Assembly (NCBI GenBank): GCA_937883785.1
Contig: CALGDE010000166.1
Location: 1 to 64,000, forward strand
From: an uncultured cyanobacterium
Lineage (GTDB): Bacteria; Cyanobacteriota; Cyanobacteriia; CACIAM-69d
Length of the DNA: 64,000 bases
Direction of reading: 5' to 3'
Shown in pieces: positions 1 to 64,000 of the stretch. The notes beneath the pieces were generated by a model. That model ran no database searches. It was given only the letters and a program-made list of their open reading frames with translations, and had not been told where the DNA came from. The first letter of the stretch is position 1. Each line of letters opens with the position of its first letter. The position numbers were made by a program, and so were the translations under genes.

Positions 1-1
1 C

Positions 2-274
2 ATTGGTGGCCTGCATAACTCTCAATTTGGGGTTGAAAAAGCGGATTTCGTATTAGAATCCTTAGCCATACGCTACGCCGAACTACAGGACTGGTCCACC
101 GCCCGCCGCCTGATCAAAGACTGTCCACCCGACCAAAAAATCAAAGTCCTCGCCACAATTCTGGTGGAATGGGAAAAACAACACACCTGGGTTGTGCGCT
201 TCTCCCAGGACGACCCCATGGGCACCGCCTTCACCGAACACCTAACCCGCGTCCAAAAGATACGCTTTAAATAA
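2..274 (+). CDS. 3' end of an unidentified protein gene (cut by window start)
   Basis: An open frame runs from the first bases of the window to TAA at 272-274, giving about 90 C-terminal residues. The peptide is helical-looking and rich in Ala, Leu, Glu and Trp (for example RYAELQDWSTARRLI and KVLATILVEWEKQ), which resembles helical-hairpin repeats of the TPR/HEAT kind, but I see no diagnostic motif. The start is outside the window, so the family and total length cannot be judged. The codon use and the C-rich third positions match the following Uma2 gene. Function unknown. Confidence 0.5.
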   Translation: MGGLHNSQFGVEKADFVLESLAIRYAELQDWSTARRLIKDCPPDQKIKVLATILVEWEKQHTWVVRFSQDDPMGTAFTEHLTRVQKIRFK

Positions 275-297
275 GCAACAACAACCCTTTTAGCCCC

Positions 298-450
298 ATG
301 GTCGCCCTACCGGATCGCCCCCACCTCCCCCCCCGACGAATACCTCGCCGCCGAAGCCAACTTATCCCTGAAACGTGAATGTACCAAGGCGGCAAATTTC
401 CCATCAAAACTCCCATCCCCGAAGGCGTTAAGACAGAGCCGATAGAATAA
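298..450 (+). pseudogene. degenerate N-terminal remnant of an Uma2-family gene
   Basis: ATG at 298 begins MVALPDRPHL. After a run of eight C's at about 327-334 the reading continues in another frame as DEYLAAEANLSLKRE. After a further frame change at about 379 it continues as YQGGKFPIKTP and ends at TAA 448-450. PDEYLxxE...K(R/H)EYxxG is the usual beginning of Uma2 (DUF820) proteins. I read this as a truncated, twice-frameshifted copy lying directly upstream of an intact Uma2 gene. It has no catalytic core. The joined reading is inference from family pattern. Confidence 0.5.
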
Positions 451-474
451 AGGCACATTTCTCGGGTCCACACG

Positions 475-1128
475 ATGGTTGCCTCCCCACCAAAAGCGAT
501 CGCCCAAACCACCCCCGGCGAAAAACGGGTCACCCTGCACGGGCTGGACTGGCAAGGATACCAACAAATCCTGCACGCCCTCCCCCAACGCCGCGCCGCC
601 CGCCTAACCTACGATCGCGGAACCCTAGAAATCACCGTGCCCTTAGAACCCCACGAATTCTCCCTCCGCCTAATCGAACGATTTATCATCATCCTGATCG
701 AAGAAATGAGGATGAATATCAAAACAATGGGCTCCACAACAATGAACCGCGAAAAGTTTAACCGAGGTTCAGAACCTGATTGCGCCTATTACATTCAAAA
801 CCGATCCGTGGTGGCTGGTCGCAACGTTGACTTTGAAAAAGATCCACCGCCAGATTTAGTCGTAGAAGTGGATATTACTAATACCGATATTGATAAAAAT
901 CGATTCTATGCCGCCATGGGAATTGCTGAATTCTGGCGTTACAACGGTCGGGAATGGTCTATTTTCCAGCTACAGGATGGAATCTATCAAGAATGCACCC
1001 ACAGTCCAACTTTTGGATGGGTAGAAAAAGAGGACTTGTATAAGTTTCTGGCAGAAGCACAAGAGGATGAAATGGAAGCTCAATTTAATTTTCGAGCTTA
1101 TGTTCGAGAGAAAATTAACGTGCTTTAG
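475..1128 (+). CDS. Uma2 family (DUF820) endonuclease-fold protein
   Basis: A 217-residue protein of the Uma2/DUF820 family, a PD-(D/E)XK nuclease-like fold greatly expanded in cyanobacteria and of unknown biological role. Visible features are the SEPDCAYYI segment in the middle and the PPDLVVEVDIT strand (about residues 124-134), which carry the Asp and Glu/Asp positions expected for the metal site. These are followed by the usual helix (NRFYAAMGIAEFWRYN) and a W/Y-containing strand. The length is normal for the family. The ATG at 475 has no strong ribosome binding site but no better start lies upstream. A broken relative lies at 298-450. It may be a transposon-derived or conflict-related nuclease, but the substrate is unknown. 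Confidence 0.85.
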   Translation: MVASPPKAIAQTTPGEKRVTLHGLDWQGYQQILHALPQRRAARLTYDRGTLEITVPLEPHEFSLRLIERFIIILIEEMRMNIKTMGSTTMNREKFNRGSEPDCAYYIQNRSVVAGRNVDFEKDPPPDLVVEVDITNTDIDKNRFYAAMGIAEFWRYNGREWSIFQLQDGIYQECTHSPTFGWVEKEDLYKFLAEAQEDEMEAQFNFRAYVREKINVL

Positions 1129-1285
1129 ATCCTATTTGAACAGACTTGATAACTTTATTTAAAACGGGCTTGGGCGATCGCGACACTGACCCGGTGAAGG
1201 AATCACCACCGTAACCCATTGCCAAAAAATCGATACAATCGTAAGCCACATTGCCCAATTCGCCCTTTACCGTTCTGCGCAGGCT

Positions 1286-4200
1286 ATGGCTTTTTCTTCC
1301 CTGATTCACACCCTCCAGCGATCGCCCCTAACTGACGAATTTTTGACCCGGTGGGAGCGGCAGAATCAGCTTTATTTCACCGGTGCATCGCGGTTAGTGA
1401 AAGGGTTGGTGGCGTCGGCGTTGGCGCAGAAGCAGGAACGTCCCATGGTAGTAGTGACGGCCACGTTGGAAGAGGCGGGGCGCTGGGCGGTGCAATTGGA
1501 AGCGATGGGCTGGGGCGCGGTGAAGTTTTATCCCACCACCGAGGCGTCCCCCTACGAGCCGTTCGACCCTGAGTCGGAGCTGACTTGGGGACAGTTACAA
1601 ATTTTGGCGGATTTGGTGACCGGGGCGCAGACCAATGGTGGGCAGAAAGGAACGGTGATTGTGGCGACGGAGCGATCGCTACAGCCCCATTTGCCGCCGG
1701 TGGAGGTGTTCAAGAAAAATTGCTTGGCGCTGACCACTGGAGCGGAGTGGAATTTGCGGGATTTGGGGCGACGGCTGGCGACGCTGGGCTATGAGCGTAC
1801 GAACCTGGTGGAGACTGAGGGGCAGTGGAGCCAGCGGGGGGACATTATTGATATTTTTCCGGTGTCGTCGGAGCTGCCGGTGCGCCTGGAATGGTTTGGG
1901 GATGAGCTGGAAAAAATTCGCGAGTTTGATCCTGGCAATCAGCGCACATTGGATGCGATCGCCCAGGTCATCCTGACGCCTATGGGCTTTGCGCCGATGA
2001 TTGCCGAGGCGTTGGAGCTGCCACTGGTGCCCGAAAGTGGGGAAGATGAGGAGCCTCTGCAGTCGGAGGGGTGGCACCAGTTTTTGGGGGCGGCGTTTAA
2101 GGAACCGGCGTCGCTACTGGATTATTTGCCCGAGGGGACGGCGATCGCGATCGATGAACTGGAGCAGTGTATGGCCCATGGCGATCGCTGGGCGGAGCAC
2201 GTGGACGATCATTTCCAGTCAGTTTCTGAGGGGGAAGATAGGGGTAAATCATCGACAAAAGTTGTCAAAATTCATCGACATTTTGAAGACCTTTTGCTGG
2301 CAATTGATACGGCTCCCCAGGAGTTTTCGAGACTTTATTTATCGGAATTAGCATCAGATACGGCCAGCGATCGCCTACCCATTGAGAATCCACCGACGCC
2401 GGTTAATTTGGCTGCGCGAACCCTCCCAGCAATGCCCCACCAGTTTGGCAAATTGGCGGAAATGGTGCGGGGAGAATTGGATAAAAAAAGCAAAGTTTGG
2501 CTGGTTTCAGCTCAGCCCAGCCGCTCCGTTGCCCTGCTGCAAGAACATGATTGCCCGGCGCAGTTTATTCCCAGTATTAAAGATTTTCCCGCCATTGAAC
2601 GGTGCCAAAACCAACATATTGCCACTGCCGTTAAATACTCGGGTTTGGCGGAATTAGAGGGGTTTGAGCTGCCCACTTTTCGTATTGCTGTGGTGAGCGA
2701 TCGCGAATTTTACGGACAGCACACATTAGCAACCCCCAGCTACGTACGAAAGCGACGGCGAGCCGCATCAAAACAAATCGATCCCAATAAACTTAGCCCC
2801 GGCGATTATGTGGTTCACCGCAGCCATGGGGTGGGGCAATTTATTAAGTTAGAAACCCTAACCGTTAGTAACGAAACGCGGGAATATTTGGTGCTTAAAT
2901 ATGCCGATGGTTTGCTAAGAATAGCGGCAGATCGGGTAGGGGTCCTATCGCGGTTTCGTAAGACCAGCGAAGGTAAACCCCAGCTCCATAAAATGTCTGG
3001 AAAGGTTTGGGAAAAAACCAAGAAAAAAGTCCAGAAAAGCATTAAAAAAGTTGCCGTTGATTTGCTCGCTCTTTATGCGGCACGAGCAGAACAAACGGGC
3101 TTTCAGTTTCCCTCCGATATGCCTTGGCAACAGGAAATGGAGGAGTCTTTTCCCTATCAGCCAACGCCGGATCAGCTTAAAGCTGTGCAGGCAGTAAAGC
3201 TGGATATGGAGGGCGATCGCCCCATGGATCGACTGGTATGTGGCGACGTGGGCTTTGGCAAAACGGAAGTGGCCGTACGGGCAATTTTCAAGGCGGTTAC
3301 TGCCGATAAACAGTGCGCTTTACTGGCACCGACCACTATTCTTACCCAGCAGCACTATCACACTTTAAAAGAACGATTCGCACCTTATCCCATCAAAATT
3401 GCCTTGCTTAATCGCTTTAGAACTGCGTCTGAAAAAAAGGAAATTCATAAGCAGTTGCTGGCGGGTGAAATCGATATTGTGGTGGGCACCCATTCTATTC
3501 TTGGAAAAACTGTAAAATTCAAGGATCTAGGCTTGCTAGTGGTAGACGAAGAGCAACGATTTGGTGTTAATCAAAAGGAGAAAATCAAGGCGCTAAAAAC
3601 CCATTTAGACGTACTAACTTTAAGTGCTACGCCCATTCCTCGAACGTTATATATGTCCCTGTCGGGTATTCGAGAAATGAGCTTAATTACTACGCCGCCT
3701 CCATCTCGCCGCCCGATCCAAACCCACTTATCGCCCTACAATGAAGAGGCGGTGCGAACGGCAATTCGTCAGGAGTTAGATCGGGGCGGGCAGATTTTTT
3801 ATGTGGTGCCTCGGGTGGAGGGAATTGAAGAAATTGCTGGGAAAATTCGGGAAATGGTGCCTGGAGTACGGCTGGCGATCGCCCACGGTCAAATGGCAGA
3901 AGGAGAGCTAGAAAGCACCATGTTGACCTTTGGAAATGGGGAGGCAGACGTGTTAGTTTGCACCACCATTGTAGAGTCGGGGTTGGATATTCCTCGGGTG
4001 AATACTATTCTGATTGAAGATTCGGAAAAGTTCGGTTTATCTCAGCTTTATCAGTTACGAGGTCGGGTGGGACGCGCTGGAATTCAAGCCCATGCCTGGC
4101 TGTTTTATAAAAATAAGGGCAGCCTTAGTCCGGCGGCGCGAAAACGGCTGCGAGCCATCCAAGAATTTTCTAAATTAGGGTCAGGTTATCAGCTAGCAAT

Positions 4201-4801
4201 GCGGGATATGGAAATTCGCGGCGTGGGTAATCTTTTGGGGGCAGAACAATCGGGTCAAATGAATGATATTGGCTTCGATTTATATATGGATATGCTGAAC
4301 GAGGCGATTCAAGAAATTCGCGGTCAGGAAATTCCTCAGGTGGATGAAACCCAGGTGGATTTGCCTATTACTGCTTTTATTCCTAGCGATTATATTCCCG
4401 ATTTAGATCAGAAAATGGCGGCGTATCGTACCGTGGCGGCGGCGACTAATCGTCGAGAGCTAGCGGAAATTGCGGCGGAATGGTGCGATCGCTACGGACA
4501 GTTACCATCAGCCGCGGAGCAACTTTTCCAGGTAATGGAGTTAAAACAGGTGGCTAAATCTTTGGGATTCTCCCGCATTAAACCGGAAGGAAAACAGCAC
4601 GTGGAATTAGAAACCCCCATGGAAGAACCGGCGTGGAAACTATTAGCGGAAAACCTGCCGAAACATTTGCGATCGCGCTTTGTTTACACGGGCAAAAAAG
4701 TATTGGTGCGAGGCTTGGGCGTGATGAAACCGAAACAACAACTGGATAATTTAATTGAATGGATGGGATATTTAGCAGGATCATTAGTGGCTGCATCCTA
4801 G
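1286..4801 (+). CDS. mfd: transcription-repair coupling factor Mfd
   Basis: A 1171-residue protein with complete Mfd architecture. Mfd displaces RNA polymerase stalled at DNA lesions and recruits UvrA for nucleotide excision repair. The N-terminal UvrB-like region (about 20-340) includes the [11 protein letters not shown] and [10 protein letters not shown] segments. The CarD-like RNA polymerase interaction domain begins near 501 ([16 protein letters not shown]). The superfamily-2 translocase has Walker [12 protein letters not shown] (near 652) and a DEEQ box VVDEEQRFG (near 752), followed by the helicase C-domain ([21 protein letters not shown]) and the C-terminal TRCF domain. The length is typical. 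ATG 1286 gives the canonical N-terminus. The gene stands alone and has no operon partner on its strand within 120 bp. Confidence 0.97.
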
Positions 4802-4915
4802 GGAAATCTTGGCTGTAATGATCTTAAAAACCTAAAAATTGCGCGTAAGAGCCGTGGGTGAGACGATAGAGGGCGCTGCGCTGGGAGCGGTGGCTGCCAG
4901 ATATTGCTAATAAGT

Positions 4916-4933
4916 ATGAAAATTTCTGCATGA
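4916..4933 (+). promoter_or_regulatory. five-codon leader ORF made by a 14-bp duplication over the cysT start
   Basis: The sequence ATGAAAATTTCTGC (4916-4929) is immediately followed by ATGAAAATTTCCGC (4930-4943). The first copy reads MKISA and stops at TGA 4931-4933, which overlaps the cysT ATG at 4930-4932. This ATGA arrangement is typical of translational coupling. The overlap is seen directly. A regulatory role is inference. Confidence 0.4.
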
Positions 4934-5754
4934 AAATTTCCGCCCTAAATCCACTGAAGCTGCCTTGGAATTGGCGGGTGGTGATTGTTTATTTGGCGTT
5001 TATGCTGCTGTTGCCCATGGCGGCCCTATTTCGTCAGGCGAGCTCATTGCCCTTTGATGAGTTTTGGGGAATTGCCACCAGCCCCATTGCCCTCTCTGCC
5101 TACAACATTTCCTTTGGCACAGCGGCGATCGCGGCAGTTATCAACGGATTTTTTGGCACCCTAATCGCCTGGGTTCTCGTCCGCTACCCGTTCCCCGGCA
5201 AAAAGCTCGTGGACGCAGCGGTGGACTTGCCTTTCGCGCTGCCGACGGCGGTGGCGGGGCTGACCCTGGCGACGATTTATAGCGAACAGGGATGGATTGG
5301 TCGATGGTTTGCGCCGTTGGGCATCCAAATCTCTTTCACTCGCCTGGGGGTTTTGGTCTCTATGCTGTTTATTTCCCTACCCTTTGTGGTGCGCACCGTG
5401 GAGCCGGTGCTGGGGGAGCTGGATCACGATATCGAAGAAGCCGCCTGGTCCCTGGGCGCATCCCGCTTTGAAACCTTTCGAAAAGTATTATTGCCCCAGC
5501 TATTTCCGGCAATGATCACCGGTGTTGCCCTGGGATTTTCGCGGGCGGTGGGGGAATTTGGCTCAGTGGTCATCGTCTCCGCCAACCTACCGTTTCAGGA
5601 TTTAATTGCGCCAGTGTTGATTTTCCAGCGCCTCGAACAGTACGACTTTGAAGGAGCGGCGGCGATCGGCACCGTGATGTTACTGCTGTCCCTGGTAATG
5701 CTGTTGGGGATTAACCTATTGCAGGCATGGGGGCGACGCTATGACCGCTCCTAA
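4930..5754 (+). CDS. cysT: sulfate/thiosulfate ABC transporter permease CysT
   Basis: A 274-residue inner-membrane permease with about six hydrophobic segments. It carries the permease EAA-loop signature EEAAWSLGASRFETFRKVLLP-like near residue 168, where the ATPase subunit docks. The DLPFALPTAVAGLTLATIY and AVGEFGSVVIVSANLP segments are characteristic of CysT/CysU rather than molybdate ModB. It pairs with CysW, whose gene overlaps its 3' end by 14 bp, to form the channel of the sulfate importer. The ATPase (CysA) and binding protein (SbpA) genes are not nearby. A 14-bp duplication places a five-codon leader ORF over the start. The ATG at 4930 is the first in-frame start giving the usual N-terminus. 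Confidence 0.93.
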   Translation: MKISALNPLKLPWNWRVVIVYLAFMLLLPMAALFRQASSLPFDEFWGIATSPIALSAYNISFGTAAIAAVINGFFGTLIAWVLVRYPFPGKKLVDAAVDLPFALPTAVAGLTLATIYSEQGWIGRWFAPLGIQISFTRLGVLVSMLFISLPFVVRTVEPVLGELDHDIEEAAWSLGASRFETFRKVLLPQLFPAMITGVALGFSRAVGEFGSVVIVSANLPFQDLIAPVLIFQRLEQYDFEGAAAIGTVMLLLSLVMLLGINLLQAWGRRYDRS

Positions 5755-6664
5755 GCCCAAGATGGATCTGCCCTCTCCCCAATCTCAAACGCCGCCCGCT
5801 GACCAATCCCCTCCGCCTGCCAGCAACCAGCCCCCCGAAGAACCGAACGCAATTTGGCTACAGCGAGGGGCGATCGCCATTGCCCTGCTATATCTAGCGG
5901 CTATCCTATTTCTGCCCGCCCTCAATGTTTTTATCCAAGCCTTTCAAAATGGCGTGGGACCCTTTTTAGAGACGCTACAATCCCCCGACTTCCAGTCCGC
6001 CGCCGGATTAACCTTGCTAATTTGTGTGTTGGTGATTCCGGTGAATGCCGCCTTTGGCATCTGTGCGGCGATCGCCCTAGCCCGCAGTCAATTCACCGGA
6101 CGCGCCTTCGTAATCAGCCTGCTGGATCTCCCCTTTTCCATCTCCCCGGTAGTGGTGGGCTTAATGATGGTGTTGCTATACGGTCGGCGCGGCTGGTTCG
6201 GACCCGCATTGGAAGCCGCCGACATCAAAATCGTCTTTGCCCTCCCCGGCATGATCATCGCCACGGCATTTGTTACCCTTCCCTTCGTCGCCCGTGAAGT
6301 GCTGCCCCTGCTGGAAGAAATGGGCACGGACCAAGAAGAAGCCGCGCGAATCCTGGGAGCCAGCAACTGGCAAGTGTTCTGGCGCATCACCCTACCCAAT
6401 ATCCGCTGGGGATTACTCTACGGCACCATCCTCAGCACCGCCCGCGCCCTCGGGGAATTCGGCGCAGTGTCCGTCGTTTCCGGCAATATCATCCGCAAAA
6501 CCCAAACTCTGCCCCTGTTTGTGGAAGAAGCCTATAAACAATACGAAACCCAAGCCGCCTATTCCGCCGCCGTAGTTTTGGCTCTGCTGGCAGCGGTGGC
6601 CTTAATTTTAAAAACCGTTCTAGAACAGGTATTGTCCAAAGATCGGGGACAAAAGTCAGAGTAA
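5741..6664 (+). CDS. cysW: sulfate/thiosulfate ABC transporter permease CysW
   Basis: A 307-residue permease partner of CysT. The first 40 or so residues are a Pro/Gln/Ser-rich cytoplasmic extension (QSQTPPADQSPPPASNQPP), longer than in most homologues. Six hydrophobic spans follow. The EAA loop reads EEAARILGASNWQVF near residue 199, and GEFGAVSVVSGNI with a KTQTLPLFVEEAYKQY segment is typical of CysW. Its start overlaps cysT by 14 bp, so the two are translated from one message. No ATPase or binding-protein gene follows. The transporter must be completed by genes elsewhere in the genome. Confidence 0.93.
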   Translation: MTAPKPKMDLPSPQSQTPPADQSPPPASNQPPEEPNAIWLQRGAIAIALLYLAAILFLPALNVFIQAFQNGVGPFLETLQSPDFQSAAGLTLLICVLVIPVNAAFGICAAIALARSQFTGRAFVISLLDLPFSISPVVVGLMMVLLYGRRGWFGPALEAADIKIVFALPGMIIATAFVTLPFVAREVLPLLEEMGTDQEEAARILGASNWQVFWRITLPNIRWGLLYGTILSTARALGEFGAVSVVSGNIIRKTQTLPLFVEEAYKQYETQAAYSAAVVLALLAAVALILKTVLEQVLSKDRGQKSE

Positions 6665-7016
6665 GAATTGCCCCCTAAAGAGTGCAATACAAATAACTAG
6701 ATACAAAACAAAACCAATTTAAATTAATCCACAAAAAACAAAAAATAAATCGGCGTTATTTTTGTGAAGTGTCGGGGGAAGTTTGGTTTAAATTGGTGGA
6801 ATTACAAGACAAGGTTTGCGAAGGGGATAAACGGAGCCGATTTGCAAATTTTGAGTTGTGTTTTCGAGCAGTATTTCTAAACAGTGGTTTTTGAACAGTA
6901 TTTGTTTGAATAATGGCTGTTAAATAGTATCTGTTTGAACGGTATCTATCTGTATGACGGTCAATGTTTCGACCAATATTACGGTCAATTTTTAGAAAAG
7001 TGGGGAAGTAATCACC
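6665..7016 (+). other. 352-bp AT-rich intergenic region
   Basis: No gene is seen here. The first 100 bp are A-rich and very low in GC compared with flanking genes. The second half holds degenerate tandem repeats (6870-6957) and two GGTCAAT motifs (6959-6965 and 6983-6989), then the ribosome binding site GGGGAAG for the gene at 7017. Confidence 0.5.
6870..6957 (+). repeat. degenerate 13-15 bp tandem repeats
   Basis: About six head-to-tail units resembling AGTATYTGTTTGAAC follow one another: AGTATTTCTAAAC, AGTGGTTTTTGAAC, AGTATTTGTTTGAAT, AATGGCTGTTAAAT, AGTATCTGTTTGAAC and GGTATCTATCTG. They lie upstream of the small gene at 7017. They may be direct repeats bound by a regulator or simple slippage remnants. 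Confidence 0.5.
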
Positions 7017-7226
7017 ATGGTTATTTGGGTCAACGAACAAATTGATGGCGCAGGAATTTTGCGGGCTTGCATTGCCTGTGAAAACGAAGAGCATGCCCAG
7101 GCTTGTCGTAGTTCTTTTGAGGCAGACCTGTCAGAAGCTCAGCGATCGTCAGGATGGGTTGTGCAAACTCGCACGGTGGGATCTTGGGATGATGTGCCCG
7201 TCAGTGCTTTAAAGCTCAGCATCTAG
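7017..7226 (+). CDS. small unknown protein (69 aa)
   Basis: An ATG at 7017 preceded by GGGGAAG gives a 69-residue acidic soluble protein. It has two cysteine clusters (CIACENEE and HAQAC), a helical middle (SSFEADLSEAQRSSG) and a strand-like end (WVVQTRTVGSWDDVP). The clear ribosome binding site, HIP1 motif use and absence of low-complexity sequence support a real gene. I do not recognise the family with certainty, though it looks like a conserved small cyanobacterial protein. It is convergent with the large GH15-like gene, 73 bp away. Confidence 0.6.
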   Translation: MVIWVNEQIDGAGILRACIACENEEHAQACRSSFEADLSEAQRSSGWVVQTRTVGSWDDVPVSALKLSI

Positions 7227-7299
7227 AGAAAGGGGTGGGCGGGTGCATAACAACGCACCGAGTAAAGGTGAGATTTTTTACGGTGTGTGGGCACGCATC

Positions 7300-10200
7300 C
7301 TACAGAGGCATTTTTGTGGCGGAGTCTTGTTCCCGTAGGCTTATTTCTTGCTGGCCCATTTCTAATAGTAATTGGAAGGCTTTAACCACGTAACCGGCGC
7401 AGGCATAGGGGGACGTTTCATAGAAGGTTTGCCAGGCTTGGGCTTTTACTTCGTTGTAGCGATCGCCATCTTGGGGATGGTTATCCAACCATGCCACCCG
7501 CACCGCATAGCCCACCAGTACGTCCAACACTAAATAATCGTCCACCCAAAGATCAGGGTTTCGCTCCGTAACGGCGGACAATTCCATCAACGTTTCCATA
7601 CACACTTGACGGTAAGTGGGCGCGTCAATTTTGTTAAGAAGATGCTCCACCTGACGGGCAAAGTTCGTTTCCCCAGGGGTCATTTCCGCCAGCAATCGCG
7701 AACTATCTAACCGGTTTCTCCGCTCCAATTTGTCACCAATCACAATACCTTTGCAGTGTTGTAAAAGATTCCATACCTGGTTGTAAAACATGGGGGGAAC
7801 CCGATTGACGGATCCATCAATTTCCCGCTGACGCACCCAACTTCCTGCTGGCGGCAGCGCCTCATCTCGATCTGGCAATAAAATCCATTCAATGGGACGT
7901 TCCGTCTGCTTAATATGCAGCGACTCCTGACTTTGCAGCGCTTGAGTTGCCCCCTGATAGCCCTGTAAAACCTGGCGCAAACGAATGGCAATTTCGAAAG
8001 GATTTTGCTCCAATAACTGTTCGTAAGCTTCATCGGGCGTAACCAATAAATCTCGCCCCAATTCGCTTACCAACAGCAAAATAAAATAACTGGTTCGCAA
8101 CGTTAGAAAGCCTTTGAAAAGCATAGGATCCGTGCGAATTAGCACTCCCAAGCCAATCAAAATTTCCTGACTTAAAACGCGATCGCGAATATCCTCTCCG
8201 CAGAATTGGTCAATCTGCTCCGCAATTTCCCTTTTCGTCATGGGGCGATCAATAATGGCGTCCTCACTGTAGGCTCGACCCACCGCAATGACCTTCTGGC
8301 GCACCAGCAAATCGGTCACCGCATCAGATAATCCATTGTTAGCCCGCCCTAATAGCCCTGCCGTTCGTCGCACGATCGCCCAATACACCTGTCGTTCTGG
8401 CGGCGCACCCTCCGCCACCGCCACCGGAATTCCCCGCGCCGCCCGGGCATACAACTCCGCCAGTAATTCCCGTACCGTTGCTGATCGCCCCGATCCCAAC
8501 CCCGTTTCAAAGTCCAAGGACTCCAGACGCATTAAGTTACCAACAATTTCCACCTGCTCGTATAAATTCACACTGCGGCGCAGTCGATTAAGCAATCCCT
8601 CGCTGGATCCCTCCGACTCAATTTCTAGTTCCTGACGGTTGTCTAGCGATCGCGTTTGGGTCGGGTCAAATTGCAGCAAGTTCGTGTCCGGTAATGCGGA
8701 GGTGATGGGCTGCTGGGTCAGACTGATATTAATGTCATCCAATACGTCTAATCGCCGCAACCCCGCCGTGACCAAAAGCTGTTCTAGGGCATCCACATAA
8801 ATTTGAACGCCGTCGCAGGTGCCGCTTTGACATTCAACGATAAAGCGAATGAGAGGCGACTGGGGATCCACCGCACCGGCTCCGTTGTCCAGGCGATCGT
8901 GGGTAAGCAGCAATGTAACAGTGGGGCGACCGGATTGCTTCCAATGGCGAGCCACGTAGGCCACCTCTGCCCGTAGCTGCGCCGATAAAAAGTCAGGATC
9001 CAGGGTGAGATAAAAATCATCTGAGTCCCACATGGACGGCAGAAACACCACCGTTTGGCGACCGATTTGGTAAATTTGCGAGGTCATCAGCGCCCGCAGC
9101 CGTCGCACGGGTCGCCCGCTTAGCCCCAACTTGGCATTGGCTCCCAAGGCGGCGAAAGCAGTGGATAAATCATCTGACCGGTGTAGCTGAATGGGGGCAA
9201 TTTCATCCAGGGTTTGGGTTTCAATGCCGTAGGTGGCAAGCTGCTCCTGAAGGGGGGTGTCCTCCGCAATAAGCGCTAACTGTACCACCGGCTCCCGCAA
9301 CGATCGCAACGTGCGCCGCCGCCCCAGGGGATCCAAATCTGCCGGCTCCAACAGCCCTTCCAAAATCAACTGCCCCACGGTCCACAGGGACTGGGCCCAC
9401 ACCAGGGGCAGGTTTTCATTGGGGTATCGCTCCTGGGACTGGGGCTCGTGGCGCTCAGCCGCAATCAAATGCTCCGGCACAAAATACACCTCCGGCAACA
9501 GCTTTACGCCGTCTCGATCCACCGCGATTTTCTGCAGCTTGGCTTGATACTCCTCTGCTCCCTGGCGATCGCCTCGGAACAGAGCATCTAGCAACAAATA
9601 GGTGAAAAATAGCGGCCACTCACATTCAATATGCTCAAAGGTTTTTAGCTCATAGGGCTCATAGTGAAGACGATTGGTATCCTCCAAAACAATTTGGTGA
9701 CCGTCCCGCAAAAATCGCTTACAGCCATAATTGCCCTGGAGCTTATCTATCACCGTTTGGCGGGTGCGATCGCGTAACGGCTGATCCTCCACCGCAAACG
9801 CCGGAAAACCAATCACACTCAACAACGCCGCATCGGTTTCCTTCGACGCCGACTCCCGAGGCAATAGGGATTCCAGGGTAATCCGCGCCCGGGCAATTTC
9901 ATCCTCCAGCACGTGAATCACCGAGCCCCGCGCCCCGTCCACCCCAAATAAATTCAGCCCGTTCAACGCCTCCAGCGCCGCCTTCGCCATACCAACCGAG
10001 CTAGCGTTCAGTTCCGGCTTGCCGTGGTTGAGCTTATTGCCCCGTTCCCAAATGCCATAGTCCGCCGTGCGATAGGCGCGACCAATGTAGTACACCAGGT
10101 TTTGCACAAAATTCACCTCGTCCAAGGTGAACACAATTTGCAGCCCCGACGCCGTCATTTGCGCCAGCATCAGCAAAAAAATCGACGTGGCGTCCACCTG

Positions 10201-10611
10201 TAAATGTCCCCACTCATCGTCCCCCACCACCGGCTGTCCCGTATCGGTGCCGTATTTGGCGTGCAGGGAATCCAACGGAGCCTGGGTGACCTTAAACCGC
10301 TCCACCTTGTGGGACTGGCGCATCATCGCCATCATCAGCCCCCGCATTAGTTTCACCACACTTTGTTGCAGCTCGTGGGCAATGCCATCGTCTGCCCCGG
10401 ACCGCCGATACGCCGCCCCCAACCCCCACACCGCCAAAATGCTGTACACGTTATCGCGCACCCAGGCGTCTGTGTAGTCTCCGTGGGTGGTCACCGCCGT
10501 GCTGGCGGGCAACAGCCCCGTCACTGGATTTTGTCGGGACAGGATGGTTTTTTCCACCTGTTGGTAATAGAAACTGAGGCGATCGCGGTAGGCGGTTTCT
10601 GAAAGCACCAT
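7300..10611 (-). CDS. glycoside hydrolase family 15 / phosphorylase-kinase alpha-beta-like protein
   Basis: A 1103-residue protein. The N-terminal 400 or so residues match the GH15-type (alpha/alpha)6 barrel as found in cyanobacterial phosphorylase b kinase alpha/beta-like proteins. Landmarks are [28 protein letters not shown], with the W-RD-N pattern of the glucan-binding pocket, then [16 protein letters not shown] and [29 protein letters not shown]. The remaining 700 residues lack an enzymatic signature that I recognise and resemble the regulatory C-terminal half of that family. Whether it hydrolyses alpha-glucans or is a regulatory scaffold is not decided by the sequence. It stands alone and is transcribed towards the small gene at 7017. 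The ATG at 10611 gives the expected N-terminus. Confidence 0.88.
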   Translation of the reverse strand: [1103 protein letters not shown]

Positions 10612-10684
10612 AAAAACTAACCCTCTCTTACACGTAGCTTCTTGTTGGGGCGCTAATTAGATTGCCAACTCGTGGGTGGATCTA

Positions 10685-10897
10685 ATGGCTAATGGGGGCA
10701 ACGGCTATTGGATCCAAAAACTTAGCGGTCTCAATATTAGCGTCCCCAATAATCGGAGTTTTCAGGCTGTCCAAATCGCCAACTTAAATACCATCGGAAA
10801 AGTGGTTTGAAGGGAAGACCATTGGGATATCTGGACCCTGCCAAAGAAACTTGAAGTCCCCATCAAAAGCATTTATTCAACACGCTTTAGGAGATAG
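10685..10897 (+). pseudogene. possible coding remnant interrupted by TGA
   Basis: From ATG 10685 the frame reads NGGNGYWIQKLSGLNISVPN and on to IGKVV, meets TGA at 10808-10810, then continues in the same frame as REDHWDIWTLPKKLEVPIK and ends at TAG 10895-10897. The protein-like composition on both sides of one stop suggests decay of a short gene (TGG to TGA would restore it). I recognise no family, and chance cannot be excluded. Confidence 0.25.
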
Positions 10898-11163
10898 GGT
10901 ACCGCCGAAGCTTGCTGAAAACCGTACAGCTAGAACCTCCTAACAATTCAACATCGTCACTGAAGTTGTCACTGCATCTTTCTTTACTAAAACTCCAAAT
11001 CAGAACAGCGGCAAATTTTCATCGCCTCCAGAAAAACTAGAGACTAAATCCGACTACACTGGGAAAGGAAGAGAAGGGTCGGCATTTATCGCGTCTACGG
11101 TCAATAAGCCCAAGCTGAGTCCAAGTTAATTTTGATACATTGTCCTTTGAGGCGTGGCTGTTT

Positions 11164-11291
11164 AGGGGCGATGCTCATTTAAATGTTAAATCTAATGGCG
11201 GCCGGGGTTACAGCCCCTAGCGTTCTTTAGTGTCAAATAGCGCGTACTTTCCACGGTCTAAAGCTTCTGGCGTCTAACTAAACACATGCCC
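11164..11291 (+). repeat. dispersed intergenic repeat, copy A
   Basis: A copy of the window-wide repeat. The left end is TGCTCATTTAAATG. The core contains GGGGTTACAGCCCC (a small stem) and TTCCACGGTCTAAAGC. The right end, GCTTCTGGCGTCTAACTAAACACATG, is an imperfect inverted copy of the left end. Confidence 0.65.
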
Positions 11292-11558
11292 TAATCAACC
11301 GCGCGATGACACGATCGCCTCTCTAGAATCTGAGGCTCTTGCTGTGGCGATCACTCCAGCAAATTCTAAGTGTCCATCCGCCGATTCTCCGCCGAGCCAT
11401 TTCTCCGGCGCTCCGACGGGGCACCGTGATCGCCAGTTCCGTAGTTAGTTTTATTCAGGCTCTAACCTTCAGCTGGTGAGACCGTCTTCGATAGCGACTG
11501 TTTTTTTGTCGCATTTGAAGGGAACTCTTTGACGGGGGCTTCACGATTCAATAGGCGA

Positions 11559-11696
11559 GGGCGTGTCATCAATGAGTGCCAGACCTCTTACGCAGTGGGA
11601 AGTTTACGTCCTTTCAAAATAAAAAGCGCCAGGGGCTGAAACCCCTGTGGCTTTTGGTTTTGAGATTTATTTGAGATTTAAATGACGGCAGCCTCC
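11559..11696 (-). repeat. dispersed intergenic repeat, copy B
   Basis: The repeat is inverted relative to copy A. It runs from GGGCGTGTCATCAATGAGTG, through the core GCAGTGGGAAGTTTACGTCC and AGGGGCTGAAACCCCT, to GATTTAAATGACGGCAGCC. About 270 bp separate it from copy A. Confidence 0.65.
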
Positions 11697-12174
11697 ATTC
11701 AATCCAAAAAGCGCCCGGATTCCGCTGCAAAGGCAAGCAAAAAAGAAGAGGCGGAAATACTGGACTTCCTGTCAGTGATTGGGCGCGTTTGCTGGACAAA
11801 GACCGTAAACCAGCTCCATCGATAGACACCGTAACGCCCTTAAATTTTCCGGGGAAAACTACGCTAACTTGTTCGCCGCCTGCGGTTTGGTAACAACTGG
11901 GCAACCTATCGCAACAATCGCAACACCTTGAGGTGACCGCCGGAACTCCAGCAACTGCGCCTGACCCCTACGATTTTTCCTACTGATGCCCTCCCTTGAG
12001 CCCTCAACTCATGCACTTAATCGCTGCCATCGCCTACAAAATCGGACACAATGGGGTCAGCCACCTGAAATTAAGCCGTAAAACGCACCACTGTTATGGC
12101 TTGTTGTTAAAAATTCTATTCATTGGAGTCATTCGTAAGGCGGCTATCGAAGACTTGGTTGGAGGGGCGATCGC

Positions 12175-15100
12175 GTGAATCTTCGCAAAAAAACCCTGGC
12201 GGTCCTAGCGGCAGCATCCGTAGGGCTTATTGTGGTTTTGTACGCCTCTTTCTCCATCGTAGTTGCCAGCGATTTCCAAGGGCTAGAAAGCCAGTATGCG
12301 CGCCAAAATATGGCTCGGGCTTTGGAAACTCTGGCTTCGGATATTGAGCGCTTGAACGCTTCAGCCCAGGAATATGCTGAGTGGAATGACACCTACGACT
12401 ACATTCTCAGCCGCGATCCGAAGTATATAGAGTCCAATTTAGTTGAGCGCACTTTTCAAGCCCTGCGCCTCAATATTTTGATCATTTTGGACAACGACGG
12501 AGAAATTGTTTGGAGTAAGGAATTTGACCCCAGGGCAAACACATTGGTGGAACCCATGGCGTCCCGGCTTAAACCTTTAGTGAGTAAGACAGCCCTTCAG
12601 GATTTTTCCGATACGAACGACTATCGTGCTGGACTGTTTAAGGTGGCTGGTCGCCCCATGGCTGTCGCCGCTCGCCCCATTATTACTAGTGGCGGGCGCG
12701 GTCCCATTCGCGGCACTTTGATTATGGGGCGAGTGGTGGATTTGGAACCCATCGAAAACTTAACGGAAAGTGCCAATCCACTGGTATTTTTGGATTCCGT
12801 TGATCAGGCTGCGTTTGCGCGCAAGGATGGTGTACTGCGCCCCCTGAGCGAGCAGTTTTATGGGGCGCGGGTGATGCAGCCTATTTTTGGGGGGCTGAAA
12901 TGGCGCAGGGACGTGTCTATTCCTAATGGCGTTACCCCGCCGCCCACTAGCTCCGTGAATAGCTATCTGGGCCCCAATGGCAACACCGTTCCTCCCATTG
13001 CCGTTATTCAGCGTAATGCGGACAGTATGGGGGGCTATGCGCTGTTGACGGACATTTTGGGACAGCCTGGATTTATTTTGCGGGTGGACTTGGAGCGCAA
13101 GATTTACCGTCAAGGACGGGTGGCGATCGATTATTTAGCGATCGCCGTTCTAGCCGCCGGGATTTGTTTCGGTGGCATAGGCTGGGTGCTTATTGAAAAG
13201 CTGGTGCTGTCCCGCCTGACGCGCTTGACTAACGATGTGGAAGCCATTGGGCAAAGTGGCAACCTGGCGGCACGGGTTTACATGGGTGGGGACGACGAGC
13301 TGGCAAGCTTGTCCAGTTCCATTGACAACATGTTGGGAGCCTTGGAGGAGTTCCAGCAGGAGCGGTTCAACGCCGACGAGCGCTATCGACTGATGGCGGA
13401 TAACTCCACAGACCTAATTGCCCGTCAGGATCCCCAGGGGGTTTATCAGTATGCATCGCCAGCCTGTAAGGCGTTGCTCGGTTATGACACCCAGGAGCTG
13501 TTGGGGCGATCGCGGCGGGAGTTTATTCATCCCCAGGACCAAAATCTATTTGCAAAAGGAGCTCGCCAGCTTCGACAAAATCGACCCACCACCCATACAG
13601 TGCAGTACCGCATGCTGCATAAAGCGGGCTACTACGTGTGGTTTGAAACCACTAGCCGCAATATTTACGATCCAGAAACCAATGCCCTCCAAGGCACGAT
13701 TTCCGTTTCGCGGGATATCACCAGCCGTAAACAAACGGAGCAGCAGCTGCGAGATGGCGAGGCGTCTATTCGGGCTTTGTACCAAATTACGGCGGATCGA
13801 GGGCTTAATTTTGAGGATCGCCTGCAGCTTCTGCTGAAAATGGGCTGTGAGAAATTTGGACTGCCTACGGGAGTTTTAATGGAGGTTAAGGACGATTTAA
13901 TTATCGTGCCGTCCTCTGGGGATCAGTCCAACAGCAGTGCGCCCTCTGAGTCGGAGCCGGCGGCTTTCGGAGAGCTTCAGTGTGAAATTGTGGCGGTGTG
14001 CTACTGCAACGGCCAGAAAGACGGAGACTCTGAACAGGTGATGGCAGCGGGCGATCGCTTCCCCCTGCGCGGTACCCATTTTGAAGCCACCTTAATTCAG
14101 GACGATCCCCTTTACTTTGAAGACGTGGGGCTGACCCCCTTTGCGGATAAATTTCCGCGTTTGGGGGTGGATATTGGGGCTTATTTGGGCACCGCCGTTA
14201 CCGTGGGCACCCGCGGCTACGGCACCCTAAGCTTCTGGAGTGACGATCCCATTTATCGTCCTTTTAAAGCCGTCGATTTAGAGCTGCTGCGTCTCATGGC
14301 CCAGTGGATCGGGGGAGAAATTGAACGACAGCAGGCCGCTGACGATTTGGCGCACGCTCGGGATCAAGCTTTGGAGGCCACCCGCGCCAAAAGCGAATTC
14401 CTCGCCACCATGAGCCACGAAATTCGTACCCCTATGAATGCCGTAATTGGTATGACTGGGCTATTGCTGGACACGGAGCTTACTCCGGAGCAGCGGGACT
14501 TTGTGGAAACGGTGCGCAGCAGTAGCGATGCGTTGCTGACCATCATTAACGACATTTTGGACTTTTCCAAAATTGAGTCGGGGATGCTGGAGCTGGAGCA
14601 GCAGCCCTTTGACTTGCGTCAGTGTATTGAAGAATGTCTGGATCTGTTGGCGAACCGTGCCGCCGATAAGCGTTTGGATCTGGGCTACCTGATGGATGAA
14701 CAGGTGCCCAACTTGATTGTGGGGGACGTCACCCGTTTGCGGCAGATTGTGGTGAATTTGCTCAGCAACGCAGTGAAGTTCACGGCCCACGGGGAAGTGG
14801 TGGTGGAAGTTAAGGCGACGGAGTATGAGTTGGAAACGGATCATGCGGCGTTGATTCAGCCGGAGCCGTCCGTTTACGAAGCCAACAAGCCCGTGGATAA
14901 CTTCGCAACGCCGCCTCTGCAAATTCACATTGCCGTGCGCGACACGGGCATCGGTATTCCCCCAGAGCGCATGAACCGATTGTTTAAATCCTTTAGCCAG
15001 GTGGATGCGTCCACCACCCGTGAGTACGGGGGAACGGGGCTGGGGTTGGCCATTAGTAAGCGTCTGTCGGAGATGATGGGCGGCACCATGTGGGTGGAAA

Positions 15101-16593
15101 GTGAAGAGGGGGTGGGCTCCACATTTCAATTCACCATCGTGACCAGCGCTGCGCCGTTTTCGTCTCTGGTTACTTTCCACGACTCCCATCCCCAGCTGGA
15201 GGAGAAGGTGCTTTTGGTGGTGGACGACAATGCCACAAATCGGGAAATTGTTATGCGTCAAACGGGGAGCTGGGGCATGGTGTCCTATGCGGCAGCCTCT
15301 GGGGATGAGGCGCTAGCGCTGGTGGATCAGGGAATTAAGTTTGATGTGGCGATTTTAGATATGCATATGCCGGCGATGAACGGCATTGAGCTGGCATCGG
15401 CTCTCCATCGGCTGCCGGTGGCGGAAAAGTTGCCTCTGGTGATGTTGACCTCCAGCTTGGGACGTCAGGAGATGGCGCGGGAGGAGCAGGCTCATTTTGT
15501 CACGGTGTTGAATAAGCCCATTAAGCAGTCCCAGCTATACAACACCCTGCTGTCGGTGTTTGGCGGGCTTCAGACTCAGGTGGCTCGCAGTCGGCGTCCG
15601 GAGCTGTCCTTTGATGAGTCCATGGGCGATCGCCATCCCCTACGAATTTTGCTGGCGGATGACCATGCGGTGAATCAAAAGGTAGCAACGCAGATTTTGA
15701 AGCGTATGGGCTATCGGGCTGATGTGGCGGGCAATGGGTTGGAGGTGTTGGCGGCCCTGCGACTGCAAACCTACGACGTGGTGCTGATGGATGTGCAGAT
15801 GCCGGAGATGGATGGGTTGTCGGCGACGCGACGAATTCGAGAAGAGTGGCCGCCGGAGCGCCAGCCCACCATTGTGGCGATGACGGCTAATGCCATGCAG
15901 GGAGACCGGGAAGCCTGTTTGGAGGCGGGCATGGATAGCTACGTTAGCAAACCTATCCAAATTAATCGCCTGGCGACGGTGCTGCGGGAGTGTCGCGGGT
16001 TGAAAACGGGCGATCGCGACCATGGTTCTGTGGGCGATGGTGTGGTTAACGGCGATTCATTAAATGGCGATTCCCTCAATGGAGATAACGCTGACGGGCA
16101 GAATAAGGTGGCGGTGGGACCTGCTGTGGAAGCCGTAACGGCAGATTTGGCGGTCTCTTCTGGGGATATTTCTGTGCAGAAAAAAGCTGAGACGTCGGTC
16201 TTTAATGGATCACTTAAAGGTGCTGCCAGGGAGTCTTCTAAGGTTGAGCCCCTTGAGGATGAGGTCTTAAATCCCCATATTTTGGAGAGCCTGCGGGAAA
16301 TTGATTTTCTCGATGAAAGTATTGAGCTGTATCTTCAGGATTCACCAGCCCTTTGGCAGGGGGTGAAAGGGGCGATCGCCGCAAAGGATGTGGATAAACT
16401 TAAGGACGCTGCCCACTCTTTAAAATCCACCAGCGGCACTATGGGGGCAATGGTGCTTTACGATATTTGCCAGCAGTTAGAAAACTGCGCTAAATCTGGG
16501 GATATGGCGGGCGCGACGGGGCTGTTGCCAGCGGTGGAAACCCGGTATAGACAGGCGATCGCCGCCCTCAAAGGCGAGTACCAGCAGGGGTAA
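12175..16593 (+). CDS. CHASE4-HAMP-PAS-GAF hybrid histidine kinase with two receivers and an HPt domain
   Basis: A 1472-residue membrane sensor kinase. After TM1 (about 8-30) comes an extracytoplasmic CHASE4-type domain ([15 protein letters not shown] at 63-77). TM2 (about 318-343), HAMP (344-397), PAS (397-520) and GAF (about 530-720) follow. The HisKA box [14 protein letters not shown] has phospho-acceptor His748. The HATPase has N box [18 protein letters not shown] and GGTGLGLAI. Two receivers carry Asp1062 (ILDMHMP) and Asp1206 (LMDVQMP), and a C-terminal HPt has His1414 ([13 protein letters not shown]). All phosphorelay residues are present, so the protein holds a complete His-Asp-His relay. 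Linker 1290-1370 has short SLNGD repeats. The GTG start at 12175 has RBS GGAGGGG seven bases upstream. No response regulator is adjacent, and the ligand is unknown. Confidence 0.93.
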
Positions 16594-16626
16594 ACACCTG
16601 TGGACCCTGGGGACTGTGCTGTCAAG

Positions 16627-19600
16627 CTACCAGGGACTACCAATCGCCGTAAATGCGGACCAATAGTAAGGATGGCGCAGGTCAGCGACGGAAATATCTT
16701 GCAAGTCCGGCGGCAGGGGAATTTTTAAGTCGTCATCTTCTCCTTTGCCTTCCACAATCAAAACGCCATTTTTAATGGTGGCTTCTCCGCGCATCATGGC
16801 GAGCTGCGCCCGCTGGAGCGCCGCAGACTTGGTGGCAATATCGCCGTCAGCCCACTGGCGATAGAACTGTCCCATTAGTACCGAAGTGCCCGCGTCATCC
16901 ACGTACCATAGGCTGGCGATCGCCGTTCGGACCCCCGATTGCACACTGAGCCCCGCAAAGCCCAGCTCCGCTTGAGCATTACCCAACGCCGTACGGCAGG
17001 CACTTAGCACCAGCAAATTCACCACCGGATTTCCCAGACTTAGCTGGTCAAGGTTGTTAAGGCTCACCCGCTCCTGCCCAAACTGAATGTAGGAGTTGGC
17101 AATGCTGCCCCCCTGGAAATCGGCGTGGGTCGCCAAATGAACGATCGCATCAGGATCCGCCTGGCGTTGGGCACGGAAATTTTTCACATTAAACGCATCA
17201 TTTAGGAATGATCGCCCCTGCCAACTTTTCTGGGTAATGGTTTCCAGTTCCACCGGCACAAAGGGCAAAGGAATTTGGGATGGATCCTCAAATTCTGATG
17301 CGCCCATGGCTAAAATCCCGGATCCCCGATCTAACCTTTGCTGAGAATTGATCGCGTCAAAGGAAGTTAGCAATGTGAAGTTGTACTCTTCCACAAAATA
17401 GTGCTCCCCGTCGTGCAAGGCAGCGATGGGCGTACTGCGCAGCTCTGGGCTAAGGGACATAATCACCGAATCAATACTGTCTAGCTCCAGGCGATCCTCA
17501 ACGGGGCGAATAATGTAGTTGTATAGCTCCTGGGCAGGCGCTAAATGTTGAACGGTATCACCCCGTAATACCGGATTGGTGACGGCTCGCCGCAACTGGC
17601 TGGCTGCATTACTCAACACCAACTGCCCCGCATTGGGCACAACCCGGCGAATGGGATCGTTGTCCCGCGTAATCAGCAACAGCTCCAGATGCTCTGGATA
17701 GGACAAGGTGTACAGGATGGCGTAGCGCTGGCGGGTGCGCTCTTCCCACACACGCACTAGCTCCTGCATCCGCGCCACCGTTGTTCTATCAATTTCTCGA
17801 ATGGCGGCGGTTGCTTCGTCCTGGGCGTAGACCGCTAGTTCGTAACGGCGCAGGGCATCAGTGGCGGCGATCGCCCCAGAAATATCTCCCCGGTCCACCG
17901 CCTCGCGGATCTGCCGTGCAAAATCCACCGACACCGGATCTGCCTGGTCCGCCGATTTGGGCAGCAGCGTATTTAAGTTAATTTCCTCTGGTTCAGCAGC
18001 CTCGCGCAGCAACTGGGATAATCGCACCGTCCGTTCCCGCTGTTGAGACAGCAAAGGCTCTGTGGGCGGGGGTGTTTGTGGTGTTTCCGTAACCGGCGGC
18101 GTTTCGATGACTGGGGGTGTTTCCGTAACCGGCGGCGTTTCGATGACCGGCGGCGTTTCGATGACCGGCGGCGTTTCGATGACTGGGGGTGTTTCCGGAA
18201 CTGGGTCGGTTGTGGGCGTTTCGAGGGTTGGATCCGGCGTCTCCTCTGGTGGCGTTGTAATAACCGGCGGCGGCGGCAACGGGGTGGTTGTGGTTAATAT
18301 TTCGCCAGGGGTTACGGAAACGCCGCCGTCCACAAATGAGGTGGCTGGGGTGCTTAATAGGCTTAATCCAGTGGGTATGGTGTTGACGCCGTTGGTCAAG
18401 GTGCCTGCGCTGCCGTTAACGCTGGGGTCTCCCGTTTCAAAGGTGGGGGCTCCTCCCGCCGTGGCGCCGCCGTGGCGTAAATCTACCCGTGAGCCTGACG
18501 TGGTACAAACACTGCTGCCTGCACAGCCCACATTGGGCACCAGCCCTGTAAACCGCAGGTCCCCCGCTGTAGTTTCCACAAAGATTGTGCCGCCGGTGCT
18601 GCCCCCTGAACCACTGGCATCAATCCACGGAATAATCACGTCTCCCGTGGGGTCCACAAACACATTGCCGCCAGCGCCCACTGTCCCACGAGAATTGAGG
18701 AAGCCCGAAGTAATCTGAGTTTGCGCCATCACCGTAATGGCACCGCCCGTTGCCGCCGTTGTTGACAGATCCCCCGCCGTAATTTGACCGGTGGCACTTT
18801 CAATGCGGATAGAGTTGCCCGGGTTGGTGATGTTGCCCACCACCAAATCCAAATTGGCAAAGATGCTGATAGGTCCAGGGCCCATCACTGTGGTGCTTTG
18901 GAAGCGATCGCTTTCACTGCGAGCATCGTAACCGCCGCTAACAATGGTGCCGGTCACCACCACTTCGCCATTGGCTCGAACCTGCGTATTTCCCCCCGCC
19001 AAAATCGACGTGCCCGTAATAAATCCCTGGGTGGCGGTGAGGTCAATGGTGGTGGCGGCGTTGAGATCGTCGTAGGTGATATTTCCCTGGTCGCTTACCA
19101 CCGCTAACGATCCCTGGGTGCTGATGAGATCCTGGAGGGTGACGTTGCCGGTGCGGCTGCGTAAAAACACGTTGCCGGTGAAGGTGCGATCGCTCGGAAA
19201 GTCGAGATTGCGCGCCGTGGTCAAAGAAAACAGCCCCGTATTCGCCGCCGCATTGGCCGCCGCATTGGTAGACGCTCCCGCTAACGCCACATCGAAATCA
19301 AGCCCGGTGCCGGTGCCGGTGGCATCAAAGATAGCGCCGCCTGTACCGGTGGCTCGGGCATAATCGCCGACTCCATTGTCGATGGAAATGCCGTTGCCAT
19401 TGGGACCCGTAGCAGTACCCGTTGCGCGCAAAGACCCCGCACCTGTGGTTTCAACGGTGTTTTCAATGCGGATGCCGTCTTCGCCGCCGGTGCCGGTGAT
19501 GGTGATATCGCCATTCACGGTGCTGACGGAACTTTGAAGTTTAACCCCCGCCGATGAGCCGGTGCCCGTAAAAGTAAAAGAACCGGTGCCCGCTGCTGAG

Positions 19601-22600
19601 GCGATCGCCGCCGTCGGCAAACTAAGCACCCCATCCACCGAAAAGGTGCCTACGGGGGCAGCAGTGCTGGAGCCAACTACCGTAACCGTGGTGCCATTAT
19701 TGGTGGTCACGTTGCCGCCAATTTCCACCCCGATATTGTTCATGCCGGTGCCGGCGCTGGTGCCGGTCAACGTGACCGTGCCGCCATTTTGAGCGGAAAT
19801 GCCTGTGTTTGCCCCCGCGCTGTTTTCGATGGCAATGCCCCGGTTGCCGTCCATTCCAGGGGCAGCGCTGCCGGTGATAGCGATCGCCCCGCCACCACTG
19901 CGCACCAACCCAAACTGCCCCGTCACCACCACCCCGTCGTTACCATCGGCCGTCGGTGTTGTGGGCACCGCATTCAAGCTGCGCAAGGTGAGGGTTCCCC
20001 CCTGCACCGCCGCCAGCCCCCCCATAAACACATCATTATTGTCGCTATTCCCATTGCCTCGCTGCCCTTCCAAGGTCACACTGCCCGTGCCCGTCGCCTG
20101 CACCGTAGGCACCGTACCGCCGGTGACCGCAACTAGCACCACCCCCGAATTATTCGTGCCAGTTCCCCGGGCTGTCCCGGTTAACAAAGCCGCGCCACTA
20201 ACCACTTGGACCGTCCCAAGCCCCATGAAAACGCCGTGGTTATTGTTACCCGCCGTCATTGCGCCTAAGCCCGTTAGGGTAACGTTGCCGTTGCCAGTGG
20301 CGGTAATAGCACCGTCAACCAACATGCCGTGCCCGAAGTTAGCGCCGGTGCCCGTACCCTCCCCGGTCACCGTAAGCCCCCCATCGCCCACGGACACCGT
20401 TGACCCAGATCCAATGAAAACCCCGCGACCCACGTGAGTGTCGGTTGCAATGGTTCCGGCGGTGCCTTGGATGGTGGTTAACCCCGTGCCGGTGGCGGTC
20501 ACTTGGCTATTGCCGTCGATGGACACCCCCAAGTTGGTGCTCGCTGTGTCGCTGCCGCTGGTGTCCCCGGTGCCCGTAATGGCTATCGCCCCGCCCCCTT
20601 CCACCACAGCGCCCCCTAAAAGCTCAACCCCCGTAGCCGTGCCGGTAAAGTTCGGTCCCCCAGTGCCATCGATGGTTATTTGCCCCGTCCCTGCACGCAC
20701 CGTAGACGCATCCACCGTCACCCCCGCCCCCTGGGTGCCTCCCCCCGCTAGCCCCTCGCCGTCAATATCAATGGTGCCGGTGGTGGTTTGCACCAGGCTC
20801 GCCGACTCCATCAGAACCTGTCCTCCTCCAGCATTGTCGCGATCGCCATTCAGCACCACATTTCCCACCCCCGCTTGCAACGTGGATGCCGAAACAACAA
20901 TGCCCGAACGGGTCAGCACCTCAACGCCGCCGCCTGCCGTATTAACGGACGCTCCCACCATAGAAAAATCAACGTCAGCATTAACGGAAAATTCTCCGCC
21001 GTTAGTTGAAATGCTGCTAATGGTTTGTAGCTCAACGCCGCCCATCGTGGACGCCAAAGTAACATCACCGCCGTTGGTGTCTAGGTTCCTGCCCGTAAGC
21101 AACGCCACCGTAGCGCTAGCACCAGTGGTTTCTGCTTGCACATCCACGGTTCCCGTCATATCAGCAACAATATCTGCGTTGATATTGATATTGCCGCCCG
21201 CCACCAGTTCCACCGCGTTATCCATGGCGCTGAAGGTAATATTCTGGCTAACGGTAATATCACTGCCCGCTTCGAGGCGTAGGGTCGTGTTGCCGGTGGG
21301 GCTGGCATCAATGGGCGCTTGAACGGTGATATCTTCAGTAGCCGTCAACGTAACGCTGGTGCCGGCATTGAGATTTTGCTCAATGGTGCCGTCGGTGATT
21401 TGTGAGGTGCCGATAATTGGGGCGGCGTTAGGGGAGTATTCAATGGGATTAGTGCCCGTTGATCCCAAGTCAACGCCCGGTCCCGGTCCTCCGGCTACAA
21501 CGGCTAGGTCCGGGGGATCTAATAGCCAGGTGCCCGGCTGTCCGAAGGGGGCGCTGGCGTCGATGGTGGCCGCAGAGGCGTCGAGAAATGCTAGCCCGGA
21601 GGTTTCAATCAACCCGCCGTTGCCCCCCAACGGACCGCCGGTGGCGATCGCCGTGCCCTCAAACCATGTATTGCCATCCGCCCAGGCGATTCCCGTGCCC
21701 CCGTCTCCAAATTCGGTGGCGCTTACATCAATCACACTGAGGGGATCCACCGACGTATTCTGGGCATTCCACACCGCTCCGTTGCCCTGAAAACCGCCGC
21801 CCACCTGTACCAGCCCGCCGACATTTGCCCCCGTCGCCGTAATATTTCCTGCCGCCACCGCCACCCGATCCCCCAGCACATTCACCGTGCCGCCGTTGCC
21901 CGCTGGGGACGATGCGTCGAGGGAGCCTGAGGCGATCGCCGTTCCCCCTTCCGCCGTCACAATGGTGCGCCCTAAGGTCACCGCTCCGGTTTCACCATTA
22001 ATGGCCACTCCAGCGGCGGTGGCAAAGTTGGACCCGGTTAACAATTCCGGTAGCCGTAAAGGCGAGAAGCTGCCGTCGATATTTCCTGTGGGGGCGATCG
22101 CCTCCGATTGCAACTCCAAACTCAACACCCCATCAGCGGTGCCGACGCTGACGAAGCCCCCCTCCACCGCTGCCAGCGTTACCGTCCCCCCCGGAGCCGC
22201 CAAAGTGCCCACATTCAACACCGTGCCCCCTATCAAGGTCAGATCCGCGCCAGGCATAACGGCTAAGATGCCAAAGTTAACCAAGCTAGCGGGATCATCA
22301 AAAAAGAAGCCAGTGGGATCGCCACTTAAAGCGCTAATAACTGCTCCTGAACTATCACCAACGCCAAAAATATTGAGCCCGAATTCTGAACCGAACTGTA
22401 CCTGATTTGCCGTGGAGAAATGGAAAGACGCCGGCACATTAAGCTGGCTATTGGGACCAAAAACTGCCCCCGCCGGATTCAGTAAAAATAGGTTCGGCGT
22501 CCCCCCAGAAACCTGGATTGTGCCATCAATAAAAGAGGGCTCACCACCGGAGATTCGCCCTAAGATATTGCGCAATTGGGGCGAGGCTTGAAAGTCAGCG

Positions 22601-22851
22601 GTGTGTCCCGTGGGCACATTAAATCGGCTAAACCCATGGAACAAATTTGTTTGATCACCCGATAGCTGCCCGCCTTGGATAAGGGAGCGATCGCCCTGTT
22701 GAATAACCTGAGTGTTTAAACCATCTTGAGCCGGAACGATGGGAGCTTGGGCATGGGCGCCGCTGGCAGCAACCAACGAAATCCAGGGCAGCAGCAACAC
22801 CGCCATATTCCACCGTAGCCCGCTCAAAACTTTGACCTTTTGATTCGCCAT
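16627..22851 (-). CDS. two-partner-secretion haemagglutinin-type exoprotein with C-terminal CHAT protease domain
   Basis: About 2074 residues from ATG 22851, which is preceded by GAAGGAC and gives a signal peptide ending GAHA. A TTG 45 bp upstream is a poorer choice. The N-terminus is the filamentous-haemagglutinin TPS domain (NLFHGFSRFNVPTGHTADF, NLFLLNPAGAVFGPNSQL), which directs export through a TpsB pore. A long Gly/Thr/Val-rich beta-helix of degenerate ITGTG/VTLTG repeats follows to about residue 1500. Then come a Pro-rich ETPPVI linker (about 1520-1600), a helical segment and a CHAT caspase-like domain with HLATHAD (His1909) and LLVLSACRTALG (Cys1952). The last residues match CHAT ends (HPYYWSAFTAIGSPW). 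No TpsB gene is nearby. It is convergent with the histidine kinase. Confidence 0.92.
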   Translation of the reverse strand: MANQKVKVLSGLRWNMAVLLLPWISLVAASGAHAQAPIVPAQDGLNTQVIQQGDRSLIQGGQLSGDQTNLFHGFSRFNVPTGHTADFQASPQLRNILGRISGGEPSFIDGTIQVSGGTPNLFLLNPAGAVFGPNSQLNVPASFHFSTANQVQFGSEFGLNIFGVGDSSGAVISALSGDPTGFFFDDPASLVNFGILAVMPGADLTLIGGTVLNVGTLAAPGGTVTLAAVEGGFVSVGTADGVLSLELQSEAIAPTGNIDGSFSPLRLPELLTGSNFATAAGVAINGETGAVTLGRTIVTAEGGTAIASGSLDASSPAGNGGTVNVLGDRVAVAAGNITATGANVGGLVQVGGGFQGNGAVWNAQNTSVDPLSVIDVSATEFGDGGTGIAWADGNTWFEGTAIATGGPLGGNGGLIETSGLAFLDASAATIDASAPFGQPGTWLLDPPDLAVVAGGPGPGVDLGSTGTNPIEYSPNAAPIIGTSQITDGTIEQNLNAGTSVTLTATEDITVQAPIDASPTGNTTLRLEAGSDITVSQNITFSAMDNAVELVAGGNININADIVADMTGTVDVQAETTGASATVALLTGRNLDTNGGDVTLASTMGGVELQTISSISTNGGEFSVNADVDFSMVGASVNTAGGGVEVLTRSGIVVSASTLQAGVGNVVLNGDRDNAGGGQVLMESASLVQTTTGTIDIDGEGLAGGGTQGAGVTVDASTVRAGTGQITIDGTGGPNFTGTATGVELLGGAVVEGGGAIAITGTGDTSGSDTASTNLGVSIDGNSQVTATGTGLTTIQGTAGTIATDTHVGRGVFIGSGSTVSVGDGGLTVTGEGTGTGANFGHGMLVDGAITATGNGNVTLTGLGAMTAGNNNHGVFMGLGTVQVVSGAALLTGTARGTGTNNSGVVLVAVTGGTVPTVQATGTGSVTLEGQRGNGNSDNNDVFMGGLAAVQGGTLTLRSLNAVPTTPTADGNDGVVVTGQFGLVRSGGGAIAITGSAAPGMDGNRGIAIENSAGANTGISAQNGGTVTLTGTSAGTGMNNIGVEIGGNVTTNNGTTVTVVGSSTAAPVGTFSVDGVLSLPTAAIASAAGTGSFTFTGTGSSAGVKLQSSVSTVNGDITITGTGGEDGIRIENTVETTGAGSLRATGTATGPNGNGISIDNGVGDYARATGTGGAIFDATGTGTGLDFDVALAGASTNAAANAAANTGLFSLTTARNLDFPSDRTFTGNVFLRSRTGNVTLQDLISTQGSLAVVSDQGNITYDDLNAATTIDLTATQGFITGTSILAGGNTQVRANGEVVVTGTIVSGGYDARSESDRFQSTTVMGPGPISIFANLDLVVGNITNPGNSIRIESATGQITAGDLSTTAATGGAITVMAQTQITSGFLNSRGTVGAGGNVFVDPTGDVIIPWIDASGSGGSTGGTIFVETTAGDLRFTGLVPNVGCAGSSVCTTSGSRVDLRHGGATAGGAPTFETGDPSVNGSAGTLTNGVNTIPTGLSLLSTPATSFVDGGVSVTPGEILTTTTPLPPPPVITTPPEETPDPTLETPTTDPVPETPPVIETPPVIETPPVIETPPVTETPPVIETPPVTETPQTPPPTEPLLSQQRERTVRLSQLLREAAEPEEINLNTLLPKSADQADPVSVDFARQIREAVDRGDISGAIAATDALRRYELAVYAQDEATAAIREIDRTTVARMQELVRVWEERTRQRYAILYTLSYPEHLELLLITRDNDPIRRVVPNAGQLVLSNAASQLRRAVTNPVLRGDTVQHLAPAQELYNYIIRPVEDRLELDSIDSVIMSLSPELRSTPIAALHDGEHYFVEEYNFTLLTSFDAINSQQRLDRGSGILAMGASEFEDPSQIPLPFVPVELETITQKSWQGRSFLNDAFNVKNFRAQRQADPDAIVHLATHADFQGGSIANSYIQFGQERVSLNNLDQLSLGNPVVNLLVLSACRTALGNAQAELGFAGLSVQSGVRTAIASLWYVDDAGTSVLMGQFYRQWADGDIATKSAALQRAQLAMMRGEATIKNGVLIVEGKGEDDDLKIPLPPDLQDISVADLRHPYYWSAFTAIGSPW
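18081..18206 (-). repeat. seven 18-bp coding tandem repeats (ETPPVI/ETPPVT)
   Basis: Seven 18-bp units of the form GCGTTTCGATGACCGGCG or GTGTTTCCGTAACCGGCG follow head to tail inside the exoprotein gene. They encode the hexapeptide ETPPV(I/T) on the minus strand. Changes in copy number would keep frame and alter linker length before the CHAT domain. Confidence 0.9.
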
Positions 22852-23234
22852 CTTAAAATGTGTCCTTCGGATCACGTAAAAAAGACTACCCGACAAAATT
22901 TGAATATTTCAAGTTGTCTTGTAATGAAAGGTGATGCAGGTTTAAGTAAACAGTTGTTTGCCATTTCTCACCTGCATTTCTTCTGCAAACCCTGTTGGAG
23001 AAAGATTTCAGGGGAAATACACGAAGGCTGCCCAGGCGAAAACAAATGGCGGTAGGCTTTCGCTAATACTTCAGTTGTAGCTATTAAGCTTTAGATCCGC
23101 TTTTTAAATTCCAGAAACGTTCAAAATTTATTTCAAAATTTAAAACTAGCAACCAGACAAAGCGTTCCTGTAAACATCCGGGAAAACAATGGTGGGCACC
23201 CATTTTTACGGGTGTGAAATTTAACATAATCCAG

Positions 23235-23276
23235 AACGCCGTAAGCCTCTTCTTTTCGGAGAGAACTTACGGCGTT
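23235..23276. other. hairpin with perfect 11-bp arms
   Basis: AACGCCGTAAG (23235-23245) and CTTACGGCGTT (23266-23276) are perfect inverted repeats around a 20-nt loop. The loop itself contains a CTCT/AGAG mini-stem. A T-rich stretch follows only weakly, so it could be a terminator for pheT, a processed RNA element or a repeat core. Confidence 0.6.
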
Positions 23277-23326
23277 ACTTTTGTGGAGATATGTCGTGGC
23301 GTTATTTGGGCTGACGACTGTTGCTG

Positions 23327-23456
23327 GGGTGTGTCATCAATTCAGTGCCAGAATCCTCACATAGTGGGGAGTATACGCCCTTTGAAGACAAAGAAATCTA
23401 GGGGCTGAAACCGTTGCGGTTAAAGGCTTTGGAGTTTAAATGATGACAGCTCCTAG
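23327..23456 (-). repeat. dispersed intergenic repeat, copy C
   Basis: The left end is GTGTGTCATCAATTCAGTGCC. The core contains CATAGTGGGGAGTATACGCCC and GGGGCTGAAACCGTTGCGG. The right end TTTAAATGATGACAGCTCC is the inverted counterpart of the left. It lies just downstream of pheT. Confidence 0.75.
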
Positions 23457-23462
23457 ATCCCA

Positions 23463-25928
23463 TTAGCTGCGCAAAGTGACGCCAAATTTTTCGCTTAAGG
23501 TGTCGCGCACTTTTTGATGAATCGGCTCCACGTCCTGATCCGTCAAAGTGCCGGTGGCACTGCGATAGACCAATCGAAATGCCAAGCTGCGATCGCCCTC
23601 GGTGACCCCTTTGCCGCGATAGTCGTCGAACAGCTCCACCTGGGTTAGCAGTGGCTTGCCCACCTTAATCATGGTTCGCTCTAGGTCAGCAACGGATACG
23701 GTAACCGGCGCGAAAAATGCCAAGTCGCGGGTGGACGCTGGGTAGGTGGAAAATGCCTTGAAATGCACATTGGGGCGGGCATTGGTGACCAAGGTTTTGT
23801 AAATGACTTCCATATTTAACTGGAAGATATAAACGCCGCTGGGCAGGTCCCGACTTTGGCATAGCTGCGGGTGTAGCTGCCCAAAGGTGCCGAGGGATTC
23901 GCCCCGGGTCCATAATGATGCGGTCCGTCCTGGGTGGAGGCGATCATCGCTACGGTCCGCACGATATTCTACCGTCAGCCCCAGCCCGGTGAAGATTTCT
24001 TCCAAAGTGCCCTTGGCTTCGTACCAGGTCATCGGTGCTTCTTGACCGCCTCGCTGCCAGCGTCCCATGCTGGAGTCGCCGCCCATAATGCCACCGAAGG
24101 TTTCCGCCTCCTGCAAGCCCGCTTCGTCAGACCAGAAAATCTGCCCTAGCTCAAAGCCCATCAATCCGCCGTTACCTTTTTCCCAGTTGTACTGGAATGC
24201 TTCAATAAGCCCGTCCAGCAAATTGGTACGCAGGGCAGAGTATTCCGCCAGCAGGGGGTTGCTGATCACCACCTGGCGACTCCCCTCAGGTTTACGCAAC
24301 GAATACTGAATGAGCTCCGTTAAGCCAGCGCCGCGACAAATGGACCGTAGTTTGCGCACCAGTTGAGTTTCCGCGGGCAAAAATCCCAGCTCCGTCTTCG
24401 GCAGCGCTGTGCTGCAAAAACGGTTGTAGCCATAGAGCCGCGCCACTTCCTCAATCAAATCAATTTCACGGGTCAGATCTCCGTAGCGATAAGGGGGCAC
24501 CGTCACGGTCCATACTCGACCGTTGCCGTCACCGTCGCCAGCGCCAGTCACCGCCAGCTCACACTTCAGCGCCGTCAGCACCCGCTCCACTTCGTCCGCC
24601 CGCAGGTCGCGATCGCTGCCGTTTTCTGACTCTTCCACACAGCCCAGTATTTTCTGCACCCGGTCTAAACGCAGGGAGATTTTATGGCTAAATTCACTGG
24701 CGTCGGGGCGCGTATCTCCAACGGCGTGATCCACAACCTGACCGCCGGCTACTTCTAGGATCAAGGCGATCGCCCGCTTCCAAGCAATATCCAGTTCCAC
24801 CTGATTAACGCCACGCTCATAGCGGGTGGACGCCTCTGTGCGCATTCCCTGGGATCGTCCGGACCGCCGCACCGCCGCCGGTTCAAACAACGCCGCCTCC
24901 AGCATTAGCGCCTGGGTGCCGTCGTGCACCTCCGTTTCCTCGCCCCCCATAATTCCAGCCATGGCCACCGGCTTATCCCCTGCGGTTACCACCAATGCCT
25001 GGGGCGTGAGCGATCGCTCGGTGCCATCCAAAGTTTTCAACGTTTCTCCCGCAGCGGCAAAGCGAACGCCCATATCAAGAGGACCTTCTCCCGCAACGGT
25101 GGTTAGGCGATCGTGATCAAACGCGTGCAGCGGCTGTCCCCACTCCAACATCACGTAGTTGGTCACATCCACCACGTTATTAATGGGTCGTACACCTGCT
25201 GCATCCAGCTTCGCCTGCAACCACTCTGGCGACGGACCAATTTTGACCCCTTCAATCACCGTGCCAACATAAGCCGGACATGCCTGAGTTTCCGCAATAC
25301 CCACCTTCACCGTGCTTCCCGTTTGGGGCAGGGCCCCATCACCACCGCTCTGGGGCAATGCCACTTCACCCCCTAACAATGCCGCCACTTCCCGCGCCAC
25401 GCCCACCATACTCAGCGCATCGGCCCGGTTTGCCGTCGAGGTCAAATCCAAAATCACATCATCCAATCCCAACAGCGGACGCACATCATCCCCCGGCTTC
25501 AGGGACTCATCATCAAATACATAGATACCCTCGGACTCCTTCGCCAACCCCAACTCCGACAGGGAGCAAATCATGCCAAAGGACTTTACGCCCCGCAGTT
25601 TAGTGGGCTTTAGTTTTAAATCAATTTTGGGCAAATAGGTACCCGGCGTGCCCACCGCTACCCGCTGATCCGCCGCCACATTCTTTGCGCCACACACAAT
25701 GGTGAGCGGCTCGTCCTGCCCCACATCCACTGTGCAAACGCTGAGGCGATCAGCGTTGGGGTGCTGCTCCCGCGCTTTGACATAGCCCACCACCACACCA
25801 TCCGCCCAGGTGCCGCGATCTTCAATATCTTCCACCTCAAAACCAGCAAGGGTCAGAATTTCTGCTAGCGACTCTGCATTTGAATCAAATTCAATTAGTT
25901 CGCGCAACCACTTTAAGGAAATGTGCAT
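23463..25928 (-). CDS. pheT: phenylalanine--tRNA ligase beta subunit
   Basis: An 821-residue PheRS beta chain. With PheS (not in this window) it charges tRNA-Phe in the cytoplasm. In order it shows the N-terminal segment ([15 protein letters not shown]), the OB-fold tRNA-binding EMAP-like domain (about 39-150, [19 protein letters not shown]), the B3/4 editing domain, and the B5 domain. The catalytic-core-like module begins with [26 protein letters not shown]. The C-terminal anticodon-binding FDX-ACB domain (about 728-821) contains [13 protein letters not shown]. The length is standard. It is a monocistronic minus-strand gene with a divergent kinase gene about 1 kb upstream and repeat copy C immediately downstream. 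Confidence 0.97.
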
Positions 25929-26196
25929 AGTCAGCAGGAATGGGACAACGGAAATTAAAGGTTAAAAATGAGCCGCAGCAGTAGTTCACGCCAGCAGCTT
26001 CTATATACTGCCAGCATCTGAACAAGATGTTTAGAAAAACTTTTTATGGATCCCAAAGAGTGTCCAAAGGGCAAGATATCTAGCTATTTACGTCAATGGC
26101 GTCCCTAGGAGATTTCTAAGTCAGTCCTTAGGAGTACGCCGTCTGATGCGGATTCGCTGACGTGGGCTTGGAATGCGATCGCACCATAATCTCCCA

Positions 26197-26218
26197 GTAT
26201 GCGCTTTGTAGCGCATAC
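26197..26218. other. perfect 9-bp stem, 4-nt loop hairpin
   Basis: GTATGCGCT (26197-26205), loop TTGT, AGCGCATAC (26210-26218). There is no following T-run, so it is not an ordinary terminator. It lies roughly midway between divergent genes and could be a protein-binding palindrome or part of an unannotated RNA. Confidence 0.6.
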
Positions 26219-26500
26219 GTTGTGGTGTAGGCGGCGGCAAAAATCATAGTGAATATTGCGGCGGGCAAAAGTTGGGTCGAATATCTAGATTCGACTTGGT
26301 TTGAGCATTCACCTAAACAGCATTCCCAAGGTGCTAGGGTTGAGGCTTTCGTTGCGGGTAGCTTTTAGAGTCTGCTGGTAACAGATTGTAGAAAAACTGT
26401 GCTTAAAAGGTAAACTTTCACCGTTAGCGCTGAATTTTTCAGCTCCTCTACGGTTGTAAATTGCCCTTTGTAAATTACTCTATGAAATTAGATTCTAACT

Positions 26501-26611
26501 GGGGCATGTGCTTAGTTAGGCGCCAAAAGCTTTACACAGTGGAAGGACACGTCCTCTCGGGACTGTAACCCTCGTTACTATTAGGCTTTAAGTTGAGCTG
26601 AGCACAACCCC
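26501..26611 (-). repeat. dispersed intergenic repeat, copy D
   Basis: The left end is GGGGCATGTGCTTAGTTAGGC and the core is TTTACACAGTGGAAGGACACG. GGGACTGTAACCC follows as a small stem. The right end AAGTTGAGCTGAGCACAACCCC is the imperfect inverted form of the left. It is shorter than the other copies. Confidence 0.65.
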
Positions 26612-26961
26612 CACAGGGGCATTAGTGTGCCCAACGAGGTACTTTTTACCTAACCCACAAAAGTCAAAATATGGTGTCACTAATGCGGCTTAGCCCAGCT
26701 TAAATCGTTGTGTATAAGTCCTTGGAACCTTACTCTAGAAAAGTAATAAATATAATCTCGCTAGAATAAACGGGTACTTTAAAAAAAGCGTCAGCAACGT
26801 GCGGCAGTGCCATGTAGAAACTGGTCAAATCTCAACGCGACTGGTGATTTTGCGCCTTGCCACCTACCGACGGAAAATGGGAACGAATCGTCCCAAAACC
26901 CAGTCTGGGAAATTGACCCAGCCACCAACCTTATCCGCATTCTCCAGCTTGGTGATGCTGA

Positions 26962-28557
26962 ATGACCTACTGCTCTAGTCCAGCTTGCCCCCACCCTGAA
27001 AATCCTGAAGGAGCCGAAGTTTGTCAAACCTGCGGCGCTAAGCTGCTCCTGAATGATCGCTATCATGTGATGAGAGCTCTGGGACAGGGGGGATTTGGAG
27101 CGACTTTTCTGGCGGCAGACACCTCTTTGCCCGGTGAGCCGCAGTGCGTTATCAAACAATTGCGCCCAGCGACCACTGCCCCTCACGCTTTTGAAATGGC
27201 TCGCAATCTGTTTATGCGAGAGGCGAAGACCCTAGGAAAAATTGGCAACCATCCTCAAATTCCCCAGCTGCTTAATTTTTTCGAATGCAATCAGGAATTT
27301 TACTTGGTGCAGGAGTTTGTGGATGGGCTGACGTTAAAGGCGGAAGTCAAGAAAAACGGCCCTTACAGCGAAGCTACGACACGCCAGTTCCTCAGTGAAG
27401 CTTTGCCAATTTTGGAGTATGTCCACAGCAGTAAAGTGATTCACCGGGATATTAAGCCGGATAATTTGATTCGTCGGGAACAGGATAAGCGGCTGGTTCT
27501 AATCGATTTTGGGGCGGTTAAGGATCAGGTGAGCCCGGCCTTTGGCGGGTCCGACCAAACAGCTTTAACAGCGGTGTCGGTGGGAACGCCGGGCTATGCT
27601 CCGCCGGAACAGTTGTCCCTGCGACCGGTGTACGCCAGTGATGTGTATGCGTTGGGGGCGACTTGTATTTATTTGTTGACGGGGCGATCGCCTAAGGACT
27701 TGGACTATCACCCCAGCACTGGGGAAATGATGTGGCAGAAGTATGTGCACATCAGCGCTCACTTTTCTAACGTGCTGAAAAAAATGTTGGAAATTGCGGT
27801 GCGCAACCGATATCAAAAGGCGGACGATATTTTGCGGGCGCTAGATCTAGAGCCCTATTTGGATGATTTGGCCCAGAGTATGTCCAATCCGGTGAGCAAT
27901 GAGCCCACCCGTCCTGATCCGATGGTCGCTCGCCAAATGGGCGGCGGAATGTCGTCAACGCCGGTGTCGTCCCGCACCGCTAGGATTGCTAAGGCGATTC
28001 GAGCGCGGCGATCAGGACTGCGCAGTGATGCCACCACCGGCAGCAGCTTTGACTCTAGTGGATCCCGTGGCGGCCTGGCGGGACAGCGATCCCAAAAGGG
28101 AAAGGGAGCAAAATCGGGAGCAATGCCTTGGTTAAAGCCTCGAGATGTGCAGACTTATTACGCCAAAGGACGCCGGGATTTTTCATCCCACAATCTCAGC
28201 CGTGGCGATTTGCAAAACGCTGAGCTGGGGGGAAGTATTTTCCGAGAGTCGCGGTTGGAGAAAACTAAGCTACAGGGTGCGGATTTGTCAGGAGCAGATT
28301 TTGCCAAAGCTGACTTGACTGATGCTGATTTGCGGGATGCATCCCTTAGCCGTGCCTATTTTCACGCCACAAACTTGAGTCGGGTCGATTTCCGTAAGGC
28401 AGACTTAACATCGGCGAATTTTACAAACGCTAACGTTGCCGGGGCGAATTTTTGTGGGGCTAACTTATCCGGAGCTAAGATCGATTCAGCTCAGTTAGCG
28501 GTCGCAAAAACCAACTGGATGACAATAATGCCCAATGGAAAACGAGGATTATTCTAG
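26962..28557 (+). CDS. Ser/Thr protein kinase with Cys motif and pentapeptide repeats (SpkB-like)
   Basis: A 531-residue protein kinase with the architecture of cyanobacterial SpkB. The N-terminal motif with Cys4, Cys9, Cys21 and Cys24 is probably redox- or metal-binding. The Hanks-type kinase domain (about 33-290) has GQGGFG, CVIKQL, HRDIKPDN (His161, catalytic Asp163) and LIDFGAVKD. A basic, Ser/Arg/Gly-rich linker (about 320-390) follows, then pentapeptide repeats of the A(D/N)Lxx type (about 410-515, for example ADLSGADFAKADLTDADLRDA). It phosphorylates Ser/Thr of unknown targets; SpkB in Synechocystis is linked to motility and oxidative stress. Its 3' end overlaps the following chromate-transporter frame by 23 bp. 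Confidence 0.92.
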   Translation: MTYCSSPACPHPENPEGAEVCQTCGAKLLLNDRYHVMRALGQGGFGATFLAADTSLPGEPQCVIKQLRPATTAPHAFEMARNLFMREAKTLGKIGNHPQIPQLLNFFECNQEFYLVQEFVDGLTLKAEVKKNGPYSEATTRQFLSEALPILEYVHSSKVIHRDIKPDNLIRREQDKRLVLIDFGAVKDQVSPAFGGSDQTALTAVSVGTPGYAPPEQLSLRPVYASDVYALGATCIYLLTGRSPKDLDYHPSTGEMMWQKYVHISAHFSNVLKKMLEIAVRNRYQKADDILRALDLEPYLDDLAQSMSNPVSNEPTRPDPMVARQMGGGMSSTPVSSRTARIAKAIRARRSGLRSDATTGSSFDSSGSRGGLAGQRSQKGKGAKSGAMPWLKPRDVQTYYAKGRRDFSSHNLSRGDLQNAELGGSIFRESRLEKTKLQGADLSGADFAKADLTDADLRDASLSRAYFHATNLSRVDFRKADLTSANFTNANVAGANFCGANLSGAKIDSAQLAVAKTNWMTIMPNGKRGLF

Positions 28558-29947
28558 CGGGGAGCAGAACGGCAATCGTTCAGGTGACGCCCCAGGCACG
28601 GGGTCCGATCAAAGCCTACAAGAAGTTTTAGAACAAGATTCAGCACGAGTGCCGGTGGCGCCGTCCCAGGGAGACGGTGTTGGAGATGGCTTAGGCGATC
28701 GCCTAAGGGAATTGGCAAAGTTCTTTCTAACCCTGGGAGTGGTAGGCTTTGGCGGTCCGGCGGCCCATATGGCGGCAATGCACGATTGGGCGGTGGTGCG
28801 GGAGCGGTGGCTGACGGAGGAGGAGTTATTGGAAGGGGTGGCGGTGTGTGAAATGCTGCCGGGGCCGGCGTCCACCCAGCTAGGCATTTATATTGGGCAT
28901 CGGCGAGGGGGGGCGATCGGGGCTTTGGTGGCGGGCATTTGTTTTATGGCTCCGGCGTTTGCCATGGTGATTGCCTTGAGCTGGGCTTATTTTGAGTTCC
29001 AAGGGTTGCCCCAGTTGGCGGCGCTGTTGGGGGGGGTGTCACCGGTGGTGGTGGCGGTGGTGGCGGCTTTTGCCTGGAAGTTAATGAAGAAGTGTTTGGT
29101 GCAGAAGGGCACGGGATGCTTGCATTGGGGGGCGATCGCCCTAGCGGTTAGTGCCGCTTTTGCCGTTTCGACGGATAGGGTGTCGATTTTGCTGGTGTTG
29201 GCGATCGCCGGCGTTATCGGCATGGGACTGTATGGTCCCCATCGCCAGCTCGGTCGCCCAAATCAACTGGGTTTAATTTGGATGGCGATCGCCGGCGTGG
29301 ACTTAGCGCTGTTGGCCACCCAACCGGAGGGCGGATCGGCGGTGGCGGCGGCGGGGTTTTGGGGAGGCGATCGCATTGTTGAATATGGCGGTTCGTTGTT
29401 TACGGTATTTTTTCGGGCGGGGACGGCGATTTTTGGCGGCGGGCTGTCCATTGTGCCCCTCCTAGAAACGGATGTGGTGCAACAGTACGGCTGGCTGACG
29501 CGAACGGAATTTTTAAATGGGGTGGCGATCGGGCAAATGACGCCGGGACCGGTGGTGCTTGCGGTGGCGTTTATGGGCTACAAGGTGGCGGGGGTTCTGG
29601 GGGCGCTGTGGGCAACGGTGTCGGCGTTTATTCCTTCTTTTGGTTTTATTATTTTGCTGGCTCCCTTGCTGCAGCGGCTGCGAAAAAATCCCTGGGTCAA
29701 GGCGTTTTTAAAAGGGGTGACGCCGGGAGTTTTAGGCACGATCGCGGCGGTGACGGTGCCATTGGCGATCGCGGCCTTAGGACTGGAAGGGGGAGCCGAG
29801 GCGGTGGATTGGGGATTTACGGCGATCGCGGCGGTGTTGATGGGGGCGGCGGCGATCGCCCTGATTAAATTCAAAGTGGCGGCGTGGAAATTGCTATTAG
29901 CGGGTGCCCTGGTGGGGCTGGTAAGCGGCGGCTTATCGTTAATGTGA
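28535..29947 (+). CDS. chrA: chromate transporter, CHR family (bidomain)
   Basis: A 470-residue membrane protein of the long-chain CHR family, thought to exchange or export chromate. The two homologous halves are visible. The first (about 63-240) has FFLTLGVVGFGGPAAHMAAM and EMLPGPASTQLGIYIGHRRGG. The second (about 285-465) has FFRAGTAIFGGGLSIVPLLE and GQMTPGPVVLAVAFMGYK. The ATG at 28535 lies inside the end of the kinase gene, giving a 23-bp overlap and a polar N-terminal extension of about 60 residues rich in Glu, Gly and Ser. No good start codon exists closer to the first membrane span except GTG codons. Co-transcription with the kinase is likely. Confidence 0.9.
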   Translation: MENEDYSSGEQNGNRSGDAPGTGSDQSLQEVLEQDSARVPVAPSQGDGVGDGLGDRLRELAKFFLTLGVVGFGGPAAHMAAMHDWAVVRERWLTEEELLEGVAVCEMLPGPASTQLGIYIGHRRGGAIGALVAGICFMAPAFAMVIALSWAYFEFQGLPQLAALLGGVSPVVVAVVAAFAWKLMKKCLVQKGTGCLHWGAIALAVSAAFAVSTDRVSILLVLAIAGVIGMGLYGPHRQLGRPNQLGLIWMAIAGVDLALLATQPEGGSAVAAAGFWGGDRIVEYGGSLFTVFFRAGTAIFGGGLSIVPLLETDVVQQYGWLTRTEFLNGVAIGQMTPGPVVLAVAFMGYKVAGVLGALWATVSAFIPSFGFIILLAPLLQRLRKNPWVKAFLKGVTPGVLGTIAAVTVPLAIAALGLEGGAEAVDWGFTAIAAVLMGAAAIALIKFKVAAWKLLLAGALVGLVSGGLSLM

Positions 29948-30078
29948 TGAAGTTGCGTACTGACGAAATTATGTAACGAGTCTGCGTTGCAACGGGATTT
30001 GCTCCGAAGCTCAAGGTTGTTCTTCATCAGATTTCAAGGTTGTCGTGACAGGTGAAGTCGGTAGCCTGTTTTGCCCCT

Positions 30079-30126
30079 TTGGCGGTTTTATTACGGGATG
30101 TGCACTATCCGCCAACTCTTTTTAGG
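30079..30126 (+). terminator. possible terminator after chrA
   Basis: TTGGCGG (30079-30085) pairs with CCGCCAA (30109-30115) across a 23-nt loop and is followed by CTCTTTTTAG. The loop is long, so this is a moderate call. It lies 130 bp past the chrA stop. Confidence 0.35.
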
Positions 30127-30238
30127 GAAAATTGATGGCATGCCCTACCCCTCAAGGAGGCTTTCGCCCATCTGTCTGGCGTTAAGGATGGCTTATGATA
30201 AACAAAGAATTTTTTATGTTTGAGGAGGTGTCTGGTCA

Positions 30239-31462
30239 TTGGGCACTGATGAAAACGTCGGAAAAATCTCCGGGGAAAGCGTTGGGAAGAGCGCTGGAAC
30301 AACGGTTGGAAAAGCCGTCGATAAAACCGTTAAAACATTGCGGCGGATTGTAATCGCTGCAGTGGTGATTGCCCTGGCGCGGGCTGGGCTGAATCAACTG
30401 GGCAGTGCCGTTGGCACCCACGGTGATGCCCTGTTGGAAGCATGGTTTGAACCGTCCCAGTCTGCTCCCGAGACGATATCGGCTGCGACGGTAGAATCGC
30501 CGATGGTGGGCAATGCTGCCTCCGCCAGCGCCGTACCCAGGCCCCTGTTTGCGCCGCCGCCCTTCTTGTCGTCTTCCTCAGCGTCTCCGTCCGCGCCCCA
30601 ACCCTTTGGCCTTTTGGGCGATCGCCCTGCCGCCGCCGCCGTGCCCCAGGGAAAAGCCGTATCCTTTACCCGTGGCAAAATCGGCAGCGTGCGTTTTTAT
30701 CACACCCGTATCGACCTGCAAGATCCCACCAATTTCATCACCGTTGGGCTGGCAAATAATGCCCAAATGGCTAACAGCCGGTCCCATTATGGCGGTCGAG
30801 AGAAATTTCCGGGGCTGGTGAAGCGAGGCAAAGGGGCGATAACGGTTAATGGCACCTTTTTCAGTGGCGATGCGCGATCGCGAGTGATGGGCAATCTAGT
30901 GGCGGAAGGGCAGGTAATGAAATACAGCCGCTGGGAAAACTACGGCACCACGTTAGGCATCGGCGTTGTGGAGAGGGGGAATCACGAGCTGGCAAAAACG
31001 GCGGAAATGGTGACGGCGCGAACGGAAGGGCGACCGAAGTGGGAAAACCATTGGCTGTCGATTACCGCGGGACCGCGCTTGGTGAAGCAAGGAAAAATCT
31101 GGCTCGCTCCCCAAAGTGAAGGGTTTCGCGATCGCCGGGTGCTGACGGGAAAAGCTAAGCGCAGCGCCGTGGGCATTGGCAAAGACGGTCGCCATTTGCA
31201 TCTGGTGACCTTTATTACGCCCGTCACCTTGAAGCAAGAAGCTTATTTAATGCACGCCCTAGGTTCCCGCGATGCCATGAATCTGGACGGTGGATCATCT
31301 TTGGGTTTAGCCCATCGGGGTAAAGTGTTGCTCAATCCACCGCGATCCTTGACCAATGTGTTGACCGTTTACGACCGGTACAGTCCTGCGCCTCAGCGGT
31401 TGCGCGATCGCTGGGCAAAATTTCGCGATGGCGATCGCCCTGCCTTGCCTGGCTTGAACTAG
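30239..31462 (+). CDS. phosphodiester glycosidase (NAGPA/DUF2233) family protein
   Basis: A 407-residue protein with a membrane-anchoring helix near residues 36-50 and a C-terminal phosphodiester-glycosidase fold (about 135-385). Its signatures are GAITVNGTFF, SAVGIGKDGRHLHLVTF and AMNLDGGSSLGLAHRG, where the Asp-Gly-Gly-Ser-Ser segment forms the active site in this family. Members cleave sugar-phosphodiesters or act in exopolysaccharide metabolism. The likely location is outside the inner membrane. An in-frame TGA at 30221 excludes upstream starts, so the start is TTG 30239, well placed behind GAGGAGG (30222-30228). The segment of 70 residues after the helix is Ala/Pro/Ser-rich linker. Confidence 0.85.
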   Translation: MGTDENVGKISGESVGKSAGTTVGKAVDKTVKTLRRIVIAAVVIALARAGLNQLGSAVGTHGDALLEAWFEPSQSAPETISAATVESPMVGNAASASAVPRPLFAPPPFLSSSSASPSAPQPFGLLGDRPAAAAVPQGKAVSFTRGKIGSVRFYHTRIDLQDPTNFITVGLANNAQMANSRSHYGGREKFPGLVKRGKGAITVNGTFFSGDARSRVMGNLVAEGQVMKYSRWENYGTTLGIGVVERGNHELAKTAEMVTARTEGRPKWENHWLSITAGPRLVKQGKIWLAPQSEGFRDRRVLTGKAKRSAVGIGKDGRHLHLVTFITPVTLKQEAYLMHALGSRDAMNLDGGSSLGLAHRGKVLLNPPRSLTNVLTVYDRYSPAPQRLRDRWAKFRDGDRPALPGLN

Positions 31463-31520
31463 AGGGCATCACCAATCAAGCCTCTAAAGCCAGAACCACA
31501 AGGGCTTAAGCCCCATGGAG
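31462..31520 (+). repeat. truncated dispersed repeat, copy H
   Basis: AGGGCATCACCAATCAAGCC and then AAAGCCAGAACCACAAGGGCTTAAGCCCC align with the left half of copy G (AAAGTCAGTAACCAGAAGGG...). The right half is absent. Confidence 0.4.
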
Positions 31521-31815
31521 CCGATCAAAACCAAAACTTTAGACATGCACTGACCATGCACTGGCTATGTGCTCTCTAGGTGCTCTAGCTTGTTTTATTG
31601 CTCATGTTGCAACGGGCTGGTTTGAGCTGCCGAGAACAGTGATTGCACTAAGCCCATGCTATTCTCCATCACAGAACGATAAGAAGTAGGTTCTATTTCG
31701 GATTTGCTGGGTCAAGCCTTGGAAACAATGACACCACTGCGACCTAGATAATGCCTGGTCGCTAAAGCTGATCCGCCAACTGTTTAGAACCGGTTTATTG
31801 GTGTGGAGTGAAAAG
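31463..31815 (+). other. 353-bp intergenic region before glmM
   Basis: No gene is seen here. It contains a truncated copy of the dispersed repeat (31462-31520), a degenerate 11-bp tandem repeat (31545-31589) and the GGAG ribosome binding site of glmM at about 31804. Confidence 0.45.
31545..31589 (+). repeat. degenerate 11-bp tandem repeats
   Basis: Four successive units, ATGCACTGACC, ATGCACTGGCT, ATGTGCTCTCT and AGGTGCTCTAG, show an 11-bp period, close to one helical turn. They lie 230 bp upstream of glmM. Confidence 0.4.
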
Positions 31816-33354
31816 ATGGTTACGTCCCCGATTCGTCCCAGCGGCGATTTTATTGCAGCATCCCAGGGAAAATCTGGCGCACAGTTTCAAAGCCCAAATC
31901 AGCCCAAATCTCATAAGACCCAGCCCAACGGTTGGGTCCAGTCCTTTGAAGGGCATGGTTTAACGCCCCCTGCCTTGCCCGATGCTCCCCTATTTGGCAC
32001 CGACGGTATTCGTGGCACTGTGGGCGATGTGCTCACAGTTTCCCTGGCGCTGCATATTGGCTACTGGGCAGGCTGCGTGTTTAAAGCGCGCCTGCCGGAA
32101 GAAGGACCAGTGATTCTAGGGCAGGATTCTCGCAATTCTGGGGATATGCTGTCGGCGGCGCTGGCGGCTGGGCTGACGGCATCGGGGTTGACGGTGTGGA
32201 ATTTAGGGTTATGTCCCACCCCCGGCGTGGCATTTTTAGCGGCGCAAACGGAAGCGATCGCCGGGATTATGATTTCCGCGAGCCACAATCCTCCCGCAGA
32301 CAACGGCATCAAGTTTTTCGGCGGTGATGGCACCAAATTATCTAAGGCACTGCAACAGGAAATCGAAACGGCAATTCGCACCCACGACGTAGCTGCCCCC
32401 CAGTGGCAACCCCAGCGCTATGGACAAACCCTGTATCGCCCGGACCTGGTGAACCGGTACGCCGCTGCCCTGGAAGAAACGTTGAGTGGCGGCACCGGTG
32501 ATTGTGGCTTGCAGGGCATGACCGTAGTGTTGGATCCGGCGTGGGGAGCGACGGTGAATATTGCCCCCGCTGTGTTTGAAGAGATGGGGGCGACGGTGAT
32601 TACGCTGCATGGGCGACCCAATGGCGATCGCATCAACGTCAACTGCGGCTCCACCCACCTAGAAACTCTGCAAGCGGCGGTGCTGGAGCACAATGCAGAT
32701 CTGGGCTTTGGCTTCGATGGCGATGCGGATCGAGTCCTCGCCGTGGATAACCAGGGACGCACCGTAGATGGAGATTACATCCTGTACCTGTGGGGCTTGG
32801 AGCTGAAGAAATCGGGTCAGCTACCCAACCAGGAAATTGTGGCGACGGTGATGTCGAATCTGGGCTTTGAGCGAGCATGGGAAGCCCAGGGCGGCACGTT
32901 GATTCGCACGGCGGTGGGCGACCAGCACGTGCATAAAGCCATGGTAGATCGCGGCTCAATGCTAGGGGGCGAACAGTCAGGACACTTGCTATGTTTCCAC
33001 TACGGTCCCAGCGGCGACGGTACCCTATCAGCGCTGCACCTGGCGGCACTGGTGAAGCGTTCCGGCAAAACCTTGGCAGAGCTGGTAGACGATAGTTTTC
33101 AAACCTATCCGCAGAAATTGGTAAATGTGCGGGTGGAGTGTCGCGATCGCCGCCGCCATTGGCAGCAGTGTGACGCGCTAATGCAAGGCATTACCCACGC
33201 GGAACAGGGCATGGGGAGTCACGGTCGGGTGCTGGTACGGGCATCGGGCACTGAGCCGGTCATTCGGGTCATGGTGGAAGCCAGCGATGCCGAAATGGTC
33301 AACCACTGGACTCATTATTTGGTGGCGATCGTGGAGGAGCACCTGGCTAACTAG
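31816..33354 (+). CDS. glmM: phosphoglucosamine mutase
   Basis: A protein of 512 residues from ATG 31816 that converts glucosamine-6-phosphate to glucosamine-1-phosphate on the path to UDP-GlcNAc for peptidoglycan and surface glycans. It has the family start [13 protein letters not shown], the phosphoserine loop [12 protein letters not shown] (Ser156), the metal loop [15 protein letters not shown], the sugar-binding GGEQSGHL and the phosphate-binding [17 protein letters not shown] 31816 is preferred over TTG 31798 because GGAG precedes it. Even so, about 55 residues lie ahead of LFGTDGIRG, which is longer than usual and mostly polar. Its stop codon TAG lies within the left end of repeat copy E. 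Confidence 0.96.
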
Positions 33355-33476
33355 GGGCTGTGCTCAGTTAAGTCCCAAACCTAATAGCAGCAAGGGTTAC
33401 ACCCCTAGATTTTTTTAGTTTAAAAGGGCGTGTACCCCCCACTGTGTAAAGCCTCTGGCGTCTAACTGAGCACACT
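33352..33476 (+). repeat. dispersed intergenic repeat, copy E
   Basis: This copy shows the inverted ends best. The left end is TAGGGGCTGTGCTCAGTTAAG. The core contains AAGGGTTACACCCCT and AGGGCGTGTACCCCCCACTG. The right end is TCTAACTGAGCACACTA. TGTGCTCAGTTA on the left is perfectly inverted on the right. It fills the whole gap between glmM and the convergent gene at 33475. Confidence 0.8.
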
Positions 33477-34005
33477 AATCGGGATTCCAGCAGGGAACGG
33501 GAGTGTCTGGCGGCATTCCTTCCCAACATTTAAATTCCGTAAATCCCGCCTCCCCCAATCCCATTTGCCGCACCTGATACTCGTTCATGGCAAAGGTGAC
33601 CAGCCCAACGGTTTCGCATTTGTCTACCAGTTTCCACGCGTAACCACTGAGTAATCGATAGGAATGCAGCAAATTTAACGCCGTTGACTGGGTGGCAATA
33701 TCTCCCTGATAAATTTCATTTTCCCCATCTAAACTCAAGTACAAATTATGGGGCGGAGAATTGTACGAAGCAGCGTAATAGGGATGGTTTCTGGGGATTT
33801 GATCCATCGAAGCATAGCGGATGTTAGTGCGATGCTTGGACGAAAAATCCTGCCGAGTTTCGGCGATCACTGCTCTACATTCGGCACTTAAATCATCAGG
33901 AAAATCACTACGAAAATCATCAGCAATGGCTGGCAAAGTGGGTAAACTTAAAGCAAAAATTGTGGCGATCGCCCCAGCCCGTCCCAGCACATTTCCTGTC
34001 AGCAT
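33475..34005 (-). CDS. secreted or periplasmic protein of unknown function (176 aa)
   Basis: A 176-residue protein with a clear signal peptide (hydrophobic core IATIFALSLPTLPAIA, cleavage likely before DDF near residue 29). The mature part has at least four cysteines (AECRAV, KCETV, FKCWEG, PCWNPD), compatible with two disulfides. I recognise no catalytic motif. It lies 55 bp downstream of the nuclease-like gene on the same strand and so may be the last gene of that operon. Its stop codon (TAG, complement of 33475-33477) is at the right edge of repeat copy E, so the C-terminus may have been set by that insertion. Confidence 0.65.
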   Translation of the reverse strand: MLTGNVLGRAGAIATIFALSLPTLPAIADDFRSDFPDDLSAECRAVIAETRQDFSSKHRTNIRYASMDQIPRNHPYYAASYNSPPHNLYLSLDGENEIYQGDIATQSTALNLLHSYRLLSGYAWKLVDKCETVGLVTFAMNEYQVRQMGLGEAGFTEFKCWEGMPPDTPVPCWNPD

Positions 34006-34060
34006 ATTTAATTCCTGCTACTTCGTTCACATAGCGTTTTTGCAAACTAGCACAGGGATA

Positions 34061-34693
34061 TCAGGGAACTTGGATTTGTGATGCGATTGATTTAAGAATT
34101 TGCAGTACTTGATAGAGTGAGTTCGTTCGCGATCGCCGAGCAATTACATCAGATAAATCAAACCGCTTAGTTTCCCCTTGAACCACCTTTAAAAAGACAA
34201 AACTTACCCCATTTGTGACCAAACCATAGGTAGGTAGTTTAGTATCTACACCGGCCATATAAGCCAGCGCTTGGGGGATCGCCGTATTCACATCAAAGGT
34301 GGTTTCTTTAGACTCAATAATCCCTCGCCAAAGTTGATTGTGAATTACGAGGAAATCAATACGTCCTCGCAAATTTTCTTGCTGGACTTGAGATTCAATC
34401 ACCACAGGAACTTCAGATCGAATCCGAAACGGCGAATCATATAATCCTGCCATTTCTAGCAGCGGCGACACCACTAAAACGTTGACAATTCCTTCATCAA
34501 CCTTGCCTGAATCCAGATGGTAATCGAGGCGATCGCGCAGTTGATCTAGCTTGGCAATGTCGCGATCGCTCAACTCCGGCAACTCGCACGACCACTCCTC
34601 AAAAAACAGTTCATCCACAGCCCAAACCAGGCCAAAATGCTGGCGAACATCATTCAAACTTTTGATAGCCTGTCGAACTGCAGTTTCAATCAT
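34061..34693 (-). CDS. HSDR_N-like PD-(D/E)XK nuclease domain protein
   Basis: A 210-residue protein resembling the stand-alone relatives of the N-terminal nuclease domain of type I restriction subunit R. The core is GRIDFLVIHNQLWRGIIESKET (about 107-128), containing the Asp and the Glu-x-Lys of the PD-(D/E)XK site. A Gln-containing helix (AIPQALAYMAG) and YGLVTNGVSFVFLKV, which are typical of the family, follow. It has no helicase or methylase partner. It is 21 bp downstream of the small GN-motif gene and on the same strand, so the two are probably co-transcribed. The fold is well supported by pattern, but the biological target is unknown. Confidence 0.75.
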   Translation of the reverse strand: MIETAVRQAIKSLNDVRQHFGLVWAVDELFFEEWSCELPELSDRDIAKLDQLRDRLDYHLDSGKVDEGIVNVLVVSPLLEMAGLYDSPFRIRSEVPVVIESQVQQENLRGRIDFLVIHNQLWRGIIESKETTFDVNTAIPQALAYMAGVDTKLPTYGLVTNGVSFVFLKVVQGETKRFDLSDVIARRSRTNSLYQVLQILKSIASQIQVP

Positions 34694-34714
34694 TGTCTTA
34701 AAAAAGAATCAGTC

Positions 34715-35095
34715 TCAGCCACCTTGAGCAAAACCTTTGATGGCAGAGATCAGCATATTAAGAGCGATGCTGCTATGAAGCTTTTCAATAGATTTTTCAA
34801 CTCCTGTAGCAATAGCCTCCTGTCCAGCGTTTTTTAAACGTTTTATCAGCTTAGAACGGCTGGAAATCTGACCAACGACTTTTCCTGCAACCGCGATTTC
34901 TTCAGCCTCAGTCAGTGCACGTCCTTCCACATCAATACATTCATCAATCAGATCGTTGAGCTCAACCACAATTTCTGAAAGTGAGTCTTGGTCAAGATAA
35001 TTTACGCTCGCCACATTGCTGACATTATTTGCGGCTCCTGAAATTACGTTTCCCTGGACAGATCCACCGCTGATGTGGATATTATTATTTCCCAT
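34715..35095 (-). CDS. small protein with N-terminal GNVISG motif
   Basis: A 126-residue protein with an excellent ribosome binding site (AAGGAGG, complement of 35106-35112). Residues 1-28 are Asn/Ser/Gly-rich and strand-like (ISGGSVQGNVISGAANN). The rest is helical and charged (SEIVVELNDLIDECIDVEGRALTEAEE, then a basic helix RSKLIKRLKNAG and a final amphipathic helix). The first segment matches the C-terminus of the protein encoded just upstream: both have the pattern I-x2-S-x3-GN-(V/I)-I-(S/A)-G-x-A-x2-(V/I)-x-N. I do not recognise a named family. The shared motif suggests that the two proteins contact each other or a common partner. Confidence 0.65.
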   Translation of the reverse strand: MGNNNIHISGGSVQGNVISGAANNVSNVASVNYLDQDSLSEIVVELNDLIDECIDVEGRALTEAEEIAVAGKVVGQISSRSKLIKRLKNAGQEAIATGVEKSIEKLHSSIALNMLISAIKGFAQGG

Positions 35096-35128
35096 ATCAA
35101 TAAAGCCTCCTTTTAGCTAGCCTAAAAG

Positions 35129-35620
35129 TTACAGATTGTAGATATCTTTGGCATCACCAGCAATGATATTTCCGGTAATTTGGGACTCTTGAATGGTGAT
35201 CTCGTAAACTTTAGCTTCATCCGGCGTCTCAAGAATCTTATAGATATTGTTTGTGATTTCTTTTCCACCTTTCTGATCGCCGCTCAAAAACAACACTAAA
35301 GATCCAGAGGTCAGTTCAAACAGTAAACCTGGCTTCCTCAACTTAGCTAAGTTAACAATCGTCAAGAGCAAACCAACGATCCAAAAAGGGATCGACAAGC
35401 CTCCTTGACCAAATCCCGATCCTGCCACCAAGATAGCGAAAAGGGTGATGATGATGCCCCACATCAGTTGGGTCATTGAGGCAAGATTGAATTCTCCATA
35501 CTCGAAGCTAGTAAGCTGCTTCAGTGGATACACAACTGTGCCAAACTTTATTGATTTCTGCGACAGAATCACCGTTGCTTTATACGAGATTATCGTTGCT
35601 CTTTTATCTAAGCTTGCCAT
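35129..35620 (-). CDS. small membrane protein with C-terminal GNIIAG motif (DUF6232-like)
   Basis: A 163-residue protein. The N-terminal strand region (ATIISYKATVILSQKSIKFGTVVYPLKQLTSFEYG) and two transmembrane helices (about 53-69 and 76-92) are followed by a strand-rich cytoplasmic part and the C-terminal tail SQITGNIIAGDAKDIYNL. This layout is like DUF6232-type proteins, an assignment from memory and tentative. GAGGTG precedes the ATG at 35620. It appears to be the first gene of a four-gene minus-strand operon (gaps 33, 21 and 55 bp). Its tail motif recurs at the start of the next protein. Confidence 0.65.
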   Translation of the reverse strand: MASLDKRATIISYKATVILSQKSIKFGTVVYPLKQLTSFEYGEFNLASMTQLMWGIIITLFAILVAGSGFGQGGLSIPFWIVGLLLTIVNLAKLRKPGLLFELTSGSLVLFLSGDQKGGKEITNNIYKILETPDEAKVYEITIQESQITGNIIAGDAKDIYNL

Positions 35621-35814
35621 CCGTCTTGCACCTCAATCTCCAGTGGACATGATTCTAGGTGTAGATACTTGTAGAACATGGGCTTTTTTGCATTGTCTTA
35701 AGCAAAAGAGATTTCTTCTAACTCATGATTGCTATCTCTCACTACGCCAGTGTCCGCGACTTCTGATAAATCGAGGGTATTGATAGGAGGCGGTCTATGC
35801 GATGGTGAGAGGCA

Positions 35815-35835
35815 GTGATGGCCCTTCTGCATCAC
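35815..35835. other. small stem-loop sharing a 13-mer with 50879-50891
   Basis: GTGAT (35815-35819) pairs with ATCAC (35831-35835). The loop and right arm contain CCTTCTGCATCAC (35823-35835), identical to the right arm of the hairpin at 50861-50898. Both sites lie upstream of plus-strand genes. Confidence 0.35.
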
Positions 35836-35890
35836 GGTCTGGATTACCATGTGTTTTGTCTCGAAATATTAATCCCGATCTGGCAGCCCC

Positions 35891-37825
35891 ATGACTCAAA
35901 CAGCGATCGCCCCCTACGGCAGTTGGAAATCACCGATTACTTCCGATGCCATTGTGTCCGGCAGTGTGGGGCTTGGCGGCGCGATGCGAGATGGCGATTA
36001 TCTGTATTGGAGTGAGGCGCGACCGTCGGAGAAGGGACGCACAACGGTGGTTCGTCGAGCTGCGGACGGGACGGTGGCCGATGTGGTGCCCCAGCCGTTT
36101 AATGTGCGTACGCGGGCTCACGAGTATGGCGGCGGTGCGTGGGCTGTGTTTGATGGGGTGGTGTATTTTGCGAATTTTGCCGACCAGCGTTTGTATCGGC
36201 AGCAGGTGGGAGGTGAGCCGGAACCGCTGACGCCGGAGGGCGATCGCCGATTTGCTGATATTCGTTTGGATCGGGCTCGAAATCGCCTGATCTGCGCCTG
36301 CGAGGATCACACCGTTGAGGGTGAAGCAAAGGCTTATATTGCAGCGATTTCCCTCGATGGATCCCAGACGGTGGCGGTGTTAGCGGAAGGTTCAGATTTT
36401 CATACGTCGCCCACCCTCAGCCCCGACGGTTCTCAACTGGCGTGGATTACCTGGCAGCATCCCCATTTGCCCTGGGATGAGACCCAGCTTTGGTTGGCGG
36501 ATGTAACGGACGACGACAGTTTGGCAAATGCGCGACAGATTGCGGGGGCGGCAGAAGAGTCGATTTTCCAGCCCCAATGGTCGCCTTCGGGACAGCTTTA
36601 TTTCGTAAGCGACTCCACGGACTGGTGGAATATTTACCGCTGGAATGCGGACGGTGAGCCCACTGCCCTATGTTCCATGGATGCGGAATTTGGTCTGCCC
36701 CAGTGGGTGTTTGGCATGTCCACCTATGGTTTTGCGTCTGGCGATCGCGCCATTTGTGCCTACACCCAAGAAGGGCTGTGGACCTTGGCAAGTCTTGATT
36801 TAACCGACGGGAAGCTAACCCCCTTTGACCTGCCCTATTCCACCCTAAGCGGCATTTTTGTGGACAACATCTGTGCCCTATTTATCGGCGGCTCGGCAAC
36901 GGCACCGTCAGAGTTGGTGTATTTCGACTTCGATACCTGTAAGGCGGAGTCCCTAAAACGCAGCACGGAATTGGCGATCGCCGAGGGCTATCTATCAGCA
37001 CCGGAATCCGTCGAATTTCCCACCACCGAGGGGACCGCCTACGGCCTGCTATATCGCCCCAAGAATCAGGACTTTGAGGCACCCACCGATGAAAAGCCTC
37101 CCCTAAAAGTCAAAATTCACGGCGGCCCCACAGCCCAAACCTCAAGCAGTCTTAGCCTCGGTATTCAGTACTGGACCAGTCGTGGCTTTGCGGTGCTGGA
37201 TGTGAACTACGGCGGCAGTACCGGCTATGGGCGGAAATATCGGCGGCGGCTGGACTTTAGCTGGGGCATCGTCGATGTGGACGATTGCGTTAACGGGGCA
37301 CAGTATCTGGTGGACCAGGGCATTGTGGATGGCGATCGCCTCACCATCGAAGGCGGTAGCGCTGGGGGGTATACCACCCTGGCAGCGTTGACTTTTAAAG
37401 ACACCTTCAAGGCGGGGGCAAGTCGCTACGGCGTTAGCGAGCTGGAAGCCCTGGCGCGGGATACCCACAAATTCGAGTCGCGCTATCTGGACCGACTCAT
37501 TGGTCCCTACCCCGAAAAGAAGGACGTTTACGAGGAGCGATCGCCCCTACATGCCGTCGATCAGCTCAATTGCCCGGTTATTTTCTTCCAGGGGCTCGAG
37601 GACAAAATCGTGCCCCCCAACCAGGCGGAAATGATGGTGGATGCCCTCAAAACCAAGGGGATTCCCGTCGCCTATGTGGCTTTCGAGGGAGAGCAGCACG
37701 GATTTCGCCAATCGGAAAATATTAAGCGATCGCTGGACGGTGAATTTTATTTCTACTCGCGGATTTTTGGATTTGAGCCCGCTGAGGCGATCACCCCCGT
37801 GGAAATTGCCAATCTGAACACCTAG
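35891..37825 (+). CDS. S9 family (prolyl oligopeptidase-type) peptidase
   Basis: A 644-residue serine peptidase. The N-terminal 370 residues form a beta-propeller with WD-like blades (for example HTSPTLSPDGSQLAWITWQHPHLPWDETQLW). The C-terminal alpha/beta-hydrolase carries the triad Ser490 (GGSAGGYTT), Asp571 (GLEDKIVPP) and His603 (GEQHGFR), and the segment HGGPTAQTSSSLSLGIQYWTSRGFAVLDVNYGGSTGYGR typical of acylaminoacyl- or dipeptidyl-peptidase relatives. No signal peptide is seen, so it is probably cytoplasmic and processes short peptides. ATG 35891 starts with TAIAPYGSWKSPI, as homologues do. It stands alone on the plus strand. Confidence 0.93.
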   Translation: MTQTAIAPYGSWKSPITSDAIVSGSVGLGGAMRDGDYLYWSEARPSEKGRTTVVRRAADGTVADVVPQPFNVRTRAHEYGGGAWAVFDGVVYFANFADQRLYRQQVGGEPEPLTPEGDRRFADIRLDRARNRLICACEDHTVEGEAKAYIAAISLDGSQTVAVLAEGSDFHTSPTLSPDGSQLAWITWQHPHLPWDETQLWLADVTDDDSLANARQIAGAAEESIFQPQWSPSGQLYFVSDSTDWWNIYRWNADGEPTALCSMDAEFGLPQWVFGMSTYGFASGDRAICAYTQEGLWTLASLDLTDGKLTPFDLPYSTLSGIFVDNICALFIGGSATAPSELVYFDFDTCKAESLKRSTELAIAEGYLSAPESVEFPTTEGTAYGLLYRPKNQDFEAPTDEKPPLKVKIHGGPTAQTSSSLSLGIQYWTSRGFAVLDVNYGGSTGYGRKYRRRLDFSWGIVDVDDCVNGAQYLVDQGIVDGDRLTIEGGSAGGYTTLAALTFKDTFKAGASRYGVSELEALARDTHKFESRYLDRLIGPYPEKKDVYEERSPLHAVDQLNCPVIFFQGLEDKIVPPNQAEMMVDALKTKGIPVAYVAFEGEQHGFRQSENIKRSLDGEFYFYSRIFGFEPAEAITPVEIANLNT

Positions 37826-38104
37826 TGATCCCCTACCCAATTTCGCACCTACCCATAAAGCGTAATTGATGTGGGTTAAGGAAACGATAAAGGGAAAAAG
37901 CTCGGCGCTGACGCCAGAATTGTTTAGCTTTCCTGATTTGGGAAAACAGGGTAAATCGTTGAAACCCTCTATTTAAAGTGCTTTCGAAGATCCATAAATC
38001 AACAAAACTTGGGGATCAATGTAAATCCCTGTGTCTCCCCACTGAATTGATCTCCGAAAGTGGTTAACCTGATAAAACCTAAAACGTTATTGCATCAAAC
38101 TGCC

Positions 38105-38299
38105 ATGAAACGTACATCGGTTAGTGATATCAAGACTTGGGACGACGCTAGCGACTTAGAGCGGATGGTCGTAGATAAACGCTCTTACAAACGAGCCAAT
38201 GCGGCAAAAGGGCGTCGCCGCAACCGTCGGTACAGTAAACGATTGCTTGATGTTCAGTTGCGCGTTAATCAGGAATTTGGAGACGAATTCGACGATTAA
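38105..38299 (+). CDS. small basic protein (64 aa), likely conserved in cyanobacteria
   Basis: From ATG 38105 the protein is 64 residues, with an acidic N-terminal part (SDIKTWDDASDLERMVVDKR) and then a strongly basic helix (ANAAKGRRRNRRYSKRLLDVQ). A GTG at 38060 would add 15 residues but gives a less natural start. A strong bidirectional terminator lies 43 bp downstream, which supports a genuine transcript. The basic stretch would suit nucleic acid or ribosome association, but I do not know its function. Confidence 0.65.
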   Translation: MKRTSVSDIKTWDDASDLERMVVDKRSYKRANAAKGRRRNRRYSKRLLDVQLRVNQEFGDEFDD

Positions 38300-38341
38300 C
38301 TTTCAATAAATCTTGGGGGGATTGACTGCGACCGCCCCAGC

Positions 38342-38380
38342 AAAAAATCCCTCGTCCAACACCAGGCGAGGGATTTTTTT
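38342..38380. terminator. bidirectional rho-independent terminator
   Basis: AAAAAATCCCTCG (38342-38354) pairs with CGAGGGATTTTTTT (38367-38380) across a 12-nt loop. There are T-runs on both strands. It sits between the small basic protein gene and the convergent ribH and serves both. Confidence 0.92.
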
Positions 38381-38416
38381 CGAGGCACGTAAATGGACAT
38401 ACACCCGAAAGCCTAA

Positions 38417-38956
38417 TTAAGACAGCGAGGGCGCTGTGGACGACTCAACGGCCGTTAGCATTGTCGGATTACTGGGGTCTTCTTTAATTTGGGGAATTAG
38501 GCTGGCCATTTCCAGTGCGGACATGGCGTAACCCCAGCCCAAATTATTTTTAATGCCCGCCCGCTCCAGCGCCTGCTGCATGGTGTCAGTGGTGACGATG
38601 CCGAACACCACGGGCACTCCCGTTTGGAAGCTGGTCGCCGCAATGCCCTTGGAAACTTCGGCACACACGTAGTCGAAGTGGGGAGTCTGTCCTCGGATAA
38701 CGGCACCGATACAGATAACAGCGTCGTAGCGACCGGTTAGGGCAAGCTGGCGAGCCACCATGGCAATTTCAAAGCTGCCGGGCACCCAGGCGTAATCCAC
38801 CTGACTACCATCAGGATCAATATTGACCCCATGGCGCTTTAGGCAATCTTGGCAGGCACTAAGAAGTTTGGTGGTAACTAAGTCGTTAAAACGACCAATT
38901 ACGATCGCAAACCGTTGGGAATGAGCGCGGGCAAAACTACCTTCAAAAACAGCCAT
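38417..38956 (-). CDS. ribH: 6,7-dimethyl-8-ribityllumazine synthase
   Basis: A 179-residue lumazine synthase, catalysing the penultimate step of riboflavin synthesis (condensing 3,4-dihydroxy-2-butanone 4-phosphate with a ribitylaminopyrimidine). Diagnostic segments are [51 protein letters not shown] (His of the active site) and [20 protein letters not shown]. The length is slightly above the usual 155-165 because of a C-terminal tail. It lies downstream of psbZ on the same strand, 240 bp away. The same psbZ-ribH neighbourhood is known in Synechocystis and related cyanobacteria. Confidence 0.96.
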
Positions 38957-39196
38957 AGGTACCGGGGAAACGTATTAGGAAAAACGAAAAAGATCGGGGA
39001 GTTATCAAAAACTAACGCCTAAATTCTAGGGGTTCAAACTAGAACTTATCGTCTTGGAATTAGCTTTAAAGTTGGAATCAAGACTGGGAAAGTTGGTTTA
39101 CTGTTGTAGCGTTTAAAGCCAACTTTCCAAACCGTAGAACGGGTGCAACGACAACAAACATTGGGGCAACCTTGCGTGGCAGCGACGCTACAGGTG

Positions 39197-39385
39197 CTAA
39201 ACCACGAAGAAGTTCAGAACACCCACCGCAACTACCAAGGCTAGCCAAACGCCGGAGCCAATAAATAATAGAGGCTTACCCACATCCCAGTTTTGAGGAA
39301 GGGCGTAAACAACGGGAACGCCGATGACCAGGAGAAATGAAACGAATACAAGAGCAAACAGGGAAATTTGAAATAGGATAGCCAT
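39197..39385 (-). CDS. psbZ: photosystem II reaction centre protein Z
   Basis: A 62-residue PsbZ (Ycf9) with two transmembrane helices (about 4-24 and 38-60) and the conserved middle [17 protein letters not shown]. It is a small subunit at the periphery of the PSII core that stabilises the complex in the thylakoid membrane. The start is set at ATG 39385 ([16 protein letters not shown]), matching the family. Reading further upstream to 39454 would add 23 residues with no counterpart. It is followed by ribH on the same strand, as in other cyanobacteria. Confidence 0.95.
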
Positions 39386-39690
39386 AGTCTGAGTGTTATT
39401 CCACGGTATTAATCGCGACACTGATAATCCATCCACCAACACCCTATTTGCCAAGCCAATTTAAAGGCATAGCGTCCGCCGAATGGGGTCGGAAAGGGCT
39501 ACTTCCGTAAGCCCTAGCTAAGGGCAAAGTTGCTGATGCTGTCTTTTGTGCCGGAATCGTGATTAATCCTATCAGACCAGGTCACCGGGGCGATCGCTCT
39601 AGGGCGGGCTAGATACAGTCTGAAATGAGAGTGAAACGAAACCTTAAGGGGAAATCCAAACAGGAAATCCAAATAATTGGTGGGGCTGTA
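39386..39690. other. 305-bp divergent intergenic region
   Basis: It contains the divergent promoters of psbZ and the DHH-CBS-nucleotidyltransferase gene. A hairpin AGGGCTAC-TTCC-GTAAGCCCT (39495-39515, one bulged base) lies between them, and GGTGGGG (39679-39685) precedes the plus-strand start. Confidence 0.45.
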
Positions 39691-42492
39691 ATGGAAGTGG
39701 TGCTGTGTCACCAGACGGTGGATTTTGATGCGCTAGGGGCGGCGGTTGGTTTGGCGCGGCTTTTCCCTGGACGGCGAATTGTGCTGACGGGGGGGATGCA
39801 TCCGGCGGTGCGATCGTTCTTAGCCCTCCATCGTGATGAATATCCCCTCCTGGAGCGGCGGGCAGTGGTAGCGGATCAGCTGCGGCGGGTGATTGTGGTG
39901 GATACCCAGCATCGAGATCGCCTGGGAAAAGCAGCGGAATTATTGGACTTGCCCCAGCTAGACGCCGTTGAAATTTATGACCACCATGTGGAAACGTCGG
40001 GGGACATTGCCGCAACGGTGCGCCATGTGGAGCCGGTGGGATCGTGCACAACCCTGGCGGTGGAGGCGTTGCAAAAAAGCGAGCCGGTGACCCTAAGTGT
40101 GGCCGACGCAACGGTTATGGCCCTGGGTATTCATGTGGATACTGGGTCCTTGACCTTTGCGGGGGCAACGGCGCGAGACGGAGCGGCGCTGGCGTGGTTA
40201 ATGGCGCGGGGGGCAAATTTGGCGCTGATCCGTGCCTACGCCAATCCCAGTTTGTCCCCGGTTTTGCAGGACTTATTTGTGCAGGCGCTGGAGCAGGTCA
40301 CCGTCGAATCTATGGGAAACCGGGGCATTGCGTCAGTGGCTTTAACCACTGACGGTCATGTGTCGGGGCTATCCAGCGTTGCCGGTCGCTTAATGGACAC
40401 CCTCGGGTGCAAGGCACTATTTTTGGCGGCGGCTTATCGACAGCGATCAAAGGCGGGCAAAGAGTCGGAGCGGGTGGCGGTGATAGGACGATCGCGCATT
40501 CGAGGCACCAACCTTTCGCCGCTGTTTGAAGAAATCGGCGGCGGCGGCCATGCCCAGGCTGCCTCTGCAACGGTGCACAGCGGTGATCCCCACCCCTTGC
40601 TACGAACCTTGGTTACCCAATTAAAAGCGCAAATCCCACCGATCCTGACGGCAAAAACGGTAATGTCCTCTCCCGTGCGCACCATTTTGCCGGATACCGC
40701 GATCGCCGAAGCCCAGCGCATTTTGCTGCGGTACGGTCACTCAGGGGTCTCCGTGGTGGATGTCAGTGGGCAGCTGGTGGGAATTGTTTCTCGACGGGAC
40801 TTGGACCTGGCTCTCCACCACGGTTTATCCCACGCTCCGGTTAAGGGCTATATGAGCACTCGGCTGCACACTATTAGCCGTGACACTCCCCTGGCGGAAG
40901 TGGAGCGGCTGATGGTGACCTACGATATTGGGCGGCTGCCGGTGCTGGGAGAAAACGGCGAATTGTTGGGCATTGTGACCCGCACTGATATGCTGCGCCA
41001 GTTCCATCGCGATCGCACTGATCCCCAACGCGACGATCTCCAAATGCCGCCGCCAGGGACTAATTCCCTCGCTGCCATTGGTTCCCCCGACCATAACTTT
41101 TGTATTTTGCTGTCCCGGTTCGCTTCGCCGCTGCGAAAGTTTTTGGTGGCGGTTACCCAGTTAGCTAGCGATCGCGGCTGGCAACTTTATCTAGTGGGTG
41201 GTGCCGTGCGAGATTTATTGCTGAGCAACACCGCTGGATCCTTAATGCTGTCCGATGTGGATTTGGTGGTGGACGGATGCCATGGGGATGGCGATCGCGG
41301 ACAGGCAGCGGCGGTGGACCTTGCCAAAGCCCTTCAGGAAAAATATCCCAACGCTCGGCTCCAAATTCACGGACAATTCCAAACCGCTGCCCTGTTGTGG
41401 CATAGGGACGACACCTTTGGTTCCCTATGGGTGGATATTGCCACCGCCCGCACCGAGTTCTATCCCTATCCCGCCGCCAACCCCGAAGTGGAAGCCAGCT
41501 CTATTCGCCAAGATCTATATCGACGCGACTTCACTATCAACGCTTTGGCAGCACGCCTTAGCCAGCCCCACTCCGGCGAGTTACTAGACTTTTTCGGTGG
41601 ATTACAGGACCTTCAACGCCGCCAAATCCGCGTTCTCCACGCCAATAGTTTTATTGAAGACCCCACCCGCATTTATCGGGCGGTGCGCTTTGCGGTGCGC
41701 CTCGGTTTTACGCTGGAGCCTCAAACGGAGGGCTATATCCGCCACGCCATGGCTCAACTTCCCCAAACCGCCCCGGAAATCACCCACAACAGCCAACAAA
41801 CCCGCCGCCAGCCTGCCTTGGAAACCCGCCTAAAGGCCGAGCTGAAATATATTCTGCAAACCTCCTACTGGCGAGGCGCGTTAACCTTGCTAGATAATCT
41901 GGGCGCCCTAGCCTGCATCCATCCCCAGCTCACCCTAACGGCGAACCTATGGACGCAGCTCAACCAGGTAGCCCGTCTGTGGGAGCGGCTTGAGCGATCG
42001 CCCCAAACCCGCCCCCACTTACCGAAGGGCATTGACCTGTGGGAGATTCTGCTGGAACTAATTATTGCGGCTGCTCCCGAGGGAGATCGCGCCACCATTG
42101 CCCAGCGCCTCCAACTGACTGACAATGCCATTAACCGCCTAACCACCTTGGGGGAGGAGGAGGAACGGCTGGGAAACTCATTGGAAACCTGCGATCGCCC
42201 CAGCGAAATTGATCAGATCCTGAGCTCCGAAGACTCCATATTGCTGGCAATGATTGCCGTGCGATCCACCCGCCCTATCCGTCGAAAAATTTGGCAGTAT
42301 CTAAGCCGCCTTGCCCCCACTCCCACCCTATTAAACGGCACGGATTTGAAGCAGCTGGGCTACCATCCTGGACCTAAATTCCGCCCCATGTTGACCCATC
42401 TACGTAAAGCAACCCTCGACGGCGAGATTCAAACCCGCGATCAGGGAATTGCTCTACTAAAATCTCAGTATCCTATCGGCATCAAATCCTGA
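39691..42492 (+). CDS. DHH-CBS-tRNA nucleotidyltransferase (A-adding type) fusion
   Basis: A protein of 933 residues from ATG 39691, which has GGTGGGG upstream and gives the family start MEVVLCHQTVDFDALGAAVGLA. ATG 39625 would add 22 residues. Domains are DHH phosphoesterase (about 1-310, DFDALG, DHHVE, GGGGHAQAAS), a CBS pair (about 322-445), and a class II poly(A) polymerase/CCA-adding head (LYLVGGAVRDLLL near 500, catalytic SDVDLVV near 521, RRDFTINALA). Helical tRNA-binding neck and tail follow. In cyanobacteria, CC-addition and A-addition to tRNA 3' ends are split between two enzymes, and this fused form matches the A-adding one. The DHH part may act as a phosphodiesterase or exonuclease. 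Confidence 0.9.
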   Translation: MEVVLCHQTVDFDALGAAVGLARLFPGRRIVLTGGMHPAVRSFLALHRDEYPLLERRAVVADQLRRVIVVDTQHRDRLGKAAELLDLPQLDAVEIYDHHVETSGDIAATVRHVEPVGSCTTLAVEALQKSEPVTLSVADATVMALGIHVDTGSLTFAGATARDGAALAWLMARGANLALIRAYANPSLSPVLQDLFVQALEQVTVESMGNRGIASVALTTDGHVSGLSSVAGRLMDTLGCKALFLAAAYRQRSKAGKESERVAVIGRSRIRGTNLSPLFEEIGGGGHAQAASATVHSGDPHPLLRTLVTQLKAQIPPILTAKTVMSSPVRTILPDTAIAEAQRILLRYGHSGVSVVDVSGQLVGIVSRRDLDLALHHGLSHAPVKGYMSTRLHTISRDTPLAEVERLMVTYDIGRLPVLGENGELLGIVTRTDMLRQFHRDRTDPQRDDLQMPPPGTNSLAAIGSPDHNFCILLSRFASPLRKFLVAVTQLASDRGWQLYLVGGAVRDLLLSNTAGSLMLSDVDLVVDGCHGDGDRGQAAAVDLAKALQEKYPNARLQIHGQFQTAALLWHRDDTFGSLWVDIATARTEFYPYPAANPEVEASSIRQDLYRRDFTINALAARLSQPHSGELLDFFGGLQDLQRRQIRVLHANSFIEDPTRIYRAVRFAVRLGFTLEPQTEGYIRHAMAQLPQTAPEITHNSQQTRRQPALETRLKAELKYILQTSYWRGALTLLDNLGALACIHPQLTLTANLWTQLNQVARLWERLERSPQTRPHLPKGIDLWEILLELIIAAAPEGDRATIAQRLQLTDNAINRLTTLGEEEERLGNSLETCDRPSEIDQILSSEDSILLAMIAVRSTRPIRRKIWQYLSRLAPTPTLLNGTDLKQLGYHPGPKFRPMLTHLRKATLDGEIQTRDQGIALLKSQYPIGIKS

Positions 42493-42574
42493 CCATGGGT
42501 TTACGAACGTCAACCCTTTAACTAAGCTGTGGATAGAAAAGTTTACACGCCGTTATCTTTAGCGCGTAACACTG

Positions 42575-43279
42575 TTGAACGCCTCACACCCTTCCCAGTC
42601 AAAATCTCGTTGGCTGCTCCCAGTCTTTTTAAGCACCGCTGTCTTAGCTTCAGCGTTGGGAGCCGGATTCGGCACCCTGCTTCGCTTACGGCAGGTCAAC
42701 ATCATGGGGCACACCATTGAGTCGCCCTTGCAATTTCTAGGGGGCGAAGAATCGTTCCCGCCGCGCGGCAATTGGCCTGTTGCTGAAGATACCTATCTTG
42801 ATGTTGATGCCCCCAGCTACGCTCCGGCTTCGTCTCAGGAAACGGAGCCTCCGAAAGCCTACACGGCCCCCCAAGAATTTATTCCGACGGAAGTCCCAGG
42901 TGCTTACGACGATATTTACTTAGATGGTGAGCCCTTCGACATTGAGGCGTCCCCCTCTCGACCTGCCCCTTCCCAGGGATTTCCCCAGTCAGACCGTCGA
43001 AATGCCCAAGAAGCCGTAGAGAAAGAGCCCTCTGCCACCGCCCTTGACCGAACGGAGTCGCCCCAAACTCAAACGGAGCTGCCCCAGCCCTTAAACCGCC
43101 AACTTCCCAACAACGGCACTTCTAAGCCAGTGGCTCCGATTGTGGTGCCTCCAGTGGCTCCGCCTCCCATTCCCCCTGCACCCCCCGCTGTGTCACCCCC
43201 AGCCCTTGTTCAGCCTTTAGATCAACCGAAAGAATCCACTAGATCTGAAGATATGCGATCGCCCGAGCTGGAAAGTTAA
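42575..43279 (+). CDS. single-pass membrane protein with Pro-rich C-terminus, unknown
   Basis: A 234-residue protein starting at TTG 42575, 82 bp after the preceding gene. One transmembrane helix (about 14-37, LLPVFLSTAVLASALGAGFGTLL) is followed by an acidic segment with Asp/Tyr motifs (EDTYLDVDAPSY and DDIYLDGEPFDIE). A Pro-rich end with VAPPPIPPAPPAVSPP comes last. There is no enzymatic domain. It could be a periplasmic or cell-wall-spanning linker protein. The TTG start lacks a clear ribosome binding site, but no ATG exists that keeps the membrane helix. Transcribed together with the DHH-CBS gene, probably. Confidence 0.55.
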   Translation: MNASHPSQSKSRWLLPVFLSTAVLASALGAGFGTLLRLRQVNIMGHTIESPLQFLGGEESFPPRGNWPVAEDTYLDVDAPSYAPASSQETEPPKAYTAPQEFIPTEVPGAYDDIYLDGEPFDIEASPSRPAPSQGFPQSDRRNAQEAVEKEPSATALDRTESPQTQTELPQPLNRQLPNNGTSKPVAPIVVPPVAPPPIPPAPPAVSPPALVQPLDQPKESTRSEDMRSPELES

Positions 43280-43662
43280 GACGAGTCCCTTGGGAACGGC
43301 TAGGTGAGAGTGGAGACACCGAAGACTCGGGAGAATAAGGAAGAGAGAAACGAAGCAAATCGTTAAGATTTTCAGGAGAAATGTAAAGGCAATTTGAATT
43401 GATTGCAGGGATTTTAAGACTGTATTGATGGGCGCGTATCGTTAAGCCTGAACTACTCCCAGGCTCATTAGTTAAGTCCTTGCTTGGGAAACAGGCGGAA
43501 ATGGAAGGTGGAGAGAGAAATGGAGGCAACCTGCCGACGGCATAAGTTTCAAAAGGCAAAAATGCCCCATAGACTCGATGCCCTCGTAAAAACATCACGC
43601 TATAATCAGACCCGATTGCCTTGTGGCTAAAGCATCCAGCCCATCTCCCCCAATTCTGTCCC
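43280..43662 (+). other. 383-bp intergenic region with a TATAAT box
   Basis: No gene is supported. A perfect TATAAT at 43601-43606 lies 57 bp before the start of the next gene and is a reasonable -10 element. No convincing -35 is seen at 17 bp. The rest is purine-rich with no stable structure that I can identify. Confidence 0.4.
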
Positions 43663-44007
43663 ATGAGTACGTCGAACCCTTTATTACACGCTTTCTTTAT
43701 CGGACGAGCGATCGCTGACATTGCCAATGAGCAACTAGAGAAAGTGGTAGCTGACAGTCTCAGTGCTCTGGGAACTTTCGACGCTGAACAGCGTGATCGT
43801 CTGCGGGAGTTTTCGGAAGAAGTGTTAGCCCGAGCCGCCCAAGCAGAAGCTGCCGCCGCTGGTGACTCCGCGGGAACCACCACGACCACCCCCGGTGAAA
43901 CCGAAGAGTCAGAGGATTTGCAAGCCCGCTTAGATGACCTGAGGGCTGAAATTGCCGAGTTGCGTTCCGACCTTAAGCAAGTTGATGAGTCTGACGAAGG
44001 TGAGTAG
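43663..44007 (+). CDS. small conserved cyanobacterial protein with coiled coil (DUF6825-like)
   Basis: From ATG 43663 the protein is 114 residues and starts STSNPLLHAFFIGRAIADIANEQLE, a pattern I associate with a conserved cyanobacterial/plastid family (DUF6825-like, from memory). An Ala-rich helix and a Thr/Gly/Glu linker (AGTTTTTPGETEE) are followed by a C-terminal heptad-like coiled coil (LQARLDDLRAEIAELRSDLKQV). TTG 43621 would add 14 residues and is less likely. The TATAAT at 43601 would place transcription just upstream of the ATG. Function unknown. The next gene is an ABC1 kinase on the same strand, 132 bp away. Confidence 0.7.
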   Translation: MSTSNPLLHAFFIGRAIADIANEQLEKVVADSLSALGTFDAEQRDRLREFSEEVLARAAQAEAAAAGDSAGTTTTTPGETEESEDLQARLDDLRAEIAELRSDLKQVDESDEGE

Positions 44008-44139
44008 CGCTGCAAACGGGCTAACTCGCGGGCGACCCTGTATAGTTCAGGAAACACTGGGTTAATAAAACCAACAAATTGTCGCCAGAATTATTACAGC
44101 TGCTTAACTAGCACTTAACCATCCCCCCTGGAGCGAAGG

Positions 44140-45828
44140 GTGAAAACGCAACAACACAAAACCTATCGCTGGAATCGTAAACGTTACTCGCGCGTTCGTC
44201 GCTCATTTGACATCTGGTCTTTTGTGCTGGGGTGGCTTTATTCGCTGTGGCTCGACGAGAAGCAGTGGAGTTATCCGGGGGGAATGACTGACGAGAAGAA
44301 AAAAGCTCGCCGTCGTCAGCAGGCCATTTGGATTCGGGAAACGTTTTTGGAGCTTGGACCTACGTTTATCAAGGTGGGTCAGCTTTTCTCCACCCGTGCT
44401 GACCTCTTCCCCACAGAATATGTAGAAGAGTTGTCTAAGCTTCAGGATCGGGTACCAGCATTCGATTATGAGGAAGCGGAGGCGATTCTAGAGGAAGACC
44501 TGGGCAAGCCCTTGCGATCGCTATTTCAAAGTTTTGACCCAATTCCCCTGGCTGCTGCAAGCTTGGGTCAGGTCCATAAAGCTCAACTGCCCTCTGGCGA
44601 AGACGTTGTGGTTAAGGTGCAGCGTCCAGGACTGAAAAAGCTATTTCAGATTGATCTAGCCATCCTCAAGGATATTGCTCGGTATTTTCAGGCTCACCCT
44701 CGCTGGGGTCCTGGGCGCGATTGGGTGGGCATTTACGAAGAATGTTGCCGCATCCTCTATGAGGAAATTGATTATCTCAACGAAGGGCGTAACGCGGATC
44801 GGTTCCGGCGTAATTTCCGCCACGCTGATTGGGTGCGGGTGCCTCGCATTTACTGGCGTTATGCTTCTCCGCGGATCTTGGTGATGGAGTATATGCCAGG
44901 CATCAAGATTAGCCATTATGAGGCTATAGAAACGGCTGGTTTGGAGCGATCGCGCCTTGCCAATCTAGGAGCCCAAGCTTATTTAGAGCAGCTTTTAGCC
45001 AGCGGTTTCTTTCATGCTGATCCCCACCCCGGTAACCTGGCGGTCTCTCCCTCCGACGGTTCGCTAATTTTTTATGACTTTGGCATGATGGGGCAAATCA
45101 GCCCAATCACGCGGGAGAAATTGTTGGAGACCTTCTTCGGAGTTGCCCAGAAGGATGGCGATCGGGTGATGAACTCCCTAATTGAGTTGGGAGCCCTTCA
45201 GCCCACCGGTGATACAGGACCTATTCGCCGATCTATTCAGTACATGCTGGACCATTTTATGGATCAGCCTTTTGAAGATCAGTCGGTGGGAGCAATTAGT
45301 GATGACCTTTACGAAATTGCTTACGGTCAGCCTTTCCGCTTTCCGGCCACCTTTACCTTTGTTATGCGGGCGTTTTCCACTTTGGAAGGCGTGGGCAAAG
45401 GTCTGGATCCTGAATTCAACTTTATGGAAGTTGCTAAACCCTATGCAATGGAGCTTATGAACGGAAATGGCAGTGGTCCCGATACATCGGGAATTTTAGG
45501 GGAATTAAGTCGCCAGGCAGCTCAGGTGAGCACCACGGCTTTGGGACTTCCTCGGCGCATTGATGACACCATTGAAAAACTAGAGCGAGGCGATTTGCGC
45601 CTGCGAGTGCGTTCCATTGAGACGGACCGCGCGTTGCGGAAACTGGGGCAAGCCCAGGTGGCTACTAATTACGCAATTTTGACCGGGAGCTTCGCCATCG
45701 GCGCTGCAATTTTGGCTTCCCAGGGACTGGTTTGGGTAGCGGCGATTGCTGGTGTTTTGACCATGGTCCCCGGTATTATCTGCGTAAGGCTTCTGCGTAA
45801 AATTGACCGATACGACAAAATGTTTTAG
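44140..45828 (+). CDS. ABC1/UbiB (AarF) family atypical kinase
   Basis: A 562-residue membrane-associated atypical kinase of the ABC1/UbiB family, linked to quinone and prenyl-lipid metabolism in cyanobacteria and plastids. It shows the KxGQ motif (FIKVGQLFSTR), the Ala-rich nucleotide loop AAASLGQVHKA that replaces the usual Gly-rich loop, and VVVKVQRPGL with the conserved Lys. The catalytic-site segment GFFHADPHPGNLAV and metal-binding YDFGMMG follow. Two hydrophobic segments at the C-terminus (about 505-548) anchor it. GTG 44140 is preceded by GGAG. The substrate is not determined by the sequence. Confidence 0.93.
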   Translation: MKTQQHKTYRWNRKRYSRVRRSFDIWSFVLGWLYSLWLDEKQWSYPGGMTDEKKKARRRQQAIWIRETFLELGPTFIKVGQLFSTRADLFPTEYVEELSKLQDRVPAFDYEEAEAILEEDLGKPLRSLFQSFDPIPLAAASLGQVHKAQLPSGEDVVVKVQRPGLKKLFQIDLAILKDIARYFQAHPRWGPGRDWVGIYEECCRILYEEIDYLNEGRNADRFRRNFRHADWVRVPRIYWRYASPRILVMEYMPGIKISHYEAIETAGLERSRLANLGAQAYLEQLLASGFFHADPHPGNLAVSPSDGSLIFYDFGMMGQISPITREKLLETFFGVAQKDGDRVMNSLIELGALQPTGDTGPIRRSIQYMLDHFMDQPFEDQSVGAISDDLYEIAYGQPFRFPATFTFVMRAFSTLEGVGKGLDPEFNFMEVAKPYAMELMNGNGSGPDTSGILGELSRQAAQVSTTALGLPRRIDDTIEKLERGDLRLRVRSIETDRALRKLGQAQVATNYAILTGSFAIGAAILASQGLVWVAAIAGVLTMVPGIICVRLLRKIDRYDKMF

Positions 45829-46087
45829 ACATGATTGTCTTAAACGGGCGCCTGGGTAAAGTTAGATAAGAATCGGAGCTGATGAGCGAATAGAGCTCCG
45901 GACGTTTTGATTGGCCCTGTAAAACCCTTTGAAATAACTGAAATAAAGTTAACTTTGCCGTTGAGATTCAACAATTGAAATCTCCATATCAGCGCCTAGG
46001 CTTAGGTTACGATAGTGAAGGTGCGCTCTAAAGACTGCTTCTCGAAATTGTTTCCGGCATCCCACTTCCTCTGACTACTGTATTGCT

Positions 46088-47002
46088 ATGAAATGCTCAT
46101 TCTGGGGCCAAACCGATCCGGGTCTTTTGAGGACCTCCAATCAAGATGCCTTTGTACTGGGTGATGAGCATAAGTATCCGTTCTTTGTGGTTGCGGACGG
46201 TATGGGCGGCCATGCAGGAGGCGAAGAAGCCAGTCAGCTAGCATCAGCCACCATGAAGCAAGTGCTAACTTCTGCATGGGAAACGGGGCAGTCTTCTCAG
46301 GAAATGCTTTACAAGGCAGTGTTGGCAGCAAACGATGCGATTTTAAGTGACCAGCTTAGCCATCCCGAGCGAGCCGACATGGGCACCACGCTGGTGAGTA
46401 CGATTTACCGTAACGGGCAGTGGTGGTTTGCCCATGTGGGAGATTCGCGTTTGTATCGCATTCGCGATCGCAAAATTGAGCAAATTACGGAAGACCACAC
46501 GTGGGTGGCCCGTGCCGTAAAGATGGGCGACTTGACCCAAGAGCAGGCCCGGAGCCACCCCTGGCGCCACGTATTAATGCAGTGTTTGGGGCGGGAAGAG
46601 TGCCAGCAAATTGATATTCACGCCATGGATGTGCGCCAGGGAGACTGGTTGCTTTTATGTAGCGATGGTTTAACGGAAGAGTTGACGGACTTAGCAATTT
46701 CCGACTGTTTGAAAGCCGCATCGGGCCTTGAAGATGCCGTTGATCGATTGGTGGAAGGGGCTAAGGCAAAAGGAGGGCGTGACAATATTACGGTGATCCT
46801 GGTTAGCGTTGATGAGCTTAGCCAGGAGGAGATCAATACCACGCCAGAGCCAGAACCTTTGCGAGTGGAGGATGTGTTGGCGGGAGAAGTTGAAACCGTT
46901 GGAAGTGATGCCGTTAATGACAATAGTTTGACGGGGGAACTGTCAGATACGTCTTCTGAGTCTCTATCTCCTTACGGCGAGGGTGTAGAGCTGGTTGAGT
47001 AA
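46088..47002 (+). CDS. PP2C-type Ser/Thr protein phosphatase (Stp1/PphA-like)
   Basis: A 304-residue metal-dependent phosphatase. Catalytic motifs are GLLRTSNQDAFVLG, FFVVADGMGGHAGGEEAS (metal Asp), ADMGTTLVSTIY, FAHVGDSRLYRIRD, LLLCSDGLTEELTD and KGGRDNITVILV. About 55 acidic residues follow the catalytic core, rich in Glu, Ser and Pro. It is a likely counterpart to Hanks-type kinases such as the SpkB-like protein at 26962, though not genetically linked to it. No signal peptide or membrane span. ATG 46088 gives the standard KCSFWGQTDPGLLR start. It lies 259 bp after the ABC1 kinase, so it probably has its own promoter. Confidence 0.94.
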   Translation: MKCSFWGQTDPGLLRTSNQDAFVLGDEHKYPFFVVADGMGGHAGGEEASQLASATMKQVLTSAWETGQSSQEMLYKAVLAANDAILSDQLSHPERADMGTTLVSTIYRNGQWWFAHVGDSRLYRIRDRKIEQITEDHTWVARAVKMGDLTQEQARSHPWRHVLMQCLGREECQQIDIHAMDVRQGDWLLLCSDGLTEELTDLAISDCLKAASGLEDAVDRLVEGAKAKGGRDNITVILVSVDELSQEEINTTPEPEPLRVEDVLAGEVETVGSDAVNDNSLTGELSDTSSESLSPYGEGVELVE

Positions 47003-47200
47003 TTGAGTAACCCTTCGTGAGCTTTTGGTGTGCAGCGGGTGTGCCGGTAATTGAGTGTTTTTTTAAGTGGCTGACTAAGTCTCCTGCGGGGTTGCTTGAC
47101 TGGCTGACTGTTCAGCTTTAGAAGCCTTATTTAACAAAGAGAGATATATTCTCCTACATAGAAGATTGACAAGAAAATTGCAGAATGAAGTCTTTTGGGT

Positions 47201-47794
47201 ATGTGGAATGAAATAGAGAACTTACTCAAGGCAACGCGATTTGCAATTCGGTTAGAGTTGCGTCCTACGGATAGAAATCTAGCGGAATTTGACTATATTC
47301 AGGCGAAGCAACCAAGTTATTTCCCAACGGTGATAGGCGCGGCTTCAGTGGCGTTTGAGTCTGTGTTTTCTCCCGAGGAACAGATGATTATGATCTGCCG
47401 CCGACATGGAGGGAAAAGGGTTCATATTCGCAAAAAAGACTTTTGTTTTAAGCAAATTCAGTTTGATCCGAATGTTTCTATTCACTTTAGAAAACGGAAA
47501 GAGGGCGATCGCGGCTACTGGATAAGGGAAGCTTTGGTCACTGGTTTATGTCGAAAAATAATCAACTATCGTAATCTTTTCCTAGGCATCGCCCACGCCG
47601 ACTTTGGTATGGTGCCAACAATTAGGCACGCGAACTTTTTTGTCAGTGTTGAGAGGGGGCTTGTGTTCTTTATGTACGATGACCGAGGGCTTTTGATAGC
47701 TTCTCCATCACAAGAAGATCTACCAGAATTGCCGTCAAGCTTGAATATTTTGAAACGTGAAGATCTTAGGGGCACTGAATTTTTGAATCGGTAA
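47201..47794 (+). CDS. DUF3885-like protein
   Basis: A protein of 197 residues from ATG 47201 (TTG 47195 would add two). The N-terminal half has LELRPTDRNLAEFDYIQAK and a central RVHIRKKDFCFKQIQ segment. The C-terminal ANFFVSVERGLVFFMYDDRGLLIAS resembles the (F/L)x(I/M)YDDRG(L)D signature of DUF3885 proteins, which are of unknown function and often lie near polymorphic-toxin immunity genes. The codon use is more AT-rich than the neighbouring PP2C gene, which may point to acquisition. It is followed by repeat copy F and the convergent alaS. Confidence 0.65.
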   Translation: MWNEIENLLKATRFAIRLELRPTDRNLAEFDYIQAKQPSYFPTVIGAASVAFESVFSPEEQMIMICRRHGGKRVHIRKKDFCFKQIQFDPNVSIHFRKRKEGDRGYWIREALVTGLCRKIINYRNLFLGIAHADFGMVPTIRHANFFVSVERGLVFFMYDDRGLLIASPSQEDLPELPSSLNILKREDLRGTEFLNR

Positions 47795-48137
47795 TTTTGT
47801 CGCTCCATAGAAATCACTCCATGGATGCCGGTGCCAGCTTTTTAACCCCTAAAACTAACGTCGACTTCTAGGGGCTGTCATCATTTATGGTCAGTTCGAT
47901 AAAAAACAGGACAATTTTGAGTCATGTAATGGAGCTGAATCGCGCTTTTTGCTTTAAAAGGGCATGAACTCCCCACTACGTAAGGCTTCTGGTACTCAAT
48001 TGATGACATGCACTAGTCAAGACTATGGAACGCACTGGGTATTGAAGAGACTGAAGAGGGGCAAAGACCAGAGTATGAGAATATGGCTAACTTTGCCCTT
48101 TCTCTTCAAACAGGTGGGTTTGTCTTTTGTTCCCAAC
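47795..48137. other. 343-bp convergent intergenic region
   Basis: It lies between the DUF3885-like gene and alaS and is occupied mostly by repeat copy F (47869-48013). No gene or clear terminator is seen in the rest. Confidence 0.45.
47869..48013 (+). repeat. dispersed intergenic repeat, copy F
   Basis: The left end is CTAGGGGCTGTCATCATTTA. The core contains AAAAGGGCATGAACTCCCCA and CTACGTAAGGCTTCTGG. The right end is CTCAATTGATGACATGCACTAG. Both ends start with CTAG when read inwards, and TGTCATCA is inverted at the two ends. Confidence 0.8.
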
Positions 48138-50777
48138 CTATCCAAGCCCACTTTTCAGTTGCTCAGTTGCCGTTGATAGAGCTTCGGGTAGTTTGCTGGC
48201 ATCGCGTCCACCAGCCTGGGCCAGGTTGGGACGCCCGCCGCCGCCGCCGCCGCAAATCTTGGCGATCGTCCCCACAAATTTACCCGCCTGCAATCCTTTA
48301 CCGATAACTTCTTTACCAAAAGCGGCGGCGATCGCCACTTTGCCTTCACTGGGCACCGCTCCAAGGACCACTGCGGCATTGTCCCCAAGCTTTTGTTGCA
48401 ATCGCTCCGCCGCCCCTTGAAGGGACTTAGCATCAACGCTTCCAAGGTTAGCCACTAAGGCTTTGAAATGACCAATGGTTTCTGCATCGGCAATCAGAGC
48501 ATCAGACTTCGCCGCTGCTAGTTCAGCTTTGGCCGCCGCCAGCGCCTTTTGCATGGATTTAAGCTCATCCTGTAGGTTGGTCACCCGATCAATCACTTCC
48601 TCTGGTTGAACCTTGAAGCGATCGCCCAAGGTTCGCACCACCTGATCGCGGACATTCAGATAGTCTAGAATCGCCGGTCCCGACACCGCTTCAATCCGTC
48701 GCACACCGGAGGAAATCCCGGCTTCGGAAATGATCTTGAATGCGCCGATTTCGGCGGTGTTAGCCACGTGGGTACCGCCACACAACTCCATGGACACGCC
48801 GGGAAAATCTACCACTCGGACCACATCGCCATATTTTTCGCCGAACATGGCTGTTGCGCCCTTGTCTTTCGCTTCAGCAATGGGCATCTCCGCGATCGCT
48901 GCACTGTGGGCTTCAGAGATCCAGGTATTCACTTGAGCCTCCACCTGTTCTACCTCTTCCGCCTTTAAAGCACGAGGGCAATTGAAGTCGAAACGCAGGC
49001 GATCAAAGTCCACTAAGGAGCCCGCCTGGGAGACGTTAGGGTCCACCACCAGCTTTAGGGCCGCTTGCAACAGATGGGTGGCGCTATGGTTAGCCTGGGC
49101 GCGACGACGGCAGGCGGTGTCTATTTGAGCAGTAACGGTTTCGCCGACGGACACGCTGCCCCGCTCAACGCGACCCACATGGACAAAGAAGTCGGATTCC
49201 TTTTTCACATCTTCAACGCGCACCACTGCTGTTTCGGTGCTCAGGAAACCGCGATCGCCAATTTGCCCCCCCGATTCCGCATAGAAAGGCGTCCGATCCA
49301 GCAGAATTTGCACTTCGCTGCCCGCTTCGACGGTGTCTGTGGATTTGCCATCCACCAATAATGCACCAATTTGCCCTTGGGCTGCGGCATCGGTATAGCC
49401 CAGGAAGGCGGTTTTTTCCACCGTGTCAGACAGTTGTTCCAGGGATCCTTGGGCGGTCAGATCAATGGTTTCGTGAGCCGCCCGAGCTCGCTGGCGCTGC
49501 TCTTCCATCGCCACTTCAAATCCAGCGGTGTCAACGGCAATGCCATTTTCCTCAGCAATTTCCTGGGTTAGTTCTAAGGGGAAACCATAGGTGTCATAAA
49601 GGGTAAATGCATCTTCCCCTGCGATTTCCTTGGGCTGCTTCGCCAGAATCTCCGCCAATAACTTTTCGCCGCGCTCTAGGGTTTTGAGGAATTGGTTTTC
49701 CTCCCGCTCCAGCTCAGACTTAATGTAGTCAGCGCGATCGCGAACAGCAGGATAAACCGCTTCCGACATTTGTATCGCTGTCTCAGCTACCTGGGTGGTA
49801 AATGCACCGTCAATGCCAATTAGGCGCCCGTGGCGCACCACTCGACGAATTAAACGGCGCAAAATATAGCCGCGTCCTAAATTAGATGCTGACACACCAT
49901 CAGTGATCAAATGAATAACAGCGCGCACATGGTCGCCGATCACTTTGAGAGACGTTTTGATTTTTTCGCTGGACTTAAAATAGTCGAGCCCCGCCACGTC
50001 TGCCGCCGATTTAATGATGGGAAAAATCAAATCGGTTTCGTAATTGTTGGGAACCTTCTGTAGGATTTGAGCCATACGCTCCAATCCCATTCCCGTATCG
50101 ATATTTTTGTTGGCTAGCGGCGTTAAATTGCCCTCCGAATCCCGGTTGAGCTCCATAAACACCAGGTTGTAGAACTCAATAAATCGAGTGTCATCTTCCA
50201 GGTCAATGCCATCGTCGCCCAGCTCAGGATGGAAGTCGTAGTAAAGCTCCGAGCATGGGCCACAGGGACCCGTTGGTCCCGACGCCCAAAAGTTATCCTC
50301 TTCCCCCATGCGCAGGATGCGCTTTTCCGGCACCCCAATTTTGTCCCGCCACAGTTCAAAGGCTTCATCGTCCGTTTCAAAGACGCTCACCGCAATATTG
50401 GCCGGATCCAGCCCAAACCCCAGCTTAGGATCGGTGGACAAGGTCCATGCCCACTGAATCGCTTCTGCCTTGAAATAGTCCCCGAAGCTGAAGTTTCCCA
50501 ACATCTCAAAGAAGGTGTGGTGGCGCTTTGTGCGACCCACATTTTCAATGTCGTTGGTGCGAATACATTTTTGAGAGCTGGTGGCGCGGGGGGTAAAACG
50601 CGGCTCTTGTCCCAGGAAAATTGGCTTAAAAGGCAGCATGCCCGCGATCGTTAACAGCACCGTTGGATCATCTGGCACCAACGAGGCGCTTGGCGTTCGC
50701 TTGTGACCCTGGCTTTCAAAAAAGCTAAGAAACTTCTCGCGAATTGCAGGACCGGATAGGGGAGTTAAAGACGCCAT
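48138..50777 (-). CDS. alaS: alanine--tRNA ligase
   Basis: An 879-residue alanyl-tRNA synthetase of normal length and complete architecture. The class II catalytic domain begins [32 protein letters not shown] and includes [18 protein letters not shown] and GMGLERMAQ. The editing domain has the zinc-binding NHSATHLLQ and MELCGGTHV motifs. The C-terminal C-Ala domain carries a Gly-rich [16 protein letters not shown] near the end, and DASKLPEAL follows. It attaches Ala to tRNA-Ala and clears mischarged Ser/Gly. It is monocistronic on the minus strand, with a divergent DUF2470 gene upstream. Confidence 0.98.
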
Positions 50778-50860
50778 AGTTAACGAAACGGGTAAAGCAA
50801 TTTCCTTACAAATCAGTTTACGAGTCTATCTTGATTTGTGCCGGATTATGCCCTTTGTCA

Positions 50861-50898
50861 GTTTGTAAGGGGGGTGATCCTTCTGCATCACTACAAAC
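50861..50898. other. 12-bp bulged hairpin upstream of the DUF2470 gene
   Basis: GTTTGTA (50861-50867) and GTGAT (50874-50878) pair with ATCAC (50887-50891) and TACAAAC (50892-50898). The left arm carries an unpaired AGGGGG bulge. It lies between divergent alaS and the DUF2470 gene. The exposed purine bulge looks like a Shine-Dalgarno sequence, but no start codon follows it. Confidence 0.45.
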
Positions 50899-51007
50899 CG
50901 CTACGAACCTCTAGATATTGCTAAAGCTGCGGTTAATAATGGAGCCAACTTAAAAACTCAGTGAATAACTGATACCAATAGCTCTAAAATCTGGCGGCGA
51001 AATCACC

Positions 51008-51289
51008 ATGGCTGAAGCATTTTCAAAGAAGGTTAGCGATCGCATTTGTAAACATATGAACGACGACCATGGGGACGCGGTGGTACTCTACGCAACCGCT
51101 TACGGCAAAGTGGAAAACGTGGCGTCGGCAACGATGGATGCTATCGATGCAGAGGGTATGGACCTGACAGCCCAGGTGGATGGACAGCCTCAGCCGGTGC
51201 GCATTGCCTTTGAAAAGCCCCTTGCCGATGCGAAAGAAGCCCACGATGTGCTGGTGACTATGTTGAAGTCGGCGAAGGCTGGCGTTTAG
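51008..51289 (+). CDS. DUF2470 domain protein
   Basis: A 93-residue protein that is essentially a stand-alone DUF2470 domain (SDRICKHMNDDHGDAVVLYATAYG, then DAIDAEGMDLTAQVDG and VRIAFEKPLADAKEAHDVLVTML). DUF2470 often accompanies pyridoxamine-oxidase-like split-barrel domains in heme-binding proteins (HugZ family). Here a split-barrel oxidase gene starts 48 bp downstream, so the two proteins probably work as separate chains of a similar unit. The MNDDHxDA motif is in the region used for heme or flavin contact in relatives. Soluble, cytoplasmic. Confidence 0.9.
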   Translation: MAEAFSKKVSDRICKHMNDDHGDAVVLYATAYGKVENVASATMDAIDAEGMDLTAQVDGQPQPVRIAFEKPLADAKEAHDVLVTMLKSAKAGV

Positions 51290-51337
51290 GAAACCCGTCT
51301 AAAATTCGATCAAACTTGGCTTCAGTGGAGGCTGTAT

Positions 51338-51922
51338 ATGGGGAAGCAATTTCCAGCGCTTGAGAAAAAGCACATCAAGTTTATTCAGGCGCAAAAGCTG
51401 TTTTTCGTGGGAACAGCGGCTCAGGATGGTCGAGTTAATGTTTCCCCGAAAGGCATGGACTCCTTTCGGGTACTGGATGCCAATACCGTTGCCTGGCTAA
51501 ATTTGACGGGCAGTGGCAATGAAACCTCTGCCCATGTGCAGCAGCTTCCCCGCATGACTTTGATGATGTGTTCTTTTGAAGGCGCACCAGTGATCCTGCG
51601 CATGTATGGCACGGCGACGGTGCGTCACCAGGGCGATCGCGATTGGGATCGGCACATTGAGCTATTTCCACAATTGCCCGGTTCCCGACAAGTTTTCGTT
51701 TTGAAGATTGATCTGGTGCAAACTTCCTGTGGCTATGGGGTGCCATTGTTTGACTATGTGGGCGATCGCGATGGGCTGAACAAGTGGGCGGAAAAGAAGG
51801 GCGATCGCGGTATTCAGAAATACTGGACCAAAAATAATCAGGTCAGTTTAGATGGTCAGCCTACGGAAATACTGGAGCGCTCCGGTATCGAAGAGCGCCC
51901 CTCTAAACTCCCGTTCTTCTAA
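51338..51922 (+). CDS. pyridoxamine 5'-phosphate oxidase family protein
   Basis: A 194-residue FMN-binding split-barrel protein (KHIKFIQAQKLFFVGTAAQDGRVNVSPKGMDSFRVLD, LTGSGNETSAHVQQLPRMTLMMCSFEGAPVILRMYGTA). The segment VNVSPKGMDSF matches the family of small PNPOx-like proteins of unknown substrate rather than true PdxH, which is longer and has a C-terminal dimer segment. It follows the DUF2470 gene by 48 bp on the same strand. A flavin- or heme-linked redox role is likely but not shown. The ATG at 51338 is preceded by GGAGG (51327-51331). Confidence 0.88.
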   Translation: MGKQFPALEKKHIKFIQAQKLFFVGTAAQDGRVNVSPKGMDSFRVLDANTVAWLNLTGSGNETSAHVQQLPRMTLMMCSFEGAPVILRMYGTATVRHQGDRDWDRHIELFPQLPGSRQVFVLKIDLVQTSCGYGVPLFDYVGDRDGLNKWAEKKGDRGIQKYWTKNNQVSLDGQPTEILERSGIEERPSKLPFF

Positions 51923-51944
51923 GTTTCTGGTTTCCGTTGGAATT

Positions 51945-53516
51945 TTATAACTTCAAATCGATGGCAACTCGGTGAGCACAGGCGTAGCCGGAAAACGCCA
52001 CCGCATTTAGGCCCTGCCCCGGAAAAGTGCTGTCGCCGACGCAATACAAGCCGGGCACCGAGGTGCGATTAAACGGCATGCCTAAAAGCCCCATTAAACG
52101 CTTTTGGGGGATAGGACCGTAGGTGCCATCTTCCCGATTTAGAAACTTACGGTGGGTGCGTGGCGTGCCCACTTCCAACAAGTCAATGGCGTCTCGAAGA
52201 TTGGGAATGACTGGGGAAAGGCGATCGCAAATTTGATAAGCAACCTCTAGCTTTTTTTCCTTATACTCCCTGCCTTTGATCTCGCTCCAATCTTCAACCC
52301 AAGCCGGGGTGAAGGCATGAATAATATGTTTTCCTTCGGGAGCCAAATCGGGATCTAGAAGGGTGGGAATGGACACAAATAAGGTGCCGTAAGGGTCCTC
52401 CAACTTTTGCCATTCATCCAGCAAAATATGGTGGCACTCAGTGCCCGCCGGCAATGCCTTGGCATCAATTCCAATATGCAAACTAAAGAAACTGGGCGAT
52501 TTCTTGTAGCGCGTCTTCCACCGCTTCTCTGAATTGGGGAGTGGGCGATCGCCCCAAAGCTTATCGAAGGTATCCCAGCGAGTGGCGTTGGAAATTACCC
52601 GCTTACCTTTGATTTCTTTTCCGTTGGATAATTTGACGCCAACGGCTTTGCCATTTTCAGTCAAAATCTCGGTCACATTGGCTCGGTAAAGGATCTTTCC
52701 TCCGTGGTTTTCTAACCCTTTAACGAGCTTTTGAGCAATTTGACCAACGCCCCCCTTGGGATAGTTAATGCCACCGTAATGGCGATCGCTAAACACCATG
52801 CCACCATTAATCGCCGGCGTTAAATCCGCGGGCACCACAGACCAGCAATAACACTCCATATCGATAAATTGCAGCAGCGCTGGGTCAGAAATATATCGCC
52901 GGGCAATATCGCCCACATTTTGCGGCAGATACTTCACCAGACCCAAGCAGGCAAAGGGATGCTGAAAGAAAACTCGCGTTAAATAACGAGGCTCCTCCAA
53001 AGACAGCAACTCCATCGCATTAAGGCAATTGAAAATTTTCCAACACTCGTCATAAAAACGACGAATTCCCTCCTTCTCATGGGGAAACTTAGCGATTAGC
53101 TCCTGTAAAAAATCCTCGTATTCTCGATGAACCTTTAGCTCCAAGTCATTGGGCAAATGGTAGTGAATTTGCACCGGGTCAGGAATTGTCTCTATCGCCA
53201 TACCCACATCATCTAGGGCACGGGTCAGCAAGTTCGTGGTGCCTTCAGTGCCAAACCCGAAAATCATCGATGCGCCCACATCAAATCGATAGCCCTTTCG
53301 GTCAAAATATCCAGCGCTTCCCCCGGGAATCACGTAGCGCTCCAGCACAACCACCTTGGCCCCCTTCGCCGCAAGCTGGGTCGCCGTTACCAGTCCGCCC
53401 ATTCCAGATCCGACGATCACCGCGTCCCACTCCTGCTGGGCGATCGCTTCAGAGGTCACCTTCGTCGTTGCTGCCTTCGCCGTTGTCTGCGCCACGTTCT
53501 TTGCCGTACCTTGCAC
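51945..53516 (-). CDS. crtH: carotenoid isomerase CrtH (CrtISO)
   Basis: A 523-residue FAD-dependent carotenoid isomerase related to phytoene desaturases, which converts tetra-cis-lycopene (prolycopene) to all-trans-lycopene. After an N-terminal Ala/Thr/Lys-rich stretch of about 30 residues comes the dinucleotide-binding VIVGSGMGGLVTATQLAAKGAKVVVLERY and then VIPGGSAGYFDRKGYRFDVGASMIFG. The C-terminal FAD-contact segment is VPGLYCVGDSTFPGQGLNAVAFSGYACAHRV. The pattern fits CrtH better than CrtP/CrtQ desaturases. The length is standard. It is monocistronic, convergent with the PNPOx-like gene (22 bp apart). Confidence 0.93.
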   Translation of the reverse strand: MQGTAKNVAQTTAKAATTKVTSEAIAQQEWDAVIVGSGMGGLVTATQLAAKGAKVVVLERYVIPGGSAGYFDRKGYRFDVGASMIFGFGTEGTTNLLTRALDDVGMAIETIPDPVQIHYHLPNDLELKVHREYEDFLQELIAKFPHEKEGIRRFYDECWKIFNCLNAMELLSLEEPRYLTRVFFQHPFACLGLVKYLPQNVGDIARRYISDPALLQFIDMECYCWSVVPADLTPAINGGMVFSDRHYGGINYPKGGVGQIAQKLVKGLENHGGKILYRANVTEILTENGKAVGVKLSNGKEIKGKRVISNATRWDTFDKLWGDRPLPNSEKRWKTRYKKSPSFFSLHIGIDAKALPAGTECHHILLDEWQKLEDPYGTLFVSIPTLLDPDLAPEGKHIIHAFTPAWVEDWSEIKGREYKEKKLEVAYQICDRLSPVIPNLRDAIDLLEVGTPRTHRKFLNREDGTYGPIPQKRLMGLLGMPFNRTSVPGLYCVGDSTFPGQGLNAVAFSGYACAHRVAIDLKL

Positions 53517-54187
53517 TACTTACTTGCATTTACCTATGCATTGGGGTAATTAAACCCGCCAGTAGCCTAGTGTATCGCTCTGTGGAAAGGGATGCCTGAC
53601 GAGTTGACGGGGAGTTGTTGGCAGCGGGAAATTGACTCAAAAAAACTGCCACCGATCACAGCCTGACAAAACCAATTTTTTACCGATTATTCTCCCCAAC
53701 CTTGCTGCCCAAATAGCTCTTCTACCCAAATATCCCTTCTGTCCAGATACCTCTACCTAAATCGGTACTCGAATTTACGTCCAACAACTGACCCTTTTTA
53801 AGGAGACAACTTTAAAACTTAAAAGCGTTGTCATAAATTACAGCGAGAATCTTAATTTATTCCGAAACTTAAAAGTCCAAATCGATTTTTTTTAATTAAA
53901 AATTAATTATTTTGAGGTGCTTTTAAAGGAGCCTTGGTTAACTATAACGGCGATGTTATTTATCGAAGCAAAATTAATTGTGTTTTGCCCATTCCAATGA
54001 TCCCTAAGCTATGTTGACAAGTAGAGGGATATCTTCATGGAGCCTGCGGTTCCTACACCTGCCCCAGCTTATTGTTTCGTGACACAATTGCGGCGAAAAC
54101 ATTGCAGCAAAAGTTGTGAAACAGCCCCATTACCCGTTGTTTTAGCCAGCAGTTTTTGTTGGTTCAGTATTGCAAGGACGATTTCCT
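53517..54187. other. 671-bp AT-rich divergent region between crtH and ctaA
   Basis: No gene is supported. The middle (about 53800-53960) is very AT-rich with T8 and TTAATTAAAAATTAATTA palindromic runs. A perfect TTGACA at 54014-54019 is a candidate -35 for ctaA, but no good -10 follows at the usual spacing. AAGGA at 54174-54178 is the ctaA ribosome binding site. Confidence 0.45.
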
Positions 54188-55156
54188 ATGGCAGATTCCA
54201 GCCTTGATGCAATTCATTATTCAACCCAAACGGGCATAGCTCTTTCTGGCGCAACAGCATCGGAAGATTCCGATCAGAAAGACCTTGCCGCGATCGCCCA
54301 ATCCCGTTTGCGATGGGTTGCCTTTAAACTCGCGATCGCCACCTGGTTACTAATGGCAATTGGTAGCGCCACCCGCGTAACGAATGCAGGATTAGCCTGT
54401 CCTGACTGGCCCCTTTGCTATGGACAATTATTGCCCTGGCAACAGATGAATCTCCAGGTGTTCTTAGAGTGGTTCCATCGTCTTGACGCTGGACTTCTCG
54501 TGTTAGGAACAACGGGCATGGTGGGCTACGCCGTCACTCAGCGCCAGAGGCTACCGCGATGGGTCTTGCCATTAGTGATTGTGTCGTGGTTTACGTTGCT
54601 ATCTCAGGCGGTTTTAGGAGCCCTAACCGTTACCCAACTTCTACGTTTCGATATTGTTACCGCCCATTTGGGCACGGCGCTGGCATTTTTTGTGATGATG
54701 CTGGTTCTGGGCACAGGGTTATTACCCCAGAAAGGACTGGGACAGCCTTGGTCCCTGAGAGCTTTAACAATTGCCGCAGCGATCACCATTTATGGACAAA
54801 GTTTAGCTGGGGCATTGGTGGGTTCCCAGTGGGCACTTCACCAGTGTTTAAATCTTCAGCAGCTATGTGGATTTATGCATGGTCACCTGTGGGGAATTAT
54901 TCCCGCAGTTGGATTTACTTTGGGAACCATTGTCGTAGCTTGGAAGACCCCAGCTTTGAATTCTCAATGTCGCAACTTAATTAATGGAGCCGCAATTTTA
55001 CTAGGGATTCAACTATTAGTGGGCTACGGTACTTTTCGCCTTCATTTACAGGTAGAACCTTTGACAGTTTTGCACCAGGCGATCGCTGCTGCCCTTCTTG
55101 GAGTTCTGGTTTCCTTCGCTGTTTTAGTTTGCCGAGACAGAACCATTTCAGCCTAG
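54188..55156 (+). CDS. ctaA: heme A synthase CtaA (COX15 family)
   Basis: A protein of 322 residues from ATG 54188, preceded by AAGGA nine bases upstream. TTG 54170 would add six residues. About eight transmembrane helices are present, with the conserved TRVTNAGLACPDWPLCYGQLLP and FLEWFHRLDAGLLVL segments and a second-half histidine (LTVLHQAIAAALLG). It oxidises the methyl group of heme O to give heme A for aa3-type oxidases. The first 35 residues are a polar cytoplasmic extension. ctaB, encoding the preceding enzyme, is the next gene on the same strand, separated by 312 bp holding repeat copy G. Oxidase subunit genes are not in the window. Confidence 0.95.
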   Translation: MADSSLDAIHYSTQTGIALSGATASEDSDQKDLAAIAQSRLRWVAFKLAIATWLLMAIGSATRVTNAGLACPDWPLCYGQLLPWQQMNLQVFLEWFHRLDAGLLVLGTTGMVGYAVTQRQRLPRWVLPLVIVSWFTLLSQAVLGALTVTQLLRFDIVTAHLGTALAFFVMMLVLGTGLLPQKGLGQPWSLRALTIAAAITIYGQSLAGALVGSQWALHQCLNLQQLCGFMHGHLWGIIPAVGFTLGTIVVAWKTPALNSQCRNLINGAAILLGIQLLVGYGTFRLHLQVEPLTVLHQAIAAALLGVLVSFAVLVCRDRTISA

Positions 55157-55468
55157 AAGCCAGAGGGAAATTAAGACTCTAAATAAGATTTCACTGGGGG
55201 TTAGCTGCAAACGGTAGGGGCTGTCATTATCTAAGCCTCAAAATCTAACTTTCAAAGTCAGTAACCAGAAGGGTTTCATCCCCTAATCTGCTTTGTTTTT
55301 GAAGGGCGTGGACCCTCCACGGTGTAAGGCTTCTGGCACTTAACTGATGGCACGCTCCAGTCCAAAGTATTTGACCCAAACTTTGACTCGGAATTTATCT
55401 TCGCCTTTTCTCCGCTTTTCTTGACCCGTTTTTAATTTCATTTCTCTAGTCCTCTCGCGGCAATTTTT
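55157..55468 (+). other. 312-bp intergenic region between ctaA and ctaB
   Basis: Nearly half is repeat copy G (55215-55359). The remaining 100 bp before ctaB is pyrimidine-rich, with no clear promoter boxes. Confidence 0.4.
55215..55359 (+). repeat. dispersed intergenic repeat, copy G
   Basis: The left end is TAGGGGCTGTCATTATCTAAG. The core contains CCAGAAGGGTTTCATCCCCTA and GAAGGGCGTGGACCCTCCAC. The right end is CTTCTGGCACTTAACTGATGGCACGC. It sits between ctaA and ctaB in the same orientation as the genes. Confidence 0.75.
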
Positions 55469-56443
55469 ATGCAAGAGCTTATTACAACTTCCCAATGGTC
55501 AGAGAGAACCAAGCATCACGACAATCTTTTACAGGTTGTCCGAAGCTATGTGCAGCTGACCAAGCCTCGCATTATTGTGTTGCTTTTGGTAACAACTTTA
55601 GCGGCAGTTTTTGTGGCTAGCGAGGGGCATGTGGATCCGGTGATCCTTGCTGTTTCCTTGGTGGGTGGCACCTTTGCGTCGGCATCGGCAAACACGATGA
55701 ACTGTCTTTATGATCGCGACATTGATTGGCAAATGGAGCGCACCCGTGATCGCCCCCTCCCCTCAGGTAGGATCAAGCCTCGAGATGCGCTGATCTTTGC
55801 GATCGCCCTGGCGGTTGCTTCCTTTAGCCTGCTGACGATTTTCGCCAATCTTCTGGCGGCGAGCCTAGCCATGGCAGGCATTGTCTTCTACGTCCTGATC
55901 TACACCCATTTCCTGAAGCGCCACAGCAGCCAAAACATCGTTATCGGTGGTGCAGCGGGCTCCATCCCACCCCTAGTGGGTTGGGCAGCCGTTACCGGCG
56001 AATTGTCCTGGGCTCCCTGGGTAATGTTCTGGATTATTTTTATCTGGACGCCTCCTCACTTCTGGGCCTTGGCGCTGAATATCAAGGACGACTACGCCAG
56101 CGTCGGTGTCCCTATGTTGCCTGTGGTGCGTGGCGCCGAAGAAACCGCCCGACAGATTTGGTGGTATGCCTTGGTGCTTGTTCCCTTTTCTATGTTGCTT
56201 GTGGTGCCCCTAGGGGTGTGTGGCTGGCTCTACGCCACCTTGGCTTTGGTCCTGGGAGAGCGTCTATTGAAAAAATGCTGGCTACTGCTCCAATCTCCCG
56301 ATGATCAACAACGGGCGCGATCGCTCTTCAAATTCTCCATTGCTTACATGATGCTGTTAGCCTTTGGTATGGCGATCGACAGCCTTCCCGTAGTTCAGCA
56401 CCTAATAGATGCCCCCGTCGCCATGCTTCAGAGTTTAATGTAG
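55469..56443 (+). CDS. ctaB: protoheme IX farnesyltransferase (heme O synthase) CtaB
   Basis: A 324-residue UbiA-type prenyltransferase with about nine membrane helices. It transfers farnesyl to protoheme to give heme O, the substrate of CtaA. Diagnostic motifs are [17 protein letters not shown], the first Asp-rich site [50 protein letters not shown] and the second site [17 protein letters not shown]. The N-terminal 25 residues are a polar extension. A strong terminator follows 65 bp after the stop, so this ends the cta unit. Repeat copy G separates it from ctaA, so the two may be co-transcribed through the repeat or use separate promoters. Confidence 0.96.
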
Positions 56444-56826
56444 CTTCCCAACAAGGACTTCTGCTTCAGTAAGGAATTAGCTGACTTTTAACAATTTATC
56501 CTTGCAGAACCTGTTGACGCTCATCCCTAGGAAGCGCTCAACAGGTTTTTAGTATCAAATTTTTAGTATCAAAATTTGGCTAATTATGTGGTTGACTAGG
56601 GTCTGTTATCAGTGCCCCTGCGAAGCTTTCCGCCTAAGGTCCAAAGCTTTGAGCCTCTTTTAATTAGGTAATCGAAGGGGAAAGTTTCCATAACTCCCTT
56701 AGGTTAAGACGGCTCTAGTGGTGAGCTTGATGGCGGCCTTGAAGGCTACTGTATTTTCTTGGGGCCATTTTCTTCCCCCTGTCACCAGCGAAAATACCTG
56801 CTTTACCGTTAATGACATGAAGCCCT
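56444..56826 (+). other. 383-bp intergenic region before the glycan island
   Basis: It contains the ctaB terminator (56508-56550), a perfect tandem 14-bp repeat TTTTTAGTATCAAA (56546-56573) and a weak fragment resembling one end of the dispersed repeat (about 56601-56665). Nothing else is recognisable. Confidence 0.45.
56508..56550 (+). terminator. rho-independent terminator of ctaB
   Basis: AACCTGTTGACGCT (56508-56521) pairs with AGCGCTCAACAGGTT (one bulged base) and runs into TTTTT. The stem is 14 bp and is placed 65 bp after the ctaB stop. Confidence 0.9.
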
Positions 56827-57660
56827 ATGGACATCCTTGATCGTCTCCTTTCAGCAGGGTTGATATTTGACTCACGTCCAGAATTCAACGGCGAGTATCA
56901 ACTGTATCGCTTCTTAACAGAAGCCTTTGAAATTACGTCAAATCTTCTGGTTGGAGCCAGCGAAGACTTCTTTTACTTGTCCATAAACCCATCATCGTCA
57001 TTCTGCCTAATTGAGCCTTCCAAAACAGCTGCGCAGGCACTCCTTAGTTACAGCCAAGATCGTCTAATCAATTGCAAAATTTCGACGTTTCCTTTGTGGA
57101 AAGGAAACGCCCACTTAGACTTTTACCTGGATTTCACGTCTTTTTATCCCCGTCTTCCCTTGGAATCCATAACTCAAGCCCTTACGTCAGGGCTCGTTTT
57201 GGATCCATATCTGCAAGAAATGGTTGAAAAAGGTGTGTATCGTGCGGAGAGGATACAGGGATTGGAAAGGACAACGCAACTTGAAGTTAGGGGAGGAGAC
57301 CAACTATTAAAGGACGTATTAAATATCCCTCGGGTAGACTTCATTAAGCTTGATGTAGAGGGGGCTGAGGTTGATGTGCTTGAAGGCTTGAAAGAAACCG
57401 TACAGAGTGCATCATTTATCCAGTTCGAGTTTGGAACAACATGGTTTCACTCCGGTAAAACTATCGCCGACACCCTGAACGTTATAAGCGACGCTGCTTT
57501 CTTCTTTTACGTCATTCTTAAGGACCGCATTGTCAAAGTGAAGCCCCACTGGATCAATCAGTACTTCTTCTGCAATGTACTTGCCACACGCATTGACTTT
57601 GGAGAAGAACTCTACTTTTCAAGCCGTAGAAAGTCGTTACCGTATAGTACTTTTATGTAG
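56827..57660 (+). CDS. FkbM family methyltransferase
   Basis: A 277-residue SAM-dependent methyltransferase of the FkbM type. The diagnostic segment is VDFIKLDVEGAEVDVLEGLKETV (about 177-199). The N-terminal region has a weak SAM-binding loop (SSSFCLIEPSKTAAQALL) instead of the usual GxGxG, which is normal for many FkbM proteins. FkbM enzymes O-methylate sugars or polyketides, and the glycosyltransferases that follow point to glycan methylation. The codon use is more AT-rich than the housekeeping genes upstream, as in the rest of this island, which suggests a separate origin. ATG 56827 has no clear ribosome binding site. Confidence 0.87.
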   Translation: MDILDRLLSAGLIFDSRPEFNGEYQLYRFLTEAFEITSNLLVGASEDFFYLSINPSSSFCLIEPSKTAAQALLSYSQDRLINCKISTFPLWKGNAHLDFYLDFTSFYPRLPLESITQALTSGLVLDPYLQEMVEKGVYRAERIQGLERTTQLEVRGGDQLLKDVLNIPRVDFIKLDVEGAEVDVLEGLKETVQSASFIQFEFGTTWFHSGKTIADTLNVISDAAFFFYVILKDRIVKVKPHWINQYFFCNVLATRIDFGEELYFSSRRKSLPYSTFM

Positions 57661-57827
57661 TGGCAAATACGCGCACCCGATCAGGTTTATACGGAAAAAT
57701 ATTGACCACGTGACCTTGGTTTGTCAGTGGGAGTGTTGACAGTCGGAGACGGTCCTTTCGGGTTATGGCCTGTTTGTTTAAGATTGCTCAGTTTGGATTT
57801 ATTTAGAGTTGGTTCCCACGCATTCCC

Positions 57828-59447
57828 ATGAAGAAGTATCAGGAAGATCTTGAAGTTATTTGGAATGAAGTTTTGGCAAAACAGCCTTTGGCTTTAGCCA
57901 GGTATGCTGACGGAGAGGTCTTATTTATTCAGGGAAAATCAGCGCAAGGCATTGATGGATGGACATCACCGTCGGGAATTTCTGAGATCGGGAAAGATTT
58001 AGTTGTTAGCCTAAAGCATCAGGAAAGAAACTACTATTACGGGATTTCTTGCGACTGCTGTGACAGTAATGCTAAAGAGTTTTTACTGTCTCATATTCCT
58101 CAAGACTTTAATCAAGTTACTTTTTCTAACTTGTTTGCCAACGCTAATTTCGCCAACTTCGCAGATAAGATTCAATCCCTTGATGAGCCTGTTATTCTTG
58201 TTGGGAATGAGACGATTAATCCTGACACGATAGATATTGTTGACATCAAAGAATTTGTGCCAGTGGGGGCGAATTGCACCGAATTTTGGCAGTCTAATCG
58301 TGATGAGTTTCTATGCCAACTTCCTCATTTGGCTGCACGACATCACAATGCCTTATTTTTATTTTGCGCGGGTCCGTTATCGGGAATTATCATCGATCAT
58401 CTTTGGCGATTAAACCCATCTAATCGTTACTTGGATATTGGCTCAGCGCTAGACCCATGGATTCACAAGAAAGTAACCCGCCCCTATCAGGTGTCAGGCA
58501 GTGCCGATTCTCAAAAGTCTTGTGTATTAACTGACTCGCGATCGCCCGCCCAAGCAGCATCTGCACCCTTAGATTCGCCCACTGCTTCGGTGCCTCCCAG
58601 CGTAAAAGAGGAGCAGCAAGGATATTCAGATCTACCTATTCCTGGGGCAATAACAGCCATAATCAACGGCTATAAACGTCCTGAAAATATTTCTCCTATT
58701 TACAACGCCATACAAAACCAAACGATTAAGCCCCAGGAAACCATGGTTTGGTACAACGAATACTCACCGGATCAGGGCAACCTAGATATTATTCGACACT
58801 GCAAATCTTCGTTGTCAAACTATAATTTCGGCGTTTGGGCACGGTTTGCCTATGCCTTAAACGCAAAAACGGAATATGTTTGCATCTTTGATGACGACAC
58901 GGTGCCAGGACCACGATGGTTTGAAAACTGCTTGAAAACAATTCAGTCCCATGAGGGGCTATTAGGCACAGTGGGGTTGATTTTTGAAGGGACAGAAATC
59001 TACATGGATCATGTGCGATACGGCTGGCCTAATCCCAATGAAAGCATTATGGAAGTGGATATTGTAGGACATGCTTGGTTCTTTAAACGGGAGTGGTTGT
59101 TAACGTTTTGGAATGAATTTCCACCTGTTAAAGGGTTTGATTACATGGGCGAAGATATGCATTTTTCCTATGCCTTGCAGAAGTATTTAGGGCTAAAAAC
59201 GTTTGTGCCGCCTCACCCTGCCCATGACACAAGTTTGTGGGGCAGCCTTAAAGGGCAATTAGGCATTGACGATGTGGCAATTTCAATGACAGGTAAGGCA
59301 AGCCGTATGGATATTGCCTTTAATCGCTTGAGGCATAAAGGGTGGCAATTGATCAAAGAAAGGCAGTCCGCCCTCTCGCCACCTTCCCCATCGGTTGCAG
59401 CTAACTTGACGTCACAGGGTCTTGGAAATGACGCCTTTATTTTCTAG
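57828..59447 (+). CDS. two-domain glycosyltransferase: GT-D-fold N-terminus fused to GT2-like C-terminus
   Basis: A 539-residue protein. Residues 1-220 look like the GT-D fold (DUF1792-type) glycosyltransferases, with ALARYADGE (residues 24-32) matching the R(Y/F)GDGE motif and RYLDIGSALDPW near 205-216 matching the conserved D-x-GS-x-D. A Ser/Pro/Ala-rich linker (about 223-268) leads to a GT-A, family-2-like domain (about 273-500) with ITAIINGYKRPENI, the metal-binding FDDDT (Asp355-357) and FDYMGEDMHFSYAL. Two different transferases on one chain suggests that two consecutive sugars are added. The next gene overlaps its end by 20 bp. The N-terminal assignment is by motif and less certain than the C-terminal one. 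Confidence 0.75.
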   Translation: MKKYQEDLEVIWNEVLAKQPLALARYADGEVLFIQGKSAQGIDGWTSPSGISEIGKDLVVSLKHQERNYYYGISCDCCDSNAKEFLLSHIPQDFNQVTFSNLFANANFANFADKIQSLDEPVILVGNETINPDTIDIVDIKEFVPVGANCTEFWQSNRDEFLCQLPHLAARHHNALFLFCAGPLSGIIIDHLWRLNPSNRYLDIGSALDPWIHKKVTRPYQVSGSADSQKSCVLTDSRSPAQAASAPLDSPTASVPPSVKEEQQGYSDLPIPGAITAIINGYKRPENISPIYNAIQNQTIKPQETMVWYNEYSPDQGNLDIIRHCKSSLSNYNFGVWARFAYALNAKTEYVCIFDDDTVPGPRWFENCLKTIQSHEGLLGTVGLIFEGTEIYMDHVRYGWPNPNESIMEVDIVGHAWFFKREWLLTFWNEFPPVKGFDYMGEDMHFSYALQKYLGLKTFVPPHPAHDTSLWGSLKGQLGIDDVAISMTGKASRMDIAFNRLRHKGWQLIKERQSALSPPSPSVAANLTSQGLGNDAFIF

Positions 59448-60429
59448 CGCCTCTCGAACTGCGTTATTTTTTCTGTCTCTTCGAGAAAGGTATCGCGATC
59501 GCCTTGTAAGCAATTCGGAAATTTTCTTCAGTCCTGATTGCCAAACTCAGCTTAATTCTGGACAACTTTTATGTGTTCAAACGCGTCCGGAGCCCACTGA
59601 TATTCGTGCCTATTTCGAGCCCCTTGCCTCCCAGTGGAAACCGGATTTAATTGTGATCAAAGCGGACGCCACCCAGAGAGGTTGGCCCCTGAATTTGCGA
59701 TCGCAATCGGCGCCCAAAATACTGATTGTTGGGGACACTCACCACCTTGATCGTCCTGTTCAGTCATTGTTGGGCTATGTGGCACAGGAGCAGTTTGACG
59801 TAATCATTTCAGAGCACGATCGCCATCATCTCCATTACTTTGCAGAAGCGGGGCACGAACGGGCTATTTGGCTACCGGGCTTTGCCACAAACCCCCATCG
59901 CCGTGAGCCTGTGGATTCCTACAAACATCCCCTGGTTTTTGTGGGCAGTGCCGGACAATTCCATCCCTACCGTTGCCACTTATTGGAGCAAATTAAGAAG
60001 CAAGGATTCCCCCTGCTACACACCCAAGCGCCGCAATCCCAAGGGGCAGATTTATATAACCAGTCTCTTATTAGTTTGAATATTTCCTTAAATGGGGACT
60101 TGAATTTACGGGTGTTTGAGGTGTTGGCAGCGGGAGGGTTTCTCCTAACTGATCGCTTGACGCCAGAATCTGGATTGCTGACCCTTTTTGAAGAGGGAAA
60201 ACATTTGGTCACCTTTGATGGCGAAGAGAATTTGTACGGCAAACTAAATCACTATTTAAGCCACCCTCAAGAGGCAAAGGCGATCGCCCGCGCCGGTCAT
60301 GAACATTACTGGAATAACTACAGTCCTGAACACCATATTCAGCGATTGTTTGATTACCTCAATACTGGCAAAATTGAGCACAAATACACCGCCGCCGCTG
60401 ACTGCCGTGGGCAAGTTAGAGCTAGGTAA
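59428..60429 (+). CDS. CgeB-like glycosyltransferase
   Basis: From ATG 59428 (TTG 59422 is two codons upstream), 333 residues. It overlaps the preceding gene by 20 bp, so translation is probably coupled. The C-terminal part is a GT-B, CgeB/DUF3880-like domain: FVGSAGQFHPYRCHLLEQI, SLNISLNGDLNLRVFEVLAAGGFLLTDRL, then FEEGKHLVTFDGEENLYGKLNHYLSHPQEAKAIARAGHEHY. The N-terminal part (to about 150) has the PDLIVIKADATQRG and KILIVGDTHHLDR segments of a Rossmann half-domain. It transfers an unknown sugar, and with its neighbours is likely to build a surface glycan. Confidence 0.82.
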   Translation: MTPLFSSASRTALFFLSLRERYRDRLVSNSEIFFSPDCQTQLNSGQLLCVQTRPEPTDIRAYFEPLASQWKPDLIVIKADATQRGWPLNLRSQSAPKILIVGDTHHLDRPVQSLLGYVAQEQFDVIISEHDRHHLHYFAEAGHERAIWLPGFATNPHRREPVDSYKHPLVFVGSAGQFHPYRCHLLEQIKKQGFPLLHTQAPQSQGADLYNQSLISLNISLNGDLNLRVFEVLAAGGFLLTDRLTPESGLLTLFEEGKHLVTFDGEENLYGKLNHYLSHPQEAKAIARAGHEHYWNNYSPEHHIQRLFDYLNTGKIEHKYTAAADCRGQVRAR

Positions 60430-60466
60430 AACGGTTAAATAGAATGTCCACCAGTAAGACGTCCAA

Positions 60467-63400
60467 ATGAGCCTGAGCACACTATCCCTGACGCAACGGG
60501 CTGCTGCCTATGAGGTTTTGCAGGACGCTCATTTGCGATCGCTGCAGCCGTTAAATATTTTGATGGATGGCTCAGTGGACCCTCGGCTGGCGACGGATGC
60601 AGTGGATTTGCCCCGCTTGAAACCGAGCTGTTTGGAACATAACTCGGGGAGAGTGGGGGACTGGCTGACCCAGTGCGCCATGGGTGATCGCATTCCCCTG
60701 TTGGGAGACGGCGAGGCGGCAATGGGCAAGGCGTGGCATTGGCTGGTGCTAGACCCCAGTCAGGTGGAAGAGTCGGTTTTTGTCGAGAGGCTTCGGCAGG
60801 TTGCCTTTGAAAAACTGTTGCTGGTGAGCGATCGCCCCTGGCAGCCTTCAGGCAGTGAGCTGCGCCAGAGTTTAGGGGAATTGGAAACCGTATTAACACC
60901 TCAGCCGGGGCTGGTAATTTTTCAAAGATCCAAGCAACTGAATCAGCCTCTCCAGCCGGTGAATCAAGGCAGTTTATCCCCGAATACCGCAGTGGTTTTG
61001 GGGCGATCGCCTGCCGAGGGACACATATCACCGTCTGGTGCAGCCATGTCATCTTCGCTGCCGCCCAAGCAAATCTTGGTTATCAGTAATCTGTATCCTC
61101 CCCAAGAGCTGGGGGGATACGGGCGTTCAATTGCAGATTTCGCGGCAGGGCTGGGCAATAACGGACACACGGTTCAGATCTTGACGTCAAATGCTGTCTA
61201 CCTGGGAGACATCGAACGCCCAGAGCCCACGGTGGATAGGAATCTTCAGCTCTTTGGCACTTATCACGAAGGGACGCGCCCTTTTGAGGATGAGCAGCAA
61301 ATCCTAGACGTTGTTAACCACAACCGTCGATATCTGTTGCAGGTGATTGCCGCTTTCCAGCCTGATTTATGTTTAGTCGGCAATACTTCATTCCTTGGAA
61401 GCAGTATTTTCCATCCGCTTCTGGAGCAAAATATTCCAATCATTCACCACTTGGGCTTTGCGTCCCCCCCGTATCACCTTCAGGAATACCCCAGGCACCC
61501 GCTGTACCATTTGGCAGTGGCCAGCAATTATGTGCGCGATCGCCTGCTGGAATACCAATTTCCGGTGCAGGACAGCATTACGGTGTATCCCAGTGCCCTA
61601 GTGCAGGAGTTTTATCAGCCAGATTTACCGGATCGTAACTGTCTTCGAATTGGTTATGCCGGTTTGGTGATTTTCACTAAAGGTGTCCATATTTTGCTGG
61701 AGGCTCTTCACCGTTTGCAAAGACAAGGCATCAACGTTGAGTGCTCCATTGCGGGTGATGCCATCCATGGGGACTACAAAAAAGACCTAGAGCAGTTTAT
61801 TGGCCAAGCTGATCTGAGAGATTCTGTAACCTTTGTAGGGCTGCTTAATCGTCAACAGCTCGTGGATTTTCACCGTCGCCACAACGTGCTCGTTTTTCCG
61901 TCCATTGCAGACGAAGCCTTTGGCATTACCCAAGTGGAGGCAATGGCGGCAGGGCTAACGGTGATTACCAGCGGTGTGGGCGGCGCGGCAGAGGTGGTGG
62001 AAAACGGAATTAGCGGGTTAACGGTTCCTCCCAATGACTCGGCAACGTTAGCCGAGGCTCTGTATTATTTGGTGAAAAATCCCACCCATTGGGAGGCGAT
62101 CGCCCAGGCAGGACAACGGCGTGCCCTAGAAAAGTTCGACATTAAGCGCTCAGTGGCCCAGCTAGAGATACAATTCCAAAAGCTTTTGGAGCGAGCCCAA
62201 TCAATGCCGCCCGCGACATCGTCAGTGCGATCACCGTCGTCAATGTCGTCCAACCCATTGTCAGCGGCGATCGCTCCCAAGTCTTCAACCTCTCTTTCCC
62301 CTCTCCCGTCCCCACCCCTGTCTTCGCAATTTATGACCTGGCTGATTAACCAGCTCCAAAGCTGCCTTAATGTGTATGAGCACACCCCGCAGGACCCCAG
62401 CACCATTGCCATTTTGCGGGAGATGCGTAAGCAGGTTGCGCAATTTTGGCTGAATTCCCCAGCAGATGCCCTGGAGACCCTCTATAACAGTTCTCTTGGC
62501 GGTGCCTATCAACAACTTTTACACAGCGGCTTTCAGCAAAACCCTTTGACCGACGACGAGCAACAGTTGCTGCAGGGACTGACCCAGGCAGTGTCTCAGG
62601 GGTTGGAGCAGCCCGGGGGAGTTAACGCTCTGTTGGGGGTTATGCTCTATTTTCCCCCAGACAAAATGCAGGTGCGCGACGCAGAAAATCGCCTGCCCTC
62701 CTGGCTGTGGCCGGACTATAAACAATGCTTTGCCGGAGCCATGGCTCAGGACTCGGGAGTGACCCCATCGGCATCAGTTCCCGTTTCGCCAGAAATGCCC
62801 GCTGACGCTAAACCCTTATGGGACGAGAGCTTTCTAAGTCAGCTATTGGGATGCGCCAATTTATACACCGTTAGCCCCGCCGATCCTAAGGTGATTAATC
62901 GGTGTCGCGAAACCCGCCAGGAAATTGCCAGCCTTTGGTTACAGGTGCCTGCCGAAGCCTTAGAACAGATTTATAAAGGTCCGTTGGGACAAAACTATCG
63001 AGCATTTTTGAAAAGTGGCTTCCACCGCGAACCCCTTCTAGAGCCTGAAAAATCCTGTTTACAGGAGCTTTCCGAAGCGGTAAAGCAGGGGTTTGACTCT
63101 CCCTTCGGGCTCCAGGCGCTGTTGGGAGTCATGTTGTATTTACCCCCTGGTGCCATGCAGGTGCGTGATGCGGAAAGTCGCTTGCCCGCTTGGCTATTGG
63201 GTGATTACCAAAGCATTTTTGCCGGCGATCGCCACCCGGAGAGTGCCCGATCCCCTGGCGCGGTGCCATCGCCGGACTCCTCCCTCTCTCCCCATCAGGA
63301 CATGGCATTTCTTAATCGATTGTTGGGCTGTTTAAACCTGTACGAAATCGATCCATCAGATCAGGGAATCGTTGAGAATCTCCGTAACCTACGGCAGCAA

Positions 63401-63715
63401 ATCGCCCAAACCTGGTTAAGTATTGACGCGCAGGATTTAGAGTCCGTATTTGCCGGCGAATTCGGTCAGCGCTACTGTGTGTTTTTAAAAAGCGGATTCC
63501 AGCGGGAGCCTTTAACCGACACTGAAAGCCATTTCAGACAAGAGCTGACGGAGAAGATCGGCGCAGGTATTGAAAACTCGCCAGGGTTGAAAGCGCTGTT
63601 GGGGGGAATGCTGTATTTTGCCCCTGGATCCATGAAAGTTAGCAATGCTGAGCAACGTTTACCCCATTGGCTATTGCCCCATTACAAAATCGTATTCGAC
63701 GCCCCAGCAAATTGA
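60467..63715 (+). CDS. GT4 glycosyltransferase with three C-terminal domain repeats
   Basis: A 1082-residue protein. Residues 1-190 form an unidentified domain. The GT4 domain (about 198-578) shows ILVISNLYPPQELGGYGRSIADFA, the acceptor-side VYPSALVQEFY, RIGYAGLVIFTKGVHILLEAL and the nucleotide-sugar loop PSIADEAFGITQVEAMAAGLTVITS. After a Ser/Pro-rich linker come three copies of a helical domain of about 130 residues starting at 622, 789 and 948. Each runs from (F)xxxLLGCxNLY to ALLGVMLYxPPxxMQVRDAExRLPxWL and then Y. The copies are separated by Pro/Ser linkers. I recognise the repeat as occurring in cyanobacterial glycan genes but know no function; it may bind a carrier or partner. It follows the CgeB-like gene by 37 bp. 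Confidence 0.88.
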   Translation: MSLSTLSLTQRAAAYEVLQDAHLRSLQPLNILMDGSVDPRLATDAVDLPRLKPSCLEHNSGRVGDWLTQCAMGDRIPLLGDGEAAMGKAWHWLVLDPSQVEESVFVERLRQVAFEKLLLVSDRPWQPSGSELRQSLGELETVLTPQPGLVIFQRSKQLNQPLQPVNQGSLSPNTAVVLGRSPAEGHISPSGAAMSSSLPPKQILVISNLYPPQELGGYGRSIADFAAGLGNNGHTVQILTSNAVYLGDIERPEPTVDRNLQLFGTYHEGTRPFEDEQQILDVVNHNRRYLLQVIAAFQPDLCLVGNTSFLGSSIFHPLLEQNIPIIHHLGFASPPYHLQEYPRHPLYHLAVASNYVRDRLLEYQFPVQDSITVYPSALVQEFYQPDLPDRNCLRIGYAGLVIFTKGVHILLEALHRLQRQGINVECSIAGDAIHGDYKKDLEQFIGQADLRDSVTFVGLLNRQQLVDFHRRHNVLVFPSIADEAFGITQVEAMAAGLTVITSGVGGAAEVVENGISGLTVPPNDSATLAEALYYLVKNPTHWEAIAQAGQRRALEKFDIKRSVAQLEIQFQKLLERAQSMPPATSSVRSPSSMSSNPLSAAIAPKSSTSLSPLPSPPLSSQFMTWLINQLQSCLNVYEHTPQDPSTIAILREMRKQVAQFWLNSPADALETLYNSSLGGAYQQLLHSGFQQNPLTDDEQQLLQGLTQAVSQGLEQPGGVNALLGVMLYFPPDKMQVRDAENRLPSWLWPDYKQCFAGAMAQDSGVTPSASVPVSPEMPADAKPLWDESFLSQLLGCANLYTVSPADPKVINRCRETRQEIASLWLQVPAEALEQIYKGPLGQNYRAFLKSGFHREPLLEPEKSCLQELSEAVKQGFDSPFGLQALLGVMLYLPPGAMQVRDAESRLPAWLLGDYQSIFAGDRHPESARSPGAVPSPDSSLSPHQDMAFLNRLLGCLNLYEIDPSDQGIVENLRNLRQQIAQTWLSIDAQDLESVFAGEFGQRYCVFLKSGFQREPLTDTESHFRQELTEKIGAGIENSPGLKALLGGMLYFAPGSMKVSNAEQRLPHWLLPHYKIVFDAPAN

Positions 63716-63729
63716 GGAAAGATTGCAAG

Positions 63730-63747
63730 GTTGGCGAAGAAGCCAAC
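63730..63747 (+). other. short stem-loop after the GT4 gene
   Basis: GTTGGC (63730-63735), loop GAAGAA, GCCAAC (63742-63747), followed by AAAATAACCCC and not by T's. It is 14 bp past the stop of the GT4 gene. A weak terminator or a pause site. Confidence 0.3.
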
Positions 63748-63852
63748 AAAATAACCCCATCGGCGAGGGCGAGAGGCTGTTTTAGGACGTAGAAATACCA
63801 ACACTTTCCCATTGGCAACTGTAGAGATTCGTTACAGTGAATATCCAGGTTT

Positions 63853-64000
63853 ATGAAGCCCATTTCCGAGCAATATCCTTACAACGTGTTCGTCTTCTGC
63901 TTCGATGACAATGAACCGTGGGGAGGCATTAAGCAGCTTTATCACCACGTGGATATTTTGAGCAGGAATGGGGTTAATGCAAAGGTGCTTCAACAAAACC
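63853..64000 (+). CDS. start of a further glycosyltransferase-like gene (cut by window end)
   Basis: ATG 63853 opens a frame that stays open to the window end (49 codons). It begins with a polar stretch, a strand YNVFVFCFDDNEPWGGIKQLY and then a helix HVDILSRNGVNAKVL. A strand, a GG-x-K/R loop and the helix that reads HVxxLxxxGxxAxV are the usual beginning of GT-B (GT4-like) glycosyltransferases. The position in the glycan island supports this. The remainder, including catalytic parts, is outside the window. Confidence 0.6.
   Translation, partial: MKPISEQYPYNVFVFCFDDNEPWGGIKQLYHHVDILSRNGVNAKVLQQN

Follow-up and report, generated by a model that had tools for sequence, protein, structure and literature searches.

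Two adjacent genes on the minus strand of a 64,000-nucleotide stretch of DNA from an uncultured cyanobacterium (the window) encode a small membrane protein, A, and a predicted soluble helical protein, B, which carry similar short segments at the C-terminus of A and the N-terminus of B. This pair exemplifies a more general pattern: in relatives of the two genes the segment varies between loci yet, as judged by sequence comparison, matches within each locus. We think it likely that the segment is a tag that couples A to B as such; that the coupling takes an amyloid-like form is plausible and is held more tentatively. The positions of the genes and tags are compiled in Table 1.

Table 1. Features of the A–B locus in the window (positions counted from the first letter of the window)
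Feature	Positions	Strand	Basis
Gene A, 163 aa, DUF6232-like membrane protein	35129..35620	(-)	open reading frame as given in the earlier note
Gene B, 126 aa, N-terminal tag and helical domain	34715..35095	(-)	
A tag, C-terminal, residues 141–163	35132..35200	(-)	ungapped alignment and shuffles
B tag, N-terminal, residues 6–28	35012..35080	(-)	ungapped alignment and shuffles
B C-terminal helical domain	34718..34984	(-)	low-confidence model, mean pLDDT 49
A/B spacer, 33 bases, AGGAGG upstream of the B start	35096..35128	(-)	sequence
Gene C, HSDR_N/PD-(D/E)xK-type, 21 bases downstream of B	34061..34693	(-)	family matches

Both open reading frames exist where and as an earlier note on this DNA had placed them, and the similarity that it reported between the end of A and the start of B is real. 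Protein A ends in ITIQESQITGNIIAGDAKDIYNL (residues 141–163), and protein B, which starts with MGNNNIHISGGSVQGNVISGAANNVSNV 33 bases past the end of A on the minus strand, contains IHISGGSVQGNVISGAANNVSNV at residues 6–28; the two stretches align without gaps and with 8 of 23 residues identical. The alignment scores 43 (BLOSUM62, gap 11/1), a value reached by none of 2000 shuffles that kept composition (mean 22, maximum 42). An empirical null of 362 further pairs of neighbouring open frames on one strand, drawn from the window and the fetched loci, gave a median of 19 and a 99th percentile of 41. Three of these pairs score at least 43: one involves a broken TPR-like gene, and the other two involve B-domain genes whose partners are not of the DUF6232 type. 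The start of the interval given in the earlier note, 35042–35197, truncates the B copy. A degenerate DNA pattern for the core alone (GN, then I/V/M, then I, any of several residues, and G) has nine matches in the 4.84-Mb genome, four of which fall in the two paralogous A–B cassettes; the bare core is therefore not rare, and the evidential weight lies in the paired terminal match. Lack of conservation in orthologues had been named as the finding that would speak against the motif; GN-[FILV]-[IV]-x-G is present at both termini in the paralogue on C152 and in several other genomes.

The first search compared each full window protein with 386 cyanobacterial genomes; it was the source of the first ten scored loci and revealed a paralogous A–B pair in the same genome (C152) as well as further pairs elsewhere. 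In order to avoid selection on the motif, two models of the A domain with the tail removed (A3 and A5) were also used. Their matches comprise 18 places in 12 of the 386 genomes, 41 places in 25 of 61 genomes for family f10, 8 places in 8 of 217 genomes for family f7 and two places, both already known, in 2 of 14 genomes for family f2, and the result lists overlap one another. A scan of a genome collection yielded one locus only, plasmids gave no match to window B or to the A domain of L018, and one scan of viral contigs gave no match to A. All open reading frames are longest open frames rather than curated gene models. Altogether 54 cyanobacterial A loci were examined, and the 45 with a readable A tail and B head were scored; 35 of these were first found by the tail-free models and hence were not selected on the tail. 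The nine loci left out of the pair statistics are G039:C142, L183 and L184, which have an overlapping HEAT layout with a single motif, L175, which has an in-frame stop inside B (the head motif is visible by eye), L190, in which A extends beyond the motif (also visible by eye), L177, L179 and L199, in which A or B is broken, and L186, a genuine miss in which the neighbour of the A gene is unrelated and unmatched. Kept among the 45 are L037, where A is a 66-aa open frame that has lost its 5′ part, and L189, which has a stop within the matched stretch of the A frame; two short fragments, G421:C30 and G425:C17, lie outside the 54 loci. In L060, L183 and L184, from three genomes, the frames of the A and B relatives overlap, have HEAT repeats in common and contain one motif only; this may be a conserved overlap or a frameshift.

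When 45 residues of A tail were compared with 55 residues of B head, 44 of the 45 pairs matched at shuffle p ≤ 0.01, the sole exception being L171 (p 0.035). Own pairs have a median score of 73 (33–118), compared with a cross-locus median of 28–30 where the A domains are less than 40% identical. Over 18 clusters defined at 50% A identity, the own-pair scores sum to 1272 versus 615 ± 65 for permuted pairings (0 of 100,000 as high), and the similarity between tails correlates with that between heads at 0.64 once the similarities of both folded domains are removed (0 of 2000 permutations as high). Several motif classes can be told apart by eye: GN-[FILV]-[IV]-Q-G in L016, L017, L172 and L195; SIGVGY...QIGG in L018, L024 and L197, with SFGVG in L035; SVGGSVTAG-[ND]-IGGSSSS in L020, L023 and L164–L167; RSVNIGG...NLGDG in L021; a IGSPVVSGHVGGDV-like form in L033, L034, L193 and L194; [YF]N-x-x-x-GDI-x-N-x-x-G-x-F-x-x-G in L037, L188 and L189; and LHGNATTGD in L196. 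Between such classes the match is locus-specific, and this pattern, found at the same two termini throughout the matching pairs, lends good comparative support to the strand-pairing or co-assembly tag suggested in the earlier note. The window tail scores 58 with the head of its C152 paralogue versus 43 with its own head, and a foreign head outscores the own head for 6 of the 18 representatives of the clusters, so that the pairing may not be specific within a class.

The tag ends a median of 3 residues (maximum 10) before the C-terminus of A; in B, its median starting point is residue 5 (maximum 20). Tags of the 18 cluster representatives are rich in Gly, Asn, Ser and Val and poor in Pro, Leu and Lys, and they display a hydrophobic i/i+2 alternation that was equalled or exceeded in 74 of 5000 shuffles; the helical region of B behaves in the opposite way. 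Composition and alternation together fit a tag of the β-arch type, a fold believed, according to excerpts of PMC9815663, to be common to at least some amyloid signalling motifs. Separately, a 317-aa open frame at L116:14047-15000 ends in KFITNINEAHGIHIGDNYS, a tag-like C-terminus that scores 42 with the next gene.

Window A matches the Pfam family DUF6232 (PF19744) with 13.7 bits (E 0.089), under the gathering cut-off of 27.4 bits, and two of its relatives, in L018 (28.0 bits) and in the C111 copy of the same genome (33.5 bits), lie above it. The protein features a predicted TM hairpin at about residues 49–68 and 79–93, followed by a helix (116–131) and the terminal tag. Its AlphaFold2 model, computed from two sequences (mean pLDDT 61), contains five strands, the helical hairpin spanning residues 49–93, two further strands, the helix at 116–131 and two tail strands that are of low confidence (137–143 and 148–154). 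A is DUF6232-like and probably PH-like, the PH fold being a seven-strand barrel closed by a C-terminal helix. The top structural alignments of A include PH-domain chains (GRK2, Btk, Rtt106 and a Shewanella DUF1696 protein), with Z of 4.7–5.8, values similar to those of unrelated rows. A Foldseek search with the A model gave nothing at E ≤ 0.001, the best row being a chain of an outer-membrane lipoprotein complex (0.0095) and the other 49 rows shown being proteasome subunits. The second helix of the hairpin is followed by a basic run, KLRK, which under the positive-inside rule suggests that both soluble parts of A are cytosolic.

Protein B has no usable match in Pfam, NCBIfam or PADLOC; the A and B proteins that were run against PADLOC all lacked a match there, and the 126-aa window B has no NTPase match. 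The single-sequence model of B is all-helical with a mean pLDDT of 49, and its tag region, at pLDDT <50, is drawn partly helical; with models of such low confidence for both A and B, the assignment of strands to the tags is weak. In the B genes of several loci in the range L164–L195, a tag of the same kind is followed by one of at least two unlike helical C-terminal regions (an EIQxLLxQL type and a PDSSEPNKPGIKE type). Gene C or a relative of it adjoins all three cassettes of this genome (window, C152 and C111, the last on the opposite strand) and 0 of the 42 other loci. Gene C was rejected as a general component of the system because it is present at 3 of 45 loci, in this genome only.

A model of the B helical domain alone (A4), with the motif excluded, found 46 places in 21 of 146 genomes. 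A usable frame is available for 42 of these, and a Gly/Asn-rich segment, judged by eye, precedes the B domain in 36 of the 42. In a test of neighbouring genes that considered protein ends only, a matching end was found next to 10 of 16 standalone B genes (≤160 aa), six of the ten being DUF6232-type pairs, and next to 2 of 26 B domains inside longer proteins (Fisher p 0.00025). Two more standalone cases match on a direct test, G118:C144 (L016) and G125, where the partner's motif lies inside a TM protein (score 57, shuffle maximum 38), and four (G022, G039:C1, G000:C147 and G118:C118) were unmatched in every test. Standalone B genes elsewhere match NACHT, NB-ARC and CHAT-ATPase neighbours; outside the DUF6232 type, the partners of B are a NACHT-HEAT protein with the motif at its C-terminus (L107), a NACHT protein and a CHAT-ATPase with the motif at the N-terminus (L095 and L101, respectively), an NB-ARC protein with the motif in its N-terminal region (L104), and a 140-aa open frame with no Pfam match whose flanking gene is Roc GTPase-like by eye (L106). 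In many long proteins the motif and the B domain are fused in cis. A segment like FGGGLVNADTVTAGQIGGN recurs in three genes in a row at L101:291-5481, which encode pentapeptide-B, a 541-aa B protein and the CHAT-ATPase. A Roc-COR-LRR GTPase and a pentapeptide-repeat protein, at L115:5027-7918 and L111:5900-7900 respectively, also end in the B helical domain, with a motif in front of it.

A gene with an HTH-like N-terminal domain lies on the opposite strand, 151–474 bases upstream of A, at 25 of the 45 loci (L018, L024, L032, L178, L181 and 20 further; range searched 3.5 kb). At about ten loci this gene is long enough (379–488 aa read) for a STAND NTPase, at the others it is short, and NB-ARC was found in the five tested, namely four full-length genes and that of L018. 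The upstream HTH/STAND gene was rejected as a third carrier of the tag, as its linker gave 665 versus 659 ± 21, with 7881 of 20,000 as high (25 loci). The window locus has neither an adjacent STAND gene nor a divergent HTH or HTH-NB-ARC gene.

The two segments are probably a homotypic β-strand tag resembling those of amyloid signalling (BASS-like), which would tie a protein anchored in the membrane to a soluble, helical one. What comparison of the proteins establishes is the terminal position of the tags, their matching and co-variation across loci, their composition and an alternation that would fit β-strands; direct coupling of A to B is the best reading because of the terminal placement, the homotypic matching and the co-variation. 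The two copies would represent two halves of one tag, such that the tail of membrane-anchored A and the head of soluble B would take the same strand-rich, Gly/Asn-rich structure and co-assemble, and the helical domain of B would thereby be recruited to the membrane or clustered there. The binding may take the form of cross-β, amyloid-signalling-like stacking. The neighbours of related genes suggest that the system may belong to STAND/NLR-type conflict or cell-death signalling.

The coupling step would be the same, and only the last step different, if the tags joined A and B as a finite β-zipper or strand-exchange heterodimer of fixed stoichiometry rather than as an open-ended amyloid. Such a zipper predicts the same sequence pattern and agrees with the two tail strands in the low-confidence model of A. 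We regard it as rather unlikely, however, since the two tags are alike (homotypic) and not complementary, and their G/N/V-rich, proline-poor make-up together with the NACHT, NB-ARC and CHAT partners found elsewhere better fits the amyloid signalling motifs that have been described. It is this composition and these partners of sister genes that favour the amyloid-signalling form.

Less probable still is that A and B are pieces of an ancestral A-motif-B protein, with the duplicated motif as a split-gene scar that restores the joint. The three genomes with a single motif and with HEAT-bearing A and B frames that overlap give a hint, and only a hint, of the split fusion that the earlier note had raised, and the many genes in which motif and B domain are fused in cis to long proteins point in the same direction. 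Against it, no uninterrupted A–B fusion occurs among the loci examined and the partners of B vary widely; a split of this kind would in any case be compatible with a coupling tag and not opposed to it.

Codon usage bears on whether the match instead arose incidentally, from a local duplication of DNA or from gene conversion between the neighbouring genes, and persists without function. Where residues are identical in the 45 pairs, they share a codon in 351 of 642 cases, where 265 are expected from codon usage, and an excess is seen in some loci, such as L194 (19 of 21, 10.3 expected) and L164–L168. For these loci the duplicated short strand module proposed in the earlier note is plausible. The window copies, on the other hand, are 51% identical in DNA and have the same codon at 4 of 8 shared residues (3.6 expected), so that no recent duplication of DNA is visible there. 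C152, C111, L021, L181 and L182 similarly lack a codon excess and yet retain the protein match; in L021, 14 of 24 residues are identical and the same codon is used at 1 of the 14 (4.9 expected). Recent DNA duplication was rejected as the sole cause for the window, C152, C111 and L021, and is allowed as a contributor elsewhere. A functionless by-product is very improbable, as a neutral duplicate would decay, whereas 44 of 45 pairs match over 18 diverged clusters. The simplest account is that selection acts on the match between the proteins and that one end is now and then recopied from the other. It is scarcely credible that the tags, compositionally biased as they are, represent unrelated low-complexity segments made alike by their Gly/Asn/Ser richness, because composition-keeping shuffles and permuted pairings of equally biased tags do not reproduce the match, and chance or composition was rejected as the cause on the same grounds.

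The proposed coupling tag most readily invites comparison with BASS1-10, for which excerpts of PMC7889193, PMC8086366 and PMC9815663 describe one short motif that is common to the products of two adjacent genes, C-terminal in one and N-terminal in the other, an arrangement also found in the window pair. Other likenesses to BASS, as far as those excerpts go, are the several mutually different motif families, the occurrence in cyanobacteria and the NACHT, NB-ARC and CHAT partners, which here are seen in related loci. According to excerpts of PMC7889193 and PMC8086366, BASS were defined from BELL-NLR neighbour genes. In the window, by contrast, the partner with the C-terminal motif is a DUF6232-like TM-hairpin protein with strands instead of a BELL domain (or, less often in BASS, CHAT or TIR), and the partner with the N-terminal motif is a 126-aa protein without an NTPase instead of an NLR (NACHT/NB-ARC). 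Since neither a BELL domain nor an NLR is present, we place the pair outside BASS, as a variant that would work like BASS without being a member; this separation follows the excerpted descriptions of BASS, and some of the motifs may be in the BASS1-10 or 'other' sets of Dyrka et al. 2020.

Fungal HET-S/NWD2 and HELLP/PNT1 and animal RHIM are described in excerpts of PMC12881547 as carrying one short motif on both the receptor and the effector side, in the fungal cases in neighbouring genes; a membrane-acting partner is a further likeness to the window pair. The window pair differs in having no NTPase receptor, and the likeness is one of working principle. Its membrane partner has a predicted TM hairpin and not a HeLo/4HB domain. 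The effector-associated domains (EADs) and Death-like adaptors (excerpts of PMC7159879 and PMC8195603) are similar in that homotypic coupling is proposed to join parts encoded by separate genes, in the conflict systems of cyanobacteria and of other multicellular bacteria; by those descriptions EADs are folded domains, whereas the tags here are terminal segments of about 20–35 residues. A search of titles and abstracts, with the 2020 BASS paper outside its scope, found no description of the A–B system, and the name DUF6232 was not met within the limited set of literature text covered.

Whether bacterial signalling amyloids operate in NLR-independent pathways is a question posed in the excerpted text of PMC7889193, and one that the window pair makes accessible to testing. 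The A–B loci may conceivably, though we hold this with more doubt than the amyloid-like form itself, represent such NLR-independent amyloid signalling in cyanobacteria, in which each locus would have its own private copies of a signalling amyloid motif, one on a PH-like protein anchored in the membrane and one on a soluble adaptor with a helical domain. Selection would keep the copies matched, with recopying from one gene to the other at times, and a single genome could contain several mutually insulated channels; if this is true, the answer to that question would be yes. A search handle that is free of the tail is offered by the gene order itself: a DUF6232-like gene, then a gene for a tagged helical protein and, in many loci, a divergent HTH or HTH-NB-ARC gene. 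The system is a compact one of two genes in which the pairing of the tags is directly testable, and the changes in the motif over dozens of loci form a natural specificity panel. If the tags do form signalling amyloids, the paradigm would reach past NLR-BELL receptor-effector pairs to membrane anchors and small adaptors.
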